64,000 nucleotides of DNA, from assembly GCF_002310815.1 (NCBI RefSeq), contig NZ_CP011032.1:474001-538000 (forward strand). Reading direction: 5' to 3'. Below are positions 1-64,000 of the stretch, piece by piece; position 1 is the stretch's first letter, and every line of letters starts with the position of its first letter. Origin of the DNA: Pseudoalteromonas tunicata (GTDB taxonomy: Bacteria; Pseudomonadota; Gammaproteobacteria; Enterobacterales; Alteromonadaceae). The position numbers were made by a program, and so were the translations under genes. The notes beneath the pieces were generated by a model. The model was not told the DNA's origin, searched no databases, and worked only from the letters and a program-made list of their open reading frames with translations.

Positions 1-587
1 ATTTTGTCACAGGTGCCGCAGCACATCGGCGTAAATTTGGTGGCGGTAAAGGTCAAGCAATTGCAAAAGCGGTTGGGCTGAATAAAGGCGCAATACCAAC
101 AGTGCTCGATGGTACAGCTGGGCTTGGTCGTGATGCGTTTGTGCTTGCCGCATTAGGCTGTAAAGTGATTTTGCACGAGCGCCATCCTGTTGTCGCTGCG
201 TTACTATTTGATGGTTTACAACGCGCTTATCAAGATGCTGAAATAGGCACTTGGATGCAAGAAAATATGCAAATGGAGTTTGGTAGTAGCCATCAACTTT
301 TACCCAGTTCAGGTCATGCGATTGATGTGGTTTATCTAGATCCTATGTATCCACATCGCGATAAATCAGCCTTAGTGAAAAAAGAAATGCGGGTATTTCA
401 AGATTTAGTGGGCCAAGATCTGGATGCCGATGCTTTACTACCCGATGCCTTAGCGCTTGCTAATAAGCGTGTAGTGGTAAAACGCCCAGATTATGCACCA
501 GACCTTAATTTGCAAAAACCATCTATGGTCATCGCAACGAAAAAAAACCGTTTTGATGTTTATGTAAAAGCCGGAATGAATAAATAA
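1..587 (+). CDS. rsmJ: 16S rRNA (guanine1516-N2)-methyltransferase RsmJ, 5'-truncated by window edge
   Basis: The frame is open from base 3, so the gene starts before the window. The visible product begins [18 protein letters not shown] and continues into [15 protein letters not shown], the SAM-binding glycine-rich loop of RsmJ (YhiQ). YLDPMYPHR is the DPPY-like catalytic motif of this family. RsmJ methylates G1516 of 16S rRNA using SAM in the cytoplasm. About 194 codons are seen of roughly 250 expected, so about 50 residues are missing upstream. An internal ATG at 102 is not the real start, because family-conserved sequence lies before it. The gene stands alone; the next gene has its own leader of about 140 bases. 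Confidence 0.93.
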
Positions 588-729
588 CAAGTTCGTTTTT
601 TATTTTAAAATACAAATGCTTATTTTAACTCGCATCACGACTAATTGGCTTGTCATAATTCTTAAATAAAAATGTCACATAAAAGAGGTACTGTCGGCGC
701 GTTTAGCTAGCCAACAGGAGCTTTTGTTA

Positions 730-2661
730 ATGCGTGTTTCATCTTTTACTCGATTATTAGCCGTACTCTTGCTGGGTGCGAGTATAACTTTGGCTGCTAC
801 TTTGTTTTGGGCTGCAAAAGTGCAAATTGCTCTAAGTGACCAAACCCATTCTTACAACACGGTTAAACAAGCATTAGTTGTTACGCTTTCACGTCAAATT
901 GAAGACTACCTTGCATCAGGTGATAGCCAAGCACTCACTAAAGCCCAAGAGCTTATTGCTCAAATTGAAAACCAGCAATTGGCACATTTGCCCCATGATC
1001 TGCAGCAAAAACTGCTGGCGCAATTTGAAACCTTATTACAAGGAATTGAGACTAAATATCGTGCACTTGGCAAGCTATCAGGCAATGAAAACGCTCTAAT
1101 TGACAACGCAATCAGACAGATGTCTGGCAGTGCTACCTCACTCACTAATTACGCACAAAAAGCGACCGAAGATAAACACGAACTTGCCAAAAAATACTCA
1201 CTATTAGCGGCTGATTACGCCGCGCAAACCCTCAACTTGGCACTTTATAGTCAGGCTTTGAGCCAATCGTATTCAACTGAGGGCGAAAACAACGTTAAAA
1301 ATACCACCCGTGCATTACAAACCTTAGCCAAAACCATTGATCAGCTACCGACCTTTGGCTTGTATGCAGAATCGGATGAAGATGAGTTGTTTGTTGATGA
1401 TGACAAAGAAGAATTATCAGATGAAATAAAAGCAGAATTAAGCAGCTGGCCAAATCGCTTTTTACGTGATTTTAGTAGCACAATTGAGCAGGCCAAAGAG
1501 CGCGTTGCAGGCATTGCTGCACTGCGAACCGAAATTGCTGCGTTAGCCAATACGGTGCTTGAAGCAGAGCAAGATTTACTGAGTGAGCAACAGGCCACTC
1601 AAAGCCAAGTATTAATGATTTTTACGGCCAATATTAGTGGGTTATTTATTTTAGCCATTGCAGTGTATTTTACTCAGCGCCAGCAAGTGCTTAATCCGCT
1701 GCGCAATTTACGTAATGCTTTTAAAAACTTACTTGAAACCAATGAACTCAAAGCGCTTGAAAATAGCCGAGCAGATACCGAAACGGGCGAAATCACGGCC
1801 TATTTTAATCAACTGATTGAACAGCAACGCGTGCAAATGACCGAACGAGAGCAAATGCTCGGGCTAATTAACGAATTTATGCAAGATATGAGTGAAAACC
1901 TCAATAATATCAGCGGTCACTCGCACCATACGTTTGATCAAGTAGAGCGTAACGAAGGTTTACTGATTGATATCAAGCAGATGGCAGAGCAACTTAATCA
2001 GGTAAATGCACAAGTAGAAGATAACGCTCAAAATACCTTTAGTGCGATGGATCACAGTTTGGGTTATGCCCAATCGATGCTTGCGGCCAGCTCTTCAACC
2101 CACAGCAAGGTTCAGCAAGGAATGAATAGCCTAGATGAGCTGCTAAAAGGCGTGTCAGATGTGCACAATGTGGTTGATGTTATTCAATCAATTGCAGAGC
2201 AAACTAATTTGTTAGCGCTTAATGCTGCAATCGAATCTGCCCGAGCCGGTGAGCATGGTCGAGGCTTTTCGGTGGTCGCTGACGAAGTGCGAAAACTTGC
2301 GCAGCAAACGCAGTTATCGTTGGGCGATATTAAAACTCAACTCGATTTACTGACCAATAGCTCCAAACAAGTATCAACCCAAATTAACGCCTTAGCACAA
2401 GATTCTCAAAGCCAAACTAGCAATGCTGAACAACTTAAACTCAATTCAGAACAAGTGGCACAAAATGCCCAGTCGGCCAGCCAAGTGGCCAAAGATGCCA
2501 GCCAAGTTGCGGCTAATCAGCATCATTTACTTGAGAATTTTTCAAATGCGATGGGTCAAATGAAAAACCAAGTAACCCAAGCGAACGAATTAGTGAGCCA
2601 TGTGCAGCATAGTTTGCAGCAACAAATGCAAAATGTCCGTCAAAGCCTTGGATTAAACTAG
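730..2661 (+). CDS. Methyl-accepting chemotaxis protein
   Basis: Transmembrane chemoreceptor of 643 residues that would control CheA/CheW. TM1 is near residues 10-30, followed by a long helical periplasmic domain (about 31-290), TM2 near 294-316 and a HAMP region to about 370. The cytoplasmic hairpin carries the highly conserved tip [20 protein letters not shown] near residues 489-510, which fixes the family. The periplasmic part contains an unusually acidic stretch at about residues 214-237 ([19 protein letters not shown]). No CHEW-binding pentapeptide is seen at the C terminus. The ATG at 730 is preferred over an in-frame TTG at 724 because AGGAG at 716-720 sits 9 bases from the ATG but only 3 from the TTG. 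The ligand cannot be told. Confidence 0.93.
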
Positions 2662-2726
2662 CATTTAATGGATTGATAGGTTACAAGTAAAGGGTTGTAC
2701 TTAACAAATTAATATAAGGAACTCAA

Positions 2727-3200
2727 ATGATTACAGTAGGCCAATCTTTACCGACTCATGTATTTAATGTCTTAACAGCCGATGGTATGAGCAACCCAAC
2801 CACTGCTGACTTATTTGCGGGTAAAAAAGTAGTGATGTTTGCATTACCAGGCGCATTTACGCCAACGTGTTCTGCAGCACATTTGCCTGGGTATGTAGTT
2901 CTAGCCGATGAGTTAAAAGCCAAAGGTGTTGATAGCATTATTTGTTTATCAGTTAACGATGCGTTTGTAATGAAAGCGTGGGGCCAAAGCCAAAATGCTG
3001 AGCAGTTAATTATGCTGGCTGATGGTGATGCAAGTTTTAGCCAAGCACTTGGTTTAGCACAAGAAACAGGTGCTTTTGGCGGTACTCGCGCCCTGCGTTA
3101 TGCCATGATCGTTGACGATGGCGTAGTGAGTTATTTAGCGGTTGAAGAGGGCAAAGAATTTGAAGTATCGAAAGCTGAGCACATTCTAGCCCAGATTTAA
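2727..3200 (+). CDS. Peroxiredoxin, Prx5 (AhpE/thioredoxin-dependent, glutaredoxin-less) type
   Basis: Thiol peroxidase of 157 residues that reduces hydrogen peroxide and organic hydroperoxides in the cytoplasm. The active-site motif PGAFTPTCS carries the peroxidatic cysteine at residue 48; this PxxxTxxC form is diagnostic for peroxiredoxins. The second cysteine is at 73 (SIICLSVND), and the conserved arginine is in GGTRALRYAM. Length matches stand-alone Prx5 proteins; the glutaredoxin domain fused to Prx5 in Vibrio and Haemophilus is absent. A Shine-Dalgarno AAGGA lies just before the ATG. Its neighbour is a ferritin on the same strand, separated by a terminator, so the two probably belong to the same oxidative/iron stress response without sharing a transcript. 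Confidence 0.93.
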   Translation: MITVGQSLPTHVFNVLTADGMSNPTTADLFAGKKVVMFALPGAFTPTCSAAHLPGYVVLADELKAKGVDSIICLSVNDAFVMKAWGQSQNAEQLIMLADGDASFSQALGLAQETGAFGGTRALRYAMIVDDGVVSYLAVEEGKEFEVSKAEHILAQI

Positions 3201-3276
3201 ATAACTGTATTAGCTGAATAAGAGTTTGGTTGTTAATACGAATTACAATCAAACAAAATCAGCTAAAAAATATTAT

Positions 3277-3317
3277 AAATCAAGTTAATAGAGCAATCTG
3301 TTAACTTGATTTTTTTT
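3277..3317 (+). terminator. Rho-independent terminator after the peroxiredoxin gene
   Basis: A perfect 12-base-pair stem, AAATCAAGTTAA paired with TTAACTTGATTT, with a 12-base loop and an immediate run of T. It separates the peroxiredoxin and ferritin transcripts. Confidence 0.75.
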
Positions 3318-3362
3318 GCCAAATCACCAACAATGCGGCCTCTTAAAACAAAGGAGAACCTC

Positions 3363-3887
3363 ATGCTAGCTGCCGCTATGGTCGAAAAACTAAACGAGCA
3401 AATTAACCTAGAATTTTATTCATCAAATTTATACCTGCAAATGAGCGCATGGTGCGAAGATAAAGGTTTTGAAGGTGCAGCTGAGTTACTGCGTAAACAC
3501 GCCCGTGAAGAAATGACTCATATGAATCGTTTATTTACCTACGTGAGCGAAACCGGGGCGTTGCCAATTTTAGGCACTATTTCGGCCCCACCACACCAAT
3601 TTGCATCACTTGGCGACATTTTTAAAGCTACCTACGAGCACGAATGTTTAATTACACGTGAAATCAACGAGCTTACTCATACCGCATTTACTACGCACGA
3701 TTATTCAACGTTCAACTTTTTGCAGTGGTATGTAGCCGAGCAACACGAAGAAGAAAAACTGTTCAAAGGCATTATCGATAAAATCGAATTAGTTGGTGAA
3801 GACGGAAAAGCATTATTCTGGATAGACAAAGACTTAGCCCAACTGGCTAAAACGGGCTCAAGTTCTATTATGGATCCGAGCGCGTAA
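3363..3887 (+). CDS. ftnA: Non-heme ferritin (FtnA type)
   Basis: Iron-storage ferritin of 174 residues, forming a 24-subunit shell in the cytoplasm. With the start at 3363 all ferroxidase-centre residues of E. coli FtnA fall at the same numbers: E17, E50, H53, E94, Q127 and E130 ([21 protein letters not shown]). The start is chosen because AGGAG at about 3352-3356 lies 6 bases before it; a longer in-frame ATG at 3306 lies inside the upstream terminator. The product is slightly longer than E. coli FtnA (165). It directly follows the peroxiredoxin gene, which fits a joint role in limiting Fenton chemistry. A strong terminator follows. Confidence 0.95.
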
Positions 3888-3911
3888 TAGAGTAAAATCG
3901 CCCCCTCAGAG

Positions 3912-3937
3912 AAAAGGATGCTATGCATCCTTTTTTT
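3912..3937 (+). terminator. Rho-independent terminator after ferritin
   Basis: Stem AAAAGGATGC / GCATCCTTTT with a TAT loop and a continuing T run, 22 bases after the ferritin stop codon. Confidence 0.88.
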
Positions 3938-4003
3938 ATCGGCCCAGCTTGATTAAATTAGCGTAAAAAGCACCCTTGGGCGCACAGTTGAAAAGGTATT
4001 GGT

Positions 4004-5188
4004 ATGCAAGAGTTTGATGTAGTGATTATTGGTGCAGGCGCCGCAGGGCTAATGGCTGCGGCTACCGCTGGGTATCGTGGTCGTTCAGTCGCTGTGCTTG
4101 ATATGGGCAAAAAGCCTGGCCGTAAAATCCTCATCAGCGGTGGTGGTCGTTGTAATTTTACCAACGAAAATGCCACCCCCGAAAACTACCTTTGCCAAAA
4201 TCCACATTTTGTGAAATCGGCCTTAAGCCGCTATACCCAGCACGATTTTATTGAGCTAGTCGACCGCCATGGTTTAGCTTATCACCATAAAACCCTTGGT
4301 CAGCTATTTTGTGATAACAGCGCCCAAGATATTGTTGATATTTTAATGACCGAATGCGAATGGGCAGGTGTGCAAGTGATCCTACGCAGCGAAGTGGTGA
4401 GTGTTAGTAAAACGGATGCGGGTTATCAGGTTATAACCTCAGATGGCCGCTATCAATGCCAATCATTAGTGGTGGCGTCGGGTGGGTTAACGATGCCAAA
4501 ACTAGGCGCAAGTCCGATTGGCTATAAAATTGCGGAACAATTTGGCTTAAATGTACTGCCAACCTGTGCTGCGCTCGTACCTTTTACATTGCATGACCAT
4601 GATAAAGAACGCTTTGATGGTTTATCGGGAGTGAGTGTAGATTGTTTAGTTAGCAGTGAAGATGGCACGCAGTTTCGTGAAAATATCCTCTTTACCCATC
4701 GTGGTTTATCAGGCCCCGCAATTTTACAAATATCATCATTTTGGCGAGCAGGGCAAGCCGTTACCATAAACCTATTGCCAGAGCTAGATTTAGCCGCGCA
4801 CATTCATACTTTACGTGAGCAGCAAGGCTTAAAATCACTCAAAAATACCTTAGGGTTATTATTACCAAAACGCTTAATCGACATCATGATCAAACACAAC
4901 GATATTCCCGATAAAGCACTGAACCAACTGACCCACGGTGAAATTGACGCCCTTGCGGCCTATATTCATCAGTGGCAAATTAAACCAAATGGCACCGAAG
5001 GTTACCGCACAGCTGAAGTGACTTTAGGTGGAGTCGATACCGACGAACTTAGCTCAAAAACCTTCGAGGCCAAAAAAGCTCCCGGTTTATTTTTTATTGG
5101 TGAAGTCATCGACGTCACCGGCTGGCTCGGTGGCTACAATTTTCAATTCGCCTGGAGCTCAGGCGTAGCATGCGGTGGCGCGGCGTAA
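4004..5188 (+). CDS. NAD(P)/FAD-dependent oxidoreductase, BaiN/HI0933 (YhiN) family
   Basis: Cytoplasmic flavoprotein of 394 residues. The N terminus VVIIGAGAAGLMAAATAG is a Rossmann dinucleotide-binding loop, and GRKILISGGGRCNFTNE is the signature of the HI0933/YhiN family. The C-terminal segment TAEVTLGGVDTDEL...GLFFIGEVIDVTGW..GYNFQ is the second FAD-contacting region. The family is widespread; BaiN is a bile-acid dehydrogenase relative in gut bacteria, but the physiological substrate in marine proteobacteria is not known, so no precise function is given. The ATG has AAAAGG about 7 bases upstream. It appears monocistronic, between the ferritin terminator and the M3 peptidase gene. Confidence 0.9.
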   Translation: MQEFDVVIIGAGAAGLMAAATAGYRGRSVAVLDMGKKPGRKILISGGGRCNFTNENATPENYLCQNPHFVKSALSRYTQHDFIELVDRHGLAYHHKTLGQLFCDNSAQDIVDILMTECEWAGVQVILRSEVVSVSKTDAGYQVITSDGRYQCQSLVVASGGLTMPKLGASPIGYKIAEQFGLNVLPTCAALVPFTLHDHDKERFDGLSGVSVDCLVSSEDGTQFRENILFTHRGLSGPAILQISSFWRAGQAVTINLLPELDLAAHIHTLREQQGLKSLKNTLGLLLPKRLIDIMIKHNDIPDKALNQLTHGEIDALAAYIHQWQIKPNGTEGYRTAEVTLGGVDTDELSSKTFEAKKAPGLFFIGEVIDVTGWLGGYNFQFAWSSGVACGGAA

Positions 5189-5358
5189 TAGTGACGAAAA
5201 TAGAGATTTAACCATTGTTTGCGGGCATGGGTCTTGTTATGGTAATGGGCTAAAGTTTGGTGATGCCGTTGGTATTTTTTGCATTTGAGTGCAAAACGGT
5301 AAGCTGACTTTTAATCCTTCATAAAACGATAACATGGCGAATGCCCAGGAACACATTA

Positions 5359-7509
5359 ATGCGTAAATCTTTAATCACCACAGCAGTGACGGCAGCCTTG
5401 CTGCTGAGCGGTTGTTCAAAAGAACCGACAGATTCAACTTCGGCCACTGCTTCAGCCTTATCTTCAACAACACAAAGTAGCCAAGCAAACATGAGCGACA
5501 ATATATTGCTACAGCCAAGTACTTTACAATTCCAAGCGCCACAATTTGATAAAATTAAAGCCAGTGATTTTATCCCTGCTTTTACTCAAGGTATGGCTGA
5601 GCAACAGGCCGAAATTAGCTTAATAACGCAAAACTCTGCACCAGCAACATATGAAAATACCATTGTTGCGCTTGAAAAATCAGGTGAACTTCTGGACCGT
5701 GTTAGACGTGCTTTTAACAATTTGTCTGGGCTGATTTCGGATGATAATTTCATCAAAATCGAAGAAGAAATCGTACCTAAACTGACAGCTCATTCAGATA
5801 ATATGTTTCTTGATGCGGCTTTATTTGCTCGCATTGAAACGGTTTATAAAAATAAAGCGGCGTTAAGTGGTGAGGCGTTACGTTTAACTGAGGTGTATTT
5901 TAGCCAATTTGAACGTGCAGGTGCGACGTTATCTGAAGCGGATAAAGCTAAGATGCGTACATTAAATGGTGAGCTTGCGAAATTAGAAAGTAGCTTTTCG
6001 CAAAACATTCTTAAGTCATTTAAAGAAGATGTCATTGTAGTGCAAGACAAAGCGCAACTGGCGGGTTTATCAGATGATGATATCGCATCATTAGCCGCTG
6101 CTGCGCAAGGTGCAGGCAAAGAAGGGTATATGATCACCTTGGTCAATACCACGACCCAACCTTTATTAGCGAGCCTTGAAAACCGTGAGTTAAGACAAAA
6201 AATTTGGCAAGCGTCTGCTTATCGTGCAGTTGATACCAATGGACCACTTAACCTGCAAATTGCTAAATTGCGTGCGCAAAAAGCTCAGTTATTAGGTTAC
6301 CCAAATTGGGCTGCGTACACCTTGACCGACCAAATGGCAAAAACCCCAGAAGCGGTATATGGCATTTTAGATGACTTAGCACCAAAGGCATTAGCTAAGG
6401 CAAAAATTGAAGCACAAGCAATTCAAGCTGAAATTATTAAAGATAGCAAAGACTTTACTCTTGAAGCGTGGGATTGGGCTTTTTATGCTGAAAAAGTACG
6501 CCAAGCGCGTTTCGATTTAGACCCAAGCTTAGTGAAGCCATATTTTGAATATAATACGGTATTAAACGATGGTTTATTCTATGCGATGAATAAACTATTC
6601 GGTATTAGTTTTAAGCGCCGTGATGACTTACCTGTGTGGCATAAAGATGTATCGGCATTTGAAATATTCAACCAAGACGGCAGCCCAGTAGGATTATTTT
6701 ACCTTGACCCGTATGCTCGAGAAGGTAAACAAGGTGGTGCTTGGATGGATGAACTTGTCAGTCAATCAGAATTAAAAGGCACTAAACCGGTTGTTTATAA
6801 TGCGTTAAATATTCCTAAGCCTTCAGAAGGTCAACCAACCTTAATGACTTTTGATGAAGTAAGTACGTTATTTCATGAGTTTGGTCATGCCATTCATGGC
6901 TTATTTTCAAACGTGACTTATCCAAGCCTTGCGGGTACGGCCACAGCGCGCGATTTTGTTGAGTTTCCATCACAAGCAAATGAAGATTGGAGTATCGATC
7001 CACACATTATCGCCAATTATGCTAAGCATTATCAAACGGGTGAGGCTATCCCTGCTGAGTTATTAGCTAAAGTATTAAAATCTCAAGCGTTTAACCAAGG
7101 TTTTGGTACAACAGAATATTTAGCCGCAGCACTGCTTGATATGGAATGGCATTCAATTTCTGCCGATACAGAGATTACTGATGGCGCAGCATTTGAAAAA
7201 CAAGCGTTGGCAAAGCATGGTTTAGATTATGCGCCAATTGCAGCCCGTTATAAAAGCACGTATTTCAGCCACAGCTTTGGTGGTGGTTATTCGGCGGGTT
7301 ATTACGCTTATTTATGGACCGAAGTATTTGCTGCTGATTCATTTTCGTTCATGGCAACCCAAGGTGGTTTAAATCGTGAAAATGGCGATAAATACCGTGA
7401 AGCGATTTTATCTAAAGGTAATAGCCAAGATTTAATGCAAAACTATATTAAATTTACTGGTAAGCAGCCAAGTACCGATGCGTTATTAAAACGCCGAGGC
7501 TTGTTATAA
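5359..7509 (+). CDS. M3 family metallopeptidase lipoprotein (Dcp-like)
   Basis: Zinc metallopeptidase of 716 residues. The zinc motif HEFGH is at residues 506-510, with the third ligand region GTATARDFVEFPSQANEDW downstream; RDFVEFPSQ is typical of dipeptidyl carboxypeptidase (Dcp) and oligopeptidase A. Unlike E. coli Dcp and PrlC it starts with a lipoprotein signal, MRKSLITTAVTAALLLSGC, with lipobox LSGC, so it should be anchored in an envelope membrane and trim peptides in the periplasm. The start at 5359 is preferred to 5341 because AGGA at about 5347-5350 precedes it and the signal then begins normally. It is monocistronic and followed by a strong terminator. The exact cleavage specificity cannot be read from sequence. 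Confidence 0.92.
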   Translation: MRKSLITTAVTAALLLSGCSKEPTDSTSATASALSSTTQSSQANMSDNILLQPSTLQFQAPQFDKIKASDFIPAFTQGMAEQQAEISLITQNSAPATYENTIVALEKSGELLDRVRRAFNNLSGLISDDNFIKIEEEIVPKLTAHSDNMFLDAALFARIETVYKNKAALSGEALRLTEVYFSQFERAGATLSEADKAKMRTLNGELAKLESSFSQNILKSFKEDVIVVQDKAQLAGLSDDDIASLAAAAQGAGKEGYMITLVNTTTQPLLASLENRELRQKIWQASAYRAVDTNGPLNLQIAKLRAQKAQLLGYPNWAAYTLTDQMAKTPEAVYGILDDLAPKALAKAKIEAQAIQAEIIKDSKDFTLEAWDWAFYAEKVRQARFDLDPSLVKPYFEYNTVLNDGLFYAMNKLFGISFKRRDDLPVWHKDVSAFEIFNQDGSPVGLFYLDPYAREGKQGGAWMDELVSQSELKGTKPVVYNALNIPKPSEGQPTLMTFDEVSTLFHEFGHAIHGLFSNVTYPSLAGTATARDFVEFPSQANEDWSIDPHIIANYAKHYQTGEAIPAELLAKVLKSQAFNQGFGTTEYLAAALLDMEWHSISADTEITDGAAFEKQALAKHGLDYAPIAARYKSTYFSHSFGGGYSAGYYAYLWTEVFAADSFSFMATQGGLNRENGDKYREAILSKGNSQDLMQNYIKFTGKQPSTDALLKRRGLL

Positions 7510-7553
7510 GCTTTCACTTTTAAGCGTTAAGTTTTAGCGTAACTCTTTGAATT

Positions 7554-7577
7554 AAGCCTGCAATTGCAGGCTTTTTT
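7554..7577 (+). terminator. Rho-independent terminator after M3 peptidase
   Basis: Palindrome with stem AAGCCTGC / GCAGGCTT around AATT, followed by six T. Confidence 0.88.
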
Positions 7578-7588
7578 ATGGTTGATAA

Positions 7589-7843
7589 TTAGCGCTGTTT
7601 GTACTGGGTTTTACAATGGCTACGCATAATATCGGGTGAGCGCAACTTCAGGTGCTTGGTTTTGCGACCGCTGTGGCGCTCACGCCAGGTTTTAAACGAT
7701 CCTTTGGCTATATTGCTGCGCATAAAGCGTACCAGCTCGGGTTCAGTTAAGCCGTAGAGTTGTTCAATTGCTTCAAATGGGGTGCGATCTTCCCAGGCCA
7801 TTTCGATGATCCTTGAAGTTTCGGCTTGGTTAAAGTGGGTCAT
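7589..7843 (-). CDS. TIGR03643 / DUF2805 family protein
   Basis: Small basic protein of 84 residues. WEDRTPFEAIEQLYGLTEPELVRFMR followed by FKTWRERHSGRKTKH is the recognisable core of the TIGR03643/DUF2805 family found in many marine gammaproteobacteria and bacteroidetes. The pattern of a short helix-turn-helix-like segment and a very basic tail suggests nucleic-acid binding, but no function is established. The gene converges on the M3 peptidase gene. No clear Shine-Dalgarno precedes the ATG. Confidence 0.75.
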   Translation of the reverse strand: MTHFNQAETSRIIEMAWEDRTPFEAIEQLYGLTEPELVRFMRSNIAKGSFKTWRERHSGRKTKHLKLRSPDIMRSHCKTQYKQR

Positions 7844-7951
7844 ATTGCTATCAGTTGTTGAGATTTATGGTTGTAATACGATGAGTGTTTGCAGGTGCGA
7901 TCAATTTAATGCGAATTTTAACGTTTTGAGCACAAGGATGAGAAGGTGATT

Positions 7952-7977
7952 GCGACCATTACATTTGCAATGGTCGC
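7952..7977. repeat. Inverted repeat downstream of the S9 peptidase gene
   Basis: GCGACCATT and AATGGTCGC form a perfect 9-base-pair stem with an 8-base loop, 14 bases past the stop of the minus-strand peptidase gene. There is no T run on either side, so it is a weak terminator at best. Confidence 0.45.
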
Positions 7978-7990
7978 TACGATAGAGTAA

Positions 7991-10402
7991 CTATTTTGCT
8001 GCTGGTTTAGCGTTTTTTACATATTTTTCAAGCCATTGCTCTTGTTCCCACAATACATGAAGCAATGATTCACGTGCGCGATAACCATGTTGTTCATGTG
8101 GTAACATCACCAAACGTGCATTGCCACCTAAGCCTTTCATTGCGGCAAACATGCGCTCAGACTGCATTGGAAATGTGCCTGAGTTGGGATCTTCTTTACC
8201 GTGGATCATCAACATTGGCTCATCAATTTTTTCAGCATGAAAAAATGGTGACATATCGCCATACACTTGTTGCCCTTCCCAAAAACTTCGTTCTTCACCT
8301 TGAAAACCAAATGGCGTTAACGTGCGATTATAAGCCCCGCTTCGTGCAATACCGGCTTTAAATAAATCAGAATGTGCTAATAAATTCGCCACCATAAATG
8401 CGCCGTATGAGTGGCCTGCAATAGCAATGCGATCAGGGTCGGCAATGCCTTTATCAACCAATACTTTTACCGCAGCAGCTGCACTGTCGACTAACTGCTC
8501 TCGAAAGCTGTCGTTTGGAAGTTCATTGCCAGTGCCAATAATTGGCATTTTAGGGTCGTCAAATACCGCAAAACCTTGCGCTAAATGCGGCATTGGACCC
8601 CAATAGCTGACATTAACAAATTCATACGGTGAGTCTGTGACTTGGCTGGCTACTTTTTTATCTTTAAATTCTTGCGGATAGGCCCACATTAATACCGGCA
8701 AACGGCCTTGGCTGGCATCGTAATTTGGCGGTAAATATAAAGTACCTGTAAGCTCTACGCCATCTTTACGGGTATAGCTAATTTGCTCTTTTTTCACGCC
8801 ATTAAATTGTGGGGCAGGATGTGGAAAAAAGGTAAATTGGTTAACGGAATTATTGGCTAAATCACGAATAAAAAAGTTAGGTTGTTCGTTGGTTGATTCA
8901 CGCAAGGTAAGCACTTTTGTCGCTTCATTATTTAGCGTGACTAAAATGCGCTCGTAATACGGTGCAGCTGATTGCCACAAGCGTTGTATTTCGCCCGTTG
9001 CAAAATCAAAGCTATCCATAAATGGAATATTACCTTGCGGTGACGCGCCAATGCCTGTTAGCAATACTTTACTGTTATCAACTACTTTAATCACATTTTG
9101 GTTATATTGATTGCGCTCATACACAAAATTACCCGGATCTTTGTAATTATCATTGTAAGAACGTTGTTCAAATAACACGGTTTTTTCGCTTGGGTTATCA
9201 GGTGTGAATTTCCATGAGCGCACTTGGCGATCGCTAAAGCGCCAATCACTAATAATGGCAAATTGGCCGTTACCCCATTGAATACCACTAAAGCGGCGCT
9301 CAATCTTCATCAGTAAATTTGGTTCGTTTTTAAATGGTGCAGCCCAAGTATAAACAGAGTCATGAAAATCATGTTGTTGGCTCATATCGCCGCCATCAAG
9401 CGCTTGCGCCCATGCAAGTGTCGCTGGGTGGTCGTCGCGCCATTCAATGCTGCGGCGGCCTTCACGTACCGAATCAAATCCTTTTGGCATGCTTTCGCCT
9501 GAAGGTAAATCGGCCACAGTAATCACATTTTTACCTGCTTTATCCCAAATTTGGCTTAGCAGTGGAAAACGACTAGCAGGCACTAAATACGAAAACGGCT
9601 TTTTATATTGCGACACTAATAAATACTGGCCATCGGGCGATGGACGGTACTGATTAATAATACCCGGCTGACCTAGTTTCTTAATTTTTCCTTTGAGGCT
9701 TATTTCTGCCAATTGGGAAGTCGTTAAAAAGCTAAATACCGCTTCATCATGGGGTGACGTTAATAAATTTGAATAGGTACGAACCGCTGCTTTTTTACCA
9801 TCAGAGGTTTGAATAATTGGCTCAATATTGCTGGTTGTTTGTTTTGGAATATCGCTTGCGGGTGCCACGGTTAAACGGGTGTAAAAGCCCGATGAATCCT
9901 CTTTCCAGCGATATTTAGCCCCACCTAATGCGGCATTTATGGTGTTTTTGCTCACTTGATGTAACTTTTGGCTTTTTAAATCAAAGCGCCACAGTGTTAA
10001 GCCGTTATTGGTTTCAACAATAAACGCAATGTGTGCATTGTTAGGGGCAAACTGCACATCAAGAATTTTACCCTTAGGTAAATTTTTGATGGTAATGGTC
10101 GTGTCGTTGATTAGTGAGCGTAGCTCAATGCCGTTGTAGCCTGTAGCACGGCTGGTCGAAAAGATATTCGGATTAATACGCAAGCCAGCTAATTTGGCTT
10201 CTGGCTGGGCGAGTTCTTCGATGCTGGCAAGCCCTGGGCGGTTTAATACAGCAACCCATTGTTTATTTGGCGAGATGCTAAAACCCGGACGTTGAGGCGC
10301 ATCGACCAAATCCGCCATCATTTTATTTGGCGTTTGGTAGCCAGTATTGGCCAGCACCCATTGGCTAAGCAGTAATAAGCTGAGTAAAAATATTCGATAC
10401 AT
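7991..10402 (-). CDS. Exported prolyl oligopeptidase-family (S9) serine peptidase, glutamyl endopeptidase-like
   Basis: Secreted or periplasmic serine peptidase of 803 residues. A signal peptide, MYRIFLLSLLLLSQWVLA, is followed by a beta-propeller-like region (about 20-540) and an alpha/beta-hydrolase domain. The nucleophile lies in GHSYGAFM at about residue 665, the acid in HGKEDPNSGT near 738 and the histidine in PHEQHGYRARES near 771. SGAYNRTLTPFGFQ and the arrangement after it closely resemble plant chloroplast glutamyl endopeptidase (S9D), so cleavage after glutamate is plausible but not proven. A LysR-type gene lies 130 bases upstream on the same strand. A role in protein scavenging fits a marine heterotroph. 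Confidence 0.9.
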   Translation of the reverse strand: MYRIFLLSLLLLSQWVLANTGYQTPNKMMADLVDAPQRPGFSISPNKQWVAVLNRPGLASIEELAQPEAKLAGLRINPNIFSTSRATGYNGIELRSLINDTTITIKNLPKGKILDVQFAPNNAHIAFIVETNNGLTLWRFDLKSQKLHQVSKNTINAALGGAKYRWKEDSSGFYTRLTVAPASDIPKQTTSNIEPIIQTSDGKKAAVRTYSNLLTSPHDEAVFSFLTTSQLAEISLKGKIKKLGQPGIINQYRPSPDGQYLLVSQYKKPFSYLVPASRFPLLSQIWDKAGKNVITVADLPSGESMPKGFDSVREGRRSIEWRDDHPATLAWAQALDGGDMSQQHDFHDSVYTWAAPFKNEPNLLMKIERRFSGIQWGNGQFAIISDWRFSDRQVRSWKFTPDNPSEKTVLFEQRSYNDNYKDPGNFVYERNQYNQNVIKVVDNSKVLLTGIGASPQGNIPFMDSFDFATGEIQRLWQSAAPYYERILVTLNNEATKVLTLRESTNEQPNFFIRDLANNSVNQFTFFPHPAPQFNGVKKEQISYTRKDGVELTGTLYLPPNYDASQGRLPVLMWAYPQEFKDKKVASQVTDSPYEFVNVSYWGPMPHLAQGFAVFDDPKMPIIGTGNELPNDSFREQLVDSAAAAVKVLVDKGIADPDRIAIAGHSYGAFMVANLLAHSDLFKAGIARSGAYNRTLTPFGFQGEERSFWEGQQVYGDMSPFFHAEKIDEPMLMIHGKEDPNSGTFPMQSERMFAAMKGLGGNARLVMLPHEQHGYRARESLLHVLWEQEQWLEKYVKNAKPAAK

Positions 10403-10531
10403 TCAAGCAGTCCTTGTTAGGTAAATGAATGCATCATTGATTAAAAAATCAAATTTATCAATAGGCTAGTTTAATTATGTGATGGGCGGACTGAGGTATA
10501 GCATAAACGGAATCGCTCTTAAAACTCTGTA

Positions 10532-11428
10532 TTAGGTAATAGAAACGTCGAGTTTAGAGCCTTCTGCAATCAGTAACTCAATTAAAATACGGGTGGCTTT
10601 AGATTGATACTTTCGCTCTTTATACACTAAATAACCGCTTTTTTCGGGCTGATGATAGTGGGGCATAATGCGTACTAATTGCGGATTATTTTTAGTTAAA
10701 TGCAGTGGTAAAGACGCCACTCCTAAGCCTGAACTGACAAAATCAATCACGGCTTCAATGCTGTTGACCACTGTGAGGTTAAGATTGGTTAGTTCTGCCA
10801 CTTTTTTATGCTGTTGGTAAAACTCAATTTTATCGCGCGAGGTGGCAATCCACTTGCACTTTGCTAGTTGTTTTATGTCATTGATATCAGGATTTTCATT
10901 AATAAAACTCGGGCTGGCAAAAGTAGCATATTGCGCAGCAATTAATGGGCGGGCAATGAGATTAGGGTCGATATTTTGGTTAAATGTAATGATTAAATCG
11001 GTATCGAGAGTCGGCTGAATACGCTCTTCCGACAGTACTAACTCAAGCTCCACTTTAGGGTAACGGGTTAAAAAATGCAGTAAGGGCTCTCGAATAATAC
11101 GCCGATAAAATAAAGCAGGGACTACTAATTTAACTCGGCCTTGCACATCATCATGCAAGGCTTTTTTCGTTAATAAATCATCACTTAAATGATTAAATAA
11201 ACCCTGAAAATCTTGATATAGCGTTAAACCAAAGTCAGTGGCGATAACATTGCGCCCTTGCTTGGTTAAAAGCCGTGCATTGAGTTTTGCTTCGAGCTCG
11301 CAAATGCGCCGTGAGACAGTCGAAGTCGGCACGGCCAATTGTGTTGATGCTGCCGTAATCGAACCTAGATCAATGACCACACACAACAAGTACAAGTCAT
11401 CAATCATCCCATAAATGGTATTGTTCAT
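10532..11428 (-). CDS. LysR family transcriptional regulator
   Basis: DNA-binding regulator of 298 residues. The N-terminal winged helix shows the LysR pattern (DLGSITAASTQLAVPTSTVS, RRICELEAKLNARLL), followed by the type-2 periplasmic-binding-like effector domain to about residue 290. VVNSIEAVIDFVSSGLGVASLP is the typical C-terminal motif of the LysR/DmlR-like subgroup. The start is uncertain: ATG at 11428 or at 11407 (MIDDLYLL), which would agree better with the family N terminus. Divergent to it is the DUF2798 gene, the usual LysR arrangement; downstream on the same strand is the S9 peptidase. Either could be its target. Confidence 0.88.
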   Translation of the reverse strand: MNNTIYGMIDDLYLLCVVIDLGSITAASTQLAVPTSTVSRRICELEAKLNARLLTKQGRNVIATDFGLTLYQDFQGLFNHLSDDLLTKKALHDDVQGRVKLVVPALFYRRIIREPLLHFLTRYPKVELELVLSEERIQPTLDTDLIITFNQNIDPNLIARPLIAAQYATFASPSFINENPDINDIKQLAKCKWIATSRDKIEFYQQHKKVAELTNLNLTVVNSIEAVIDFVSSGLGVASLPLHLTKNNPQLVRIMPHYHQPEKSGYLVYKERKYQSKATRILIELLIAEGSKLDVSIT

Positions 11429-11501
11429 CCCTTTTTTCTCGGTTTTTTATTCATAAATGGGCTTTTATAATAAAGCATCGCAAGCAAATGGGGTAACTAA
11501 A

Positions 11502-11744
11502 ATGAGTAAAAAAGAGCTGATCTTAACGATTGTATTATGTACTTTTGTGATGGCATTTTTAATGTCGGGCTTAATGACCTTGTTTCAATTTGGCTTTACT
11601 AAACAATGGGTAATGGTTTGGGCGCAGGGATTTCCAGTTGCGTGGTTTTGCGCCATTATTTTAAATGCTTTAATTATTCCCCATGTACGACGTTTTGCGA
11701 GCTATTTGGCCACAGACAAAGTGCAGCGCTCACAAGCATTATAA
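11502..11744 (+). CDS. DUF2798 family small membrane protein
   Basis: Protein of 80 residues with two transmembrane helices: about 7-27 (LILTIVLCTFVMAFLMSGLM) and about 43-63 (FPVAWFCAIILNALIIPHVR). The spacing of the two helices and the PVAWF...IIP motif match the DUF2798 family. Function is unknown. The start is set at 11502 because the upstream in-frame ATG at 11457 lies within the probable promoter region shared with the divergent LysR gene and the DUF2798 family begins about here. Divergence from the LysR gene makes it a candidate target of that regulator. Confidence 0.72.
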   Translation: MSKKELILTIVLCTFVMAFLMSGLMTLFQFGFTKQWVMVWAQGFPVAWFCAIILNALIIPHVRRFASYLATDKVQRSQAL

Positions 11745-11934
11745 TTAACCTCAATCCTAGATAATAAGTCACTCTGGGGTTGCTATTTTCAAGGCTAACA
11801 GTGTTTGTTGGGTTAGCTTGCAATAGACTCCGCCTTGTTAGCTTTAAAAATCTCTAGGTAAAGATGAATAACTTAAATATTTAATTTTAATTCAATACGT
11901 TGGTAAATCTCTAATCTAGAACTGAGGTTAATTA
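11742..11934. repeat. Stretch bounded by imperfect terminal inverted repeats (possible miniature element)
   Basis: The 475-base gap between the DUF2798 and DUF6172 genes begins with TAATTAACCTCAATCCTAGA and the matching inverted copy ends at 11934. The outer 12 bases (TAATTAACCTCA and TGAGGTTAATTA) are perfectly inverted, then 3 mismatches, then CTAGAT/ATCTAG. Inside are further short inverted repeats: CAAGGCTAAC at 11790-11799 against GTTAGCTTG at 11812-11820, and GCTAACA against TGTTAGC. No coding frame is present. TTAA flanks both ends and could be a target duplication. This resembles a miniature inverted-repeat element but could also be a structured untranslated region. The rest of the gap (11935-12156) is AT-rich with nothing recognised. 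Confidence 0.4.
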
Positions 11935-12156
11935 AGTAGATAGCTGTATTGTGGTGGTGGGTTGTTAAGCATGCTTTTTTATAGATGACGGCTTTGCGTA
12001 CTATAAAAAATTCAGATCTTTGCCTACTTTTATCAAGAGCAGTTATAGCAGTCTCTAATTGATAAATTAACTGATATGAATGAATAATTTAGCTGAAAAT
12101 GACAGATATCTTATGATTTTACGAGCAATTATGACGTTAATTAATTTAGTTACAGG

Positions 12157-12162
12157 TATAAT
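12157..12162 (+). promoter_or_regulatory. Probable -10 element for the DUF6172 gene
   Basis: A perfect TATAAT lies 58 bases before the start codon. No good -35 is seen at standard spacing. The predicted leader holds a short hairpin, GGTCG-AAA-CGACC, at 12177-12189. Confidence 0.45.
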
Positions 12163-12219
12163 GTGTTATCTGATCGGGTCGAAACGACCTTCAATCCATT
12201 TATTGCCGCTAGGAACATC

Positions 12220-12519
12220 ATGAAAAAGACTTTTGTATTGTCTCATCCAAAAATTAAATTAGAGCGTTTGGTTGATTCATTTAAATTTGAAGCAAAAAAA
12301 TACATTAAACGCGAGCGCAATAAAAAATTGCCTGAAGGTGCTGACTTTTGGGATTTTGATTGCCGTTTTGGTCAAACAGAAGAAGTGGCTGAAGAAATTC
12401 GCTTATCTGCAATCAACAAATGTATTGATGATATTGTAAGCCAAAATCATGGTTCGTTTTATTTAGAAATTTTAGCAAAGCCGGGTTTTAAAAACATCGA
12501 CTTCGGCGATGATGAATAA
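12220..12519 (+). CDS. DUF6172 family protein
   Basis: Protein of 99 residues. MKKTFVLSHPKIKLERLVD, then KKYIKRERNKKLPEGADFWDFDCRFG and FYLEILAKPG, match the DUF6172 family as I know it. The protein is basic in its first half and acidic at the C terminus (DFGDDE). No enzymatic motif is visible and no function is established. The start at 12220 is chosen because AGGA at 12211-12214 precedes it by 5 bases and the family begins with MKKTF; the longer frame from 12163 overlaps the promoter. A strong bidirectional terminator separates it from the convergent Nudix gene. Confidence 0.75.
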   Translation: MKKTFVLSHPKIKLERLVDSFKFEAKKYIKRERNKKLPEGADFWDFDCRFGQTEEVAEEIRLSAINKCIDDIVSQNHGSFYLEILAKPGFKNIDFGDDE

Positions 12520-12543
12520 TCGACACTGATAATTCTTATCAGC

Positions 12544-12580
12544 AAAAAGCCACTGATGTAATAACGTCAGTGGCTTTTTT
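12544..12580. terminator. Bidirectional Rho-independent terminator
   Basis: Stem AAAAAGCCACTGA / TCAGTGGCTTTTT with a 10-base loop. A-run on one side and T-run on the other let it serve both the DUF6172 gene (+) and the convergent Nudix gene (-). Confidence 0.9.
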
Positions 12581-12595
12581 GTTATTAGCGAAATA

Positions 12596-13348
12596 TTAAC
12601 CGATAAAAATCTCTACTTCGTCTGGATTACCGGACAGTGTTGCAAGCTGTACTGAATTGAATCCTTTTTCTGTGAGGGCACTGTTTAAAATCGCTTTGTT
12701 GTATGCGCCTATTTTTTCATCGTTCAAATACTCATTTATATCCATCCAACGGGCATCGGCAATTTCACTGGTTTGCATCACAATGTCGTGACTTAACGGT
12801 GTTAAACGACATACTACGTAGATGTTTGAAGTATTAAATTGGCCTTTGTGATAGTGGCGAAAACCTAAAACAGACTCAAAGGTAGTACTAATTCCGGTTT
12901 CTTCGAATACTTCACGCACCGCACCTTGAGCTATGTGCTCTTTGGGGTCGAGCATGCCACCTGGAAATTTCCAGTTATGAGGGTGGCTAATTATATGGTC
13001 GCGCTCTCGTATGGTAAGGAGTTGATTTTTATCGTTTATGACTAAACCGCCTACGCCAATTGTGTGACTAGCATAATTGGGAATAAGAGCGCCTACTTCC
13101 AAGCGTTTGGTCAATGTAATGTGATCGTTAGCGCAGTGGTGGTTGGTAAAGCCAGCTTTGTAGACTTCGGGTAATAAATGGGCGTCGTTATTAAAAATGG
13201 TCAGCCAAATTACCTTGCAGCCATTTTGTTGCCAGTAAGCTTGTGATTGATTCAGCTGGTTGGCAAACATGCTGGCATCGCTGGGTAGATCGCGCCCAGA
13301 AATTTCAATTCCTCCATACTGATTTAGTTTGGCAATCAGATACGACAT
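12596..13348 (-). CDS. Nudix hydrolase, NUDT6-like
   Basis: Protein of 250 residues. The Nudix box is complete: G-G-M-L-D..E near residue 131, then REVFEETG near 144-151, giving the GX5EX7REUXEEXGU metal-binding pattern. The N-terminal 90 residues form a separate pre-Nudix domain with the motif CKVIWLTIFNNDAHLLPEVYKAGF, as in eukaryotic NUDT6 and its bacterial relatives. The family hydrolyses nucleoside-diphosphate-linked compounds; the substrate here is unknown. The start has AAGAAGAG upstream. It is monocistronic. Confidence 0.88.
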   Translation of the reverse strand: MSYLIAKLNQYGGIEISGRDLPSDASMFANQLNQSQAYWQQNGCKVIWLTIFNNDAHLLPEVYKAGFTNHHCANDHITLTKRLEVGALIPNYASHTIGVGGLVINDKNQLLTIRERDHIISHPHNWKFPGGMLDPKEHIAQGAVREVFEETGISTTFESVLGFRHYHKGQFNTSNIYVVCRLTPLSHDIVMQTSEIADARWMDINEYLNDEKIGAYNKAILNSALTEKGFNSVQLATLSGNPDEVEIFIG

Positions 13349-13600
13349 AACTCTTCTTCTTTAAATTTTCAGTCAGTTTGATTGCTGCAAACGTTACATT
13401 TGTTTAATTAAAATGGCCAGTGGAACTTAATTAGTTGCGATTATTAAACTGTTTTAAAAAAATGTAAAAATGTAGTTATTTTGTAAATCAGTGAGTTAGC
13501 TTGTTTTTAATTTAATAATTTTTTAGATTATTTTTATTTTGTTGGCAATGATAGTTGTGATTAAGAAAATACGTCTACTTCTCATTACCATTTTAAGAAT

Positions 13601-14491
13601 ATGAAAAAAATAGCGTTATCATTACTCTCAACAGGTTTATTTATTAGCACATCATCGTTTGCGGGTGAAAATTTATTGGGTTATGTACAAGGATCTGAAA
13701 CCTTGCCTGAAGGTGCAATGGAGTTATATCAAAAATTAACTCAGCGTAATGATAAAGGGGCGGGAAAATACCGTGCGATAGACAGCGAAACTGAGTTTGA
13801 ATATGGCGTAACAGATAAGTTTACTGTGGCAGCGTCAATTAAAGGGATGTCGCTAAATACATCGGGTATTGTGATTGATGGCTACATGCCTTTTGATAAT
13901 GAATTTTCAATGAAGTTTGCTGGTATTGAATTAAAGTCGAAATATAATATTTTAAGCCCTGCACTTGATGATTTTGGTTTAACACTCGGTTGGTCACTGG
14001 ATTATTTAACGGTTGATCCACATTCAGGCCAAGACAAAAAAACCATTAGTTTTGAAAGTGATGTATTGATGCAAAAATACTTCATGGAAGGCCAATTGGT
14101 ATGGATGATGGATTTAGGCCTTGAAGCAACATCGGCGACCCGTGATGAATTAAGTGGCTTACCTGAAGGATTTGAATGGCCAACAGAAGCTGAAATGGAA
14201 ATTGAACTTAAAGCGGCGACAGGTGTGAGTTATCGTTTTGTTGAAAATTGGTCTGTCGGTTTTGAAACTAGCTATGAAGAAGAACACGAAACAGAAGTGA
14301 ACCTTGAGCGTTGGTCTTTATTTGCCGGTCCTTCGATTCATTATGGTGACCAAAAATGGTGGGCGACGTTAACTTACTTTAAACAGTTAGAAGGCGGCGC
14401 TGAAAAGTTTGATCAACAAGATGATTTTTCATTGCACTTAATTGAAAAAACTAAACAAGAAGTGCGTTTTAAAGTGGGTTTCAATTTTTAG
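13601..14491 (+). CDS. DUF6662 family outer-membrane-type protein
   Basis: Exported protein of 296 residues with a signal peptide ending near SSFA|GEN. The mature part is made of alternating hydrophobic/polar strands and ends in phenylalanine (VRFKVGFNF), the usual outer-membrane beta-barrel ending. Repeated short strands such as YGVTDKFTVAASI, FGLTLGWSLDYL, SYRFVENWSVGFETSY and WWATLTYFK support a barrel. The match to DUF6662 is by recollection of the family and is less certain. It sits first in a four-gene set with an FMN-binding protein, ApbE and a membrane protein, separated from them by a hairpin that might give partial termination. Role unknown; an outer-membrane partner of the flavin module is an inference. 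The 252-base region upstream is very AT-rich and holds no gene. Confidence 0.7.
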   Translation: MKKIALSLLSTGLFISTSSFAGENLLGYVQGSETLPEGAMELYQKLTQRNDKGAGKYRAIDSETEFEYGVTDKFTVAASIKGMSLNTSGIVIDGYMPFDNEFSMKFAGIELKSKYNILSPALDDFGLTLGWSLDYLTVDPHSGQDKKTISFESDVLMQKYFMEGQLVWMMDLGLEATSATRDELSGLPEGFEWPTEAEMEIELKAATGVSYRFVENWSVGFETSYEEEHETEVNLERWSLFAGPSIHYGDQKWWATLTYFKQLEGGAEKFDQQDDFSLHLIEKTKQEVRFKVGFNF

Positions 14492-14512
14492 GGCGTGTTG
14501 TTAATACTAAGT

Positions 14513-14550
14513 ACCGCTCAAACAATGGAGCGGTTATTTTTACTTTTAAT
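14513..14550 (+). terminator. Stem-loop between DUF6662 and FMN-binding genes, possible partial terminator
   Basis: ACCGCTC / GAGCGGT (7 base pairs, 8-base loop) followed by the T-rich TATTTTTACTTTT. It lies between two genes that seem to belong together, so it may set their relative expression rather than end the transcript. Confidence 0.5.
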
Positions 14551-14561
14551 TTGAGGCGAAA

Positions 14562-15110
14562 ATGACCAAATTGCCCAACCTAGTCTGGTTACCAGCAGCT
14601 GCATTATCGATGAATGTTTTTGCGGCAGATTATTTAACTGTAGCGCAAGCCCAGCAAGTGATGTTTGCAACGGCAGATGAATTTATTGTGCAAGCGGTGC
14701 ATTTAAATGATGATCAACTTGATGCGATTAAAGATAAAGCTGGGGTAAAACAACGATCGGCTGAACCAGATGTATGGATGGTAAAAGAAGGCGGCGAATT
14801 TGCTGGTTGGTTTTTAACTGATCAAGTAATTGGTAAACATGAATTTATTAGTTACGCCGTTGCCATTAGTCCTGCGGGTAAAGTAATAGGGCTTGAAATC
14901 ATGTCTTATCGTGAAACTCATGGTGGCCAAGTGCGTAATCCTGATTGGCGCATTCATTTTATGGGTAAACAATTAGGCGATAAGTTTAAACTCAATAAAG
15001 ACATCCCAAACATTAGTGGGGCGACGTTATCGTGTCGCAATATTACCGATGGTGTGAAGCGTTTATTAGCATTGCATGATGTGGCACTGCAAGCGATAAA
15101 AGTGAGTTAA
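14562..15110 (+). CDS. Exported FMN-binding domain protein with flavinylation site
   Basis: Protein of 182 residues with a signal peptide (about 1-21, ending VFAA|DYL) and one FMN-binding domain. The motif ISGATLS contains threonine 155, the expected site where ApbE attaches FMN by a phosphoester bond, as in NqrC and RnfG. ISYAVAISPAGKVIGLEIM and HGGQVRNPDWRIHFMGK are typical FMN-binding domain segments. The next gene, 3 bases downstream, is ApbE, the enzyme that performs the modification. The protein should act in the periplasm as an electron carrier. GAGG at 14553-14556 lies 5 bases from the ATG. It lacks the N-terminal anchor and other subunits of Nqr/Rnf, so it is not part of those complexes. 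Confidence 0.88.
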   Translation: MTKLPNLVWLPAAALSMNVFAADYLTVAQAQQVMFATADEFIVQAVHLNDDQLDAIKDKAGVKQRSAEPDVWMVKEGGEFAGWFLTDQVIGKHEFISYAVAISPAGKVIGLEIMSYRETHGGQVRNPDWRIHFMGKQLGDKFKLNKDIPNISGATLSCRNITDGVKRLLALHDVALQAIKVS

Positions 15111-15113
15111 AGA

Positions 15114-15923
15114 GTGTTACAAAAACGCATGCGGCCTTTGCTTGGCACTTTTGTTGAGGTTGCTATTGAGCAAGGTGATTTCTCGCAAAGTCATTTAAAT
15201 CAGGCTTTTGCAGCTGCGTTTAGCAAAATTGAAAACATTCAAACTTTAATGAGTTTTCATCAACCTGATAGTGCTCTGTCGGTGCTCAATCGTCATTCTG
15301 GTGTTTGGCAGCCCTGCGATCGCGACATTTATCGTGTTTTGAGATTAGCTCAGGTGCTTTATCGCTCAAGTTCGGGCTTGTTTAATATTAGCTGCACTAA
15401 GCCATTACAAACAATTGGTTTGTTACCGCAACATTTTGAAGATGAGATTTTTTCCAAGTGTAATACACCTCCTTTTTTGATAAATAATCATAGAGTTAAA
15501 ATTACTCAAGGTCATCAATTATGCGTTGATGGCATCGCCAAAGGTTATGCGGTTGATTGTGCGCAAGCAGTGCTAAAATCTTACGGTATTAAGGCCGGCT
15601 CTATTAATGCGGGCGGTGATTTAAGTGTATTTGGTGAGTTACAAATTGCAGTTTTTCAGCAAAATCAACACAATGAGCGTCAGTATTTAGGCCGTATTGC
15701 CAATGCTGCGGTTGCAACCTCATGTGGGTTGGCAACTACCTCACACCCTGCGGCGATTGTTGACCCTAACGGTGAAATAATTAGCGCTGGCTGTTGGTCG
15801 GTATTAGCGAAAAAAGCATGGCGTGCTGATGCCCTGACTAAAGTGGTTGCACTACAAGGGGAGGTGGTTGATTTGACGCCTTGGGGTGGGTTGCTTTTAA
15901 CGCCAGCGGATGGCCAGAGTTAA
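15114..15923 (+). CDS. apbE: FAD:protein FMN transferase (ApbE family), no export signal
   Basis: Flavin transferase of 269 residues. RPLLGTFVEVAI opens the domain; VDGIAKGYAVDCA, INAGGDLSVFG and the C-terminal ADALTKVVAL region carry the FAD- and Mg-binding positions. ApbE cleaves FAD and transfers FMN to a threonine in a D/SGAT motif; its neighbour carries such a motif. The start is GTG at 15114, 3 bases after the previous stop; an ATG at 15129 is an alternative. Most ApbE proteins are exported lipoproteins of about 330 residues; this one begins directly with the catalytic domain and shows no signal peptide or lipobox, so it is probably cytoplasmic. The usual loss is N-terminal only; motifs are intact. 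Confidence 0.9.
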   Translation: MLQKRMRPLLGTFVEVAIEQGDFSQSHLNQAFAAAFSKIENIQTLMSFHQPDSALSVLNRHSGVWQPCDRDIYRVLRLAQVLYRSSSGLFNISCTKPLQTIGLLPQHFEDEIFSKCNTPPFLINNHRVKITQGHQLCVDGIAKGYAVDCAQAVLKSYGIKAGSINAGGDLSVFGELQIAVFQQNQHNERQYLGRIANAAVATSCGLATTSHPAAIVDPNGEIISAGCWSVLAKKAWRADALTKVVALQGEVVDLTPWGGLLLTPADGQS

Positions 15924-15953
15924 TGACTTACGCATTAAATAAAAGGTTTAAAT

Positions 15954-16394
15954 GTGAAAAAACAATATTGGTTGATGAGCGCAATAGTCGTATTGCTGAT
16001 TATCAGTGGCATCGGTTTATACTTGTGTTTACCACCGAGTGAAGATGAGTTTCCGCACCCTTTTAATGGTACATTTCGCCAATTTCATGGTGCTGCTGCA
16101 TATCTAGCGCTGATTGGGCTCGGTTATATGCTTGGCGATCATATCGCAAAAAAATGGCGTTATTGGCGTCGTCACCTTGATGGTGTGATGCATTTAATAT
16201 TGTGGCTATTATTGAGCATAACGGGTTTACTGCTTTATTATCCAATTATGGTGTTAGACGCTATTGCTATGGGGACGGTGCATTGGTATTTAGGCGTAAC
16301 ATTATTATTGGTTTATCCTGCCCATGCTTCGCAATTGCAGCTCAAGCGCTGGTGGCGAAAAAGTCGTACTGGCAGAGCTTCTTCTGCGCCATAA
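15954..16394 (+). CDS. Four-helix membrane protein, possible cytochrome b-type redox subunit
   Basis: Membrane protein of 146 residues with helices at about 4-25, 44-65, 75-100 and 107-126. Histidines sit within or at the ends of the helices: H45 and H63 in helix 2, H80 in helix 3, H110 and H124 in helix 4. H110 and H124 are 14 apart, a common spacing of heme ligands in b-type cytochromes. With the upstream FMN-binding protein and ApbE this suggests a small quinol- or heme-linked membrane component passing electrons to a periplasmic flavoprotein; that is inference. GTG at 15954 is the start, with AAAAGG 7 bases upstream. I do not recognise a named family with certainty (DUF4405-like is possible). 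Confidence 0.65.
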   Translation: MKKQYWLMSAIVVLLIISGIGLYLCLPPSEDEFPHPFNGTFRQFHGAAAYLALIGLGYMLGDHIAKKWRYWRRHLDGVMHLILWLLLSITGLLLYYPIMVLDAIAMGTVHWYLGVTLLLVYPAHASQLQLKRWWRKSRTGRASSAP

Positions 16395-16434
16395 GTTTCA
16401 GCTTATTGCTATACGTTAGTTAAGGTGAGCTCAG

Positions 16435-17124
16435 TTATGAGTGCAACGAACTCACTATTTGGCTGGCTGTTTTACCGTAATAAGCAGCCATTAACCCGAT
16501 GCGTTGAACTCGCTCGTTAACTGATAAACCTTGTTGCTGAAGGTTTTTTACAACATGGTTGATTGAATAGGTTAGGTTAGCGGGATTAATTGCTTGTAGT
16601 GTTTGTTCGGCTTCCATCAACCCAAGTAGTGCACTCAATTCATGAGGTGCTAATGTCTCAAACTGATTGTTAACCCGCAGGTATACCTCAACAGGAGTAA
16701 GGTCTTTGCAATCTCGTGCAATTAAAGCATGGCTCAGAGCTTCATTTGATTCAAATAACAACATAGAACGTAAGTAATTAAAAGGTGGGTTTTTACCCGC
16801 TAATAAATAATGCAGCACATTACGCTGCAAGTAATTGGTGCGAGTAAAATATTGGTTCAGTTGTAGCGCTGGTGTAAAAAAGCTTAACGCATCGCTACTA
16901 TTTATTTGCATAATTAAAGCTTCTGGTAAGCCTGCGGCTTCGATAAATTTAGTTGCAATTTGTTGGTAAAATTCAAATACATTCAGGGATTTTTGACTTT
17001 GCTGGTAGACAAAAGCCAGCATGTCGATTTTATCTTGTTCATTACATTGCTGATAATGTGTCAGTAGGGCTTTAAAGTCTTTGTGGGTTAATAGCTGAAT
17101 TAAGGTTTGGATATGAGGCTTCAT
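16435..17124 (-). CDS. Uncharacterised all-helical protein, ankyrin-like segment
   Basis: Soluble protein of 229 residues without signal peptide or membrane helix. It is predicted almost wholly helical. The segment RNVLHYLLAGKNPPFNYLRS and the following RDCKDLTPVEVYLRV read like ankyrin repeats (the VLHYLL and D.TPVEVYL positions). No catalytic motif is visible and I do not recognise a family. It lies 12 bases after a periplasmic binding-protein gene and has AAGG 7 bases before its ATG, so the two are likely co-transcribed. Ankyrin-type proteins usually mediate protein contacts; the partner is unknown. Confidence 0.6.
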   Translation of the reverse strand: MKPHIQTLIQLLTHKDFKALLTHYQQCNEQDKIDMLAFVYQQSQKSLNVFEFYQQIATKFIEAAGLPEALIMQINSSDALSFFTPALQLNQYFTRTNYLQRNVLHYLLAGKNPPFNYLRSMLLFESNEALSHALIARDCKDLTPVEVYLRVNNQFETLAPHELSALLGLMEAEQTLQAINPANLTYSINHVVKNLQQQGLSVNERVQRIGLMAAYYGKTASQIVSSLHS

Positions 17125-17136
17125 TTAAAGGCCTTG

Positions 17137-17880
17137 TTAGTTATGTGATGCGCTCATGTGTTGAGTGATTACATAGTTTTCAGCTTGATTGATCAAGCTT
17201 TTTAATTCATCTGTTTCGCTTAAGTCACGAATTTGCTGATCAACTAAAGGAATAAGCACTTTATTTTTCTTATGAATATAATGGTAAAGGGCCAGTTTGG
17301 CTAAAGGCTTTTTCATCGGTTCGATATGATCAAATTTATTACGTTTTATTATGACTTGCCCATCGAGTGTATTGGTCAGTGCAACATCAATCTTTTTTTG
17401 CATTAACAGTTCAAACATTAACTGAGTGCTGTTTAAATCATAAATATCGCTAAGCCCGACAGTGATATTATTGGTGTGCTTAACGCCACGAACGCGACCA
17501 ACGCGAAACTGTTTCAAATCTTCAGCTTGAGTGATTTTGATCCCGCTATCTGTGCGAACAAAGGCCATTGTTTCTAAGTAGTAGTAGGGTGTAGGTACTC
17601 TTAAACTAGTTGAGTTTTCATCACCATAACTCCAAATACGCATGATTTCACCATCAAATGATCCACTGTTTACAACATATTGAGCACGATTTCCTGGCAA
17701 CGGAGTGATGTCGATATCAATTCCAAGCTGAAGGTAAATTTGTGGCAGTACAACGCGACCGACTTCTTGTTCAAAAAGATATTCGATAGAGGCAAACTGG
17801 TAATGCTGCTTTATATTGTTTTCATTGGCAATGCTGGTACAGCAAAACAACAGTAATAAATAACTTAAGCGTACAAACAA
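17137..17880 (-). CDS. Periplasmic substrate-binding-protein-like (SBP_bac_3) protein
   Basis: Exported protein of 247 residues with signal peptide MFVRLSYLLLLFCCTSIA. The fold signs are those of the amino-acid-binding SBP_bac_3 family: an N-terminal PYYYLETMAFVRTDS strand region, then EDLKQFRVGRVRGVKHTNN and a C-terminal lobe with KKIDVALTNTLDGQVII. No ABC permease or ATPase gene is nearby, so it is one of the orphan SBP-like proteins common in Alteromonadales, perhaps a sensor or scavenger. The start is TTG at 17880: an in-frame stop (TAA) lies four codons upstream and no ATG or clear Shine-Dalgarno is available. Downstream is the ankyrin-like gene. Confidence 0.75.
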   Translation of the reverse strand: MFVRLSYLLLLFCCTSIANENNIKQHYQFASIEYLFEQEVGRVVLPQIYLQLGIDIDITPLPGNRAQYVVNSGSFDGEIMRIWSYGDENSTSLRVPTPYYYLETMAFVRTDSGIKITQAEDLKQFRVGRVRGVKHTNNITVGLSDIYDLNSTQLMFELLMQKKIDVALTNTLDGQVIIKRNKFDHIEPMKKPLAKLALYHYIHKKNKVLIPLVDQQIRDLSETDELKSLINQAENYVITQHMSASHN

Positions 17881-17958
17881 AATGGTGACTTATATGTTGT
17901 TGCTAAAAATACAATTATAGTGACGAAGTTAAAAATTAAGCTAGTTTTATTTGAGGTT

Positions 17959-17995
17959 AAGGTCAAAGCGGGTTGGTATAACTCGCTCTGACCTT
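17959..17995 (-). terminator. Stem-loop after the DUF3103 gene, probable terminator
   Basis: A 16-position imperfect stem (AAGGTCAAAGCGGGTT against AACTCGCTCTGACCTT) with a 5-base loop begins 5 bases past the DUF3103 stop codon. On the minus strand it is followed by A/T-rich sequence but no clean T run. Confidence 0.55.
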
Positions 17996-17999
17996 GGTA

Positions 18000-19163
18000 T
18001 TAGCGAGGATTAATGGTTAAAGGAGTGAGGGTTATTGTGGCATTGCTGCTGGCACCGCGGTGATCATGATAGTTTTGGTTTTCAAATAAAGTATAAAAAA
18101 CATCTAAATAATCATCATCGTTGGTAAACCAACCATCAGGCATTGCTTTAATTAATTCGTTAGTGAGCTTTGGAATAATGGCATAACCTTGCACTTGAGG
18201 ATCTGGGATAGTGCGCATGATTTGCTCCGCTATTTCAAGTAATTTTGACGCTAACGTTTTATAGTTGGTATTGTCATCTTGCTCCATTAAGAGTAAATCA
18301 ACCGCCTGCCAGCGATAACGCTGCCAGTGGATCAAGACTTGGTTAGGGTAGTAGTCTGTTTTATCATGATCTAAATAAGGTAAGTCAACCACATCAAGTA
18401 TTGGCTTATCGCGGCTAGGGTCGATGCCTGTGACAATACCGTACACTTCAGCCGCACCTGAAATCCATGGCTCTTCGTCATCATTTAAGCGGATTTTGTT
18501 TAATACACTGGTCGATAATGGCTCTGCGGTATCTTGAGTTTGCATCATTGGTGCTTGGATCTGTGGTTGATTTGCCGTCAATATTTGCTTCATTACAGCC
18601 AAACCTGCTTGATGGGTTTTTTTACCATCGAGTTCAATAATAAAAGTTGGCTGCTGCGGGAGTTCATCGACTGCAAGAATGTGGATTTGACCAAACTGAT
18701 CGAAGGCTTCGATCTCTGTCCAGTATTTATCATTTCCTTGTGGCGCAAATGCAAAAAGAGGGGCTTTGCCTTGCTGCCAATCAACCAGCATATCGCTGTG
18801 GGCTAAACGTAATTGCAACAAGTTATCGGTGTTATTTGGCAACCCCTTTAATTGTTGTATCACGTGGTTTGCCTGGGCTAAATTTAGTGATTTTGGTATA
18901 GCTAAAGATGAAAGTTGCTGGGCATCCATAGTGAGATTGTATTGGCTTAACTGTTGTTTCATTTGCGGAGCAAAGGTTGCGTAATTAAGCGCAATTTTTT
19001 TCGCTAAGCTACGTTTGACGGCAAAAACAGATTGCTGCTGAGCAATCTCAGTTGTAGGGTCATTGTTCATTGCAGTCAAAGGTGCAGCTTCAATGGCTAA
19101 AGCGGTTGCAGCACTGCAGGTAAGGGCAATCAATGCCGCTAATTTAGTTATCGTTGTTGTCAT
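18000..19163 (-). CDS. DUF3103 family exported protein
   Basis: Protein of 387 residues with signal peptide MTTTITKLAALIALTCSAATALA. The family is recognised by DEEPWISGAAEVYGIVTGID, DLPYLDHDKTDYYPNQVLIHW and GYAIIPKLTNELIKAMPDGWFTND segments, which are the typical DUF3103 core in Vibrio and Pseudoalteromonas. No enzymatic motif is assigned to the family. The acidic, aspartate-rich stretches (LDHDKTDYYPNQ, FTNDDDYLD) could bind calcium. The ATG has AGGA upstream. Monocistronic, followed by a stem-loop. Confidence 0.78.
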   Translation of the reverse strand: MTTTITKLAALIALTCSAATALAIEAAPLTAMNNDPTTEIAQQQSVFAVKRSLAKKIALNYATFAPQMKQQLSQYNLTMDAQQLSSLAIPKSLNLAQANHVIQQLKGLPNNTDNLLQLRLAHSDMLVDWQQGKAPLFAFAPQGNDKYWTEIEAFDQFGQIHILAVDELPQQPTFIIELDGKKTHQAGLAVMKQILTANQPQIQAPMMQTQDTAEPLSTSVLNKIRLNDDEEPWISGAAEVYGIVTGIDPSRDKPILDVVDLPYLDHDKTDYYPNQVLIHWQRYRWQAVDLLLMEQDDNTNYKTLASKLLEIAEQIMRTIPDPQVQGYAIIPKLTNELIKAMPDGWFTNDDDYLDVFYTLFENQNYHDHRGASSNATITLTPLTINPR

Positions 19164-19293
19164 AATGATTCCTGTTGTAGCCTAGTGTTTGTTTGTTTTT
19201 TGTACCTTATGTAGAAAACAACAATTAGAGTAATTATTCAAGTTAAGTTTAAAAAAAACAGTATTTATTATTAGATTTACCGGCCTAAAAATG

Positions 19294-19329
19294 AAAAGGG
19301 CAGAGTATTTTAAGTACTTTGCCCTTTTT
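19294..19329 (-). terminator. Rho-independent terminator after the RND permease
   Basis: A 14-base-pair stem (AAAAGGGCAGAGTA against TACTTTGCCCTTTT, one G-U pair) with a 7-base loop, 14 bases beyond the permease stop. T runs lie on both sides, so it could also stop transcripts from the plus strand. Confidence 0.8.
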
Positions 19330-19342
19330 GTATTATTGGTTA

Positions 19343-22300
19343 TTAGCTGTTGCTTGATGTTAAACGGAGGTTGTTTTGGCGTTTGGCCAGTAAAAAGTAT
19401 GCAACTGGCACAAAGTAAAAAGAGAGCAATGTGGTTAATACTGTGCCACCTGCAATGGCGACAGCAAAAGGAGGCCAAAATCCGCCACCGGCTAAAATTA
19501 AGGGTAAAAATCCACCCACAGTGGTAATTGTGGTAGAGCTTATATGGCGCGAGCAAGTCATGACCGCATCCGTAATCTTCGTTTTATCGCTCTTTGCTTG
19601 CATTGCATTGAGCTCAGATAAGATAACGATGGCCGCATTTATGGCTAATCCCATTAAGCCTAACAGGCCAATGATGACGGTAAAACCAAATGGATAACCA
19701 CCGATAAATACACTCAATAATCCCAGCATAACCGCTTGTAATGCATTGATTAATATTAATGCCGTGGTGGTAAATGAGTTAAATGATAAAACTAATACTG
19801 TGATTAACAGCACTAATATAATACCTACTTGGGCTAATAATTTACCAACGGCTTCATTGCGTTTTTGTGCTTCGCCACCTATCTCTAAGCGGTAGCCATG
19901 AGGCAGAGTAAATTTCGCATCGGCTAATGATTTGGAAATATCATTAAGTACAGTTTGTGGTAAAACACCGGTAATTAAATATGCTTCAATAGCATTGAGT
20001 CGTTCTCCATCGCGGCGAGAGATAATTCCTTGAGAGGGTTTTAATTGTCCACTGGCAAAGGCTTCAACCAATAATGCTTGTTGCGCCTGTATTTGGCTGG
20101 CAAAAAGATCGTCACTGTTTTCTTTGTTTTTATCGGCAACTTTTACTCGCACAGCAACAGTTTCGGTTTGATCGATAATACTGCCCGCTAAAATACCATG
20201 AAATTGCGCCTGTAGCTGAGTCGCCACGGCGGTGAGTGTTAATCCTGCATGGTTTAGTGCGGCTTCATCGGCTGCGAGCCAGAGTTTGGGTGACCCTGAA
20301 ACTAAAGTCGGCCGGGTATGAGTAATCGATGGATGTGCAATTAACAGTGTTCTTAATTGCTGGCCAAGTTCGGCTAAAGTATCCAGGTTAGGCCCGTAAA
20401 TTCTAAGCTCAATCGGGGCATTAAAAGGAGGGCCCTGTTCAAGTTTTCGAACTAAGGTTTGTGCCGCAGGAAATGCTTGATCTAACTCGTTTTGTAATTC
20501 GGTAATGAGCTGGTTTGCCCGTTCAAAATCGCGTACTTTAACTAATGCTTGAGCATAATTATTAGCTCCGCGGTTACGCTGCAGCATATTGTAATAAAAG
20601 CTTGGGAAGTTGGTGCCTATCATCCAATCGAGCTTTTCTATGCCTTCAAACGTTCGAATTGCCTGATCCATTGCCAGAATGTGCTGTTGGCTTGCCTCAA
20701 TACTTAAGTGCGGTGCAAAGTGAACTTCAATTTGAAACATATCTCTATCTGAGGGCGGGAAAAACTGCTCGGTGAGTTTTCCTGCGCCAATAAAGCCTGC
20801 AATGGGTAAAATGAACACTAAAATCAGTGTTGTTTTAGGATAAATAAGACTTTTTTGTAGGCTGAGTTGAAATTGTTTACTTAAGGCAGGTAAGCGGATC
20901 CCTTGGTGCCAAAAGCCCTGCTTTGAACTGCTGTGTAAAAACCTCCCAGCAAAAACGACCACTAAACTATGAGATATCAAATACGAGCCAATTAGTGCAA
21001 AGATAACACTGAGCGCTATTCCGCCGACAAATTCACCCGCAGGGCCTGGCATTAAAACAATAGGGGCGAATGCCAAAATAGTGGTTAATGTTGAGCCAAG
21101 TAGTGGCAGCCAAAAATGTGCTACAGCAGCTTGTACAGCTGCAATGGCTGATTTGCCTTGTTGGCGATAACGTTGCACTGCATCGGTGATCACTATGGCG
21201 TTATCCACCATGATGCCAAGTGCAACAACCAAACCTGTCACTGACATTTGATGTATCGGCAAACCGTACATTTGCATACTAACTAAAGTAAAAAGCACTG
21301 TTAGAGGTAGTGCTGTGCCGACAATAAGTGCGGCTTTAAAGCCTAAAGTGAGCAAGAGTACTGCTAGAATCAGCACAAAACCAACAGCGATATTATTCAT
21401 TAAGTCGCCCAAACGTAAGTCGGTGTAGCCTCGTTGATCAAAAATGGTTTGTAAGGTGATTTGCTCTGGTAAATCTTCCTCAAATTGTTTTATTTTCAGG
21501 TCGATACGGTCTGAGAAGGTATCAATTCGCAATTTAGGTAGCATGCGTATGGCTAAATAAACACCTGGTTTACCATCAATTAATGCAATTTCTTGGTAAG
21601 GAGTTTTGATGGTGCGGGTAATGGTGGCAATATCAGACAGTTGATATTGCCCCGTTTGATCTGAGTTTTTAACTACAATTGCACCAATGCGATTAATAGA
21701 ATCGAATGCACCAGTGAGCTCTATTTGAATTTGCGAGTGGCTGTTGATTAATGTACCTGCGGCAACTTTAGCATCGGCTCCCTCAATCGCTTGCGCTATA
21801 TCATAAATAGAAAGTTGGGCTTGAGCTGCTTTTTGCATATCAACTTCAACTTGAATTTCTTCTTTATTTACGCCAAATAAATGCACTAATTCAACACCAG
21901 ATACATTACGTAGCTGATTTTGCAGCTCTTTTGCATAGCGATTTAAGGTTGAGGCGTCAGTCTGGTTATGGCTGCCGTGCAAAGAGACAATGCGGGTATA
22001 TGCGTAGCCTCGTTCATCATCAAGTAATGGCGTACTGGCGTTGGCGGGTAATTCGGGTTGCACATCGCTCAGTAAATCACGCATTCTGGACCAGACTGGT
22101 GGTGCATTAGTGACTTCATCTTGTAATTCTATAGTGAGTACGGATAAGCCAGGGCGAGAAACCGACGAAAGATGTTTTATTTCGGCTTGTGACTTTAGTT
22201 TTTGCTCTAGTTTTTCACTGACTTGTACTTCAACACGTTCAGCACTGGCGCCCGGTAATGCAGTTGTTACTATCGCGATCCGGTTGGTGATCCTAGGATC

Positions 22301-22402
22301 TTCACTGCGAGGAAGACCAGAAATTGCGGCTAAGCCACTAACAATGAGTAAAGCAACCACTAAGGCTTGAAAGCGACCGTGGTGAAATAAATAACTGATC
22401 AT
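19343..22402 (-). CDS. RND efflux pump inner-membrane permease (AcrB/HAE1-like)
   Basis: Permease of 1019 residues with the twice-repeated RND layout: TM1, large periplasmic loop, TM2-TM7 and again. PGASAERVEVQVSEKLEQKL and SVTGLVVALGIMVDNAIVITD are signature segments. It would use the proton gradient to export drugs or other amphiphiles through the adaptor and an unlinked TolC-type channel. Two proton-relay positions look unusual: the TM4 pair that is Asp-Asp in AcrB reads Asp-Asn (about residues 399-400), and the TM10 lysine of AcrB aligns with Asn in GLMGLAINAAIV (about 920). The start codon overlaps the adaptor stop as TAATG, so the two are translationally coupled. Confidence 0.92.
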   Translation of the reverse strand: MISYLFHHGRFQALVVALLIVSGLAAISGLPRSEDPRITNRIAIVTTALPGASAERVEVQVSEKLEQKLKSQAEIKHLSSVSRPGLSVLTIELQDEVTNAPPVWSRMRDLLSDVQPELPANASTPLLDDERGYAYTRIVSLHGSHNQTDASTLNRYAKELQNQLRNVSGVELVHLFGVNKEEIQVEVDMQKAAQAQLSIYDIAQAIEGADAKVAAGTLINSHSQIQIELTGAFDSINRIGAIVVKNSDQTGQYQLSDIATITRTIKTPYQEIALIDGKPGVYLAIRMLPKLRIDTFSDRIDLKIKQFEEDLPEQITLQTIFDQRGYTDLRLGDLMNNIAVGFVLILAVLLLTLGFKAALIVGTALPLTVLFTLVSMQMYGLPIHQMSVTGLVVALGIMVDNAIVITDAVQRYRQQGKSAIAAVQAAVAHFWLPLLGSTLTTILAFAPIVLMPGPAGEFVGGIALSVIFALIGSYLISHSLVVVFAGRFLHSSSKQGFWHQGIRLPALSKQFQLSLQKSLIYPKTTLILVFILPIAGFIGAGKLTEQFFPPSDRDMFQIEVHFAPHLSIEASQQHILAMDQAIRTFEGIEKLDWMIGTNFPSFYYNMLQRNRGANNYAQALVKVRDFERANQLITELQNELDQAFPAAQTLVRKLEQGPPFNAPIELRIYGPNLDTLAELGQQLRTLLIAHPSITHTRPTLVSGSPKLWLAADEAALNHAGLTLTAVATQLQAQFHGILAGSIIDQTETVAVRVKVADKNKENSDDLFASQIQAQQALLVEAFASGQLKPSQGIISRRDGERLNAIEAYLITGVLPQTVLNDISKSLADAKFTLPHGYRLEIGGEAQKRNEAVGKLLAQVGIILVLLITVLVLSFNSFTTTALILINALQAVMLGLLSVFIGGYPFGFTVIIGLLGLMGLAINAAIVILSELNAMQAKSDKTKITDAVMTCSRHISSTTITTVGGFLPLILAGGGFWPPFAVAIAGGTVLTTLLSFYFVPVAYFLLAKRQNNLRLTSSNS

Positions 22403-23454
22403 TACAGTGTCCTTGGTGCTAGTTGTTCTACAACATTAACTGCAATATTGGCTGAGACTTTATGAGTCCCGTTGGCAACAATCTGTTCACCAGTATTGAG
22501 AGGTCCATTGATGAAGGCAAATTGGCCATCACTGTAAATAAGCTGCACAATGACTGGCTTGAGATTATTTTCAACAATTTTATAAACTTGCCACGTGCCG
22601 CGTAATCCATCAGCAAGGGCATCAAGGGGTACCCAGAATCCTGCTTTGTCTTGATATTGGTTAATTTTTAGTTTTGCAAGTTGGCCTGCATAGACTTTGG
22701 CATTAAGAGGCAAAGCGAAGCGCATAGTTAAGGTTTGAGTTTGCTTATCTAAATTTGCCCCTTTACTGAGCGCGTGGGCTTGAAACTCTTGCCCTGCAAT
22801 TGTTATTTGCATGGTTTCTTTAATTGCACTTTGTAACGCTGTTGGAATACCAATACTTACTTGGCTTTGTTGTTGCTCCAGTAAACGCACAACCGCAGTG
22901 CCTGCTGCCACATTTTCACCTGCAGAAATAAAGCGCTGCCCTAGTCGCCCATCAAATGGGGCAAGTAAGCGCGCTTTATCCATTCTTAATTTTATTTCGG
23001 TTTGATTTGCTGTGAGCAGAGCTTGCTCGGCATCAAGTACAGCTATTTGAGTATTTACTTGGTCAAGTTGTTGTACAGCGGAGTAGTCTTGTTTGCTTAA
23101 TTTTTTTAGGCGCTGCTGTTCAAGTTGCGCGAGTTGTAGCTGGGCGTTTAATTTTTTATTGGTAGCGGCAATTTTGGTTAATTCAATGGCTAATAATTGG
23201 GTATCTTGCTCTGCGATGACATGCCCTTTAGTTACTAAATCACCCTGGTCGGCATAAAACTGAGTTACTTTGCCTGCAAACTCAAAGCTCAGTTGAGCAT
23301 CAAATTCTTTTGTGACTTGGCCGCTTAATGTGCGCTGTTCAAAATAGCCTTGCTCAGCATTTAATGGATAAGCGGCAACATGTAAAAAGGTGTCGGCTTG
23401 GCTAAACAGGGGAAAAAATAGGGCACAGAAACTACAGATCACTAATTTGTTCAT
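22402..23454 (-). CDS. RND efflux periplasmic adaptor (membrane fusion protein)
   Basis: Adaptor of 350 residues with signal peptide MNKLVICSFCALFFPLFSQA. The lipoyl-like halves are GKVTQFYADQGDLVTKGHVI and the segment LLAPFDGRLGQRFISAGENV; a helical hairpin of about 80 residues lies between them (QLQLAQLEQQRLKKL to AEQALLTANQTEI). It links the permease to the outer-membrane channel in the periplasm. There is no lipobox cysteine, so it is probably held by protein contacts or an uncleaved anchor. The gene is divergent from the TetR gene, and the region between them contains a long palindrome that probably controls both. No TolC-type gene is present in the locus. Confidence 0.9.
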   Translation of the reverse strand: MNKLVICSFCALFFPLFSQADTFLHVAAYPLNAEQGYFEQRTLSGQVTKEFDAQLSFEFAGKVTQFYADQGDLVTKGHVIAEQDTQLLAIELTKIAATNKKLNAQLQLAQLEQQRLKKLSKQDYSAVQQLDQVNTQIAVLDAEQALLTANQTEIKLRMDKARLLAPFDGRLGQRFISAGENVAAGTAVVRLLEQQQSQVSIGIPTALQSAIKETMQITIAGQEFQAHALSKGANLDKQTQTLTMRFALPLNAKVYAGQLAKLKINQYQDKAGFWVPLDALADGLRGTWQVYKIVENNLKPVIVQLIYSDGQFAFINGPLNTGEQIVANGTHKVSANIAVNVVEQLAPRTL

Positions 23455-23532
23455 TTGGCTACCTTGCGCACTTTGAGTTTCAAAACAATGGTTGGCGATT
23501 AAAACTGACTATGTAATCATATTTAAGTAATA

Positions 23533-23550
23533 TTGGACTTCAGAGTCTAA
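23533..23550. promoter_or_regulatory. Secondary inverted repeat in the efflux/TetR intergenic region
   Basis: TTGGACT-TCAG-AGTCTAA, inverted at 6 of 7 positions, lies 20 bases from the main palindrome and shares the core of its half site (AGACT/AGTCT). It may be a second, weaker regulator site. Confidence 0.35.
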
Positions 23551-23570
23551 TTTTGGCTAAATATAAAACA

Positions 23571-23595
23571 ATCAAACTAGACTGTCTAGTTTGAT
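23571..23595. promoter_or_regulatory. Perfect 11+11 palindrome, probable operator of the TetR regulator
   Basis: ATCAAACTAGA, a 3-base centre CTG, then TCTAGTTTGAT: a perfect inverted repeat. It lies 11 bases before the tetR start codon, in the divergent promoter region of the efflux operon. Position, size and symmetry are typical of an autoregulatory TetR-family operator that also represses the pump. Confidence 0.75.
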
Positions 23596-23606
23596 TTGGG
23601 GTAAGT

Positions 23607-24212
23607 ATGGCATTATCAACACTGAGTCGTTCTGAGCAAAAACGACTACAGATTATTGCGGCGGCAACACAATTGTTTATGATTCAAGGGTTTCCAAATA
23701 CCAGTATGGATCAAATTGCCAAACAAGCGGGTGTTTCAAAACAAACGGTGTATAGCCATTTTAAAGATAAAAATAATTTATTTGTTGAAACGATTACCGC
23801 CCATTGCTCTTCTTCAAGCTTGCGAAAAGAACAATTTAAAGCTGAACAAAGTATTGAAGAAAACTTACTGAGGTTGATTAGCAGCTTTATAGAGTTAGTT
23901 TTTTCACCCGAAGCGTTGAGAGTTTACGACACTTGTGTAGCACATAAAGAGGATTATCCAGAGCTCGGTTTACTGTTTTTTGATGCAGCGCCAAAAGTGG
24001 TTTTACAGCAAGTCGAAGAATGTATTCGTTGCATGAGTGAGCAGGGATTATTAGTTGTTGATAACCCACAATTTGCGACTTTACAGTTACTTGGCATGGC
24101 CCAAGGTGATTGGAAAATGCGCCATGCTTTAGGGCAAGCAAAATTGGATGAGCGCCCATCGGCTGCGTATTTGCAAGATTGCGTTACTCGTTTTATCAAA
24201 GGTTATAGCTAG
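23607..24212 (+). CDS. TetR/AcrR family transcriptional repressor of the efflux pump
   Basis: DNA-binding regulator of 201 residues. The helix-turn-helix is at about residues 28-52 (NTSMDQIAKQAGVSKQTVYSHF), followed by a ligand-binding helical domain with an AefR-like C terminus. It is transcribed away from the adaptor/permease operon and the perfect palindrome in between is its likely operator. By analogy it represses the pump and itself until a pump substrate binds. GGGG lies 5 bases before the ATG. The 213-base gap after it holds no gene or clear terminator. Confidence 0.9.
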   Translation: MALSTLSRSEQKRLQIIAAATQLFMIQGFPNTSMDQIAKQAGVSKQTVYSHFKDKNNLFVETITAHCSSSSLRKEQFKAEQSIEENLLRLISSFIELVFSPEALRVYDTCVAHKEDYPELGLLFFDAAPKVVLQQVEECIRCMSEQGLLVVDNPQFATLQLLGMAQGDWKMRHALGQAKLDERPSAAYLQDCVTRFIKGYS

Positions 24213-24425
24213 GCTAATTAGCGCGTTAAAATAATCGAAATAAAGCAGTCAATATCCCCATCTGGTCTATTACAAGTTAACTCAATTAAAGATAACTGCT
24301 TGAATTAGGTTTATTACGCGGTATTTAAGTTAAGCCATGACTGTTGATACCGTAATATTAAATATTTCCTTTTATAGGTAAATCATGTAGCTTATCTGCT
24401 TTATTTTATAAGGAAATACAATAAT

Positions 24426-24938
24426 ATGCGTGCAATAATCTTCTCAATACTGGTTCTTTTTAGTGTTAACGCTCACAGTAATGACTTTCAATTCGGTGCC
24501 AGCACTATACTGTCAGATTACGATGCTGAATATGAGGGATCTTATAAAATCAATGTTGCTTATTTGTTTGATGATAATTTCTCGGTAGAGGCAAGTTACA
24601 TTAAATTAGGTACTAACAGTGATGGTGATGGTAACGAGGAGTTTGATGCCAAAGGCATTGCTATCATGGGTATTTATAAATACCCAATTAATGATTTTGC
24701 ACTGTATGCAAAGTTAGGTGCGTTGAAATGGAAAGAAGAGGGGTTTTATAATATTTGGTGGGAAACTGAGCTACCTAAAAGGAAAGTGCCTGCAAAAGAT
24801 AATGGTACTGATGCTATTTATGGGGTCGGTATCAGCTACAGCTTAACCAATAATATTGCAGTTAAATTTGAGATAGATGAAACAGACTTTAATGCTGGTA
24901 CCCTTTTAATTGGCTTAGGGTTTGATATTTCTTTTTAA
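24426..24938 (+). CDS. Outer-membrane beta-barrel (porin-like, OmpA/W type) protein
   Basis: Exported protein of 170 residues with signal peptide MRAIIFSILVLFSVNAHS. Eight or so amphipathic strands are visible (FQFGASTILSDYD, KINVAYLFDDNFSVEASYIK, YAKLGALKWKEE, YGVGISYSLTNNIAVKFEID) and the protein ends in phenylalanine (GLGFDISF), as outer-membrane barrels do. The size fits an eight-strand OmpA-like or Ail-like barrel. AAGGAA precedes the ATG. No neighbour is functionally linked. The precise role is unknown. Confidence 0.78.
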   Translation: MRAIIFSILVLFSVNAHSNDFQFGASTILSDYDAEYEGSYKINVAYLFDDNFSVEASYIKLGTNSDGDGNEEFDAKGIAIMGIYKYPINDFALYAKLGALKWKEEGFYNIWWETELPKRKVPAKDNGTDAIYGVGISYSLTNNIAVKFEIDETDFNAGTLLIGLGFDISF

Positions 24939-24951
24939 TTATAATTAAGCG

Positions 24952-24981
24952 CTAATCTTGCTGACGCCTTTGCAAGATTAG
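24952..24981 (+). other. Stem-loop downstream of the small barrel gene
   Basis: CTAATCTTGC / GCAAGATTAG, a perfect 10-base-pair stem with a 10-base loop, 14 bases after the stop codon. No T run follows, so termination here is doubtful; it may only stabilise the 3' end. Confidence 0.45.
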
Positions 24982-25075
24982 TAGCGTTATGGACAAGTTT
25001 CGAATATTCAAAAAAAAACCTTCATTAATACGATCAAAATGCGCACTCAGTCGGTAAAAAATCAATCATTACAAG

Positions 25076-25453
25076 CTAGCTAAATTGGTTAAGCCAGATA
25101 AGTAAAGCTTTACCAGCAGGTGATAGTAAAGTGATGAATAGCGCTAGATTCGCCATTAAAGTAAACCAAAATATGATTCTAAATGGGCGCTTATGGGATT
25201 TATGACGAAGTAACTGTTGCGCTAAAGCGGCTCCTGGCCAGCCGCCGATAAGCGCAAAAATGTGCAAAGTACGTTCAGATATGCGTTGTTCTGCTTTTTT
25301 TGCCTGACGTTTATCGAACCAATAAATAATAAACGTTACTGTGCTTAAAACTAGATACAGTATGGCAATAAATTTGGGCAAAAGATTAAACCAAGCACCT
25401 AATACTAGGATGATTAGCATGCTGTTAGCCAAGTAGAGTGAAAATCTAGCCAT
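25076..25453 (-). CDS. DUF1294 domain membrane protein
   Basis: Membrane protein of 125 residues with about four helices. IALIGGWPGAALAQQLLRHKSHK fits the DUF1294 signature (the LGGWPGA..AQ...RHK pattern). The preceding YWFDKRQAKKAEQRISERTLH is the typical basic segment. In longer family members this domain follows a cold-shock domain; here it stands alone. Function unknown. AGGTGA lies before the ATG. It lies 63 bases after degS on the same strand, but a shared transcript is not evident. Confidence 0.85.
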   Translation of the reverse strand: MARFSLYLANSMLIILVLGAWFNLLPKFIAILYLVLSTVTFIIYWFDKRQAKKAEQRISERTLHIFALIGGWPGAALAQQLLRHKSHKRPFRIIFWFTLMANLALFITLLSPAGKALLIWLNQFS

Positions 25454-25516
25454 TATTTATCACCTAGATTGCTTTGTATGTTGTAAATTCATGCAGCAAC
25501 CATGGTTAATTTTGTT

Positions 25517-26605
25517 TTATAAAACAGGCTCAAGTTTGCCAACCTTAACATTAATCTGCAGTGGCTGCCCGTCTCGATAAACTTCAAACATGATGATGCT
25601 TTCGGGTAAAGTATCGGCAATTTGCTCCAAAGTAAGCTGTAAATTAACGATTTTTTTATTGTCGATTTTTACTACAATATCACCTTCTTTTAAGCCTGCT
25701 TGCCAAGCCGGGCCGAGTGGGTCGATAGAGTTTAACTGCATGCCAAAGATTGGAGTGAGTGGATTGGTGAGCTGTTTTCCTGTGTTATCAACAGGGTCGG
25801 CATTAAAACCTAGATAACCACGTACAACTTGGCCATGTTTGATTAATTTATTCATCACTTCTTTGGCTAAAAAATACGGAACTGCAAAGAAAATTCCTTG
25901 GATATCAATGTTGCGCTGTGCTTTAAATTGTGCAGAGTTTATACCGACTAAAATACCATTTGAATTCACTAAGGCGCCGCCAGAATTACCAACATTGATA
26001 GCGGCATCCATTTGCAGCAAATTACTGTGTGAACTTTTTTGCGGTAAGTTTTGTTTACCCGTAGCGCTAATAATTCCTTGCGTAATGGTTTGACCTAAAT
26101 TAAGTGGGTTGCCAATCGCCAATACAACATCACCTACTTGAGGCACAAATTTATCGTCAATTGGAATAACCGGGAGGTGTTGAGCTTCAATTTTTAATAA
26201 AGCTAAATCGGTGACTGTATCAAAACCAATTAGTTGGACATCATTAAATTGGCGGCCATCAGTCAAAGTGATCATCACTTGATCGGCATTATTGATCACA
26301 TGGTAATTAGTTAAAATATATCCTTTATCAGACATAATCACGCCTGATCCTAATTCTTGAATACTATTTTGACCGCGCATATAGCGAGGCTGATTAGTGA
26401 ATGTTTCTGAATATATGGTTACCACAGCTGGCGAGGCACGTTTAACAGCGTTGGCAAAACTTAAATGGCTACTGGTAATCGCATCAGAAACAGTTGCATT
26501 TTGCCATTGTAATGGACGCAAACTTGGCATAAATAGCAAAACAATAAATGCTAAAGCCAATCCGACAAAGATAGGCACTAAAAGAAATTTTATTTTTGTT
26601 AGCAC
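25517..26605 (-). CDS. degS: Site-1 regulatory serine protease DegS
   Basis: Inner-membrane anchored HtrA protease of 362 residues with one TM helix at about 5-27 and one PDZ domain. The catalytic triad is visible: His in NYHVINN (about 103), Asp in VTDLALL (about 133) and Ser in VGNSGGAL (about 208). In E. coli DegS senses misfolded outer-membrane proteins through the PDZ domain and cuts RseA, starting the sigma-E response. A single PDZ and the N-terminal anchor distinguish it from its neighbour DegQ. The start is GTG at 26605 without a clear Shine-Dalgarno. Order degQ-degS is as in E. coli; a terminator lies between them. Confidence 0.94.
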   Translation of the reverse strand: MLTKIKFLLVPIFVGLALAFIVLLFMPSLRPLQWQNATVSDAITSSHLSFANAVKRASPAVVTIYSETFTNQPRYMRGQNSIQELGSGVIMSDKGYILTNYHVINNADQVMITLTDGRQFNDVQLIGFDTVTDLALLKIEAQHLPVIPIDDKFVPQVGDVVLAIGNPLNLGQTITQGIISATGKQNLPQKSSHSNLLQMDAAINVGNSGGALVNSNGILVGINSAQFKAQRNIDIQGIFFAVPYFLAKEVMNKLIKHGQVVRGYLGFNADPVDNTGKQLTNPLTPIFGMQLNSIDPLGPAWQAGLKEGDIVVKIDNKKIVNLQLTLEQIADTLPESIIMFEVYRDGQPLQINVKVGKLEPVL

Positions 26606-26654
26606 TGTGGTTGATTAATTGTTAATAGATAAGTTTGGTTATGATGGCATAGAT

Positions 26655-26686
26655 AAAACAACAGCGGCAAGTGCCGCTGTTGTTTT
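26655..26686 (-). terminator. Rho-independent terminator between degQ and degS
   Basis: A perfect 14-base-pair stem AAAACAACAGCGGC / GCCGCTGTTGTTTT with a 4-base loop, 22 bases past the degQ stop. T's follow on the minus strand. Confidence 0.85.
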
Positions 26687-26708
26687 AAGCTGATATTTTA
26701 GAATTAAT

Positions 26709-28064
26709 TTACTGAATTAAGACAAAAATTGAATTGTCACCGCGTTTAACACCTAACACAATATTGCCGTTTATATCATCGATTGCACGAGCAAGTTCAT
26801 TGATAGTCGTAACGCGTTTGCGATTTACTTGCATAATAATGTCGCCTTCTTCAAGACCAACACGCGCAGCGGGTGAGCGATCTTGGATCTCTTTAACCAC
26901 AATGCCGGTGTTATCTTTAGTTGCTTCAAGTAATGCACCTTGTAAACGTGGGTGCATTTTGTCTGCAGCAGCTGACGCAACAGTATTACCTCGTAGAGTT
27001 ACTTTTACGCTTTTAACTTTGCCATCGCGGTAAATTCCAAGCTTAACGGTTTTACCCTCACCTAAGGTTGCTACTTTACTGCGTAGTTCAGGGAAGCTGT
27101 GAACGTCGGCTTTGTCAATGCTTACAATGACATCACCCGCTTGAATGCCAGCCTCTGCAGCTGCTGAATCATCAACAACTTTAAAGACATAAGCGCCTTG
27201 TTTTAAATCTATATCTTGCGCTTTGGCAATACCTGCATCTAAAGTTCGACCTTCGATCCCCAGCGATCCGCGGCGTACTTCGCCGTGCTCAATAATTTGA
27301 TCAACTAAATTTTTCATCATGTTAGATGGAATTGAGAAACCAATACCAACATTACCGCCAGATGCACCTAAAATAGCGGTATTAATACCGATAAGCTCAC
27401 CGTTAAGGTTTACTAATGCACCACCTGAATTACCTTGGTTGATAGCAGCGTCTGTTTGAATAAAGTCTTCAAAACCTTCAATGTTAAGGCCGCTACGACC
27501 TAGCGCACTGACAATACCTGATGTTACTGTGTGGCTCAGACCGAATGGGTTACCAATTGCAACAGAGAAATCACCCACGCGCAGTTTGTCTGAATCTGCT
27601 AATTTTAATGCTGTTAGATTTTCAGCTTTAATTTGCAGTAATGCGATGTCGGCTTCTTGATCTGTGCCTATTAGCTTGGCTTCGTATTCACGGCCATCCT
27701 CGAGGGTAATAATAATTTTTTCAGCGTCTTGAATTACATGATTGTTGGTAACAACATAACCTTCATCAGCATTGATAATAACGCCGGAGCCTAAACCATT
27801 AAAAGGTTGTTTTTGACTTTGTGGTTGGCGCTGCTGGGGATTTCCAAAAAAGAAGTCAAACGGGTCAACACGACGACGTACTTCTTTTGCACCTGAAACT
27901 TGAATACTCACGACACCGGGTGTGACTTTTTCGAGCATAGGTGCAAGTGTTGGAAGTTGCTGACCATCAACTGCAACTGGTAATTTTGCATAAGAAATAG
28001 AGGGTGCAATCAACAGACTTGAAGAAAGCATAATTGCACTCAAAAGGGATAATTTTGTTTTCAT
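26709..28064 (-). CDS. degQ: Periplasmic serine endoprotease DegQ/HtrA (Do family)
   Basis: Protease-chaperone of about 451 residues. Signal peptide ends near SISYA|KLP; protease domain with His in TNNHVIQD (about 109), Asp in EADIALLQ (about 140) and Ser in QGNSGGAL (about 213); then two PDZ domains (about 255-345 and 360-450), the second ending IFVLIQ. It degrades or refolds damaged periplasmic proteins as a cage-forming oligomer. The LA loop FFFGNPQQRQPQSQKQPF is short and glutamine-rich, as in DegQ rather than DegP. The start could be TTG at 28070, which has GGAG at 7-base spacing, or ATG at 28064, at 13-base spacing; the ATG is annotated. Confidence 0.94.
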   Translation of the reverse strand: MKTKLSLLSAIMLSSSLLIAPSISYAKLPVAVDGQQLPTLAPMLEKVTPGVVSIQVSGAKEVRRRVDPFDFFFGNPQQRQPQSQKQPFNGLGSGVIINADEGYVVTNNHVIQDAEKIIITLEDGREYEAKLIGTDQEADIALLQIKAENLTALKLADSDKLRVGDFSVAIGNPFGLSHTVTSGIVSALGRSGLNIEGFEDFIQTDAAINQGNSGGALVNLNGELIGINTAILGASGGNVGIGFSIPSNMMKNLVDQIIEHGEVRRGSLGIEGRTLDAGIAKAQDIDLKQGAYVFKVVDDSAAAEAGIQAGDVIVSIDKADVHSFPELRSKVATLGEGKTVKLGIYRDGKVKSVKVTLRGNTVASAAADKMHPRLQGALLEATKDNTGIVVKEIQDRSPAARVGLEEGDIIMQVNRKRVTTINELARAIDDINGNIVLGVKRGDNSIFVLIQ

Positions 28065-28127
28065 AGTCAAAGGTGTACTCCAGATTATTGGTTACTCTTA
28101 AAGACTATGGGGTCAAAAAAAAGTTCC

Positions 28128-28577
28128 TCAAGCTTTTTCTGTTTGCTTCTTATTTGAGCGATTGTCGACAAAAAGTCCCGATTTACCTTCAGCGTAATCT
28201 GTTGGTTGGCTTTCAAGAGCCTCTGGTTTGCTTTTTGGTTTTTCTAATTTATCTAACGAGGCATGTAATTGCTCGGTTGTTTCTTTTGAGAAAAAGGGAA
28301 TGGTTTCCTTTGTTTGCTCTGTCAGTAAAATTCGATTGGTTTCTTGCACGTGATTCACTAGTTGCTCGTAGTTGTCGCGCATTTTTGTCACGAGTTTATT
28401 CGTATTCGCTAAATGGTCGGCAACATCTTGTTTATATTGTTCAAGATTGTGCTGGGCTTTTTCGACTTCTTTTTCGAGCTCATCGTGTTCGTATTGGCGT
28501 TTTGTTAGTACAACACCAAGAAAAAAACAGCTGAACGCAACAATAATAACTACGGTTAACCAAATCGCTGTTGTCAT
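28128..28577 (-). CDS. zapG: Cell division / envelope factor ZapG (YhcB, DUF1043)
   Basis: Inner-membrane protein of 149 residues: one TM helix at about 4-23, then a long coiled coil (DELEKEVEKAQHNLEQYKQD to about 95) and a disordered, charged tail. This is the DUF1043 layout; E. coli YhcB (LapD/ZapG) links envelope growth, phospholipid balance and division. It lies head to head with zapE and directly before degQ, the conserved gammaproteobacterial order. GGAGA is 5 bases before the ATG. An open frame on the opposite strand over the same bases is a shadow. Confidence 0.92.
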   Translation of the reverse strand: MTTAIWLTVVIIVAFSCFFLGVVLTKRQYEHDELEKEVEKAQHNLEQYKQDVADHLANTNKLVTKMRDNYEQLVNHVQETNRILLTEQTKETIPFFSKETTEQLHASLDKLEKPKSKPEALESQPTDYAEGKSGLFVDNRSNKKQTEKA

Positions 28578-28696
28578 ATAAATCTCCTGAAACTAGGTAA
28601 AGTTGAGCGATGTTTTAATAACTTTCAATATACGCTCAGTAAGGGCTCGTGTTAAGATGTAAGGCTAGATTAACGCTTGTTTTATTAACTATTCTT

Positions 28697-29785
28697 ATGA
28701 CTCCTTGGCAAAAATATCAGCAAGATTTAACTCGCGAAGACTTTCTTTACGACGCAGCTCAAGAAAATGCAGTGCGTCATCTCCAGCGTCTATATGATGA
28801 TCTTACAACATCGCAGCCAAAAGAGACGGGTTTTTTTGATAAATTTTTCAAGAAGAAAACGACTCGTTCAATCAAAGGTTTATATTTTTGGGGGGGAGTG
28901 GGAAGAGGTAAAACTTACCTAGTTGATACCTTTTTTGATGCCTTGCCGGGCGAGCGAAAAATGCGTGTGCATTTTCATCGTTTTATGCACCGTGTACATC
29001 AAGAATTAAAACTATTACACGATGTTAAAAACCCGCTTGAAACCATCGCGGACAAGTTTAAAAGTGAAGTTGATATTATCTGTTTTGATGAGTTTTTTGT
29101 GCAAGATATCACAGATGCAATGTTGCTCGGTGGTTTGATGCAAGCATTGTTCAAGCGAAATATTATTTTAGTGGCTACTTCTAATATCATTCCAAATGAT
29201 CTTTATCGTAATGGCTTGCAACGGGCGCGTTTTTTACCCGCAATTGTTTTAGTGTTGGCCAATACCGAAGTCGTTAATGTTGATTCTGGGATTGATTATC
29301 GTTTGCGTACGTTAGAGCAAGCAGAAATTTATCATAGTCCGCTTGATGAGCAGGCTGATAAAAACTTATTTGAATATTTTGCAAAGTTATCGCCAGAGCC
29401 GGGCACTGCTAATAAGCAGGTTAAAATTGAAGGCCGCACGCTTAAAACCCGGATGGAAGCAGATAGCATTGTGATGTTTGATTTTAGTGAACTTTGTGAA
29501 ACGGCTCGCAGCCAAGTCGATTACATGGAAATAAGTCGGATTTATCACACCGTCCTTTTATCTAATGTAAAACAGATGGGACAAAACAACGATGATGCTG
29601 CAAGGCGTTTTATTGCACTAGTCGATGAATTTTATGAACGTAATGTCACCTTGATTATCTCTGCGGCCTTACCTATCGAGCAATTATACAGCGAAGGGCT
29701 ATTAAATTTTGAATTTAAACGCTGTATTAGTCGCCTGCAAGAAATGCAGTCATTGGAATATTTATCGCAACCGCATTTAGCTTAA
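28697..29785 (+). CDS. zapE: Cell division ATPase ZapE (AFG1-like)
   Basis: P-loop ATPase of 362 residues. Walker A is GGVGRGKT (about 66-73) and Walker B is IICFDEFFVQD (about 128), with LQRARFLPAI typical of the AFG1/ZapE family. ZapE joins the Z-ring late in division and destabilises FtsZ polymers in an ATP-dependent way. The start at 28697 (MTPWQKYQQDL) matches the family N terminus; the longer frame from 28649 would add residues unlike the family. It is divergent from zapG, as in E. coli, and is followed by rplM-rpsI. Confidence 0.94.
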   Translation: MTPWQKYQQDLTREDFLYDAAQENAVRHLQRLYDDLTTSQPKETGFFDKFFKKKTTRSIKGLYFWGGVGRGKTYLVDTFFDALPGERKMRVHFHRFMHRVHQELKLLHDVKNPLETIADKFKSEVDIICFDEFFVQDITDAMLLGGLMQALFKRNIILVATSNIIPNDLYRNGLQRARFLPAIVLVLANTEVVNVDSGIDYRLRTLEQAEIYHSPLDEQADKNLFEYFAKLSPEPGTANKQVKIEGRTLKTRMEADSIVMFDFSELCETARSQVDYMEISRIYHTVLLSNVKQMGQNNDDAARRFIALVDEFYERNVTLIISAALPIEQLYSEGLLNFEFKRCISRLQEMQSLEYLSQPHLA

Positions 29786-29826
29786 ATTTTTATTTAAATT
29801 AAAGTGGTATTTGGCGTAGAAAAAAC

Positions 29827-29855
29827 ATGCATTTTTAAAAAAGCGCTGTTATAAT
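29827..29855 (+). promoter_or_regulatory. Strong promoter of rplM-rpsI with extended -10
   Basis: TGTTATAAT at 29847-29855 is a TG-extended consensus -10. It is preceded by an A/T-rich UP-like stretch and followed by CCCGCCTCT, a GC-rich discriminator typical of stringently controlled ribosomal promoters. The -35 is poor. Confidence 0.75.
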
Positions 29856-29861
29856 CCCGCC

Positions 29862-30007
29862 TCTGCCACGTTGCGTTCTATTGTCATCATTAGCTTAGCC
29901 ACTAATTTTGACTCAAGTCTTTTACTCGAAGGGGTTCAAGCATCAACTTAGAGCGGCAGTTTATATACTGCCTGTGGTTTTAATTGTAAACATTGGATTT
30001 TTAATAA
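29862..30007 (+). promoter_or_regulatory. Leader RNA of rplM-rpsI, possible L13 autoregulatory region
   Basis: About 145 bases of untranslated leader. It contains the hairpin GGCAGT-TTATAT-ACTGCC at 29955-29972, 35 bases before the start codon. In E. coli L13 represses its own operon by binding the leader; whether this leader does so cannot be decided from sequence alone. Confidence 0.5.
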
Positions 30008-30436
30008 ATGAAAACGTTTGTTGCTAAGCCAGAAACTGTAAAACGTGACTGGTACGTAGTTGACGCTGAAGGTAAAACTTTAGGTCGTATCGCTACTGAG
30101 ATTGCTTCTCGCTTACGTGGTAAGCACAAAGCTGAATATACTCCGCATGTAGATACTGGTGATTACATCATCGTTATCAATGCAGAGAAAGTTACTGTAA
30201 CTGGTAACAAAGCTGCGGCTAAAATGTACTATGCTCACACAGGTTTCCCTGGTGGTCTTAAATCGACAACTTTCGAAAAACTTCAAGCTCACAAGCCTGA
30301 AATGATTATCGAGAAAGCGGTTAAAGGCATGTTACCACGTGGACCTTTAGGCCGTGCAATGTACCGTAAACTTAAAGTTTACGCTGGTACTGAGCATAAC
30401 CATGCTGCACAACAGCCTCAGGTTCTAGACATTTAA
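30008..30436 (+). CDS. rplM: 50S ribosomal protein L13
   Basis: Large-subunit protein of 142 residues, the same length as E. coli L13. [20 protein letters not shown] and [20 protein letters not shown] are the family start, and ARLMP-type region [20 protein letters not shown] is the family signature. It binds 23S rRNA early in assembly and in E. coli also represses its own operon. First gene of the rplM-rpsI operon, 11 bases before rpsI. Confidence 0.99.
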
Positions 30437-30447
30437 GGAGCACACTC

Positions 30448-30837
30448 ATGGCAAATCAATACTACGGTACAGGTCGTCGTAAAAGTTCAAGTGCTCGCGT
30501 ATTCTTACGCCCAGGCACTGGCAACATCGTAATCAATAAACGTTCTATTGAAGAATATTTTGGTCGCGAAACTTCTCGCATGGTTGTTCGTCAACCATTA
30601 GAGTTAGTTGGTATGGTTGAAAAGTTTGACCTATACATCACTGTTGCAGGTGGTGGTAATACAGGACAAGCTGGTGCAATCCGTCACGGTATTACACGTG
30701 CACTTATGGAGTTCGACGAATCATTACGTCCAGCACTTCGTAAAGCAGGTTTTGTTACTCGTGATGCTCGTAAAGTTGAGCGTAAGAAAGTGGGTCTACA
30801 CAAAGCGCGTAAACGTCCACAATTCTCAAAACGTTAA
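30448..30837 (+). CDS. rpsI: 30S ribosomal protein S9
   Basis: Small-subunit protein of 129 residues (130 in E. coli). [20 protein letters not shown] and the C-terminal [14 protein letters not shown] are the conserved ends; the last basic residues reach the P-site tRNA. Preceded by AAGGAG. A strong terminator follows 24 bases after the stop. Confidence 0.99.
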
Positions 30838-30860
30838 TTTTTTACGTTTCGAAGAATACC

Positions 30861-30887
30861 AAAACCCGACCTTGTGTCGGGTTTTTT
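30861..30887 (+). terminator. Rho-independent terminator of rplM-rpsI
   Basis: Stem AAAACCCGAC / GTCGGGTTTT with a CTTGT-type 5-base loop and a T run. Confidence 0.92.
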
Positions 30888-31122
30888 GTTTTTAGCGTTC
30901 GAATATATCTGGTAGAGCCATTTTATGCGTATTTTTTCAGTAATAAATTGCTGAAATTGAGCGATTTTAAAACGAGTGAAACTATTTATTATTTATTTAG
31001 ATAAATCAGTCAGTAAAGCCGATTAATTTTTGCTACAATTGTTCGGATCATGTTAGCCGTGATAAAAAAGTTTTTTGGATATTTTTTCTTGGTTAGAGAA
31101 TGCTCAAAAGGGTAAGTGATAA

Positions 31123-31151
31123 TTGATCTTGGTCAGTACATGTTATGTAAT
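31123..31151 (+). promoter_or_regulatory. Candidate promoter of petABC
   Basis: TTGATC and TGTAAT with 17-base spacing, about 225 bases before petA. It is the best match I find in the 490-base region between the rpsI terminator and petA; that region holds no gene. Confidence 0.4.
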
Positions 31152-31175
31152 TTATTGCTAGCATTAACCGACTGA

Positions 31176-31283
31176 GGCTGGGTCCGTTGCGAATAATGCT
31201 CATTAGGTTTAAAAACTAACAGAAATATGGCTTTATTCGTGTACGCAGCCTTCAATATCCTTGTTTTAATCAAGGGTTTTATT
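31176..31283 (+). promoter_or_regulatory. Structured leader upstream of petA: long stem plus terminator-like hairpin
   Basis: GGCTG (31176-31180) and CGAATAA (31190-31196) pair in order with TTATTCG (31233-31239) and CAGCC (31246-31250), forming a two-part stem. It is followed at 31259-31275 by CCTTG-TTTTAAT-CAAGG and GTTTTATTT, a short hairpin with a T-rich tail like a weak terminator. The two together could act as an attenuator for the bc1 operon; no known riboswitch is recognised. Confidence 0.4.
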
Positions 31284-31377
31284 TATGATCGCTTCTATTT
31301 TGTAACTTCAAAATTTAACCTGCTGTAACTGAATTCTCGATATAGCAAGTGTTGAGAATCATAGTGGAGATGAGTGG

Positions 31378-31968
31378 ATGAGCAATGCGCCTGTAGACAA
31401 TAGCCGACGTCGCTTTTTAACCATCGCTACCTCTGTTGTAGGTGGTGTTGGTGCGGCCGGAGCTGCTGTTCCTTTTATTGCGTCATGGAATCCAAGTGAG
31501 CGAGCCAAATCTGCAGGTGCGCCTGTTGAAGTGGATATCAGCAAACTTGAGCCAGGACAATTAATTCGTGTAGAGTGGCGAGGCAAGCCTGTATGGGTTG
31601 TATATCGCACACCAAAAATGCTTGAGCAAATGAAAGCGCATGAAGGTCAACTTCGTGATCCGCAATCAGAACAGCCTCAACAACCTGAGTTCGCGAAAAA
31701 CGGTTACCGTTCAAAGCGTGAAGAAATTTTTGTTGCTGTGGGTATTTGTACTCACCTCGGCTGTTCTCCAAGCTTCCTACAAGGTGGTTTTGGTGAAAAA
31801 GTTGAAGGCACAGACGATGGTTTCTTCTGTCCTTGTCACGGTTCTAAGTTTGATTTAGCTGGTCGAGTATTCCAATCGGTCCCTGCGCCATTAAATTTAG
31901 AAATCCCGCCTTATATTTTTACAGACGAAACCACAATTGTTGTGGGTGCTGAAGAAGGGGCTGCCTAA
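31378..31968 (+). CDS. petA: Ubiquinol-cytochrome c reductase Rieske iron-sulfur subunit
   Basis: Rieske protein of 196 residues in the cytochrome bc1 complex. A Tat-type signal anchor starts SRRRFLTIATSVVGGVG; the 2Fe-2S ligands are in CTHLGCSP (about 124) and CPCHGSKFD (about 151). It takes electrons from ubiquinol at the outer face of the inner membrane and passes them to cytochrome c1. GGAGATGAGTGG precedes the ATG. Its stop overlaps the petB start as TAATG, so petABC is one operon. Confidence 0.98.
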   Translation: MSNAPVDNSRRRFLTIATSVVGGVGAAGAAVPFIASWNPSERAKSAGAPVEVDISKLEPGQLIRVEWRGKPVWVVYRTPKMLEQMKAHEGQLRDPQSEQPQQPEFAKNGYRSKREEIFVAVGICTHLGCSPSFLQGGFGEKVEGTDDGFFCPCHGSKFDLAGRVFQSVPAPLNLEIPPYIFTDETTIVVGAEEGAA

Positions 31969-33233
31969 TGTTTGCAAATTTGGTTGATTGGATTGATAAA
32001 CGCATTCCAATGACACGTGTATGGAACATGCATATTGCACAGTATCCTGCGCCAAAAAACTTTAACTTTTGGTACTTTTTTGGTTCGTTAGCCATGTTAG
32101 TACTAGTTAACCAAATCGTCACTGGTATTTGGTTAACAATGAATTTCGTTCCTTCTTCTGAAGGTGCTTTTGCCTCTGTAGAATACATCATGCGTGATGT
32201 TGAATATGGCTGGCTGCTTCGTTATCTTCATTCTACAGGTGCTTCAGCATTCTTCATCGTTGTGTATATGCACATGTTCCGCGGTATGATTTACGGCTCT
32301 TATCAAAAGCCTCGTGAATTACTGTGGTTATTCGGTATGTTTATTTTCTTAGCGTTAATGGCTGAAGCATTCATGGGGTATTTATTGCCATGGGGTCAAA
32401 TGTCATTCTGGGGTGCTCAGGTAATTATTTCGTTATTTGGTGCTATTCCGGTAATTGGTGATGATTTAACACTTTGGATCCGTGGTGATTATGTTATCTC
32501 GGGTGCAACCTTAAACCGTTTCTTTGCGCTTCACGTTATTGCTTTACCACTTGTAATTGTAATTTTAGTGTTTTTACACATTGTTGCATTACATGAAGTA
32601 GGTTCAAATAACCCTGATGGTGTTGAAATTAAACGTAAAAAAGGTTCTGTTGCTGAAGAAGACAAACCTAAGTTTAAATTCCATGAATATTACACGGATA
32701 AAAAAGATATCGTTGATGCGATTCCTTTCCACCCTTATTACACAGTAAAAGATATTGTTGGTGTAGTTGGCTTCTTAATTTTGTTCTGTTGGGTTGTTTT
32801 CTTTGCTCCGGCAATGAATGGTTTCTTCTTAGAAGGTCCAAACTTTGAACCTGCAAATCCACTTAAAACCCCAGCGCATATTTTCCCAGTTTGGTATTTT
32901 ACGCCTTTCTATGCGATTTTACGTGCAATCCCAGATAAACTAATTGGTGTTGCTGCAATGGGTGCGTCAATTGTAGTACTTGCTCTTTTACCTTGGATTG
33001 ACCGTGGTTCAGTGCGCTCTATTCGCTACCGTTGTGCATTCCATAAATGGAATATCGCTCAATTTGTTGTAACGTTTGTGATTTTAGGTTGGGTGGGTGC
33101 GACTCCTCAAACTGATTTCAAAACATTGTTATCACAAATTACAACCGTAACTTATTTCATGTTCTTCGTTTTATTGTTTGTTTACAGTAAAAATGAAAAA
33201 ACTAAGCCATTGCCAGAGAGGTTGACGAAATGA
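31968..33233 (+). CDS. petB: Cytochrome b subunit of the bc1 complex
   Basis: Membrane subunit of 421 residues with eight helices and two b hemes. Heme ligands are in RYLHSTGASAFFIVVYMHMF (His pair 14 apart) and FFALHVIALPLVIVILVFLH. A charged loop (KRKKGSVAEEDKPKFKFHEY) lies between helices, as in other gammaproteobacteria. It holds the quinol oxidation and quinone reduction sites. Translationally coupled to petA (TAATG) and petC (ATGA). Confidence 0.98.
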   Translation: MFANLVDWIDKRIPMTRVWNMHIAQYPAPKNFNFWYFFGSLAMLVLVNQIVTGIWLTMNFVPSSEGAFASVEYIMRDVEYGWLLRYLHSTGASAFFIVVYMHMFRGMIYGSYQKPRELLWLFGMFIFLALMAEAFMGYLLPWGQMSFWGAQVIISLFGAIPVIGDDLTLWIRGDYVISGATLNRFFALHVIALPLVIVILVFLHIVALHEVGSNNPDGVEIKRKKGSVAEEDKPKFKFHEYYTDKKDIVDAIPFHPYYTVKDIVGVVGFLILFCWVVFFAPAMNGFFLEGPNFEPANPLKTPAHIFPVWYFTPFYAILRAIPDKLIGVAAMGASIVVLALLPWIDRGSVRSIRYRCAFHKWNIAQFVVTFVILGWVGATPQTDFKTLLSQITTVTYFMFFVLLFVYSKNEKTKPLPERLTK

Positions 33234-33979
33234 TCAAGAAGCTAGCTATCGGTTTATTTGCTCTTTCTGCATCTGTTGCCTCTACTCTAGCTGTTGCTGC
33301 CGGACCGGAAGTGCCTTTGATGCACGCCAATAACGACATCACAGATAAGGCATCATTACAGCGTGGCGCTAAATTATTCTTGAATTACTGTTTAGGTTGT
33401 CACCAAATGCAGTATCAACGATATGAACGTACTTTTCGTGATATCGGTATTCCAACTGAAATTGGACAAGAACAATTAATTTTTGATGGTTCTAAAGTAG
33501 GTAGCCACATTTTAAATGCCATCGATCCAAAAGATGCAGCTAAATGGTTTGGTGCCACACCACCAGATTTAACCTTAGTTGATCGAGTTCGTGGTACAGA
33601 TTGGGTTTACACCTATTTAAAATCATTTTATAAAGATGAAACGCGCCCGTTTGGTGTAAATAATATTGTTTTCCCATCTGTCGGTATGCCACATGTACTG
33701 CAAGAATTACAGGGGTTACCAACGCCTGTTACTCATGAAGTAGAAGAGCATGGCCACAAGGTTACGAAAATAGTAGGCACTGAAACAGATGGTTCTGGTG
33801 AAATGAGTACAGATGAGTACGACCACGCAGTAAGAGATATTACTAATTTCTTAGCTTATGTGGGCGAACCATCACGCTTGGAATCAGAAGCAATCGGTAT
33901 TAAGGTAATTGGATTCTTATTTATTCTATTTATCTTAGCGTTCTTACTGAAAAAAGAATACTGGAGAGATGTTCATTAA
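33230..33979 (+). CDS. petC: Cytochrome c1 subunit of the bc1 complex
   Basis: Cytochrome c1 of 249 residues. Signal peptide ends near AVAA|GPE; the heme c site is CLGCH near residue 53; the sixth-ligand methionine is in the SVGMPHVL region; the C-terminal anchor is IKVIGFLFILFILAFLLKKE. It passes electrons from the Rieske protein to soluble cytochrome c. Overlaps petB by 4 bases. Followed 81 bases later by sspA, the order seen in Vibrio, Shewanella and Pseudoalteromonas. Confidence 0.98.
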   Translation: MIKKLAIGLFALSASVASTLAVAAGPEVPLMHANNDITDKASLQRGAKLFLNYCLGCHQMQYQRYERTFRDIGIPTEIGQEQLIFDGSKVGSHILNAIDPKDAAKWFGATPPDLTLVDRVRGTDWVYTYLKSFYKDETRPFGVNNIVFPSVGMPHVLQELQGLPTPVTHEVEEHGHKVTKIVGTETDGSGEMSTDEYDHAVRDITNFLAYVGEPSRLESEAIGIKVIGFLFILFILAFLLKKEYWRDVH

Positions 33980-34060
33980 TTTGAACGCTTTTTAGTGAAT
34001 ATGAGCAATAGGGGCCTTAGCCCCTTTTGCTGTCTCTAGCAATAATAGATGGAGGAAGGC

Positions 34061-34687
34061 ATGGCTGTTGCTGCCAATAAACGCCCTGTAATGACTCTTT
34101 TTTCTGGCGAAAACTGTATGTATAGCCATCAAGTACGTATCGTACTTGCAGAAAAAGGTGTAAGTGTAGATATTCATATGGCTGAGAAGGAAAATCTGCC
34201 AGAAGCGCTACACGAAATTAACCCTTACGGCACAGTTCCTACTTTAATTGATCGTGAATTAGGACTTTACCAGGCAAACATCATCATGGAGTACCTTGAT
34301 GAACGTTTTCCACACCCTCCATTAATGCCAGTTTATCCAGTGATGCGTGGTCGCAGTCGTTTAATGATGCACCGTATTGACACGGATTGGTATTCTTTGG
34401 CCAACACAATCTATCAAGGTGGTGCTGATGCATCACAAGCTCGTAAAGAGTTAACTGAAGCACTGTTAAGTGTTGCTCCTTTCTTTAAAGAAGCGCCTTA
34501 TTTCATGAGTGAAGAATTCAGCCTAGTAGACTGTTATTTAGCACCGCTATTATGGCGTTTGCCTGAGCTTGAAATTGAGCTTATCGGTGCAGGAAGCAAA
34601 GAGCTTAAAGAATATATGATGCGCTTATTTGAGCGTGAGTCATTCCAAGCATCTTTGACTGAAGCTGAACGTGAAATTCGTTTATAA
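34061..34687 (+). CDS. sspA: Stringent starvation protein A
   Basis: RNA-polymerase-associated protein of 208 residues with a glutathione-S-transferase fold but no transferase activity. VMTLFSGENCMYSHQVRIVLAE and NPYGTVPTLIDRELGLYQ are family signatures. SspA binds RNA polymerase and sigma-70 in stationary phase and acid stress. GGAGGAAGG directly precedes the ATG at 34061, which is preferred to 34049. A terminator separates it from sspB, so sspB has its own promoter here or depends on read-through. Confidence 0.97.
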   Translation: MAVAANKRPVMTLFSGENCMYSHQVRIVLAEKGVSVDIHMAEKENLPEALHEINPYGTVPTLIDRELGLYQANIIMEYLDERFPHPPLMPVYPVMRGRSRLMMHRIDTDWYSLANTIYQGGADASQARKELTEALLSVAPFFKEAPYFMSEEFSLVDCYLAPLLWRLPELEIELIGAGSKELKEYMMRLFERESFQASLTEAEREIRL

Positions 34688-34724
34688 TTAAAAACGTTAT
34701 TAAATAATTACGTTTAAATGAAAT

Positions 34725-34763
34725 GGCACTTAGATTCAATAGCGAATCGAGTGCTATTTTTTT
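34725..34763 (+). terminator. Terminator-like stem-loop after sspA
   Basis: GCACT...GATTC pairs with GAATC...AGTGC around a 6-base loop with a small internal bulge, followed by seven T. Confidence 0.7.
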
Positions 34764-34897
34764 ATGCCTAATCTTGCATCAGTGCAGTGTTCACGATACC
34801 CTCAAATCTCTTAAATTCTTGCGGTTGATGTTCCGTAGTGTATTTCAATTGATGATTTATCCCAAACAACTTGGTTTTTAGTAAGGAATTCAGTTTG

Positions 34898-35332
34898 ATG
34901 ACTCCAAACCGCCCCTATTTATTACGCGCATTTTTTGATTGGATCGTAGATAACCAATGCACGCCTCATTTAGTGGTTGATGCAACGTATCCAAATACCA
35001 CTATTCCAACGCAGTTTGTTCAAGATGGTCAAATTGTATTAAATATCAGCCCAAGCGCAGTTGCTCAGTTTGCTATGGATAACCAAGAAATTAGTTTTAA
35101 TGCTCGTTTTGGTGGGCAGCCGATGCGAGTGGTTGTTCCTGTTGGTGCTGTGCTTGCTATTTATGCGCGTGAAAATGGAGAAGGTACTGTTTTTACTCAA
35201 GACCTTATTGATGAAGATGATTACTTTGATGATGAAGACGAAAATCAAGATCATATTGAGGTGCAAGTTGCAGAGTCGGAAGTTAAGCCAGCAGATAAGA
35301 AAAAGGGCTCTCATCTTCGTGTAATTAAATAA
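34898..35332 (+). CDS. sspB: ClpXP protease specificity-enhancing factor SspB
   Basis: Adaptor of 144 residues that delivers ssrA-tagged and other proteins to ClpXP. The folded domain (about 1-110) starts TPNRPYLLRAFFDWIVDNQ; a very acidic linker follows (DEDDYFDDEDENQD) and the C-terminal tail KGSHLRVIK is the ClpX-binding motif. AAGGA lies 10 bases before the ATG at 34898, which gives the family N terminus; the longer frame from 34871 does not. Followed by a strong terminator. Confidence 0.95.
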   Translation: MTPNRPYLLRAFFDWIVDNQCTPHLVVDATYPNTTIPTQFVQDGQIVLNISPSAVAQFAMDNQEISFNARFGGQPMRVVVPVGAVLAIYARENGEGTVFTQDLIDEDDYFDDEDENQDHIEVQVAESEVKPADKKKGSHLRVIK

Positions 35333-35357
35333 CCTGCTCTAGCTTTTAGAATGAGTG

Positions 35358-35383
35358 AAAAACCTGCTATATGCAGGTTTTTT
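35358..35383 (+). terminator. Rho-independent terminator after sspB
   Basis: AAAACCTGC / GCAGGTTTT with a 5-base loop, T run after it. Placed between sspB and the convergent TRAP operon, its A-run on the left could also serve the minus strand. Confidence 0.88.
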
Positions 35384-35385
35384 GT

Positions 35386-36669
35386 TTAAAAGGTTAGGCC
35401 TAGTACCAGCTGCGGGTAAAGGTAAAACAATACTAAACTAGATATCAAAATTAAAAAGAAAGGAAACGCCGCTTTAGCGATTAGCCATAAGCTCTTATCT
35501 TGTATTAATCCTTTAATTACAAACAAATTAAAACCTACTGGTGGTGTAATTTGTGACATTTCAACCACTATCACTAAATAGATACCAAACCAAATTGGGT
35601 CGAATCCTGCTTGTTTTACCAAAGGTAATAAAATTGAGCTGGTTAAAATGACGATAGAAATCCCATCTAAAAATAAACCTAGCACGATAAAAACTAAAGT
35701 GAGATAAATCAGTAGTTGAGTAGCGGATAACTCTTTACTCGCCACCCAATGCGCTAAGTCGGCAGGAATTTGTAAAAAGCCCATTGCCATAGTTAAAAAA
35801 CTAGCCCCCAGCAAAATAAATAAAATCATAGTGCTGGTTTTTACCGTAGTAATTAAACTTTGTATGATTAGATCAACCGATAAACTATTTTTCCGATAAC
35901 AAATAATCAGTGCACCCAATACCCCTAAAGCGGCGGATTCACTTGGCGTTGCAATGCCGCTATAAATCGAGCCTATTACTAACAGCATTAATAATGTTAT
36001 CGGAATGAGCTTAGTTAGGGTTGCACGTTTTTTGAGTAACGTAGTTTCTGCTAATTGAGCGCTTGGATAAACTAAACTGTGTAAGGCGATATAAAGCATA
36101 AATAGGCTGATTAAAATTAAGCCTGGAATAATTCCGGCTAAAAAGAGTTGTGCAATTGATACTTCACTGGCAATACCATAGACAATTAAAATAATAGAAG
36201 GTGGGATGAGCAACCCAAGCGTGGCAGAGCCTGCTAATGAGCCAATACTTAAATTGTCACTATAACCTCGTTTACTTAATTCTGGTAAGGTCATGCGGCC
36301 AATGGTTGCTGCTGTGGCAGCAGATGAGCCTGACACTGCCGCAAAAATACCAGATCCGAGTACATTGATATGCAGTAAGCGTCCTGGAAAACGTTTTAAC
36401 CAAGGGGCTAAACCATCAAATAAGTCTTGGCCAATGTTCGCTCTAAAAAGTAATTCTCCCATCCAAATAAAAAGGGGGAGCGCCGTTAAAGACCAGCTGG
36501 TTAAATGCCCCCAAGACGTGGTGGCAAAAACTAAATCAATCGCATAATTGTTATTAACGAATAAAGCTAATAAGGCAATAGCGATTAGGCTAAAACCAAC
36601 CCAAACCCCCATTGCCAAAAGACTTAATAATGCAACAGCCAGCAATGCAGCAAGTAATAAACTATCCAT
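35386..36669 (-). CDS. dctM: TRAP transporter large permease (DctM)
   Basis: Membrane subunit of 427 residues with about twelve helices. SGSSAATAATIGRMTLPELSK, GSLAGSATLGLLIPPSI and ITPPVGFNLFVIKG are DctM signatures. It is the sodium-driven permease of a tripartite TRAP transporter. The start at 36669 (MDSLLLAALLAV) has GGAG 6 bases upstream and overlaps dctQ by 8 bases; the longer frame from 36729 would run through dctQ. Third gene of the dctPQM operon. Confidence 0.94.
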   Translation of the reverse strand: MDSLLLAALLAVALLSLLAMGVWVGFSLIAIALLALFVNNNYAIDLVFATTSWGHLTSWSLTALPLFIWMGELLFRANIGQDLFDGLAPWLKRFPGRLLHINVLGSGIFAAVSGSSAATAATIGRMTLPELSKRGYSDNLSIGSLAGSATLGLLIPPSIILIVYGIASEVSIAQLFLAGIIPGLILISLFMLYIALHSLVYPSAQLAETTLLKKRATLTKLIPITLLMLLVIGSIYSGIATPSESAALGVLGALIICYRKNSLSVDLIIQSLITTVKTSTMILFILLGASFLTMAMGFLQIPADLAHWVASKELSATQLLIYLTLVFIVLGLFLDGISIVILTSSILLPLVKQAGFDPIWFGIYLVIVVEMSQITPPVGFNLFVIKGLIQDKSLWLIAKAAFPFFLILISSLVLFYLYPQLVLGLTF

Positions 36670-37123
36670 GTTGGCTCCAAATTTTAGGTAGCTGTTTAAT
36701 GATTGAAATACATAACATGGCAGAACCAAGCACCATAGGAAGTTGTAAAGGCCACTGAGAAAGGGCTATTTGGCCTGTTGTGAGTTCATGATGTAAGTAA
36801 GAGTCAATCACTAAGCGAGCACACGCATAAACCATAAACATGCTGAGCACCGCTCCAAGTAGATGGGCAAAACTATCAAGCAACTGTGTGGCTTTTTTAT
36901 ATGGCAGATTTAAAAATAGGCTAACCCTGATATGTCCATGTTGTTCGAAAGTATAAGCTAGGCCTAAAAAGCAACTTGTGATGAGTAAGTAGCCGCTAAA
37001 ATCTTCAATTGATGGTAATTGAATGTTGAATAAACGTAAGGTAATTTGCAGCAATACTAAGATAAAAATCAGTGCGATACAGGCTGAAGCCAAGAAAATA
37101 AATAAGCGCGAAAGTTTAGTCAT
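36662..37123 (-). CDS. dctQ: TRAP transporter small permease (DctQ)
   Basis: Small membrane subunit of 153 residues with four helices. GFLGLAYTFEQHGHIRVSLF-type segment (ITSCFLGLAYTFEQHGHIRV) is the DctQ hallmark. It forms the membrane complex with DctM. Overlaps dctP by 8 bases and dctM by 8 bases, so all three are tightly coupled. Confidence 0.92.
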   Translation of the reverse strand: MTKLSRLFIFLASACIALIFILVLLQITLRLFNIQLPSIEDFSGYLLITSCFLGLAYTFEQHGHIRVSLFLNLPYKKATQLLDSFAHLLGAVLSMFMVYACARLVIDSYLHHELTTGQIALSQWPLQLPMVLGSAMLCISIIKQLPKIWSQHG

Positions 37124-38081
37124 GTGATTGCATCGCTGTTTTTTTATGAAGAAAGTGTTTGATCATGTCATGGCTGCTTTGAGGGCTTATCTCAAGCCAA
37201 TCATCAAGCATTGAATGGCCAATTTGATTTAATTGTGTTTCTAAACGTGGTGTTGGCTTGCTCACTACCATACCGTTCTTAACCAGTATTGCTGTTTTAA
37301 TCGCTGTTTCTTGTTCTGCCAATAACCACGCTTTGCGCTCAAACTCTTTGGCTTGAAGTAAAATACTCTGTTTTGCTGCAGGGCTTAAATCGTTAAAAAT
37401 AGCTTTATTGATCACTAACATGTTTTTTGGGATCCAAGCTTGAGTATCAGTATAGTGCTGTGCAAAGTCCCACGCTCGGCTGCTCACTCCTGTTGAAGGG
37501 GAAGTGAACATGTTATCAATCATCCCTGTACTAAAGGCTTGCGCAATCTCGGCTGCTTGAATTGAAACAGGATTCGCCCCTAAAAGGCTGGCTAAATCGG
37601 CGGTAATAGCACTGTAAGCCCTCATCTTGCTATTTTTTAGGTCTTCTATGGAGTTGATTGTTTTCTGGCTAAACAGCCCCTGTGGCGGCCAAGGCGCTGC
37701 AAAGAGTAAAATAAGACCATCTTCAATTAACTTTTGTGCAAGTAAAGGGCGAGAAAGTTGCCAAAGTTGTTGAGCTTGTTCGAAGTTTTCAACTAAAAAT
37801 GGCAAGTTATCGAGTTGATAAAGCGGATCTTGATTTGCGAGTAAGCCAATAAAAATTTCGCCCATCGCTACTTGGCCTGTTCTTACTGCCCGGTAAATCT
37901 CGTTTGCTTTATAAAGGCTTGCAGCAGGGTGGAGGGTGATCTCAACATCATCGCTTTTTAAGGCTTTCGCCATCGCTCTGAGATTTTGTGTATGGTAAAT
38001 ATTATCACTGTAAGCTGTGACCAAATCTAAAGCGTTACACAGCGGGCTTAAAAAAAAGAGAATAAACAGATACTTTTTCAT
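37116..38081 (-). CDS. dctP: TRAP transporter periplasmic substrate-binding protein (DctP)
   Basis: Periplasmic binding protein of 321 residues with signal peptide MKKYLFILFFLSPLCNA. The DctP fold is shown by YRAVRTGQVAMGEIFIGLLA, then LKNSKMRAYSAITADLASLLGA (with the conserved arginine that holds the substrate carboxylate) and MIDNMFTSPSTGVSSRAWDF. It captures an organic acid and delivers it to DctQM. The substrate cannot be named; the R-x-x-x region and an aromatic pocket suggest a carboxylate. First gene of the operon, in a place where conserved synteny (sspB to dolP) has been interrupted. Confidence 0.92.
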   Translation of the reverse strand: MKKYLFILFFLSPLCNALDLVTAYSDNIYHTQNLRAMAKALKSDDVEITLHPAASLYKANEIYRAVRTGQVAMGEIFIGLLANQDPLYQLDNLPFLVENFEQAQQLWQLSRPLLAQKLIEDGLILLFAAPWPPQGLFSQKTINSIEDLKNSKMRAYSAITADLASLLGANPVSIQAAEIAQAFSTGMIDNMFTSPSTGVSSRAWDFAQHYTDTQAWIPKNMLVINKAIFNDLSPAAKQSILLQAKEFERKAWLLAEQETAIKTAILVKNGMVVSKPTPRLETQLNQIGHSMLDDWLEISPQSSHDMIKHFLHKKTAMQSHD

Positions 38082-38185
38082 TGTTCAGCAAGAAAAATAA
38101 CAATTAACGTGTCGTTAACAGTAACACAGCTCTTTAAGACAAAGAAAATTAAAATACTAAGAGGAGTTTAAATCAGAAGAACAAA

Positions 38186-38225
38186 AGTAAAGCAGCGTTA
38201 AGTCATAACTTAACGCTGCTTTACT
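38186..38225 (-). terminator. Rho-independent terminator after dolP
   Basis: A perfect 17-base-pair stem AGTAAAGCAGCGTTAAG / CTTAACGCTGCTTTACT with a 6-base loop begins 7 bases past the dolP stop; on the minus strand TTTTGTT follows. Confidence 0.85.
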
Positions 38226-38231
38226 AAATAA

Positions 38232-38795
38232 TTACAGGTATTCGAATACTTTTATTACTTTAACAACACCTGAAACATTTCGGGCCAAATCAACCGCCAA
38301 ATTCGCTTCTTGCTGAGATACTAAACCCATTAAAAAGACTTCACCATTTTCGGTCACAACCTTAATATCATTTGCACTAATGGTATCCTCAGTTAAAAGG
38401 CGAGTTTTTACTTTTGAGGTTAACCAAGAATCATGAGTGCGCGTGGTGATCCCTGTAATATTACCGATGCGGATCTGATTATGGATTTTTGTGATCCCAA
38501 TCACGTTTTTGATCACCCGTTCGGCTGTGGCGCGCATTTCTTCGGTTGGCGTTTGGCCTAAGAGTAATACCACTCCGTTCAGACTTACCACGCTAATGTT
38601 GGCAAATTTAGCCAGTTCATCTTGTGCTTTTATTTCGAGTGTGGCTTTAATTTCAATATTATTGTCATCAATTTGGCTGCCAATAGTACGGCGGTCGGTT
38701 GCAGCAGATACTGCGCCTGCGGTGCCAGCAACAATTGCAGCAGCACAGCCTTGTAAGGCTAAGATACTAACGAGTAGAGCAACTTTTTTTATCAT
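38232..38795 (-). CDS. dolP: Outer-membrane lipoprotein DolP (YraP), two BON domains
   Basis: Lipoprotein of 187 residues. Lipobox LQGC gives acylation at Cys16; two BON domains follow (about 45-112 and 120-187). DolP helps keep the outer membrane intact, binds phospholipid near division sites and supports BAM; its loss sensitises cells to vancomycin and detergents. The start overlaps the diaA stop as TAATG. Position after diaA matches E. coli. Confidence 0.94.
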   Translation of the reverse strand: MIKKVALLVSILALQGCAAAIVAGTAGAVSAATDRRTIGSQIDDNNIEIKATLEIKAQDELAKFANISVVSLNGVVLLLGQTPTEEMRATAERVIKNVIGITKIHNQIRIGNITGITTRTHDSWLTSKVKTRLLTEDTISANDIKVVTENGEVFLMGLVSQQEANLAVDLARNVSGVVKVIKVFEYL

Positions 38796-39382
38796 TAATG
38801 TTCATCCTGTGGAAATAGCGTCATATCAATTAATTCACTCAGGCAGTGAATATTAAATAAATGGGATTCGACGATGCGACTTGGACGCTTAGAGGGAACA
38901 CGAATTTCAACATCATTAGGACCTAACAACCCCGAAAGCTCGCCGCCATCATCCCCCACTAAGGCTATGACTCTCATATCTTTAGTTAGTGCCGCTTCAA
39001 TGGCAGAAATAACGATTTTTTCGTTACCATTGATAGAAAACACCATCAATAAATCACCTTGTTGGGCAAATGCGCGCACTTGGCGAGCAAATGCATCGCT
39101 ATCGTTTTGCTCAGCATAGCTACTTAAGTGGGTTAAAACTGGGTTGAGGGCAATTGCGGGTAAACATGGTCGCTCGGTTTCATAAAAATTAACCAAAAGA
39201 TTGGCCATATGATCGGCGAGCATTTGGCAGCTTGAAGCGCCACAACATAATAGCTTGTTACCATTAATTAGGCTTTGCGCCACAGTAAATGCCGCAGTTT
39301 CAAGTGCGCCCGGCAGTACTTCTCCAGCAGCAATTTGTGCTTGAATACTTTCGGTATAAATTTCTTTAACTATCTCTTGCAT
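38795..39382 (-). CDS. diaA: DnaA initiator-associating protein DiaA (SIS domain)
   Basis: Protein of 195 residues with one SIS domain. LLCCGASSCQMLADHMANLLVN and EQNDSDAFARQVRAFAQQGDLLM are typical; the family resembles GmhA but lacks its isomerase catalytic set. DiaA binds DnaA at oriC as a tetramer and promotes ordered, synchronous replication starts. Sits between yraN (11 bases) and dolP (TAATG overlap), as in E. coli. Confidence 0.93.
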   Translation of the reverse strand: MQEIVKEIYTESIQAQIAAGEVLPGALETAAFTVAQSLINGNKLLCCGASSCQMLADHMANLLVNFYETERPCLPAIALNPVLTHLSSYAEQNDSDAFARQVRAFAQQGDLLMVFSINGNEKIVISAIEAALTKDMRVIALVGDDGGELSGLLGPNDVEIRVPSKRPSRIVESHLFNIHCLSELIDMTLFPQDEH

Positions 39383-39393
39383 CTTGGTTTAAC

Positions 39394-39765
39394 TCACAGG
39401 ACATTTTTGAACCAATTAAATTGATAGGGATTTTGCCCATTTATTGCTATAAAGTCGACTCTTAACGGCGAATTTTGCAATTGATTTAATTGGATGTAGT
39501 GCTCAATGGCTCGTCGTAACCTTTGTTGCTTCTGTGTTGTAAAGGCGACATTGGCACCACCATAACGTTGACTTTTACGATATTTCACTTCAATAAATAC
39601 CCACGTTTTTTTATCTTGCATGATTAGATCAATTTCGCCTAGTTTACACCAAAAATTACACGTTACTGGGGTAAGGCCTTGTGAAATGAGGTATTTTTGC
39701 GCTAGCTGTTCGTAATATTGCCCTTTGTCTCGGCTATTTTGAAATACAGTACTAAACCAGTTCAT
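39394..39765 (-). CDS. yraN: YraN / UPF0102 nuclease-fold protein
   Basis: Protein of 123 residues of the restriction-endonuclease-like UPF0102 family. The core GEIDLIMQD..TWVFIEVKYRKS holds the D-x-n-E-x-K catalytic signature (GEIDLI, EVKYR). No function is proven in bacteria. It lies between lpoA and diaA in the conserved cluster. AAGG adjoins the ATG. Confidence 0.93.
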   Translation of the reverse strand: MNWFSTVFQNSRDKGQYYEQLAQKYLISQGLTPVTCNFWCKLGEIDLIMQDKKTWVFIEVKYRKSQRYGGANVAFTTQKQQRLRRAIEHYIQLNQLQNSPLRVDFIAINGQNPYQFNWFKNVL

Positions 39766-39838
39766 CCTTGCAACCTGCTTGGCCTTTTTTACTAAAGCAT
39801 AGTCGCAAAAACGAACTGTTATGGTGATATCTGGATGT

Positions 39839-41734
39839 TTATGGTGCTTCGATGTCGTTCTGCACCGAATTTAAAAGTGGTTCCAACATAAAAAGCGGTG
39901 TTGGTTTTTGTTGCACACGTTCAACGGTGATAATGGAGTCTTTTTGATATTGCGCCCACTGCAGTTGGCGCTCAATTGCTCCTGCATCATTGACCGAAAG
40001 TCGCCCAGTTAAGCCTTGCACGCCTTTTCCTGGGAGTGCGTTAAGTTGACGTAGTTCAGGAATAAGCTTGACGGCATCATATCCCATTGCAAAAAGTTGT
40101 TGTTGTAAATCATTATTATCTTGCCATAGAGAATCGAACTGACTGCGTAATTCTGCTGCGGTATGAGTATTGGGAATCATCCAAGGCATATCGGTAAAAT
40201 AAAGGCCTTGTAAGTCGCGCTTGTCAGATTTATCTACTTGTGGACTGTGGCTGCGTGACATCGCATAGATAGGTACTTGTTCGGCGAATGTACTAATACT
40301 GACATCAAAATAGGGTTTAAGTAATCGGGTTTTGACTGCATCAGCAATGATATAAATCACATCAAAATCGCGGCGAGATCGGGGCTCGCTATGTAATTTT
40401 TCTTTAAACATTAAGTTGATGGTACTGATCCTTTGCTGGCTTTTATCTACCTCGAGTAATTGACGCACCTGTTGCTGTAAATCTTTTGTACTGCTGTACA
40501 AGGCGACTTCAGGCTTTACTTCGGAATATTGCTGCCATTGATTTTGAAAATATTCAATTAAGCGTGTACCAGAGCGATTTTGCGGCGCTAAAATTAACGG
40601 CTTTTTATACGGTTCAGTTAAAAAGTGTTCAATTGCTTGATTGATTTCATGTTCAGGAGAAAGCGCAAAATAAAAGTGTTCGAATGCAGCTTGTGGCTGC
40701 TCTGAACTATTTAGAAAAATAACAGGATAGTCTGTTAAGACACCGTCATTTTCCAAACGGCTAATGTTCTCACGAAGTAAAGGTCCAACAATAAAATCAG
40801 GCTGTAGTTGTGATAACTGTAATTTTAAATCGTCACTATTTTGTTCTGAGTCAATAAAGTGAACTTCGTTGCCTTGATTAAACGTTGTGGCGGCCAATAT
40901 TCCGTTACTTATCGCTTCGCTATTACGACGATTTTTTTCATCTTTGAGTGGTAATAGTACAGCTAACTTTTTCACTGCAAAGGGTTCTATTTCTAATAAG
41001 TTTTGCATTTTTTCAGGTAAGGCAAAACTAGCTGGATGATGAGGATAGCGTCGTTGCCAATTATTCATTGCACTGTGCAAAGCAATTGGATTGCCAACAT
41101 AAAGTTGGCTATATAAGGCTAAGTTAACCCAGCCTTGTTGAATGTTGGAGCCTTGTTGCAAAGACTGTAACGTGAATGCTGGTAACTGTGTGATTTGTTG
41201 CCACACCAAGCGGTTGAGATCTTGCGCTGGGAGCTGATGTTTTTCTGCGGTTTCAGAGGCGCGAAACAAAAATGGCAATGCTTGTAATGTTAATGCCTGA
41301 GCTGCATAAATTTGCCCAGATATATATTGATGCCAATAAAAATGCACCGGACTTGTCATTTTATCTTGTTGCTCATCAAGTAAACTCAGCGCACTTGCAT
41401 ATTGACGCTGTTTAAATTGCGCTAATGCTAAATAAAGGGTGTTTTGGGTGCGGTCAACACCTTGGCTTTTAATCAGTTCGTTGCTAATGATTTCAAGCAA
41501 TGACCATTTTTGTTCATCAATTGCTTTATCTCTGGCGGCATATAAAAGCTGAATTTTATCTACGCCACGTTTTAATCGGGTGCTTTCGTAAAGAGCTTGA
41601 GCATCAAATTGTTTATTTGCGACTTTATTTGTTGGTTTTTCTACCGTTTGTGGGGCAATTGCTGTTTTGTCGGTTGTACTACATGCCGATAACAAGGAAA
41701 ATAACAAAATGAAGCTAGAATGTTTAAGTCGCAC
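39839..41734 (-). CDS. lpoA: Penicillin-binding protein activator LpoA (outer-membrane lipoprotein)
   Basis: Lipoprotein of 631 residues. Lipobox LLSAC gives acylation at Cys18; TPR-like helices run to about residue 240, followed by a periplasmic-binding-like domain (AVLLPLKDEKNRRNSEAISNG to the C terminus). In E. coli LpoA reaches from the outer membrane through peptidoglycan to activate PBP1A. The start is GTG at 41734. Divergent from rsmI, upstream of yraN-diaA-dolP, the conserved order. Confidence 0.94.
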   Translation of the reverse strand: MRLKHSSFILLFSLLSACSTTDKTAIAPQTVEKPTNKVANKQFDAQALYESTRLKRGVDKIQLLYAARDKAIDEQKWSLLEIISNELIKSQGVDRTQNTLYLALAQFKQRQYASALSLLDEQQDKMTSPVHFYWHQYISGQIYAAQALTLQALPFLFRASETAEKHQLPAQDLNRLVWQQITQLPAFTLQSLQQGSNIQQGWVNLALYSQLYVGNPIALHSAMNNWQRRYPHHPASFALPEKMQNLLEIEPFAVKKLAVLLPLKDEKNRRNSEAISNGILAATTFNQGNEVHFIDSEQNSDDLKLQLSQLQPDFIVGPLLRENISRLENDGVLTDYPVIFLNSSEQPQAAFEHFYFALSPEHEINQAIEHFLTEPYKKPLILAPQNRSGTRLIEYFQNQWQQYSEVKPEVALYSSTKDLQQQVRQLLEVDKSQQRISTINLMFKEKLHSEPRSRRDFDVIYIIADAVKTRLLKPYFDVSISTFAEQVPIYAMSRSHSPQVDKSDKRDLQGLYFTDMPWMIPNTHTAAELRSQFDSLWQDNNDLQQQLFAMGYDAVKLIPELRQLNALPGKGVQGLTGRLSVNDAGAIERQLQWAQYQKDSIITVERVQQKPTPLFMLEPLLNSVQNDIEAP

Positions 41735-41794
41735 AGAATTTTCTCAACTAGTAACGCGATATGTGTATATTACTGACTGATGTAGGAGACCTCA

Positions 41795-42658
41795 ATGTTA
41801 AATGGGGATAAATCGAACAAAATTGGTACCTTGTATGTGGTAGCAACCCCGATAGGTAATTTAGATGATATTAGTCAGCGCGCTATTGCAACGCTTTCAA
41901 GTGTTGATTTAATTGCAGCCGAAGATACTCGCCATACTGGAAAGTTGCTAAGCCATTTATCGATCAAGGCTAAAACCTTTGCTTTGCACGACCATAATGA
42001 AAAGCAAAAAGCGCAACAAATCGTAAATTGGTTAAATGAAGGGTTGGATGTCGCATTGGTCTCGGATGCAGGCACACCTTTAATTAGTGATCCTGGTTAT
42101 TCAGTGGTGAGTTTATGCCGTGAGCAAGGTGCAAAAGTAACTCCTGTTCCGGGCGCATGTGCCGCGATTGCAGCTGTTAGTTGCTCAGGACTGCCAACCG
42201 ATCGCTTTCAATTTTTAGGTTTTAGCCCTGCTAAAAGTAAAGCCAGACAAGACTTTTTCTTATCTGCTTATGAAAGCGGTATGACGAGTATTATTTACGA
42301 AAGTACCCATCGTATTATGGCAAGCCTTGACGATATTGAACATGTATTAGGCGCGCAGCAGCAAGTGGTGCTCGCTAAAGAGTTAACAAAAACCTTCGAA
42401 ACATTTTTTAGTGGTACTGTCGTTGAACTTAGAGAGTTTCTTACCGAAGATCCAACTCGTCAGCGTGGTGAAATTGTACTGATGCTGCCAGGTAAAGAAA
42501 AACAACCTGAAGAAATTCCTGCAGATGCACGCCGAATGTTAAGCTTGCTTGAAGCTGAAATGCCGATGAAAAAAGCCTGTGGGATCGTAGCTGACTATTT
42601 TGGCATTAAAAAGAATGCACTTTATAAAGCAGTGCTTGCCGATAAAGACGAAGAGTAA
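41795..42658 (+). CDS. rsmI: 16S rRNA (cytidine1402-2'-O)-methyltransferase RsmI
   Basis: Methyltransferase of 287 residues that modifies C1402 in the ribosomal P site together with RsmH, which also lies in this window. GTLYVVATPIGNLDDISQRA, DAGTPLISDPGY and VPVPGACAAIAAVSCSGLPTD-like segments are the tetrapyrrole-methylase-fold signatures. AGGAG lies 6 bases before the ATG. Divergent from lpoA; rnpB follows on the same strand. Confidence 0.98.
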   Translation: MLNGDKSNKIGTLYVVATPIGNLDDISQRAIATLSSVDLIAAEDTRHTGKLLSHLSIKAKTFALHDHNEKQKAQQIVNWLNEGLDVALVSDAGTPLISDPGYSVVSLCREQGAKVTPVPGACAAIAAVSCSGLPTDRFQFLGFSPAKSKARQDFFLSAYESGMTSIIYESTHRIMASLDDIEHVLGAQQQVVLAKELTKTFETFFSGTVVELREFLTEDPTRQRGEIVLMLPGKEKQPEEIPADARRMLSLLEAEMPMKKACGIVADYFGIKKNALYKAVLADKDEE

Positions 42659-42705
42659 ACGCCTTCAAGGCAACAAATAAAGCTGTAAGTTAATGCTTAT
42701 TTGCG

Positions 42706-42711
42706 TATAAT
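42706..42711 (+). promoter_or_regulatory. -10 element of rnpB
   Basis: TATAAT 7 bases before the start of the RNase P RNA fold, followed by a GC-rich discriminator (GCCGCCCGA). The -35 region is weak. Confidence 0.75.
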
Positions 42712-42718
42712 GCCGCCC

Positions 42719-43102
<384 letters not shown>

Positions 43103-43114
43103 ACCAATTTTAGA

Positions 43115-43149
43115 AACCGCTTGTTTAATCGCATATTAAACAAGCGGTT
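43115..43149 (+). terminator. Stem-loop downstream of rnpB, probable terminator
   Basis: A perfect 15-base-pair stem AACCGCTTGTTTAAT / ATTAAACAAGCGGTT with a 5-base loop, 12 bases past the RNase P RNA. T's are spread (ATCTGAATTTCCGTTTTT) rather than immediate. Confidence 0.65.
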
Positions 43150-43327
43150 ATCTGAATTTCCGTTTTTATTCCCCGTTATTATACTCAAAATTATCTTGCT
43201 GATTTGGATCTTCCAGCATCATTTTTAACTATTATTTTACTTAAATAAAACAAGCATATTTTTTAGACTAGTCATGTTTTAATTACGCTAGTGATTTTAA
43301 AATATTGCGAATGATGTTCATGTTACT

Positions 43328-44299
43328 TCAAGCATGAGGGTAAATTTGTTTAATTACCTGCGCGGTATCAATGCGAGAGGCTATCGTATTTCTTCCTTGT
43401 TTCTTGGCTTGATACAAGTGGTAATCGGCATCTTCAACTAAAGAGCGTTGTTGTTGTTTGCTAACTGTGCTGGTCGAAACACCTAAGCTGATAGTGATAA
43501 ATTTATGTTCTGATCCACAGTGTTCAATAGATAGGTCATAGATCGCCTGATTGATTTGAGCTGCAACCTTGAGCGCGCCATGTAAATCGGTATTTGGCAA
43601 TAAGACTACAAATTCCTCACCGCCATATCGGGCCACAAAGTCAATTGGACGTTTTAGGGTATTTTTTATTGTTTTAGCGACTTCTTTTAGTATGTGATCG
43701 CCCTGAACATGACCATAGCAATCGTTAAAACGTTTAAAATGATCTATATCGATAAGAATTAGCGCATTATCTATGTGTTCTCTAATTGCATTATTTTCTA
43801 TCTTTATTAAATGGTTATCAAAATACCTTCGATTATATATAGAAGTTAAACCGTCAACATAAACGAGCTGTAAAAGCATATCGCGTTGTAATTTAATGGT
43901 TAAATGAGCTTTGACTCGATTTTTAACTGTCATTGGATTAATTGGCTTGGCGATTAGGTCAATTCCACCGCACTGCCAGCATTCATTTTCATCTTCTTGT
44001 TTTGTAAATGTAGTGACGAAAATTACCGGTATTTCGGAAGTTATCATATTACTTTTTAATAGCTTACATGTTTCAATACCACTCATATTGGGCATTTCAA
44101 CATCAAGTAAAATTAAATCAGGGGTGTTTAATTCGCATACTTCTAAAGCTTCTTCGCCGCTTGTGGCTGCAAGTACGGTGTATTGGCCAGATAAAATATC
44201 GTAAATTTGCTGAATATGAATTGGTTGATCATCAACAACAAGAACTTTAGAACGGCTCAGATCGATATCAGCATTGTCATTGAGTTGGAAAATAGGCAT
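43328..44299 (-). CDS. Response regulator with diguanylate cyclase (REC-GGDEF)
   Basis: Protein of 323 residues. Receiver domain at about 14-130 with the phospho-acceptor Asp in LILLDVEMPNMSG; GGDEF domain at about 160-320 with active site GGEEF near 224. An I-site RPID (RxxD) lies 5 residues before it, so product inhibition is expected. It makes cyclic di-GMP when phosphorylated. Its ATG overlaps the stop of the large hybrid kinase (TAATG), so the kinase is its likely phosphate donor; WspR and PleD are comparable in layout. Confidence 0.95.
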   Translation of the reverse strand: MPIFQLNDNADIDLSRSKVLVVDDQPIHIQQIYDILSGQYTVLAATSGEEALEVCELNTPDLILLDVEMPNMSGIETCKLLKSNMITSEIPVIFVTTFTKQEDENECWQCGGIDLIAKPINPMTVKNRVKAHLTIKLQRDMLLQLVYVDGLTSIYNRRYFDNHLIKIENNAIREHIDNALILIDIDHFKRFNDCYGHVQGDHILKEVAKTIKNTLKRPIDFVARYGGEEFVVLLPNTDLHGALKVAAQINQAIYDLSIEHCGSEHKFITISLGVSTSTVSKQQQRSLVEDADYHLYQAKKQGRNTIASRIDTAQVIKQIYPHA

Positions 44300-47200
44300 T
44301 AATGTAGTCCTTTAATTAATATCCTTAACTGCTCTAATATTATCTTAGCCTCTTTAAATTTTAACTTATTTAAGTTAGTAGCTAATTCATCGCACAATTC
44401 ATTCGAAACGGCACGTAATGGAGTTGAGATTTTTTGAAAACTATCAATTGCTCTCATATTAAATGTTCTAACCTCTTCAACCAGTAAAGCAAAAGCGTGA
44501 GGGTTTATTTTTTGCTCAGTTACATGGTTAACTATAGCTTGTTTAATGCTATTAGGATCAAGAAGCTGCAAAAGTGTGGGAATAGCTTGGAGTGCTTGTT
44601 CATTGAGCGATTTAAAAGTATGTAATTGCTGTGATACTAGCAGCTGATCGGGCTCGTCCTCACCGTTTAGCTGATTTTCTATCTCTTTAGCAAAGGCGCC
44701 TAAATCAGTAAAGCCTAGTGACTCTGCAGTACTTTTTAAAGTATGAAAAATAAGTTTTATTTCCTTGTGGGATAACTGCTCAGTTGGTTGATTTAAAACT
44801 GTTTTATAATGAGTTAAGTCATCTAGAAATAATGAGATTGTTTTAATATAGAGTGGGATTGAAAAGTTAAATAAATAGAGGCTTTGTTTAATGTTGATGG
44901 CATTTTTTTGACAAAATAGCATCACAGATTCATCGATATTATGGTCAATCGTTTTGGCTGCTGCAAGAGGTTCAACTTCTGAGGGGGGTAAGGTTGCAGC
45001 TACGATATGTTGGATGAGCTCTTCAAGCTGAAAAGGTTTGGCAATATGGCCATTCATTCCAGAAGCTAAGCATTTCTTTTTATCATTTTCCATCACATTT
45101 GCAGTAATAGCTAAAATAGGCAAATTACCATATTTGGTATTAGCCCTAATGAGCTGAGTTGTCTCATAGCCATCAATATCAGGCATTTGAATATCCATTA
45201 AAATTAAGTCAAAAGGTAACAAGCTATTATCTAATTCCGTTAAGGCTTGGCGCCCACCATTAGCAATAACAGTATTTGCGCCTTGACTATCTAATAACGT
45301 TTTTGCAATGAGTTGATTTGTTGGATTGTCTTCAACCAGCAAAATTCGTTTATTCAATAATGGCTGTTGATGTGAGATAAGTTTTGTCTTTAAACTTGTA
45401 TGCTGTGCGGCGGCAATTGCATCAGATATGGCATCAAGTAACATGACTCTAGTTACTGGCTTAGATAGAAACCCATTTAATAATTGATTAGACTGATTGT
45501 TTTTTTGTGCAAGTAGTTGTCTTCCATGAGCTGAAACCATAATCAGTAACGGGAGATATTCATCTGTGGTGCATTGCCTAATTTGTTCTGCGAGTTGCCA
45601 GCCATCAATATCAGGCATTTTCCAATCTAATAGTACTAAATCAAATATCGGTTTTTTGGCGAGAGCCGCTTTAAATAGCGCTAATCCTTTTTCTGGGCTT
45701 TGTGCCAATGTGGCATTGCAGCCTAACAAATGAACGGTATTGGCCAATATATTGAGTGATGTGGGATTGTCATCAACAATAAGAATATTTAATAGATGTG
45801 GATTAGTCAGCTTAGTAGGTACGTAGGATTTTGCTGGTTGCATTAAAACGGAGCAACTAAATGTCGATCCCGCATCTAATTGACTGCAAACCTTAATTGA
45901 CCCTCCCATCAACTTCACTAACTGAGAAGCTATGGTTAAACCTATGCCTAAACCGCCATATTGTCGGGTATTTGAATTATCAACTTGAGTAAATAAATCA
46001 AAAATTTGCTCTAATTTGTCTTGGTTTACGCCGATACCAGTATCTGAGATAGCAATATTAAGCCAAAAACTATTTCGATTGCTAATAGTCACAGAAAAAC
46101 TTAGTACGACCTCACCTTTTAAGCTGAATTTTACGGCATTACTGGCGATATTCCACAGTATTTGCTTTAGCTTATTCGCATCACCGTGCATCGCTAAAGG
46201 GAGGTCTTCGGTTAGTGAAAAGTGTATTTCAATTGGCTTATCATCAGCAAGGGTATTGAGTTGTGTGCCAATTGTATTGAGTAACTCGTCTAAATTGAAA
46301 TCTTGCTCCTCTAAAATTAACTCACCACGTTCAACTGAGGTTAAATCCATAATATCGTTAATTGTTTGATTTAAACCTATCACCTCGGCTTTAGCTGAGT
46401 CTAAAGTGCTCAATTGTTCTTGGGTTAATTTACTGAGTTCTAATATTTGTAGTAAACCATTAATCGCGTTTAGTGGCGTGCGAAGTTCATGACTCATATT
46501 GGCGATAAAATCGGTTTTTATTTTACTTGCTGCATCGGCTTGATGAAGTGCTAGTTTCAATTCTGCTTCTTCTTTTAAACGTTCAGTAATATTTTTTGCT
46601 GCAAAATAAATAATAGTCTTTTTATCAATCGTTAAAACACTGGCTGAAATAAGCATAGGAATTGTGGTGCCGGTCGCTTTTAAAAAATTTCTTTCGCAGC
46701 TTAAACGTTGAGTTTTAATGATTTTCTGTTTCAGGTGAGCCCAATTTTCACCTTGTTCAAATTTTAAAAGAGTATGAATATTTTGCTGATTGAAGTTATT
46801 TTGAGTGTATTCAAGGAGTACGCAAGCATAAGGATTCGAATGTAAAAGATGACCTGACTCATCGAGCCAAAGCAGCATATCTTGAGAGTTATCAAGCGCA
46901 GCGTTGACGAGTGAAATATGATGTTCTAGTGATTTTTTCTCGGTCAGGTTATCTGCAACAATAAGGTATCCTGAAAGCTCAGAGTGTTCATCTAATATAT
47001 CAGATATGGTTATACTAACAGGAATATCGAGTCCATCTTTTGTCTGAAAGAAACATAATGAGGGGCATGTTGAGTCTGTTGTTTTATCCACCCAAAGCTT
47101 GAATGTATCTTGTTTTAACGTACTTTTATCGCTTGAAATTAATGACATTATATTTTTTTTCGCAATCACTTGTGCTTCTTCAAAGCCAAGTAGCAGTGCA

Positions 47201-48750
47201 GCACTTTGAGTAAATAAAGTGATTACTCCTTCTTTATCGGTCGCAATAATGGCATTTTGACTACTATTTAATACGCTTTTTTGGAAATTTGATTTTTGTT
47301 CAAGTAGCTGGGTTTGCTCTGTTACTTTGCTTTCAAGTTGTTTATTGTGATTTTCCAGTTGTGTCTGGAGCGTTTTTATTGCTGTAATATCTGAAATACT
47401 AATTGTTGCACCAATAAATGTACCCGCCCGTACCATAGGAATAAAGTTTAGAAGTAAAAATTTATCTGATGTGCTTTCGATACCCATATGGCTAAAAGCC
47501 ATGTTGGTGATCTGCTCCCCCCGTGCCACTTGTTTGTAAATAGCTATTAACTTATCGTGATTGATAAATAAACTTAACCAATTGATTAAAGGTTTGTGTT
47601 GAGCATTTTTTTGTGTGAATTGGAATAAATGATCGGCTGAAGCATTCCAGTGCAAAATCGCAAAATAGGCATCTACGCCAATAATGGATTCGGAAGCGTT
47701 TTTCACGACAGTTTCATAACTTAGTTTTTGTTTAATAATTTCAATTCGTCTAGCGATGAGTTGGGTAAGAAAAAACACAAAAACTAAAGCTATAAAGGTC
47801 AAAGCAATAATTTGAAAATAAACTTGAGTCGGATCTCGATAGTTGAGGGAATGAATAAAATCATTGGTAGGCGTGATGCTAATATTCCATTGGCGACCGT
47901 AAATCGAGTTTGTTTTACTGATTTTGAATGCACTCTTCGTTGTTGTATCTATATCCCCGGCATAAAACAATGTACTTTCATTAAGATAACTATCGGCGAT
48001 TTCAATTTTAAAATGAACGTTGTTATCAGCAACAACATCTAAAATTTCATTTATAAGCAAAGGGCTAAATACCCAGCCGAGTAAAGTGTGCTGATCATTA
48101 TTGGAAAATATCGGTAGCAATAATAAAAATCCATGGAGTTTTTGCTCATCGGCTTGCATCAAGGTAATGGGGCCTGTTAGCTGGGCAAATCCTGATGCTG
48201 CTGAGGTTATTGCGGCGAACCGACGGTTACTTTCAGAGCCAATATCAAGTCCAATAGCTTGTAAATTAAACTCCTCGGGTTCTATGTATTGAATGATAAA
48301 TAGGAGGTCTTGTGGTGAATCGAGCTGCTTTAGCTCAAACGGCTTGCTACGTTCGGCATTGGCTTGAGCTAAAAATTCAGGTAGCTGTTTTTTTGATATT
48401 TTTTTTATGACACCAAACCCCCGAGCACCAGGAAACTCTTTGTGATAATCACGACTTTTAAAGTAGGTTAAGTGGTTTTGATATTTAAAATCACTAAAAC
48501 CTACCGTTTGAACAGCCGCCCGAAGTGCTTGTAAGCCATACTCATAGCGATGAATAGCATCTTGTACATTAATGCTTATTTTGTTTAATTCGAGCGCTAT
48601 TTTTTGTTCTAGATCTAGTTTGTTTTCATTTTTTATTTTCTGACAGTAATAATTTGCACTCAATATGCCTATGATTAAAGTAATAGAACAAAAAAGTAAA
48701 AACCATTTACTCGTTTTAGATAATGCTATTTTAAAATTTACTCCAAACAT
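44299..48750 (-). CDS. Large hybrid histidine kinase: CHASE-TM-PAS3-HisKA-HATPase-REC-REC-Hpt
   Basis: Membrane sensor kinase of 1483 residues. TM1 at about 12-35, periplasmic CHASE domain to about 300 (RYEYGLQALRAAVQT and FPGARGFGVIKKI), TM2 near 318-340, three PAS domains to about 735, HisKA with His near 754 (NMSHELRTPLN), HATPase with N, G1 and G2 boxes (NIASNAVKFS, DTGIGV, GGLGIGL), two receivers with Asp near 1040 (LLDWKMPD) and 1185 (LMDIQMPD), and an Hpt domain with His near 1334 (FHTLKSTAESLG). A complete phosphorelay ends at the adjoining diguanylate cyclase. The ATG at 48750 has AAGGA 7 bases upstream; the frame from 48771 begins with TTG. Confidence 0.94.
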   Translation of the reverse strand: MFGVNFKIALSKTSKWFLLFCSITLIIGILSANYYCQKIKNENKLDLEQKIALELNKISINVQDAIHRYEYGLQALRAAVQTVGFSDFKYQNHLTYFKSRDYHKEFPGARGFGVIKKISKKQLPEFLAQANAERSKPFELKQLDSPQDLLFIIQYIEPEEFNLQAIGLDIGSESNRRFAAITSAASGFAQLTGPITLMQADEQKLHGFLLLLPIFSNNDQHTLLGWVFSPLLINEILDVVADNNVHFKIEIADSYLNESTLFYAGDIDTTTKSAFKISKTNSIYGRQWNISITPTNDFIHSLNYRDPTQVYFQIIALTFIALVFVFFLTQLIARRIEIIKQKLSYETVVKNASESIIGVDAYFAILHWNASADHLFQFTQKNAQHKPLINWLSLFINHDKLIAIYKQVARGEQITNMAFSHMGIESTSDKFLLLNFIPMVRAGTFIGATISISDITAIKTLQTQLENHNKQLESKVTEQTQLLEQKSNFQKSVLNSSQNAIIATDKEGVITLFTQSAALLLGFEEAQVIAKKNIMSLISSDKSTLKQDTFKLWVDKTTDSTCPSLCFFQTKDGLDIPVSITISDILDEHSELSGYLIVADNLTEKKSLEHHISLVNAALDNSQDMLLWLDESGHLLHSNPYACVLLEYTQNNFNQQNIHTLLKFEQGENWAHLKQKIIKTQRLSCERNFLKATGTTIPMLISASVLTIDKKTIIYFAAKNITERLKEEAELKLALHQADAASKIKTDFIANMSHELRTPLNAINGLLQILELSKLTQEQLSTLDSAKAEVIGLNQTINDIMDLTSVERGELILEEQDFNLDELLNTIGTQLNTLADDKPIEIHFSLTEDLPLAMHGDANKLKQILWNIASNAVKFSLKGEVVLSFSVTISNRNSFWLNIAISDTGIGVNQDKLEQIFDLFTQVDNSNTRQYGGLGIGLTIASQLVKLMGGSIKVCSQLDAGSTFSCSVLMQPAKSYVPTKLTNPHLLNILIVDDNPTSLNILANTVHLLGCNATLAQSPEKGLALFKAALAKKPIFDLVLLDWKMPDIDGWQLAEQIRQCTTDEYLPLLIMVSAHGRQLLAQKNNQSNQLLNGFLSKPVTRVMLLDAISDAIAAAQHTSLKTKLISHQQPLLNKRILLVEDNPTNQLIAKTLLDSQGANTVIANGGRQALTELDNSLLPFDLILMDIQMPDIDGYETTQLIRANTKYGNLPILAITANVMENDKKKCLASGMNGHIAKPFQLEELIQHIVAATLPPSEVEPLAAAKTIDHNIDESVMLFCQKNAINIKQSLYLFNFSIPLYIKTISLFLDDLTHYKTVLNQPTEQLSHKEIKLIFHTLKSTAESLGFTDLGAFAKEIENQLNGEDEPDQLLVSQQLHTFKSLNEQALQAIPTLLQLLDPNSIKQAIVNHVTEQKINPHAFALLVEEVRTFNMRAIDSFQKISTPLRAVSNELCDELATNLNKLKFKEAKIILEQLRILIKGLH

Positions 48751-48771
48751 TGCTAAATCCTTTTGAATCAA

Positions 48772-49130
48772 TCAGGAGCTATTTAACAACTTAAAGCATA
48801 GTAACTTTTGCTATAAAGCTATTATTATTTTATTTATAAGCTAATCTTTTCATTTGAAAAATATAAAAATATTGATTCAGAGTCAGTAAAAATGGCATTA
48901 AATCGGATGAATAATAAATCGTTAGTTAAGCTGCTAAAAATAGTCGTATTTTAGTTATACCTCGATGATTTAGTGTGAAATTACATTATAAAAAATGCAG
49001 CTTTACTTTAGATATCACCATAAATTAAGACTTGTTTTCTTGTTCTATTTTTATCAAAGATTGGATCGTAAGTGTTTTTCGCTGTTTAAAACTCAACGAT
49101 GAGTTGGCTTATTAAGGAATTTAGATAGTA
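48772..49130. other. Divergent promoter region between the two hybrid kinase genes, no gene
   Basis: About 360 AT-rich bases between the start codons of two oppositely transcribed kinases. I see no open frame, hairpin or convincing promoter hexamer pair; promoters for both genes must lie here. Confidence 0.6.
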
Positions 49131-52100
49131 ATGGATTTGAGAAACACATTGGTTTTTCGAAATAATCGCTGGTTACCCTTTATAGGTGTGGCTGTAACCT
49201 TGTTTTTATGTCTAAGTATTTACTTTATTTATAGTTCTTACGCAAAAGAAAGCATTGCCGAGCAGCATCGAAAATCATTAAAGCAACTTACAGACAAAAC
49301 ATTATTAACCTTAGAAGAAAGCTTCGCTACAAGCCGCAATAAAGTACAATTCTTACATTCAACGCCACCAGTTTCAGGAATTGGTCGTGCTTTTCTTCAT
49401 GATGGTGTAGACCCTTATGATGATACTACGTTGCAGCAATGGAATAAGCGATTACAAATAATCTTCGCTGCATTTATCGAGACGAACCCGGAGATTCGGC
49501 AAATCCGTTATATTACGCACAACAACGGGGGGAAAGAATTGGTTCGCGTAGAACGTCGTAATGGTCAGGTCGTTATTACACCAGAGGAATTATTACAGCA
49601 AAAAGGACAAACAGATTATTACCAAGAGATTGAAAAGTTACATCCCAATGAGAGTTATCTTTCAGATATTTCTCTAAATCGTGAATATGGTGTAATTGAA
49701 AATCCTATTTGGCCGACTTATCGAGTTGCAAAACCTATTTTTGATGAGAATTATAAGTTCTTTGGCTTCGTTATTATTAATGTTGATGCAACACAGTTAT
49801 TAAGTAACTTACAGCAACAGTTTCAGTATTCAGCATTTGAGTTATACATTTTAAATACTGAAGGTTTTTTTATTTCAGCAGCTAAACCTTCGCTTAATTT
49901 TGGTTTTGATTTAGACAAACCGGATGCAACTTGGCAGCAAATTTCAGGCAATAGCGCCATTCCGCAATATGATCAAATTTTAGCGTTGAAATTTTTGCAA
50001 CAAGATTATTGGATGGTAGGCAGTAAAGCGTTGTTATCCACCCGTGGAAATCGCTATCTAAACTTAGTGGGTGCACTTTCAAGTCAGCAAGTTGAGGTTA
50101 TTTGGCATCATCAACGTAGTGCTGTTATCGCTTTGATGGTGGTGATATTTCTTATTTTCAATATTCTAATTTTTGTCTATCAAAAATACTTAAATAAATT
50201 TTTATCCTTGTACGACAAGCAATCGCGTTATGAAGCAATTGTTGCTGGCTCTTCTGATGCAATTATAAATGTAGATAAAAGTGGTACAATTCTAAGTTGG
50301 AACGACTCAGCGGCTTATTTTTTTGATCTGAGAGAAAACCAAGCGCAAGTTCGAAAAATCAGTAACATTGTTTTTAGTCATGAAACAAATGCGCTAGATA
50401 CTGATGTTTTGACAAGTGTGATTGAACAAAAAAAACCACAGGTGTTTGAGGTTGAAGGCATTAGCAATGCGGGAGAAAAAAGAATCCTTAGCATTAGTTT
50501 ATCGCCAGTGATTTCGCAAAGCACCGTCATCGCCCCTTCGGTTGCAGCTCTTATTCGTGACATCACAGCCTCACGAATGAATGAAATTAAAATTCAAAGT
50601 ATGAATCAATCTTTAGAGTTACAGGTGGCTGAACGAACTCAAGAATTGAAACACGCAACAGAATTAGCCATTGCAGCAAATCAGTCTAAAAGCGCATTTG
50701 TTGCCAATATCAGTCATGAAATTAGAACTCCACTAAATGGAATTGCAGGGATGATGGAGCTCCTGCAGCGCGAAGATTTATCTGATAAACAGCTTAATTA
50801 CCTGAAAATGGCTAAATCGAGTGTATCCACATTAACAGTACTTATTAATGATTTACTCGACTTATCAAAAATTGAATCTGGCAAGCTAGATATTGAATTA
50901 GTTCAGTTCAACTTGATAGAAACCATGAGCTCTGTAATTAATTCCATGGCTTTGCGCTGTGATGAAAAAGGGCTCGAGTTACTTTTCGATTGGACGCAAA
51001 TTCAGCATGAAGAACTAATCAGCGATGCTTATCGCATTAAGCAAGTATTAGTTAATCTAATTGGCAACGCGATTAAGTTTACTGCCCAAGGACAAATCGT
51101 GGTTAGCGCAAAAACCTATGCAGCAGCACAAGAGCAAATTTGGTTAGAAGTTGTAATTACTGATACCGGTATTGGTCTTACCCCAGAACAACAAGCAAAA
51201 TTATTTAGACCATTTACTCAGGCGCACGCCAACATAGCTAAGAATTTTGGTGGCACAGGATTGGGGTTATCTATTTCTCAACAATTAGTGCAATTATTAG
51301 GGGGCGAAATTACGATACACAGTGTGGTAGAGCAAGGAAGTACTTTTACATTTACTGTTTGCACTGAGCGCATCAAAATTGAAGAGCCGAAGTTTAGAGT
51401 TCCCCTATTTTTGGGACGAAAAATATATATCGTAAGTGATAAAGTAAAATCAGCTGAGATTTTGCTGCGACAATTTCAGTTGTGGCAAGCTGAAGTTCAT
51501 CTTTTTGATAATCATGAAGATTTAAAAGAGAATCTTAATGGTACTTTGGCTGATTTAATCTTGATTGATGAAGAGCTGGCAGATAAAACTTTATGTAGTT
51601 GGCTTCAAAGCAATTTAATTAGTGAAAAAACAAAGTTGATAATTATGGAGCGTGCAATTGCAAAAAATAGCTCCACAATAAACGACACACACTGCGGCTA
51701 CATTAGTAAACCAATCTTACCAGAGCAACTTTTATACACTTACAATAAGCTCACTGAAACTCGAGTTCACCCCAATAATGTAGAGCGAAGAGATGATTTT
51801 CCATTGCTTAGCCGACAATACCGTGTACTGATTGTTGATGATAATGAGATTAATCGAGTAGTTTCATCTGCATTACTTGAACAAATGCCACTGGAGCTAG
51901 TTGTGGCAGAAAATGGTCAAATCGCATTGGATTTATTACAAGATACTGAGCACCGAAAATTTGATCTTATTTTAATGGATTGTCAAATGCCTATTCTTGA
52001 TGGGTTTGAAGCCACTAAATTAATACGCCGAGGATTTGTAGGCAAGCACTACCAAGATGTGATTATTATCGCAATGACCGCCGGTGCAATGTCAGGCGAC

Positions 52101-52214
52101 AAAGATGCATGTATTCAGGCAGGTATGGACGACTTTATTGCCAAACCGATAGACCCAGGCGCTTTCATAAACAAGGTGTTGGCTTGGTTAGAGAAATCAA
52201 AAGCATATGACTAG
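49131..52214 (+). CDS. Hybrid histidine kinase: periplasmic sensor-TM-PAS-HisKA-HATPase-two receivers
   Basis: Membrane sensor kinase of 1027 residues. TM1 about 15-35, a periplasmic sensor of dCACHE-like size with YLSDISLNREYGVIENPIWP and FFGFVIINVDATQL, TM2 about 330-353, a PAS domain near 366-476, HisKA with His near 529 (NISHEIRTPLNG), HATPase (VNLIGNAIKF, DTGIGL, GGTGLGLS), a divergent receiver at about 760-870 and a canonical receiver with Asp near 950 (LMDCQMPILDG). There is no Hpt domain, so a separate one must finish a relay. Divergent from the other hybrid kinase; the unlinked signal is unknown. AAGGA lies 12 bases before the ATG. Confidence 0.93.
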   Translation: MDLRNTLVFRNNRWLPFIGVAVTLFLCLSIYFIYSSYAKESIAEQHRKSLKQLTDKTLLTLEESFATSRNKVQFLHSTPPVSGIGRAFLHDGVDPYDDTTLQQWNKRLQIIFAAFIETNPEIRQIRYITHNNGGKELVRVERRNGQVVITPEELLQQKGQTDYYQEIEKLHPNESYLSDISLNREYGVIENPIWPTYRVAKPIFDENYKFFGFVIINVDATQLLSNLQQQFQYSAFELYILNTEGFFISAAKPSLNFGFDLDKPDATWQQISGNSAIPQYDQILALKFLQQDYWMVGSKALLSTRGNRYLNLVGALSSQQVEVIWHHQRSAVIALMVVIFLIFNILIFVYQKYLNKFLSLYDKQSRYEAIVAGSSDAIINVDKSGTILSWNDSAAYFFDLRENQAQVRKISNIVFSHETNALDTDVLTSVIEQKKPQVFEVEGISNAGEKRILSISLSPVISQSTVIAPSVAALIRDITASRMNEIKIQSMNQSLELQVAERTQELKHATELAIAANQSKSAFVANISHEIRTPLNGIAGMMELLQREDLSDKQLNYLKMAKSSVSTLTVLINDLLDLSKIESGKLDIELVQFNLIETMSSVINSMALRCDEKGLELLFDWTQIQHEELISDAYRIKQVLVNLIGNAIKFTAQGQIVVSAKTYAAAQEQIWLEVVITDTGIGLTPEQQAKLFRPFTQAHANIAKNFGGTGLGLSISQQLVQLLGGEITIHSVVEQGSTFTFTVCTERIKIEEPKFRVPLFLGRKIYIVSDKVKSAEILLRQFQLWQAEVHLFDNHEDLKENLNGTLADLILIDEELADKTLCSWLQSNLISEKTKLIIMERAIAKNSSTINDTHCGYISKPILPEQLLYTYNKLTETRVHPNNVERRDDFPLLSRQYRVLIVDDNEINRVVSSALLEQMPLELVVAENGQIALDLLQDTEHRKFDLILMDCQMPILDGFEATKLIRRGFVGKHYQDVIIIAMTAGAMSGDKDACIQAGMDDFIAKPIDPGAFINKVLAWLEKSKAYD

Positions 52215-52293
52215 GTAAAAATATGTTTATTTACGGCTTAAATTGAGCCAAATATTTGGGCCACAACGTTCAGTGAATTATTAATTTGCTATT

Positions 52294-52324
52294 AGGTTAG
52301 GGAATAAATAATTAGCCCTAACCT
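52294..52324 (+). terminator. Stem-loop between the hybrid kinase and lysE genes, possible terminator
   Basis: AGGTTAGGG / CCCTAACCT, 9 base pairs with a 13-base loop, 79 bases after the kinase stop. T-tract is poor (TATGTTT). Confidence 0.45.
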
Positions 52325-52341
52325 TATGTTTAACTATTAGT

Positions 52342-52950
52342 TTAGATGAGGACCCTTACCGTAACGGCGAGTAACGCGATGCCAGTTATTTTATCAATGA
52401 TGTGACTATTTTGTCTCAGTGAAGTTAACAAACCCGATCGAGATAGTACTACTGCAATTAAACAATACCAAAAGGTATCAATCGCACTAACTGTTCCTAC
52501 CATAATCAGTTTTTGCTGCCAGCCAGCATTAAGATCTATAAATTGACTAAATAAAGCCAAGAAGAACAATGCTATTTTTGGGTTTAAAAATGCAATTAAA
52601 AATCCTTCACGGCCACTTTGCCAAAGTGTTACAGGTATCAGTCTTTGTTCTTGAGTCGTATTCTGAGCTTGTGCTGTTAAAGCTTTAAATGCCAGAAATA
52701 ACAAAAAGGCAGCGCCTGCATATTTTATTAGATTAAATAACCATGGCGTATTTGTAATAATAATTGCCATACCAAGTACCGTTAACAAGGCATAAACAGC
52801 GATTGCAAGACCATGAGTAATGCTCGCGCAAAGACCATTGGCTCTACCACCATTAATGGTATGTTTTAAGATCACCGCCAAACTAGGACCTGGTGTAATA
52901 GCACCCAAAATGCAAATAGATACAAGTGATAGCCATGCGGTTAATTCCAT
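52342..52950 (-). CDS. LysE/RhtB family amino-acid exporter
   Basis: Membrane protein of 202 residues with six helices. GAITPGPSLAVILKHTINGGR is the LysE/RhtB N-terminal signature and FLIAFLNPKIALFFLALFSQF the conserved mid segment. The family exports homoserine, threonine, lysine or similar compounds. The substrate is not known. AGAGG precedes the ATG. Monocistronic. Confidence 0.92.
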   Translation of the reverse strand: MELTAWLSLVSICILGAITPGPSLAVILKHTINGGRANGLCASITHGLAIAVYALLTVLGMAIIITNTPWLFNLIKYAGAAFLLFLAFKALTAQAQNTTQEQRLIPVTLWQSGREGFLIAFLNPKIALFFLALFSQFIDLNAGWQQKLIMVGTVSAIDTFWYCLIAVVLSRSGLLTSLRQNSHIIDKITGIALLAVTVRVLI

Positions 52951-53087
52951 ATTGAGCCTCTAAACATAATTTAAATGATTTTAAAAAGTGATTGGCTGCG
53001 GGCTTGCTAAGAGTAAGCCTTGCCAGATTGAATTTAGTCGAGCGTACTATAGCGTATTTTCGTAGTTCGAAAAGAGGCTTTTAAGAT

Positions 53088-53117
53088 AAAAGCCAGTAGC
53101 CCTTCAGTAGGGCTACT
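53088..53117 (-). terminator. Terminator after the S41 peptidase/lipoprotein operon
   Basis: AGTAGCCCT / AGGGCTACT, 9 base pairs with a 5-base loop, 18 bases past the lipoprotein stop. On the minus strand GGCTTTTATC follows. Confidence 0.65.
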
Positions 53118-53134
53118 AGAGATTTAATTGTTAA

Positions 53135-53524
53135 TTAGTACGTTGAACTACAATAAATCGCCTTTATTTCAATGGTTTTTTCACCTGTTTCGCTTGATTG
53201 TAAAAAGCATGTTTTGCCATCAGTAACAAGCGATAGTTTAAGTACATTACCAAACTCTCGACCCATGATAGGTAAACCTCTTTCATCTTTTAACATCGAA
53301 GGTTCTACTAAGATATCGCTGGTTTGGCTAAATGCATTGTCAGCAATTTTAATCTCACGATTCAATAGATTCTTAATTGCTTGTTGTATTTGTGCTTTGT
53401 TTGCTGGGCTGACATTAGTCACCACCGCTGGGACCATTTGTGCTTGCGTTTGCTGACACCCGACAGCAAATAGCATTACACTTAAGGCTAAAAACCACCG
53501 CGATTTATGTGTGATTGTCATCAT
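53135..53524 (-). CDS. Small uncharacterised lipoprotein
   Basis: Lipoprotein of 129 residues with lipobox FAVGC (Cys23). The mature part has a helical segment (NKAQIQQAIKNLLNREIKIAD) and a strand-rich C terminus with two cysteines (TCFLQ and YCSS) that could form a disulfide. No family is recognised. The start codon overlaps the S41 peptidase stop (ATGA), so the two are co-translated and may act together. A second in-frame ATG is one codon downstream. Confidence 0.75.
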   Translation of the reverse strand: MMTITHKSRWFLALSVMLFAVGCQQTQAQMVPAVVTNVSPANKAQIQQAIKNLLNREIKIADNAFSQTSDILVEPSMLKDERGLPIMGREFGNVLKLSLVTDGKTCFLQSSETGEKTIEIKAIYCSSTY

Positions 53525-55143
53525 TTATTTTCCTGCTTCATTACTGGTGTATTAATTTTGTTTTCGAGTAAAAATGACTGGTAACGAATATCAAATACAT
53601 TTTGCACATCAAGTGGTGCGGCAGGTTTTGGTGCTGCTTGAAATTGAGCATTATTAACAGGGCAACTACCAGTCTCTATGTAAGTTAGCGCGCCATTTAG
53701 CAAGCCTTCAGTAGGATCGCCCAGTAATTTGCTAAAGTCATCGTTAATCGCGCAGCCTTTAATTTCATCTTCAAATGCAGGGCTGGTTTTTGGTTTAAAA
53801 CCATCGGCATAATCGCCAAAACCTTTATCGTTTATGCCTGAAAATTGAATAGTAAAATACGTCGTTGAACAGTTATCGGTTGGATAAAAACCATAGGGTT
53901 TACCACAGGTTTGCCCTCCTATTTGAATGACTTCTACATCAATGCCACGCAACCCATTAATAAAGGCTTCACTGGCTGAGCAGGTATTAGCCGTTGTGAG
54001 CACAAATACCCGCGAAAGCGCTAAAGTAGGTAAATCAGTATTAGTTGCTTTACCGGCTACATAATCAATTTTAAAGTCATAAAAAGGAGTTGCTTGCAGT
54101 GCCTTACCCGAAATTGGATTAATGGTTGGGTATTTATCATTAAAAAGTGTTTTTTCAAAGACTCTGTTTTGGGTTGTATTATCACCTGCCACCATAAAAG
54201 CTAATTGTGATGCCATTGCGAGTAATCCGCCGCCGTTATAGCGCAAATCGACTACAAGCTCTGATACGTTTGCATCCGCAAATAAATTAACTGCATCAAT
54301 CAACCCATTTTGCGCTTTGGCGATATGTGAATTAAATTGCACGTATCCGACTTTGCCTTTGGCAGTTTCAATGACTTTGGCATTTTGTACAGGGCTTGAG
54401 TCTACATCTGCGGCAACTAAACTGAATTGCTCGCTTTGCCCTGTGCGGTTAGTAAATGTCAGTTGATGAGTTTCACCCGCAGCACTAGCAAACAACGCTT
54501 TGTTGAGTTTATCAACACCACTTGAAGTACTATCATAAATAAAATCAACCCCATCAACCTGTGTTAACTTATAACCTCGTTCAATACCGCCAATTGCTGC
54601 AGGTGAATTAGGCTCAACATAAGCTACTTTAAAGTCACGAGGTGGTGATGTGTTAGTTACTGACCATTCAATACCATAACCAGAAACGACACCTGATTGG
54701 GTTTCTTTTTTATAGTCAGCAGTATCTCTGGCAAAATGAAATTGATCTTTTTTAGCACCTGATGCGGTTGTTGCTTTCGTTTTTAGTTGATCAAAATATT
54801 GGGCGACAGTGAAATTAGCCGGATCATTATCGGGTAATTCGCGGTACCATAAATACGTATCGTTGCTCCAGCTGCGTAACCACATTTTCTCATGTTGCTG
54901 ACTGCCAGATTTATCTGGGTAAGGCTGGTTTTGATTATACGGATCGTTTCCTGTGCGTGGGTTTTGACAAAAGTGGGCAAAGTTAGTTGCTGCTTGAAAG
55001 CTTCCAGGAGTCCAAGCAATCGAATTGCTTGCGGGAGGTTGAGTATTATTTGTACCGTTATTGCCACCTCCACCACAGCCTACTAATACCAATGCTGTAG
55101 TCGAAAGTAAAAGAGTGGCGGCTGTTTTATTGTTTATTAACAT
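53521..55143 (-). CDS. S41 family C-terminal-processing-type peptidase, lipoprotein
   Basis: Serine protease of 540 residues. Lipobox LVGC (Cys23) is followed by a glycine/asparagine-rich linker (GGGGNNGTNN). A PDZ domain covers about 165-270, then the S41 core: VDLRYNGGGLLAMASQLA, nucleophile serine in TANTCSASEAFINGLRG and general-base lysine in GQTCGKPYGF. It belongs to the tail-specific protease family but is anchored to an envelope membrane. Substrate unknown. AGGGG precedes the ATG. Co-translated with the small lipoprotein gene. Confidence 0.9.
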   Translation of the reverse strand: MLINNKTAATLLLSTTALVLVGCGGGGNNGTNNTQPPASNSIAWTPGSFQAATNFAHFCQNPRTGNDPYNQNQPYPDKSGSQQHEKMWLRSWSNDTYLWYRELPDNDPANFTVAQYFDQLKTKATTASGAKKDQFHFARDTADYKKETQSGVVSGYGIEWSVTNTSPPRDFKVAYVEPNSPAAIGGIERGYKLTQVDGVDFIYDSTSSGVDKLNKALFASAAGETHQLTFTNRTGQSEQFSLVAADVDSSPVQNAKVIETAKGKVGYVQFNSHIAKAQNGLIDAVNLFADANVSELVVDLRYNGGGLLAMASQLAFMVAGDNTTQNRVFEKTLFNDKYPTINPISGKALQATPFYDFKIDYVAGKATNTDLPTLALSRVFVLTTANTCSASEAFINGLRGIDVEVIQIGGQTCGKPYGFYPTDNCSTTYFTIQFSGINDKGFGDYADGFKPKTSPAFEDEIKGCAINDDFSKLLGDPTEGLLNGALTYIETGSCPVNNAQFQAAPKPAAPLDVQNVFDIRYQSFLLENKINTPVMKQENK

Positions 55144-55391
55144 AATAACCCCTAAGTTTTGTTGTTATTTTGAAAACATAGCAAATTGGCTTAAATCGAG
55201 CAATTAACAGTTGATGGCATTTTGTATTAAATAAGTCGTAGCGTAATCACGCTAAGCCCAAGATCTAAAAGCGTATATTCACTTTCATTTACATTTATTT
55301 AAAGTAAAGCACTTTAAAGTTAAAAACTAGGTGCGATAAATCCAGTCCTTCGAATAAAAAAACGTCAAAAGCCTTCTTTTTTAGTATCACT

Positions 55392-55405
55392 CCACTTTTT
55401 TCCAC
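55392..55405 (-). promoter_or_regulatory. Inverted pair of GTGG boxes, possible second MraZ site
   Basis: CCAC at 55392 and 55402, i.e. two GTGG boxes on the minus strand exactly 10 bases apart, in the order GTGGAAAAAAGTGG. The spacing is the same as in the main array 110 bases downstream but the orientation is opposite. Confidence 0.4.
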
Positions 55406-55473
55406 TTAATTCATAAGCTTCGCTAGAAGCCTTATTTTTTCTGGCTTAGCAGGGCGATTTTCACTTTTTGATT

Positions 55474-55505
55474 GCTTGACAAATTGGCTTGTCAAGCCCT
55501 AAACT
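55474..55505 (+). promoter_or_regulatory. mraZ/dcw promoter with palindrome over the -35
   Basis: TTGACA (55476-55481) and TAAACT (55500-55505) with 18-base spacing. The -35 is inside a perfect inverted repeat, GCTTGACAA-ATTGGC-TTGTCAAGC (55474-55497), which may bind a regulator. Confidence 0.65.
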
Positions 55506-55513
55506 GTACTTTC

Positions 55514-55537
55514 GTGGTAAGATGTGGGTAAAAGTGG
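55514..55537 (+). promoter_or_regulatory. MraZ-binding repeats (three GTGG boxes at 10-base period)
   Basis: GTGG at 55514, 55524 and 55534, immediately downstream of the predicted transcription start and 38 bases before mraZ. MraZ is known to bind such direct repeats (GTGGG-type boxes at one-turn spacing) and repress its own operon. Confidence 0.8.
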
Positions 55538-55574
55538 ATCTTTTAGGATCGAATAACAACAAATAGGCCAGTTT

Positions 55575-56033
55575 ATGTTCCGTGGTGCGTTTTCAATCAG
55601 TCTTGACGATAAAGGGCGCTTGGCCATTCCGACCAAGTACCGCACTTTGTTGCAAGCAGATTGTGAAGGGCAAATGGTTTGCACGGTCGATTTACAGCAG
55701 GCTTGTTTATTACTTTACCCATTAAGCGAGTGGCAACTTATTGAAAGTAAATTATTAAAACTTTCAAATATGAATCCACACGAACGCCGAGTGCAGCGAG
55801 TGTTATTAGGGAATGCGATGGATTGTCAGGTTGACAAGAATGGCCGCATTTTACTTTCGGCACCGCTACGGGCACACGCAGGCTTAAATAAAAAACTGAT
55901 GTTAGTGGGTCAATTGAACAAATTTGAAATTTGGGATGAAGATAGCTGGCAACAACAAATGCAGGCAGATATTGCCCAAGAGCAGCAGGGCGATTTTGAA
56001 TTAACAGAGCGCCTGCAAGACTTCTCTTTTTGA
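55575..56033 (+). CDS. mraZ: Transcriptional regulator MraZ
   Basis: DNA-binding protein of 152 residues with two SpoVT/AbrB-like halves. The DxxxR motifs are [13 protein letters not shown] and [13 protein letters not shown]. It forms a ring of subunits and represses the dcw operon; it also affects RsmH activity. First gene of the cluster, with its operator boxes 38 bases upstream. AGG precedes the ATG by 7 bases. Confidence 0.98.
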
Positions 56034-56079
56034 TATTTGAATTTAATCGAAAACTTATAAATAAGGCTAACAACGACTA

Positions 56080-57018
56080 ATGTCAGAGAATTTTCAACAT
56101 ATTTCAGTATTAATGGAAGAAACCATTGACGCATTGGACATCAAACCGGATGGCATTTATATCGATGGTACCTTTGGCCGTGGCGGTCATTCGGGTGAAA
56201 TACTGAAAAAATTAGGTGAAAATGGCCGATTACAAGCCATTGATCGCGATCCGCAAGCGATCAAGGCAGCTCAACGTTTTGCTGATGATGCTCGTTTTTC
56301 TATCGCACATAATACCTTTTCTGAAATTAAACTGGTTGCCGAAGAAGCTGATTTAATCGGTAAAGTTGATGGTATTTTATTAGATATTGGTGTGTCTTCA
56401 CCACAACTTGATGATGCTGAGCGCGGCTTTAGTTTTATGAAAGATGGCCCGCTTGATATGCGTATGAACCCAAGTGCAGGGCGAAGTGCAGCAGAGTGGC
56501 TAGCGGTCGCAGATTTAGAAGAGATCACTTGGGTAATTAAAACGTACGGTGAAGAAAAATTTGGTCGTCGTATTGCGCATAAAATTTTAGAAACGCGCGT
56601 GCACACCCCTATCACAAGCACAGCACAACTGGCGAAGTTGATTGATGAGGCTGTGCCTGTGAAAGATAAACACAAGCATCCTGCAACGCGTGCATTTCAA
56701 GCTATTCGTATTTATATAAACAGTGAACTTGAAGAGATTACAACGGCATTAAGTGCCTCATTAGAAGTATTAAAACCCGGTGGTCGTTTGGTAGTGATCT
56801 CGTTTCACTCACTGGAAGATCGTATCGTTAAACAATTTATTAAAAAGCAAAGTAAAGGCGAAGCTTTACCACGTGGTTTGCCATTAACGAATGCTCAGTT
56901 ACAACAAAAATTAACGTTAAAAGCAATTGGTAAAGCGATTAAACCGGGCGAAGAAGAACTTGCCCGAAATAGCCGTGCGCGCAGCTCCGTTCTTCGCATA
57001 GCCGAGAGGTTAGGGTGA
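56080..57018 (+). CDS. rsmH: 16S rRNA (cytosine1402-N4)-methyltransferase RsmH
   Basis: Methyltransferase of 312 residues (313 in E. coli). [47 protein letters not shown] and [13 protein letters not shown] are family signatures. It makes the N4-methyl group on C1402, to which RsmI adds the 2'-O-methyl group. Its TGA stop overlaps the ftsL start (GTGA). Confidence 0.98.
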
Positions 57019-57341
57019 GCCAAAAACCGATAATTCGGCAACCCAACCTCTTTGCAGAAATTGCGGGGAGACTTTTTAGGGAGAAGTTCACTTCGGGGCT
57101 GCTTTTTCTTATTCTTTTATCTGCTTTGGCGGTGGTGCAAGTGACGCACTTTTCCCGCCAAGAGCTGATGAAGCAAGACAAGTTATTACAACAACGTGAT
57201 GAGTTTGATTTGGAATGGCGTTACTTATTAGTTGAGCAAGAGTTTTATGCACAACATGCGCGTATCGAAGAGATCGCTAGTAAAAAATTACAAATGAAAC
57301 GACCCGATAGTAAAGATGAACAGGTGGTAATGCTGCCATGA
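57015..57341 (+). CDS. ftsL: Cell division protein FtsL
   Basis: Bitopic protein of 108 residues: cytoplasmic N terminus, TM helix at about 27-46 ([20 protein letters not shown]), then a periplasmic coiled coil. It forms the FtsQLB complex that activates FtsWI. Starts with GTG overlapping the rsmH stop and overlaps ftsI by 4 bases (ATGA). Size and position match the family. Confidence 0.96.
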
Positions 57342-59158
57342 CAGACGGCCAACGAAAAAAAGTAGCTTCAAGCTTTATAGCATGGCGGTTTTTCCTCGTC
57401 TCTATTGTTATAGCTGCTGTTTTTGTTGCTTTGGCTTCTCGTGCTGCTTATATCCAAATTTTAGAACCGGATATGGCGATCGATGAAAATAATAAACGTA
57501 CTTTACGGGTTGAAGCATTACATGCCCAGCGTGGGATGATCTTTGATCGTCATGGTAAAGAGCTTGCTGTCAGTGTGCCGGTTGTAAGTGTGTATGCAGA
57601 CCCAAAAGCGCTTGAAAAATCATTGCAACAAAAAGTATTAAAACTTGCCAAAAAGCAGGGTGAAAATATTGATGCATTGCAAAAAAATTCGACCGAATTA
57701 GCTAAACGCAGCGCCGAAATTTATCACAATGACCCGCGTTGGCGTGAACTTGCTGAAGTTTTGCAAAGCCCACAAAATGAAATTAATGATCGTTTACGTG
57801 ATGACTTAAGTCGCCGTTATGTATATTTAAAACGCCAAATTACTCCCGCTGTTGCCAACTATATCGATAATTTAAACCTTCCTGGTATTCATTTATTAGA
57901 TGAATCGAAGCGTTATTATCCTGCAGGTGAAGTCTCTGCTCATGTTGTTGGTTTTACTAACATTGATGGCGAAGGGATTGAAGGGATTGAAAATTTATTT
58001 GATAAAGCATTAACCGGTGCTGATGGCCGTCGCACAGTACGAAAAGATGCGCAAGGGCGCGAAATAGAAGTGCTTGATGAGCGCGAGCGTATTGAGCCTG
58101 AAAATATTACCTTAAGTATTGATCAGCGTATTCAGGGAATTGCCTATAAAGCGCTGAAATCAGCGGTTCTCAGTTTTAAAGCTACATCGGGCTCTGCGAT
58201 GGTGGTGGATGTTAAAACTGGCGAAATATTGGCTATGGTGAACAGCCCATCATTTAATCCGAATAATTTAGCTGACTCTGCGCCGCATAAACGTCGTAAT
58301 AGAGCTGTGACCGATTTATTTGAACCAGGTTCAACCGTAAAACCTTTATCGGTATTAGCTGGGCTTGAATATGGCTCGATTGCGATTGATGAAGTGATTG
58401 ATACTCATCCGGGTTGGATGCGGGTAGGTGGTCGTCTTGTCACCGATCCTCGTAATAATAAAGAAATGACGTTGCGCGAAATTTTAAAAAAATCAAGCAA
58501 CATGGGTGTTGCTAAAATTGTACAAACATTGCCAAAAGACTATCTAGTGCGTTTTTTTCAAAAAGCGGGTTTTGGCGAAGATACCGGCACTAACATGGTA
58601 GGTGAAAGTAGTGGGTTGTATCGGCCAGATCGTCGATGGTCTGACTTTGAAATAGCTACTTTATCTTATGGTTATGCGGTCTCTGTTAGTACTGCACAAT
58701 TAGCGCGTGTTTATGCCACGCTCGGCTCTGGTGGTATTTCTCGCCCTCTAACTATTTTAAAGCAAGAAGACCCCATGCCTGGAGAGCGCATTATGCAAGA
58801 GCATAATGTAAAAGCTGTCGTTCAAATGATGGAAAGTGTTTTTGAACAAGGCGGCACAGCGCCCAACGTTAAGGTTGATGGTTATCGTGTAGCGGGTAAA
58901 ACTGGTACCTCGATAAAAGCCGTAGCGGGTGGTTATGGTGATGAATATGTAGGTTATTTTGCCGGTGTTGGTCCAGTATCAGACCCGCGTTTAGCTGTGG
59001 TTGTGATGGTTAATGAGCCCGGTGGTGATGTGTATTATGGTGGTGCTGTTTCAGGCCCAGCCTTTGCGGAAATTATGTCAGGTGCATTACGTATGCTTAA
59101 TGTAGCACCGGATCTTGAAACATTTGCCACTTTAGATTCGGAGAGCAATGATGGCTGA
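57338..59158 (+). CDS. ftsI: Peptidoglycan transpeptidase FtsI (PBP3)
   Basis: Septal transpeptidase of 606 residues. TM helix near 15-37; non-catalytic domain with RGMIFDRHGKELAVSVP; transpeptidase motifs SxxK (EPGSTVKPLS), SxN (KKSSNMGVAK) and KTG (AGKTGTSIKA). It cross-links peptidoglycan at the septum with FtsW. Overlaps ftsL by 4 bases and murE by a few bases. Confidence 0.98.
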   Translation: MTDGQRKKVASSFIAWRFFLVSIVIAAVFVALASRAAYIQILEPDMAIDENNKRTLRVEALHAQRGMIFDRHGKELAVSVPVVSVYADPKALEKSLQQKVLKLAKKQGENIDALQKNSTELAKRSAEIYHNDPRWRELAEVLQSPQNEINDRLRDDLSRRYVYLKRQITPAVANYIDNLNLPGIHLLDESKRYYPAGEVSAHVVGFTNIDGEGIEGIENLFDKALTGADGRRTVRKDAQGREIEVLDERERIEPENITLSIDQRIQGIAYKALKSAVLSFKATSGSAMVVDVKTGEILAMVNSPSFNPNNLADSAPHKRRNRAVTDLFEPGSTVKPLSVLAGLEYGSIAIDEVIDTHPGWMRVGGRLVTDPRNNKEMTLREILKKSSNMGVAKIVQTLPKDYLVRFFQKAGFGEDTGTNMVGESSGLYRPDRRWSDFEIATLSYGYAVSVSTAQLARVYATLGSGGISRPLTILKQEDPMPGERIMQEHNVKAVVQMMESVFEQGGTAPNVKVDGYRVAGKTGTSIKAVAGGYGDEYVGYFAGVGPVSDPRLAVVVMVNEPGGDVYYGGAVSGPAFAEIMSGALRMLNVAPDLETFATLDSESNDG

Positions 59159-60617
59159 TCTTGCCCCAATATTAGCGCGTTTTGCTATCAGCCATGAATC
59201 CATAGATGTGCAACATCTAGTGCTCGATAGCCGTAAAATAAAAACCGGTGATGCCTTTATCGCCATTAAAGGCCATAGCCAAGATGGTGGTTTATTTGTT
59301 GAGTCTGCACTGGCTAATGGTGCGGCGATTGCGTTAGTTGATGAGCAATGCGAATGCACTTTTGCTTCCGATAAAATAATTAGAGTGGCTCAGTTAGATA
59401 AAAAACTGGCGCAATTGAGTGCTCAGTTTTATGGCAAGCCGAGTGAAGAATTAGCTTTAATTGGCGTAACGGGTACCAACGGTAAGTCAACAATTACCAG
59501 CATGATTGCCTATTTAGCACAAGTCTGTGGCAGTAAAAGTGCGGTGATTGGCACATTAGGTTGGGGTCATCCCGATAAACTAAATGCGCTTGCCAATACC
59601 ACGCCATCGTCAGTTGAGTTACAAGCTATTTTGGGGCAACTGCATCAAGCAAGTCATCAAGTGGTTGCGATGGAAGTCTCTTCTCATGGTTTAGTGCAAG
59701 GGCGTGTTGCATGTACGCGATTTAAAGCGGCAGTATTTAGTAATCTATCACGCGATCATCTTGATTATCATGGTGATATGCAAAGTTATGCTGATGCTAA
59801 ACTTATGCTGTTTACTGAGTGTAATCCTGAAATATCAGTTATAAATCAAGATGATGAAGTTGCCAAGTTATGGTTGATGCAACCAGAACTTATGGATGCT
59901 GTAGTTTATGGGCAAGGTAAAACGACTACCCATACTGGGCGTTATGTTTTATTTGATGATGTGCAATACAGCGGGGATGGTTTAAGTGCACAGTTTTACA
60001 CCAGTTGGGGTAATACAGAGATAAAATGCCCTTTATATGGCCAATTTAATCTTTATAATCTCGCCGCTGCATTTGCGACCTTGTTGGCGCTTGGTTATTC
60101 AATCGATTTGTTAGCTCAGGCGGTGAGTAAATTATCACCTGTAGCAGGGCGAATGCAGCCATTTAGCGAAGCGAACAAACCAACTTGTGTGGTTGATTAT
60201 GCCCATACTCCTGATGCCTTAGCGCTGGCGTTGCAAGCGTTACAGCTACATGTACCAGGTAAAGTGACGTGTGTATTTGGTTGCGGTGGTAATCGCGATA
60301 AAGGAAAACGAGCACTGATGGCGCAGGCTGCCGAGCGTTTTGCAAATAAAATAATTGTCACCAGTGATAATCCGCGTAATGAAGACCCAAAAGCTATCAT
60401 TGCGGATATTTTGGCAGGGTTTAATGACACCACTCATGTTTTAAGTGAAGAAGATCGTGAGCAGGCGATAAAAATGGCGATTGAACAGGCAGAGCCTGAG
60501 GAAGTCATTTTAATTGCAGGTAAAGGCCACGAAGATTATCAGCTGATCGGAACGCAAGTATTGCCGTTTTGCGATCGAGCTCAAGTAGTAAAATATTTAA
60601 AAGGATATGGCCAATGA
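59151..60617 (+). CDS. murE: UDP-MurNAc-L-Ala-D-Glu:meso-diaminopimelate ligase MurE
   Basis: Ligase of 488 residues that adds meso-diaminopimelate to the muropeptide precursor. ATP loop GVTGTNGKSTITSM; DNPRNEDP is the motif selecting meso-DAP over lysine. The ATG at 59151 is preferred over 59148 because GGAGAG at 59140-59145 is 5 bases away from it and 2 from the other. It overlaps the ftsI stop and its own stop overlaps the murF start (ATGA). Confidence 0.97.
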   Translation: MADLAPILARFAISHESIDVQHLVLDSRKIKTGDAFIAIKGHSQDGGLFVESALANGAAIALVDEQCECTFASDKIIRVAQLDKKLAQLSAQFYGKPSEELALIGVTGTNGKSTITSMIAYLAQVCGSKSAVIGTLGWGHPDKLNALANTTPSSVELQAILGQLHQASHQVVAMEVSSHGLVQGRVACTRFKAAVFSNLSRDHLDYHGDMQSYADAKLMLFTECNPEISVINQDDEVAKLWLMQPELMDAVVYGQGKTTTHTGRYVLFDDVQYSGDGLSAQFYTSWGNTEIKCPLYGQFNLYNLAAAFATLLALGYSIDLLAQAVSKLSPVAGRMQPFSEANKPTCVVDYAHTPDALALALQALQLHVPGKVTCVFGCGGNRDKGKRALMAQAAERFANKIIVTSDNPRNEDPKAIIADILAGFNDTTHVLSEEDREQAIKMAIEQAEPEEVILIAGKGHEDYQLIGTQVLPFCDRAQVVKYLKGYGQ

Positions 60618-62005
60618 TCCCAATGGACTTAAATTGGATTGCAAGCGTTTTGGCTGTGTCTTTCGAAGGGCAAAATCAGCAAGTTTTAAATATCAACACC
60701 GATACACGCACGATAAAAGCAGGTGAGGTTTTTTTAGCAATTAAAGGGCCAAATTTTGATGGTCATAAATTTGTTGAGCAAGCCGTTGCACAAGGTGCTG
60801 TTGCTGTGATTGTTGATCATTCAGTTAAGGTTCAAGTACCGCAGTTTATTGTGCCCGACGCTCGGTTGGCATTAGGGAAATTAGGGGCTGCTGTTATGGC
60901 CGAAGTAAATCCTAAAACCATCGCAATTACAGGAAGTGTCGGAAAAACCACAGTCAAAGAAATGTGTGCCGCTATTTTATCGCAGCACGGTGAGGTTTTG
61001 GCTACAAAAGGTAATTTTAATAACGATATTGGTGTGCCATTAACGTTATTGCGCCTTGAGCCTAAACATCAATATGCGGTGATTGAACTGGGCGCAAATC
61101 ATATTGGTGAAATTGCTTACACTACCGATTTGGTTAAACCAGATGTAGCCGTGGTATGTAATGTTGCCGCTGCTCATATTGAAGGTTTTGGTAGTTTAGA
61201 TGGGGTGGCACAAGCCAAAGGTGAGATTTTTAGCGGTTTGAAAGCTGGTGGTATAGCGGTTATTAATGCAGATAGTCCTTATGTCGACTATTGGCTGACA
61301 AGTCTTGATAAAAGCACTCTATGCCAATTTTCAATGAGCCAACAACTTGATGTCTGGCCTGAAAATATTCATTTAGATAAATTAGGTCGCGCAGGTTTTG
61401 ATTTATGCACTCCAACAGAGCGTATTGCGGTGCAACTTCCTATTGCTGGAAAGCACAATATAACCAATGCGTTGATTGCCTGTGCGCTGACCTTACCCTT
61501 AGGTGTGACGCTTGCACACGTTGCCCAAGGCTTGGCATCTATGCCCATGGTACAAGGACGAGTTAATTTAATTGAAGTTAATGATAGCTTGACTGTGATT
61601 GATGATACCTACAATGCGAATGTGCAGTCGGTTAAAGCAGGGATAGACTTACTTGGCCAAATTGAAGGTCATCAAATTTTTGCCTTTGGTGATATGGGTG
61701 AATTGGGGGCTGATGCGCGTCAGTACCACGAGGAAGTTGGGCTTTATGCGCAGCAAAAGGGAATTGATACTTTTTACAGCTTAGGGGTATTAAGCCGTTA
61801 TGCCAGTGATGTTTATCAAAAAGCAGGGTTGCACTTTTCTTCTCGCCAACAGTTATTAGCAGCGATTTTAAATGACATTGCTCACGTTGAAGGACCGATT
61901 ACTATTTTGGTAAAAGGCTCTCGTAGTTCACGAATGGAGTTATTGGTACAAGATATTGTCGCCAGTGCTCAACATAAAAATAATAATGGAGCACAACCAT
62001 GCTAG
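60614..62005 (+). CDS. murF: UDP-MurNAc-tripeptide:D-Ala-D-Ala ligase MurF
   Basis: Ligase of 463 residues that completes the pentapeptide. [21 protein letters not shown] loop [14 protein letters not shown] and [13 protein letters not shown] are family signatures. ATG at 60614 overlaps the murE stop and has AAGGA 10 bases upstream; the longer frame from 60569 lies inside murE. Overlaps mraY by 7 bases. Confidence 0.97.
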
Positions 62006-63081
62006 TTTGGTTAGCGGAATATTTAACACAGTACTATTCAGGTTTTAATGTTTTTTCATACCTGACATTCCGCTCTATTTTAGGCATTTTAACTGCCTTA
62101 CTTATCTCGTTATATTTTGGTCCTAAAGTCATTCGCTATTTGCAAGATATGCAAATAGGTCAAACGGTTCGCACCGATGGCCCGGAATCCCATTTAGTTA
62201 AATCAGGAACTCCTACTATGGGTGGGATCTTGATTTTGGCTTCAATTTTTTCAAGCACCTTGTTATGGGCTGATTTAAGTAACAAATATGTATTGGTGAC
62301 TTTATTTGTGATTGGATCGTTAGGCGTAGTTGGTTTTGTTGATGACTATCGCAAAGTAGTGCGTAAAGACAGTAAAGGCCTTATTGCACGGTGGAAATAT
62401 TTTTGGCAATCAGTCATTGCGTTAGCAACAGGGATATTTTTATACAGCACTGCAACATTAAGCGCAGAAACATCACTGGTGGTGCCATTTTTTAAAGAGT
62501 TACTACCGCAACTGGGTATTTTCTTTATTGTGATGAGTTATTTTGTGATTGTCGGTACCTCAAATGCAGTAAACCTGACCGATGGATTAGATGGTTTAGC
62601 AATTGTGCCAACAATTTTAGTAGCGGGAGCATTAGCGTTTATTGCTTATGTCACCGGTAACATTAATTATGCAGCGTATTTACACCTTCCGCATATTCCT
62701 CTAGCCAGTGAGCTGGTGATTGTTTGTACCACTATTGTTGGCGCGGGATTGGGTTTCTTATGGTTCAATACTTATCCAGCGCAAGTATTTATGGGTGATG
62801 TTGGTTCGCTTGCGCTAGGAGGTGCTTTGGGAATTATTGCTATTTTAGTGCGCCAAGAGTTAGTGCTTATCATCATGGGCGGTGTGTTTGTGATGGAAGC
62901 CGTGTCGGTTATTTTACAAGTTGGTTCCTATAAATTAAGGGGGCAACGAATTTTTAGAATGGCTCCGATACATCATCATTATGAATTAAAAGGGTGGCCT
63001 GAACCTCGGGTGATAGTGCGTTTTTGGATTATCTCCGTGGTCTTGGTTTTAGCTGGCTTGGCGACGTTAAAGATAAGATAA
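61999..63081 (+). CDS. mraY: Phospho-MurNAc-pentapeptide transferase MraY
   Basis: Membrane transferase of 360 residues, the same length as in E. coli, with ten helices. [29 protein letters not shown] and the HHHYE-type [11 protein letters not shown] are catalytic signatures. It makes lipid I from undecaprenyl phosphate. GGAG lies 7 bases before the ATG. Confidence 0.99.
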
Positions 63082-64000
63082 ATGAATTACTTAACGCGGT
63101 TGAAAACAAAAAAAATAATTGTGCTTGGGCTCGGTGTTTCCGGTCTGAGCACAGTGCGTTTTCTGCTAGGTCAAACGATTAATCCGATTGTAGTTGATAG
63201 TCGCGCAAAGCCGCCAGGAGCTGAATGGTTAACCTCCCAGGCTCCTCATTTGGTTTGCTATTTTGGCTCTTTATCGCAAGCACCACTGACAGAGGTTGAT
63301 ATGATCATTATCAGCCCAGGCATTGCTCTTAGTACTCATGAAGTACAACAAGCAATCGCTGCTAATGTCGAAGTGATAGGTGATATTGAGCTGTTTGCGC
63401 GTATAAACGATAAACCAGTTGTTGCAGTAACCGGTTCTAATGGTAAATCAACCGTGGTGACATTGGCTGCTAGGGTCTTGGCTGATGCCGGTTACAACGT
63501 TGGTTTAGCTGGTAATATTGGTATTTCGCCACTGGATTTATTTGCCAGTGAGATTGATGTATTTGTACTTGAACTCTCAAGTTTTCAATTAGAAACCACT
63601 ACTAGTTTGGCTCCTATCAGTGCGACCATCCTTAATTTGTGTGAAGATCACATGGATAGATATGCTGGCATGGATGAGTATTACGCCGCAAAACAGACTA
63701 TTTATCGTAATGCACAATGGGCAGTGTATAACCAAGCTGATTTACTGACGTATCCACATGAGGCTAAAGCCACGTTAAGCTTTGGCGAATCTGGTAGCGA
63801 TTATCACTTAGAACATGATGAGTCAGGCTCATTTTTTGCCTATCAACAGCAAACGATTTTACCTGTAAGCGATTTGACGATTGTTGGCAAACACAACCAG
63901 CTTAATGCCCTTGCTGTGATGGCGTTATTGAAACCGTTTAATATCGATTCATTTGTTTATTCAACTAGTTTTAAGGCTTTTACCGGGCTTGCCCATCGCT
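63082..64000 (+). CDS. murD: UDP-MurNAc-L-alanine:D-glutamate ligase MurD, 3'-truncated by window edge
   Basis: The ATG directly follows the mraY stop and the frame stays open to the window end (about 306 of about 440 codons). KKIIVLGLGVSGLSTVRFLL is the N-terminal domain start; ATP loop AVTGSNGKSTVVTL, then NIGISPLDL and LSSFQLET are MurD signatures. It adds D-glutamate to UDP-MurNAc-L-Ala. The C-terminal domain is outside the window. Confidence 0.95.
   Translation, partial: MNYLTRLKTKKIIVLGLGVSGLSTVRFLLGQTINPIVVDSRAKPPGAEWLTSQAPHLVCYFGSLSQAPLTEVDMIIISPGIALSTHEVQQAIAANVEVIGDIELFARINDKPVVAVTGSNGKSTVVTLAARVLADAGYNVGLAGNIGISPLDLFASEIDVFVLELSSFQLETTTSLAPISATILNLCEDHMDRYAGMDEYYAAKQTIYRNAQWAVYNQADLLTYPHEAKATLSFGESGSDYHLEHDESGSFFAYQQQTILPVSDLTIVGKHNQLNALAVMALLKPFNIDSFVYSTSFKAFTGLAHR

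Follow-up and report, generated by a model that had tools for sequence, protein, structure and literature searches.

According to the accessible text of a survey that defined ten flavinylation systems by their key genes (PMC8238504), flavinylation genes are present in thousands of genomes with no characterized system; DUF6662 and a four-helix cytochrome are not among the ten as set out there. The same text describes PepSY-like clusters composed of DUF2271, DUF4198 and ApbE, in some cases with a TonB receptor, and cites their repression by Fur in Shewanella oneidensis and Caulobacter. PMC12052999 provides the precedent of a cytosolic ApbE that serves a soluble fumarate reductase.

We analysed a window of 64,000 nucleotides of the Pseudoalteromonas tunicata genome (G000:C1:474001-538000; genome 4.96 Mb, two contigs). 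Positions 13601-16394 hold a cassette of four genes on the same strand, with intergenic gaps of 70, 3 and 30 bases, encoding in this order a DUF6662 outer-membrane-type barrel, an exported FMN-binding protein, ApbE and a membrane protein of four helices in which four histidines are conserved (Table 1). The literature searched, which did not extend to supplementary files, contained no published account of this cassette and no paper mentioning DUF6662; the accessible part of a report on DUF4405 cytochromes (PMC11334425) does not mention DUF6662 either.

The four genes and their products

An open reading frame check placed the four genes on one strand, where they had been read from the letters alone, and three of them were assigned to Pfam families.

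Table 1. Positions of the cassette genes, predicted functional residues and candidate regulatory site in the window
Feature	Position	Strand	Basis
DUF6662 outer-membrane-type barrel, 296 aa	13601..14491	+	PF20367; AlphaFold2 model
Exported FMN-binding protein, 182 aa	14562..15110	+	PF04205
Thr155 codon (ACG) in NISGATLS, where FMN attachment is predicted	15024..15026	+	Position verified; motif conservation
ApbE flavin transferase without signal peptide; begins with GTG	15114..15923	+	PF02424
Membrane protein of four helices, candidate di-heme cytochrome b; begins with GTG	15954..16394	+	Predicted helices; sub-cut-off PF01292, PF14358
His45 to His63, helix 2, predicted heme ligands at two membrane faces	16086..16142	+	Four-His pattern
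His110 to His124, helix 4, predicted to pair (by inference) with His45 and His63	16281..16325	+	Four-His pattern
Weak Fur-box-like site 5' of the barrel gene, candidate	13577..13595	-	Top matrix match in 210 upstream bases

The first product is a member of DUF6662 (PF20367, E 1.3e-86; score 291.3 against a curated cut-off of 27). Its start resembles, by eye, a signal peptide (about residues 1-21), and AlphaFold2 modelled it as a barrel of 12 strands (pLDDT 83.7), in agreement with the exported barrel proposed in an earlier sequence-only reading. A sequence search against PDB entries gave no match. The solved folds closest to the model were the outer-membrane channels 4rl8, a COG4313 channel, and 5o65, and by this comparison the barrel has a COG4313-like fold. 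Precomputed annotation places PF13557 on a few relatives. A sequence scan found neither an [ST]GA[ST] motif nor CxxCH nor any cysteine in the protein.

The second product scored 42.2 bits against FMN_bind (PF04205; cut-off 22) and contains the ISGATLS motif, with Thr155, that had been singled out in the same reading. Its start is signal peptide-like and ends in VFA-A. The best 80 loci retrieved (see below) and the window, 81 loci in all, encode 82 such FMN proteins. An A-x-A-like junction was present in 81 of the 82, export being called by a simple rule (a hydrophobic start followed by such a junction) rather than by SignalP, and [ST]GA[ST]xS was present in 80 of the 82; the other two are truncated (L033) or read SGGT (L079). 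These data suggest that the ApbE of the cassette would attach FMN covalently to Thr155. A profile of the FMN proteins matched RnfG structures, the closest of the solved ones by sequence (best E 2.4e-7), and the window protein itself scored below the Nqr and Rnf cut-offs (rnfG, 39.7 vs 102; nqrC, 19.6 vs 144).

Elsewhere, the genome contains two more ApbEs and two more FMN_bind genes. By eye, Nqr genes surround one of the latter and Rnf genes surround the other, and the window therefore holds a third, separate flavin system. The cassette had been set apart from Nqr and Rnf, whose other subunits were noted as missing. This stands for the cassette, since none of these subunits was detected among its products and the four flanking proteins scanned; it has to be refined for the genome, where the FMN subunits of both complexes were located by eye. 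The genome also has one pair of genes for a DUF3570 protein and a signal-less ApbE.

The cassette ApbE scored 97.7 bits against PF02424 (cut-off 25.6), and the sequence motifs of ApbE are kept; the 81 loci (best 80 plus window) contain 74 ApbE genes. With the start taken as the first start codon reaching at most 35 bases into the FMN gene, no more than 22 residues preceded the domain in 72/72 parsed cassette ApbEs, the window included, and the ApbEs of L009 and L010 also had short starts by eye. The Nqr-linked ApbE of the same genome has, by eye, a lipoprotein-type leader. As ApbE has no signal peptide, the flavin may be attached before export. To judge by sequence, this is the simplest reading, and the Tat-like leader of L121 would permit it. 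It raises the question of where a signal-less ApbE loads an exported protein: in the fumarate reductase case a cytosolic ApbE has a soluble partner, whereas the partner in the cassette is exported. The absence of a signal peptide from ApbE, like the iron link described below, goes beyond the earlier reading.

Separately, we evaluated the signal-less ApbE as a unique mark of the cassette and rejected this idea. By eye, short starts without a hydrophobic leader were found in all ten ApbEs seen next to DUF3570, and five ApbEs next to DUF2271 had no leader, five more being unclear. The pattern is therefore wider than the cassette.

The fourth product was modelled by AlphaFold2 with helices at residues 2-24, 38-67, 71-93 and 103-142 (pLDDT 90.5). 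It fell below the curated cut-offs of cytochrome b561 (PF01292, 26.5 vs 30.1) and DUF4405 (PF14358, 19.9 vs 26.7). A direct homologue search gave a single near-identical match, and relatives were therefore traced by gene position; among 41 aligned members, 18 matched PF01292 and 10 matched DUF4405 at E 0.01 or better. Four histidines, H45, H63, H110 and H124, are conserved: the pattern occurred in 69/69 membrane ORFs picked by hydropathy alone and also in 14/14 found by profile. The topology conformed to the positive-inside rule in 41/41 members, so that one helix-2 and one helix-4 histidine would lie at each membrane face. A PDB sequence search returned nothing useful; the solved folds nearest to the model include di-heme bundles and cytochromes b. 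The small four-helix protein with heme-ligand-like histidines, as first proposed, is present and its histidines are kept in relatives. From its sequence pattern and its model, it is a candidate di-heme cytochrome b.

Linkage and distribution of the cassette

The four genes are grouped far beyond chance. A DUF6662 alignment scan of named genome contigs gave 155 pattern matches and 110 relatives, of which the best 80 loci were taken. The full cassette was found in the same order in 72 of these best 80 of 110, two of them (L025 and L049) judged by eye. Among the others, contig ends interrupt L033, L050 and L055; L030 retains an apbE remnant; L045 and L068 have just the barrel and the FMN protein; L077 keeps these two without ApbE; and L063 has the barrel alone.

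Because these 80 loci had been fetched with the barrel, we also made a phylum-wide draw of 398 genomes, including that of P. tunicata. The barrel was present in 11 of them and the FMN subfamily (membership at E 1e-15 or better) in 13, with 11 genomes shared, as compared with an expectation of about 0.4. In this draw the barrel heads the full cassette at 11 of its 12 places, the window included; at the twelfth (G433, L124) the barrel stands alone. The two FMN-only genomes (G369 and G340) have the FMN, ApbE and four-helix genes with another gene in first place. In G369 it encodes a Porin_O_P-type barrel (E 4.5e-8). The G340 product, 559 aa long, resembles this barrel by eye but has no convincing Pfam match. 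Failure of the four genes to co-occur had been named as a result that would speak against the proposed module; instead, they travel together across many taxa. Co-occurrence, together with the conservation of the four histidines and of the [ST]GA[ST] site, lends good support to a separate flavin electron-transfer module. We dropped the idea of the barrel as the best-conserved part of the cassette: the 80 loci were barrel-fetched, and the FMN protein diverges less in the sampled genomes.

Hosts of the cassette include Shewanella, Gallionellales, Sideroxydans, Acinetobacter and Novosphingobium, and a Sphingomonas plasmid carries the same four genes, annotated as DUF6662, FMN-binding protein, FMN transferase and hypothetical protein. 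Among 60 genomes, 36 of them of Pseudoalteromonas, DUF6662 was found in the P. tunicata genome alone. This patchy distribution suggests horizontal transfer or loss. For an empty-site test of insertion, 25 congeners were searched, and neither flanking gene had a close, fixed counterpart among them. No conserved wider neighbourhood was seen around the cassettes, the flanks being variable except for a small number of porin, FeoB, FTR1 and regulatory genes; Porin_O_P matches occurred in 7/149 immediate neighbours.

A probable link with iron and the possible roles of the cassette

In a first scan of the 300 upstream bases, 36 of 81 regions had a best Fur-consensus match that was reached by at most 5% of 60 shuffles. 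We then counted Fur-like sites in the 210 bases 5' of the barrel gene in the same set (best 80 loci plus window, some closely related), using 335 mostly intergenic promoters from the same loci as controls. Sites matching at least 14 of 19 positions were found in 22/81 cassettes vs 11/335 controls (Fisher p 6e-10), and at least 15 of 19 in 10/81 vs 2/335; the remaining 59/81 cassettes had fewer than 14. When 12 further loci (nine genera, with four loci in one genus and L117 repeating L022) were scored with a matrix derived from 19 of these 22 sites, 11 outscored 97% or more of 200 shuffles, L089 being the miss. For the window promoter, p was 0.65 by consensus and 0.06 by matrix (6% of 200 shuffles equalled it).

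FeoB or FTR1 neighbours were present at 6 or more of the best 80 loci, a raw count and a lower bound. FTR1 with a cupredoxin was found at L048 and L082, FeoB at L048, L070, L075 and L083, and L050 was assigned both by its likeness to L048. Neither permease was found at the other 74 of the 80, where the two nearest genes on each side were scanned by Pfam and the rest with one motif and one query. All six permease-adjacent loci are MAGs, the named lineages being Hydrogenophilales and Thiobacillus. Three immediate neighbours matched FeoB_N; that of L075 was identified as FeoB, and the others may be other GTPases. The four scanned proteins that flank the cassette of the window matched no iron family in Pfam.

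With moderate confidence, we read the cassette as an extracytoplasmic module for electron transfer that responds to iron and would reduce ferric iron when the metal is limiting, with the barrel as entry channel. The Fur repression cited in PMC8238504 for the analogous PepSY clusters is a precedent. Computation gave the gene linkage, the conserved motifs, the barrel and four-helix folds and the Fur-type sites of relatives; the hemes, the attachment of FMN, the direction in which electrons flow, iron as the substrate and the role of the barrel are inferences, as follows. Electrons, probably drawn from quinol, would cross the inner membrane through the four-helix protein, which would hold two b hemes, one near each face. 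These hemes would reduce the FMN held covalently on Thr155 of the periplasmic protein, which ApbE would have loaded, probably in the cytosol. In the periplasm the flavin would then reduce its substrate, ferric iron or a chelate of it, and the resulting Fe(II) would enter through FeoB, FTR1 or another permease of this type. The DUF6662 barrel would be an outer-membrane channel for the substrate, or would dock the flavoprotein at the outer membrane. The quinol donor and the passage of electrons as far as the outer membrane, both put forward in the sequence-only reading, are presumed steps.

Several points count against ferric iron reduction. The window promoter has no convincing Fur site, and no iron family was matched by the four scanned proteins that flank the cassette. 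Among the relatives, the 59 cassettes with fewer than 14 matching positions, the miss at L089 and the 74 loci at which the genes scanned included neither permease also speak against it, as does the fact that the six permease-adjacent loci are all MAGs. Fur control would fit an economy in which flavin stands in for iron as well, and L045, L068 and L077 have no ApbE, though another ApbE could serve.

A bolder form of the proposal, which we put forward only tentatively, is that the cassette is a self-contained system of reductive iron acquisition, with a non-TonB outer-membrane channel for a ferric compound, a minimal two-heme four-helix cytochrome and a flavoprotein that reduces this compound and is flavinylated in the cytosol, by the signal-less ApbE, before export. 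If true, the order of events would be the reverse of that assumed for extracytosolic flavinylation.

The same electron chain might instead spare iron, the flavoprotein replacing a heme or Fe-S carrier under iron starvation and feeding another periplasmic reductase. The Fur-type sites would fit this equally well, and the accessible part of PMC8238504 discusses flavinylation as a possible replacement for cytochromes where the environment is poor in iron. Yet one of the cassette genes is for a putative di-heme protein, the outer-membrane barrel is either retained or replaced by a different barrel (by Pfam match at L127, by eye at L128), and six loci have FeoB/FTR1 neighbours. We regard iron sparing as unlikely.

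Export of electrons seems more improbable still. The flavoprotein would dock in or under the DUF6662 barrel and reduce extracellular acceptors, forming a small extracellular electron-transfer conduit. Such a role would suit the first position of the barrel gene in the 72 of the best 80 loci and the 11 of 12 sampled barrel places, as well as the presence of Shewanella, Gallionellales and Sideroxydans among the hosts. However, a 12-strand barrel is presumably too narrow for a folded FMN domain, and the barrel offers no [ST]GA[ST] motif, CxxCH or cysteine. Many hosts, e.g., Acinetobacter and Novosphingobium, are also not known for extracellular electron transfer. There is, finally, a slim chance that a small molecule other than iron, such as an organic acid or an aromatic compound, comes in by way of the barrel to be reduced in the periplasm: the COG4313 channel 4rl8 is among the closest folds and flavinylated reductases for organic acids exist, but the cassette contains no reductase domain (Pfam) and iron-type regulation recurs across classes.

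Comparison with known flavinylation systems

Nqr and Rnf resemble the cassette in that NqrC and RnfG have an FMN-binding domain with an SGAT-type site. NqrC and RnfG carry an anchor helix, whereas the FMN protein of the cassette has an A-x-A cleavage-type leader and no other subunits accompany it.

In the accessible part of PMC8238504, the PepSY-like clusters are similar in combining ApbE, an exported flavinylated protein and a membrane protein thought to carry heme. They differ by their substrate domain, by a three-helix cytochrome and by the TonB receptor that some of them have in place of the DUF6662 barrel found here. DUF3570 proteins, as described there, are of barrel type and adjoin a signal-less ApbE; in that case, however, the barrel itself is flavinylated, whereas the DUF6662 protein of the window has no such motif. 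The P19-FTR1 iron clusters in the same text likewise place an iron permease beside an FMN-binding protein, but FTR1 and the cupredoxin adjoin few DUF6662 cassettes and lie outside the cassette proper. The DUF4405 cytochromes treated in the accessible part of PMC11334425 have four membrane histidines and adjoin apbE, and heme b was shown for one member. They have six helices rather than four, and their clusters often include a flavodoxin-type substrate.

The present cassette fixes the make-up of one flavinylation group, points to its likely regulator and proposes for it a function that can be tested; DUF6662 and a compact four-helix cytochrome each acquire a likely role. The general kind of system, extracytosolic electron transfer through proteins flavinylated by ApbE, is already known, and the DUF6662 cassette is a new form of it.

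Barrels and FMN-binding genes of the cassette

The DUF6662 barrel can be exchanged for another barrel or a look-alike, or accompanied by a porin-like gene. Upstream of the FMN-binding, ApbE and four-helix genes, it is replaced by a Porin_O_P-type barrel in L127 (genome G369) and by a Porin_O_P look-alike in L128 (G340), and a porin-like gene adjoins the DUF6662 cassette at a number of loci from Novosphingobium and at some others (L084, L086, L087). The genome with a solitary DUF6662 barrel also has a complete cassette. L030, with its apbE remnant, is a cassette in decay. The leader of the FMN-binding protein in L121 would fit with flavinylation and folding preceding export.

Features of cassettes and related loci
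Feature	Locus	Position	Remark
apbE start remnant	L030	about 9570-9620	downstream of barrel and FMN gene
Solitary DUF6662 barrel	L124 (G433)	3895-4809	second in its genome
Tandem FMN-binding genes within one cassette	L084	8938-10104	NISGATYS in second gene
Tandem FMN-binding genes within one cassette	L087	7409-8574	NISGATYS in second gene
FMN protein, twin-arginine-like leader (RRQFIKS)	L121 (G371)	4093-4644	divergent cassette
DUF3570 barrel with TGAS motif, adjoining signal-less ApbE	L002, L129	G000:C2:160624-162753	

ApbEs beside other partners

The P. tunicata genome itself holds a second barrel-linked flavinylation pair, consisting of a DUF3570 barrel and a signal-less ApbE. Within L129 to L139 and L150 to L164, a leader, as judged by eye, was absent from all observed ApbEs adjoining DUF3570 (10 of 10) and from five adjoining DUF2271. 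Their DUF3570 and DUF2271 partners are nevertheless regarded in the literature as extracytosolic.
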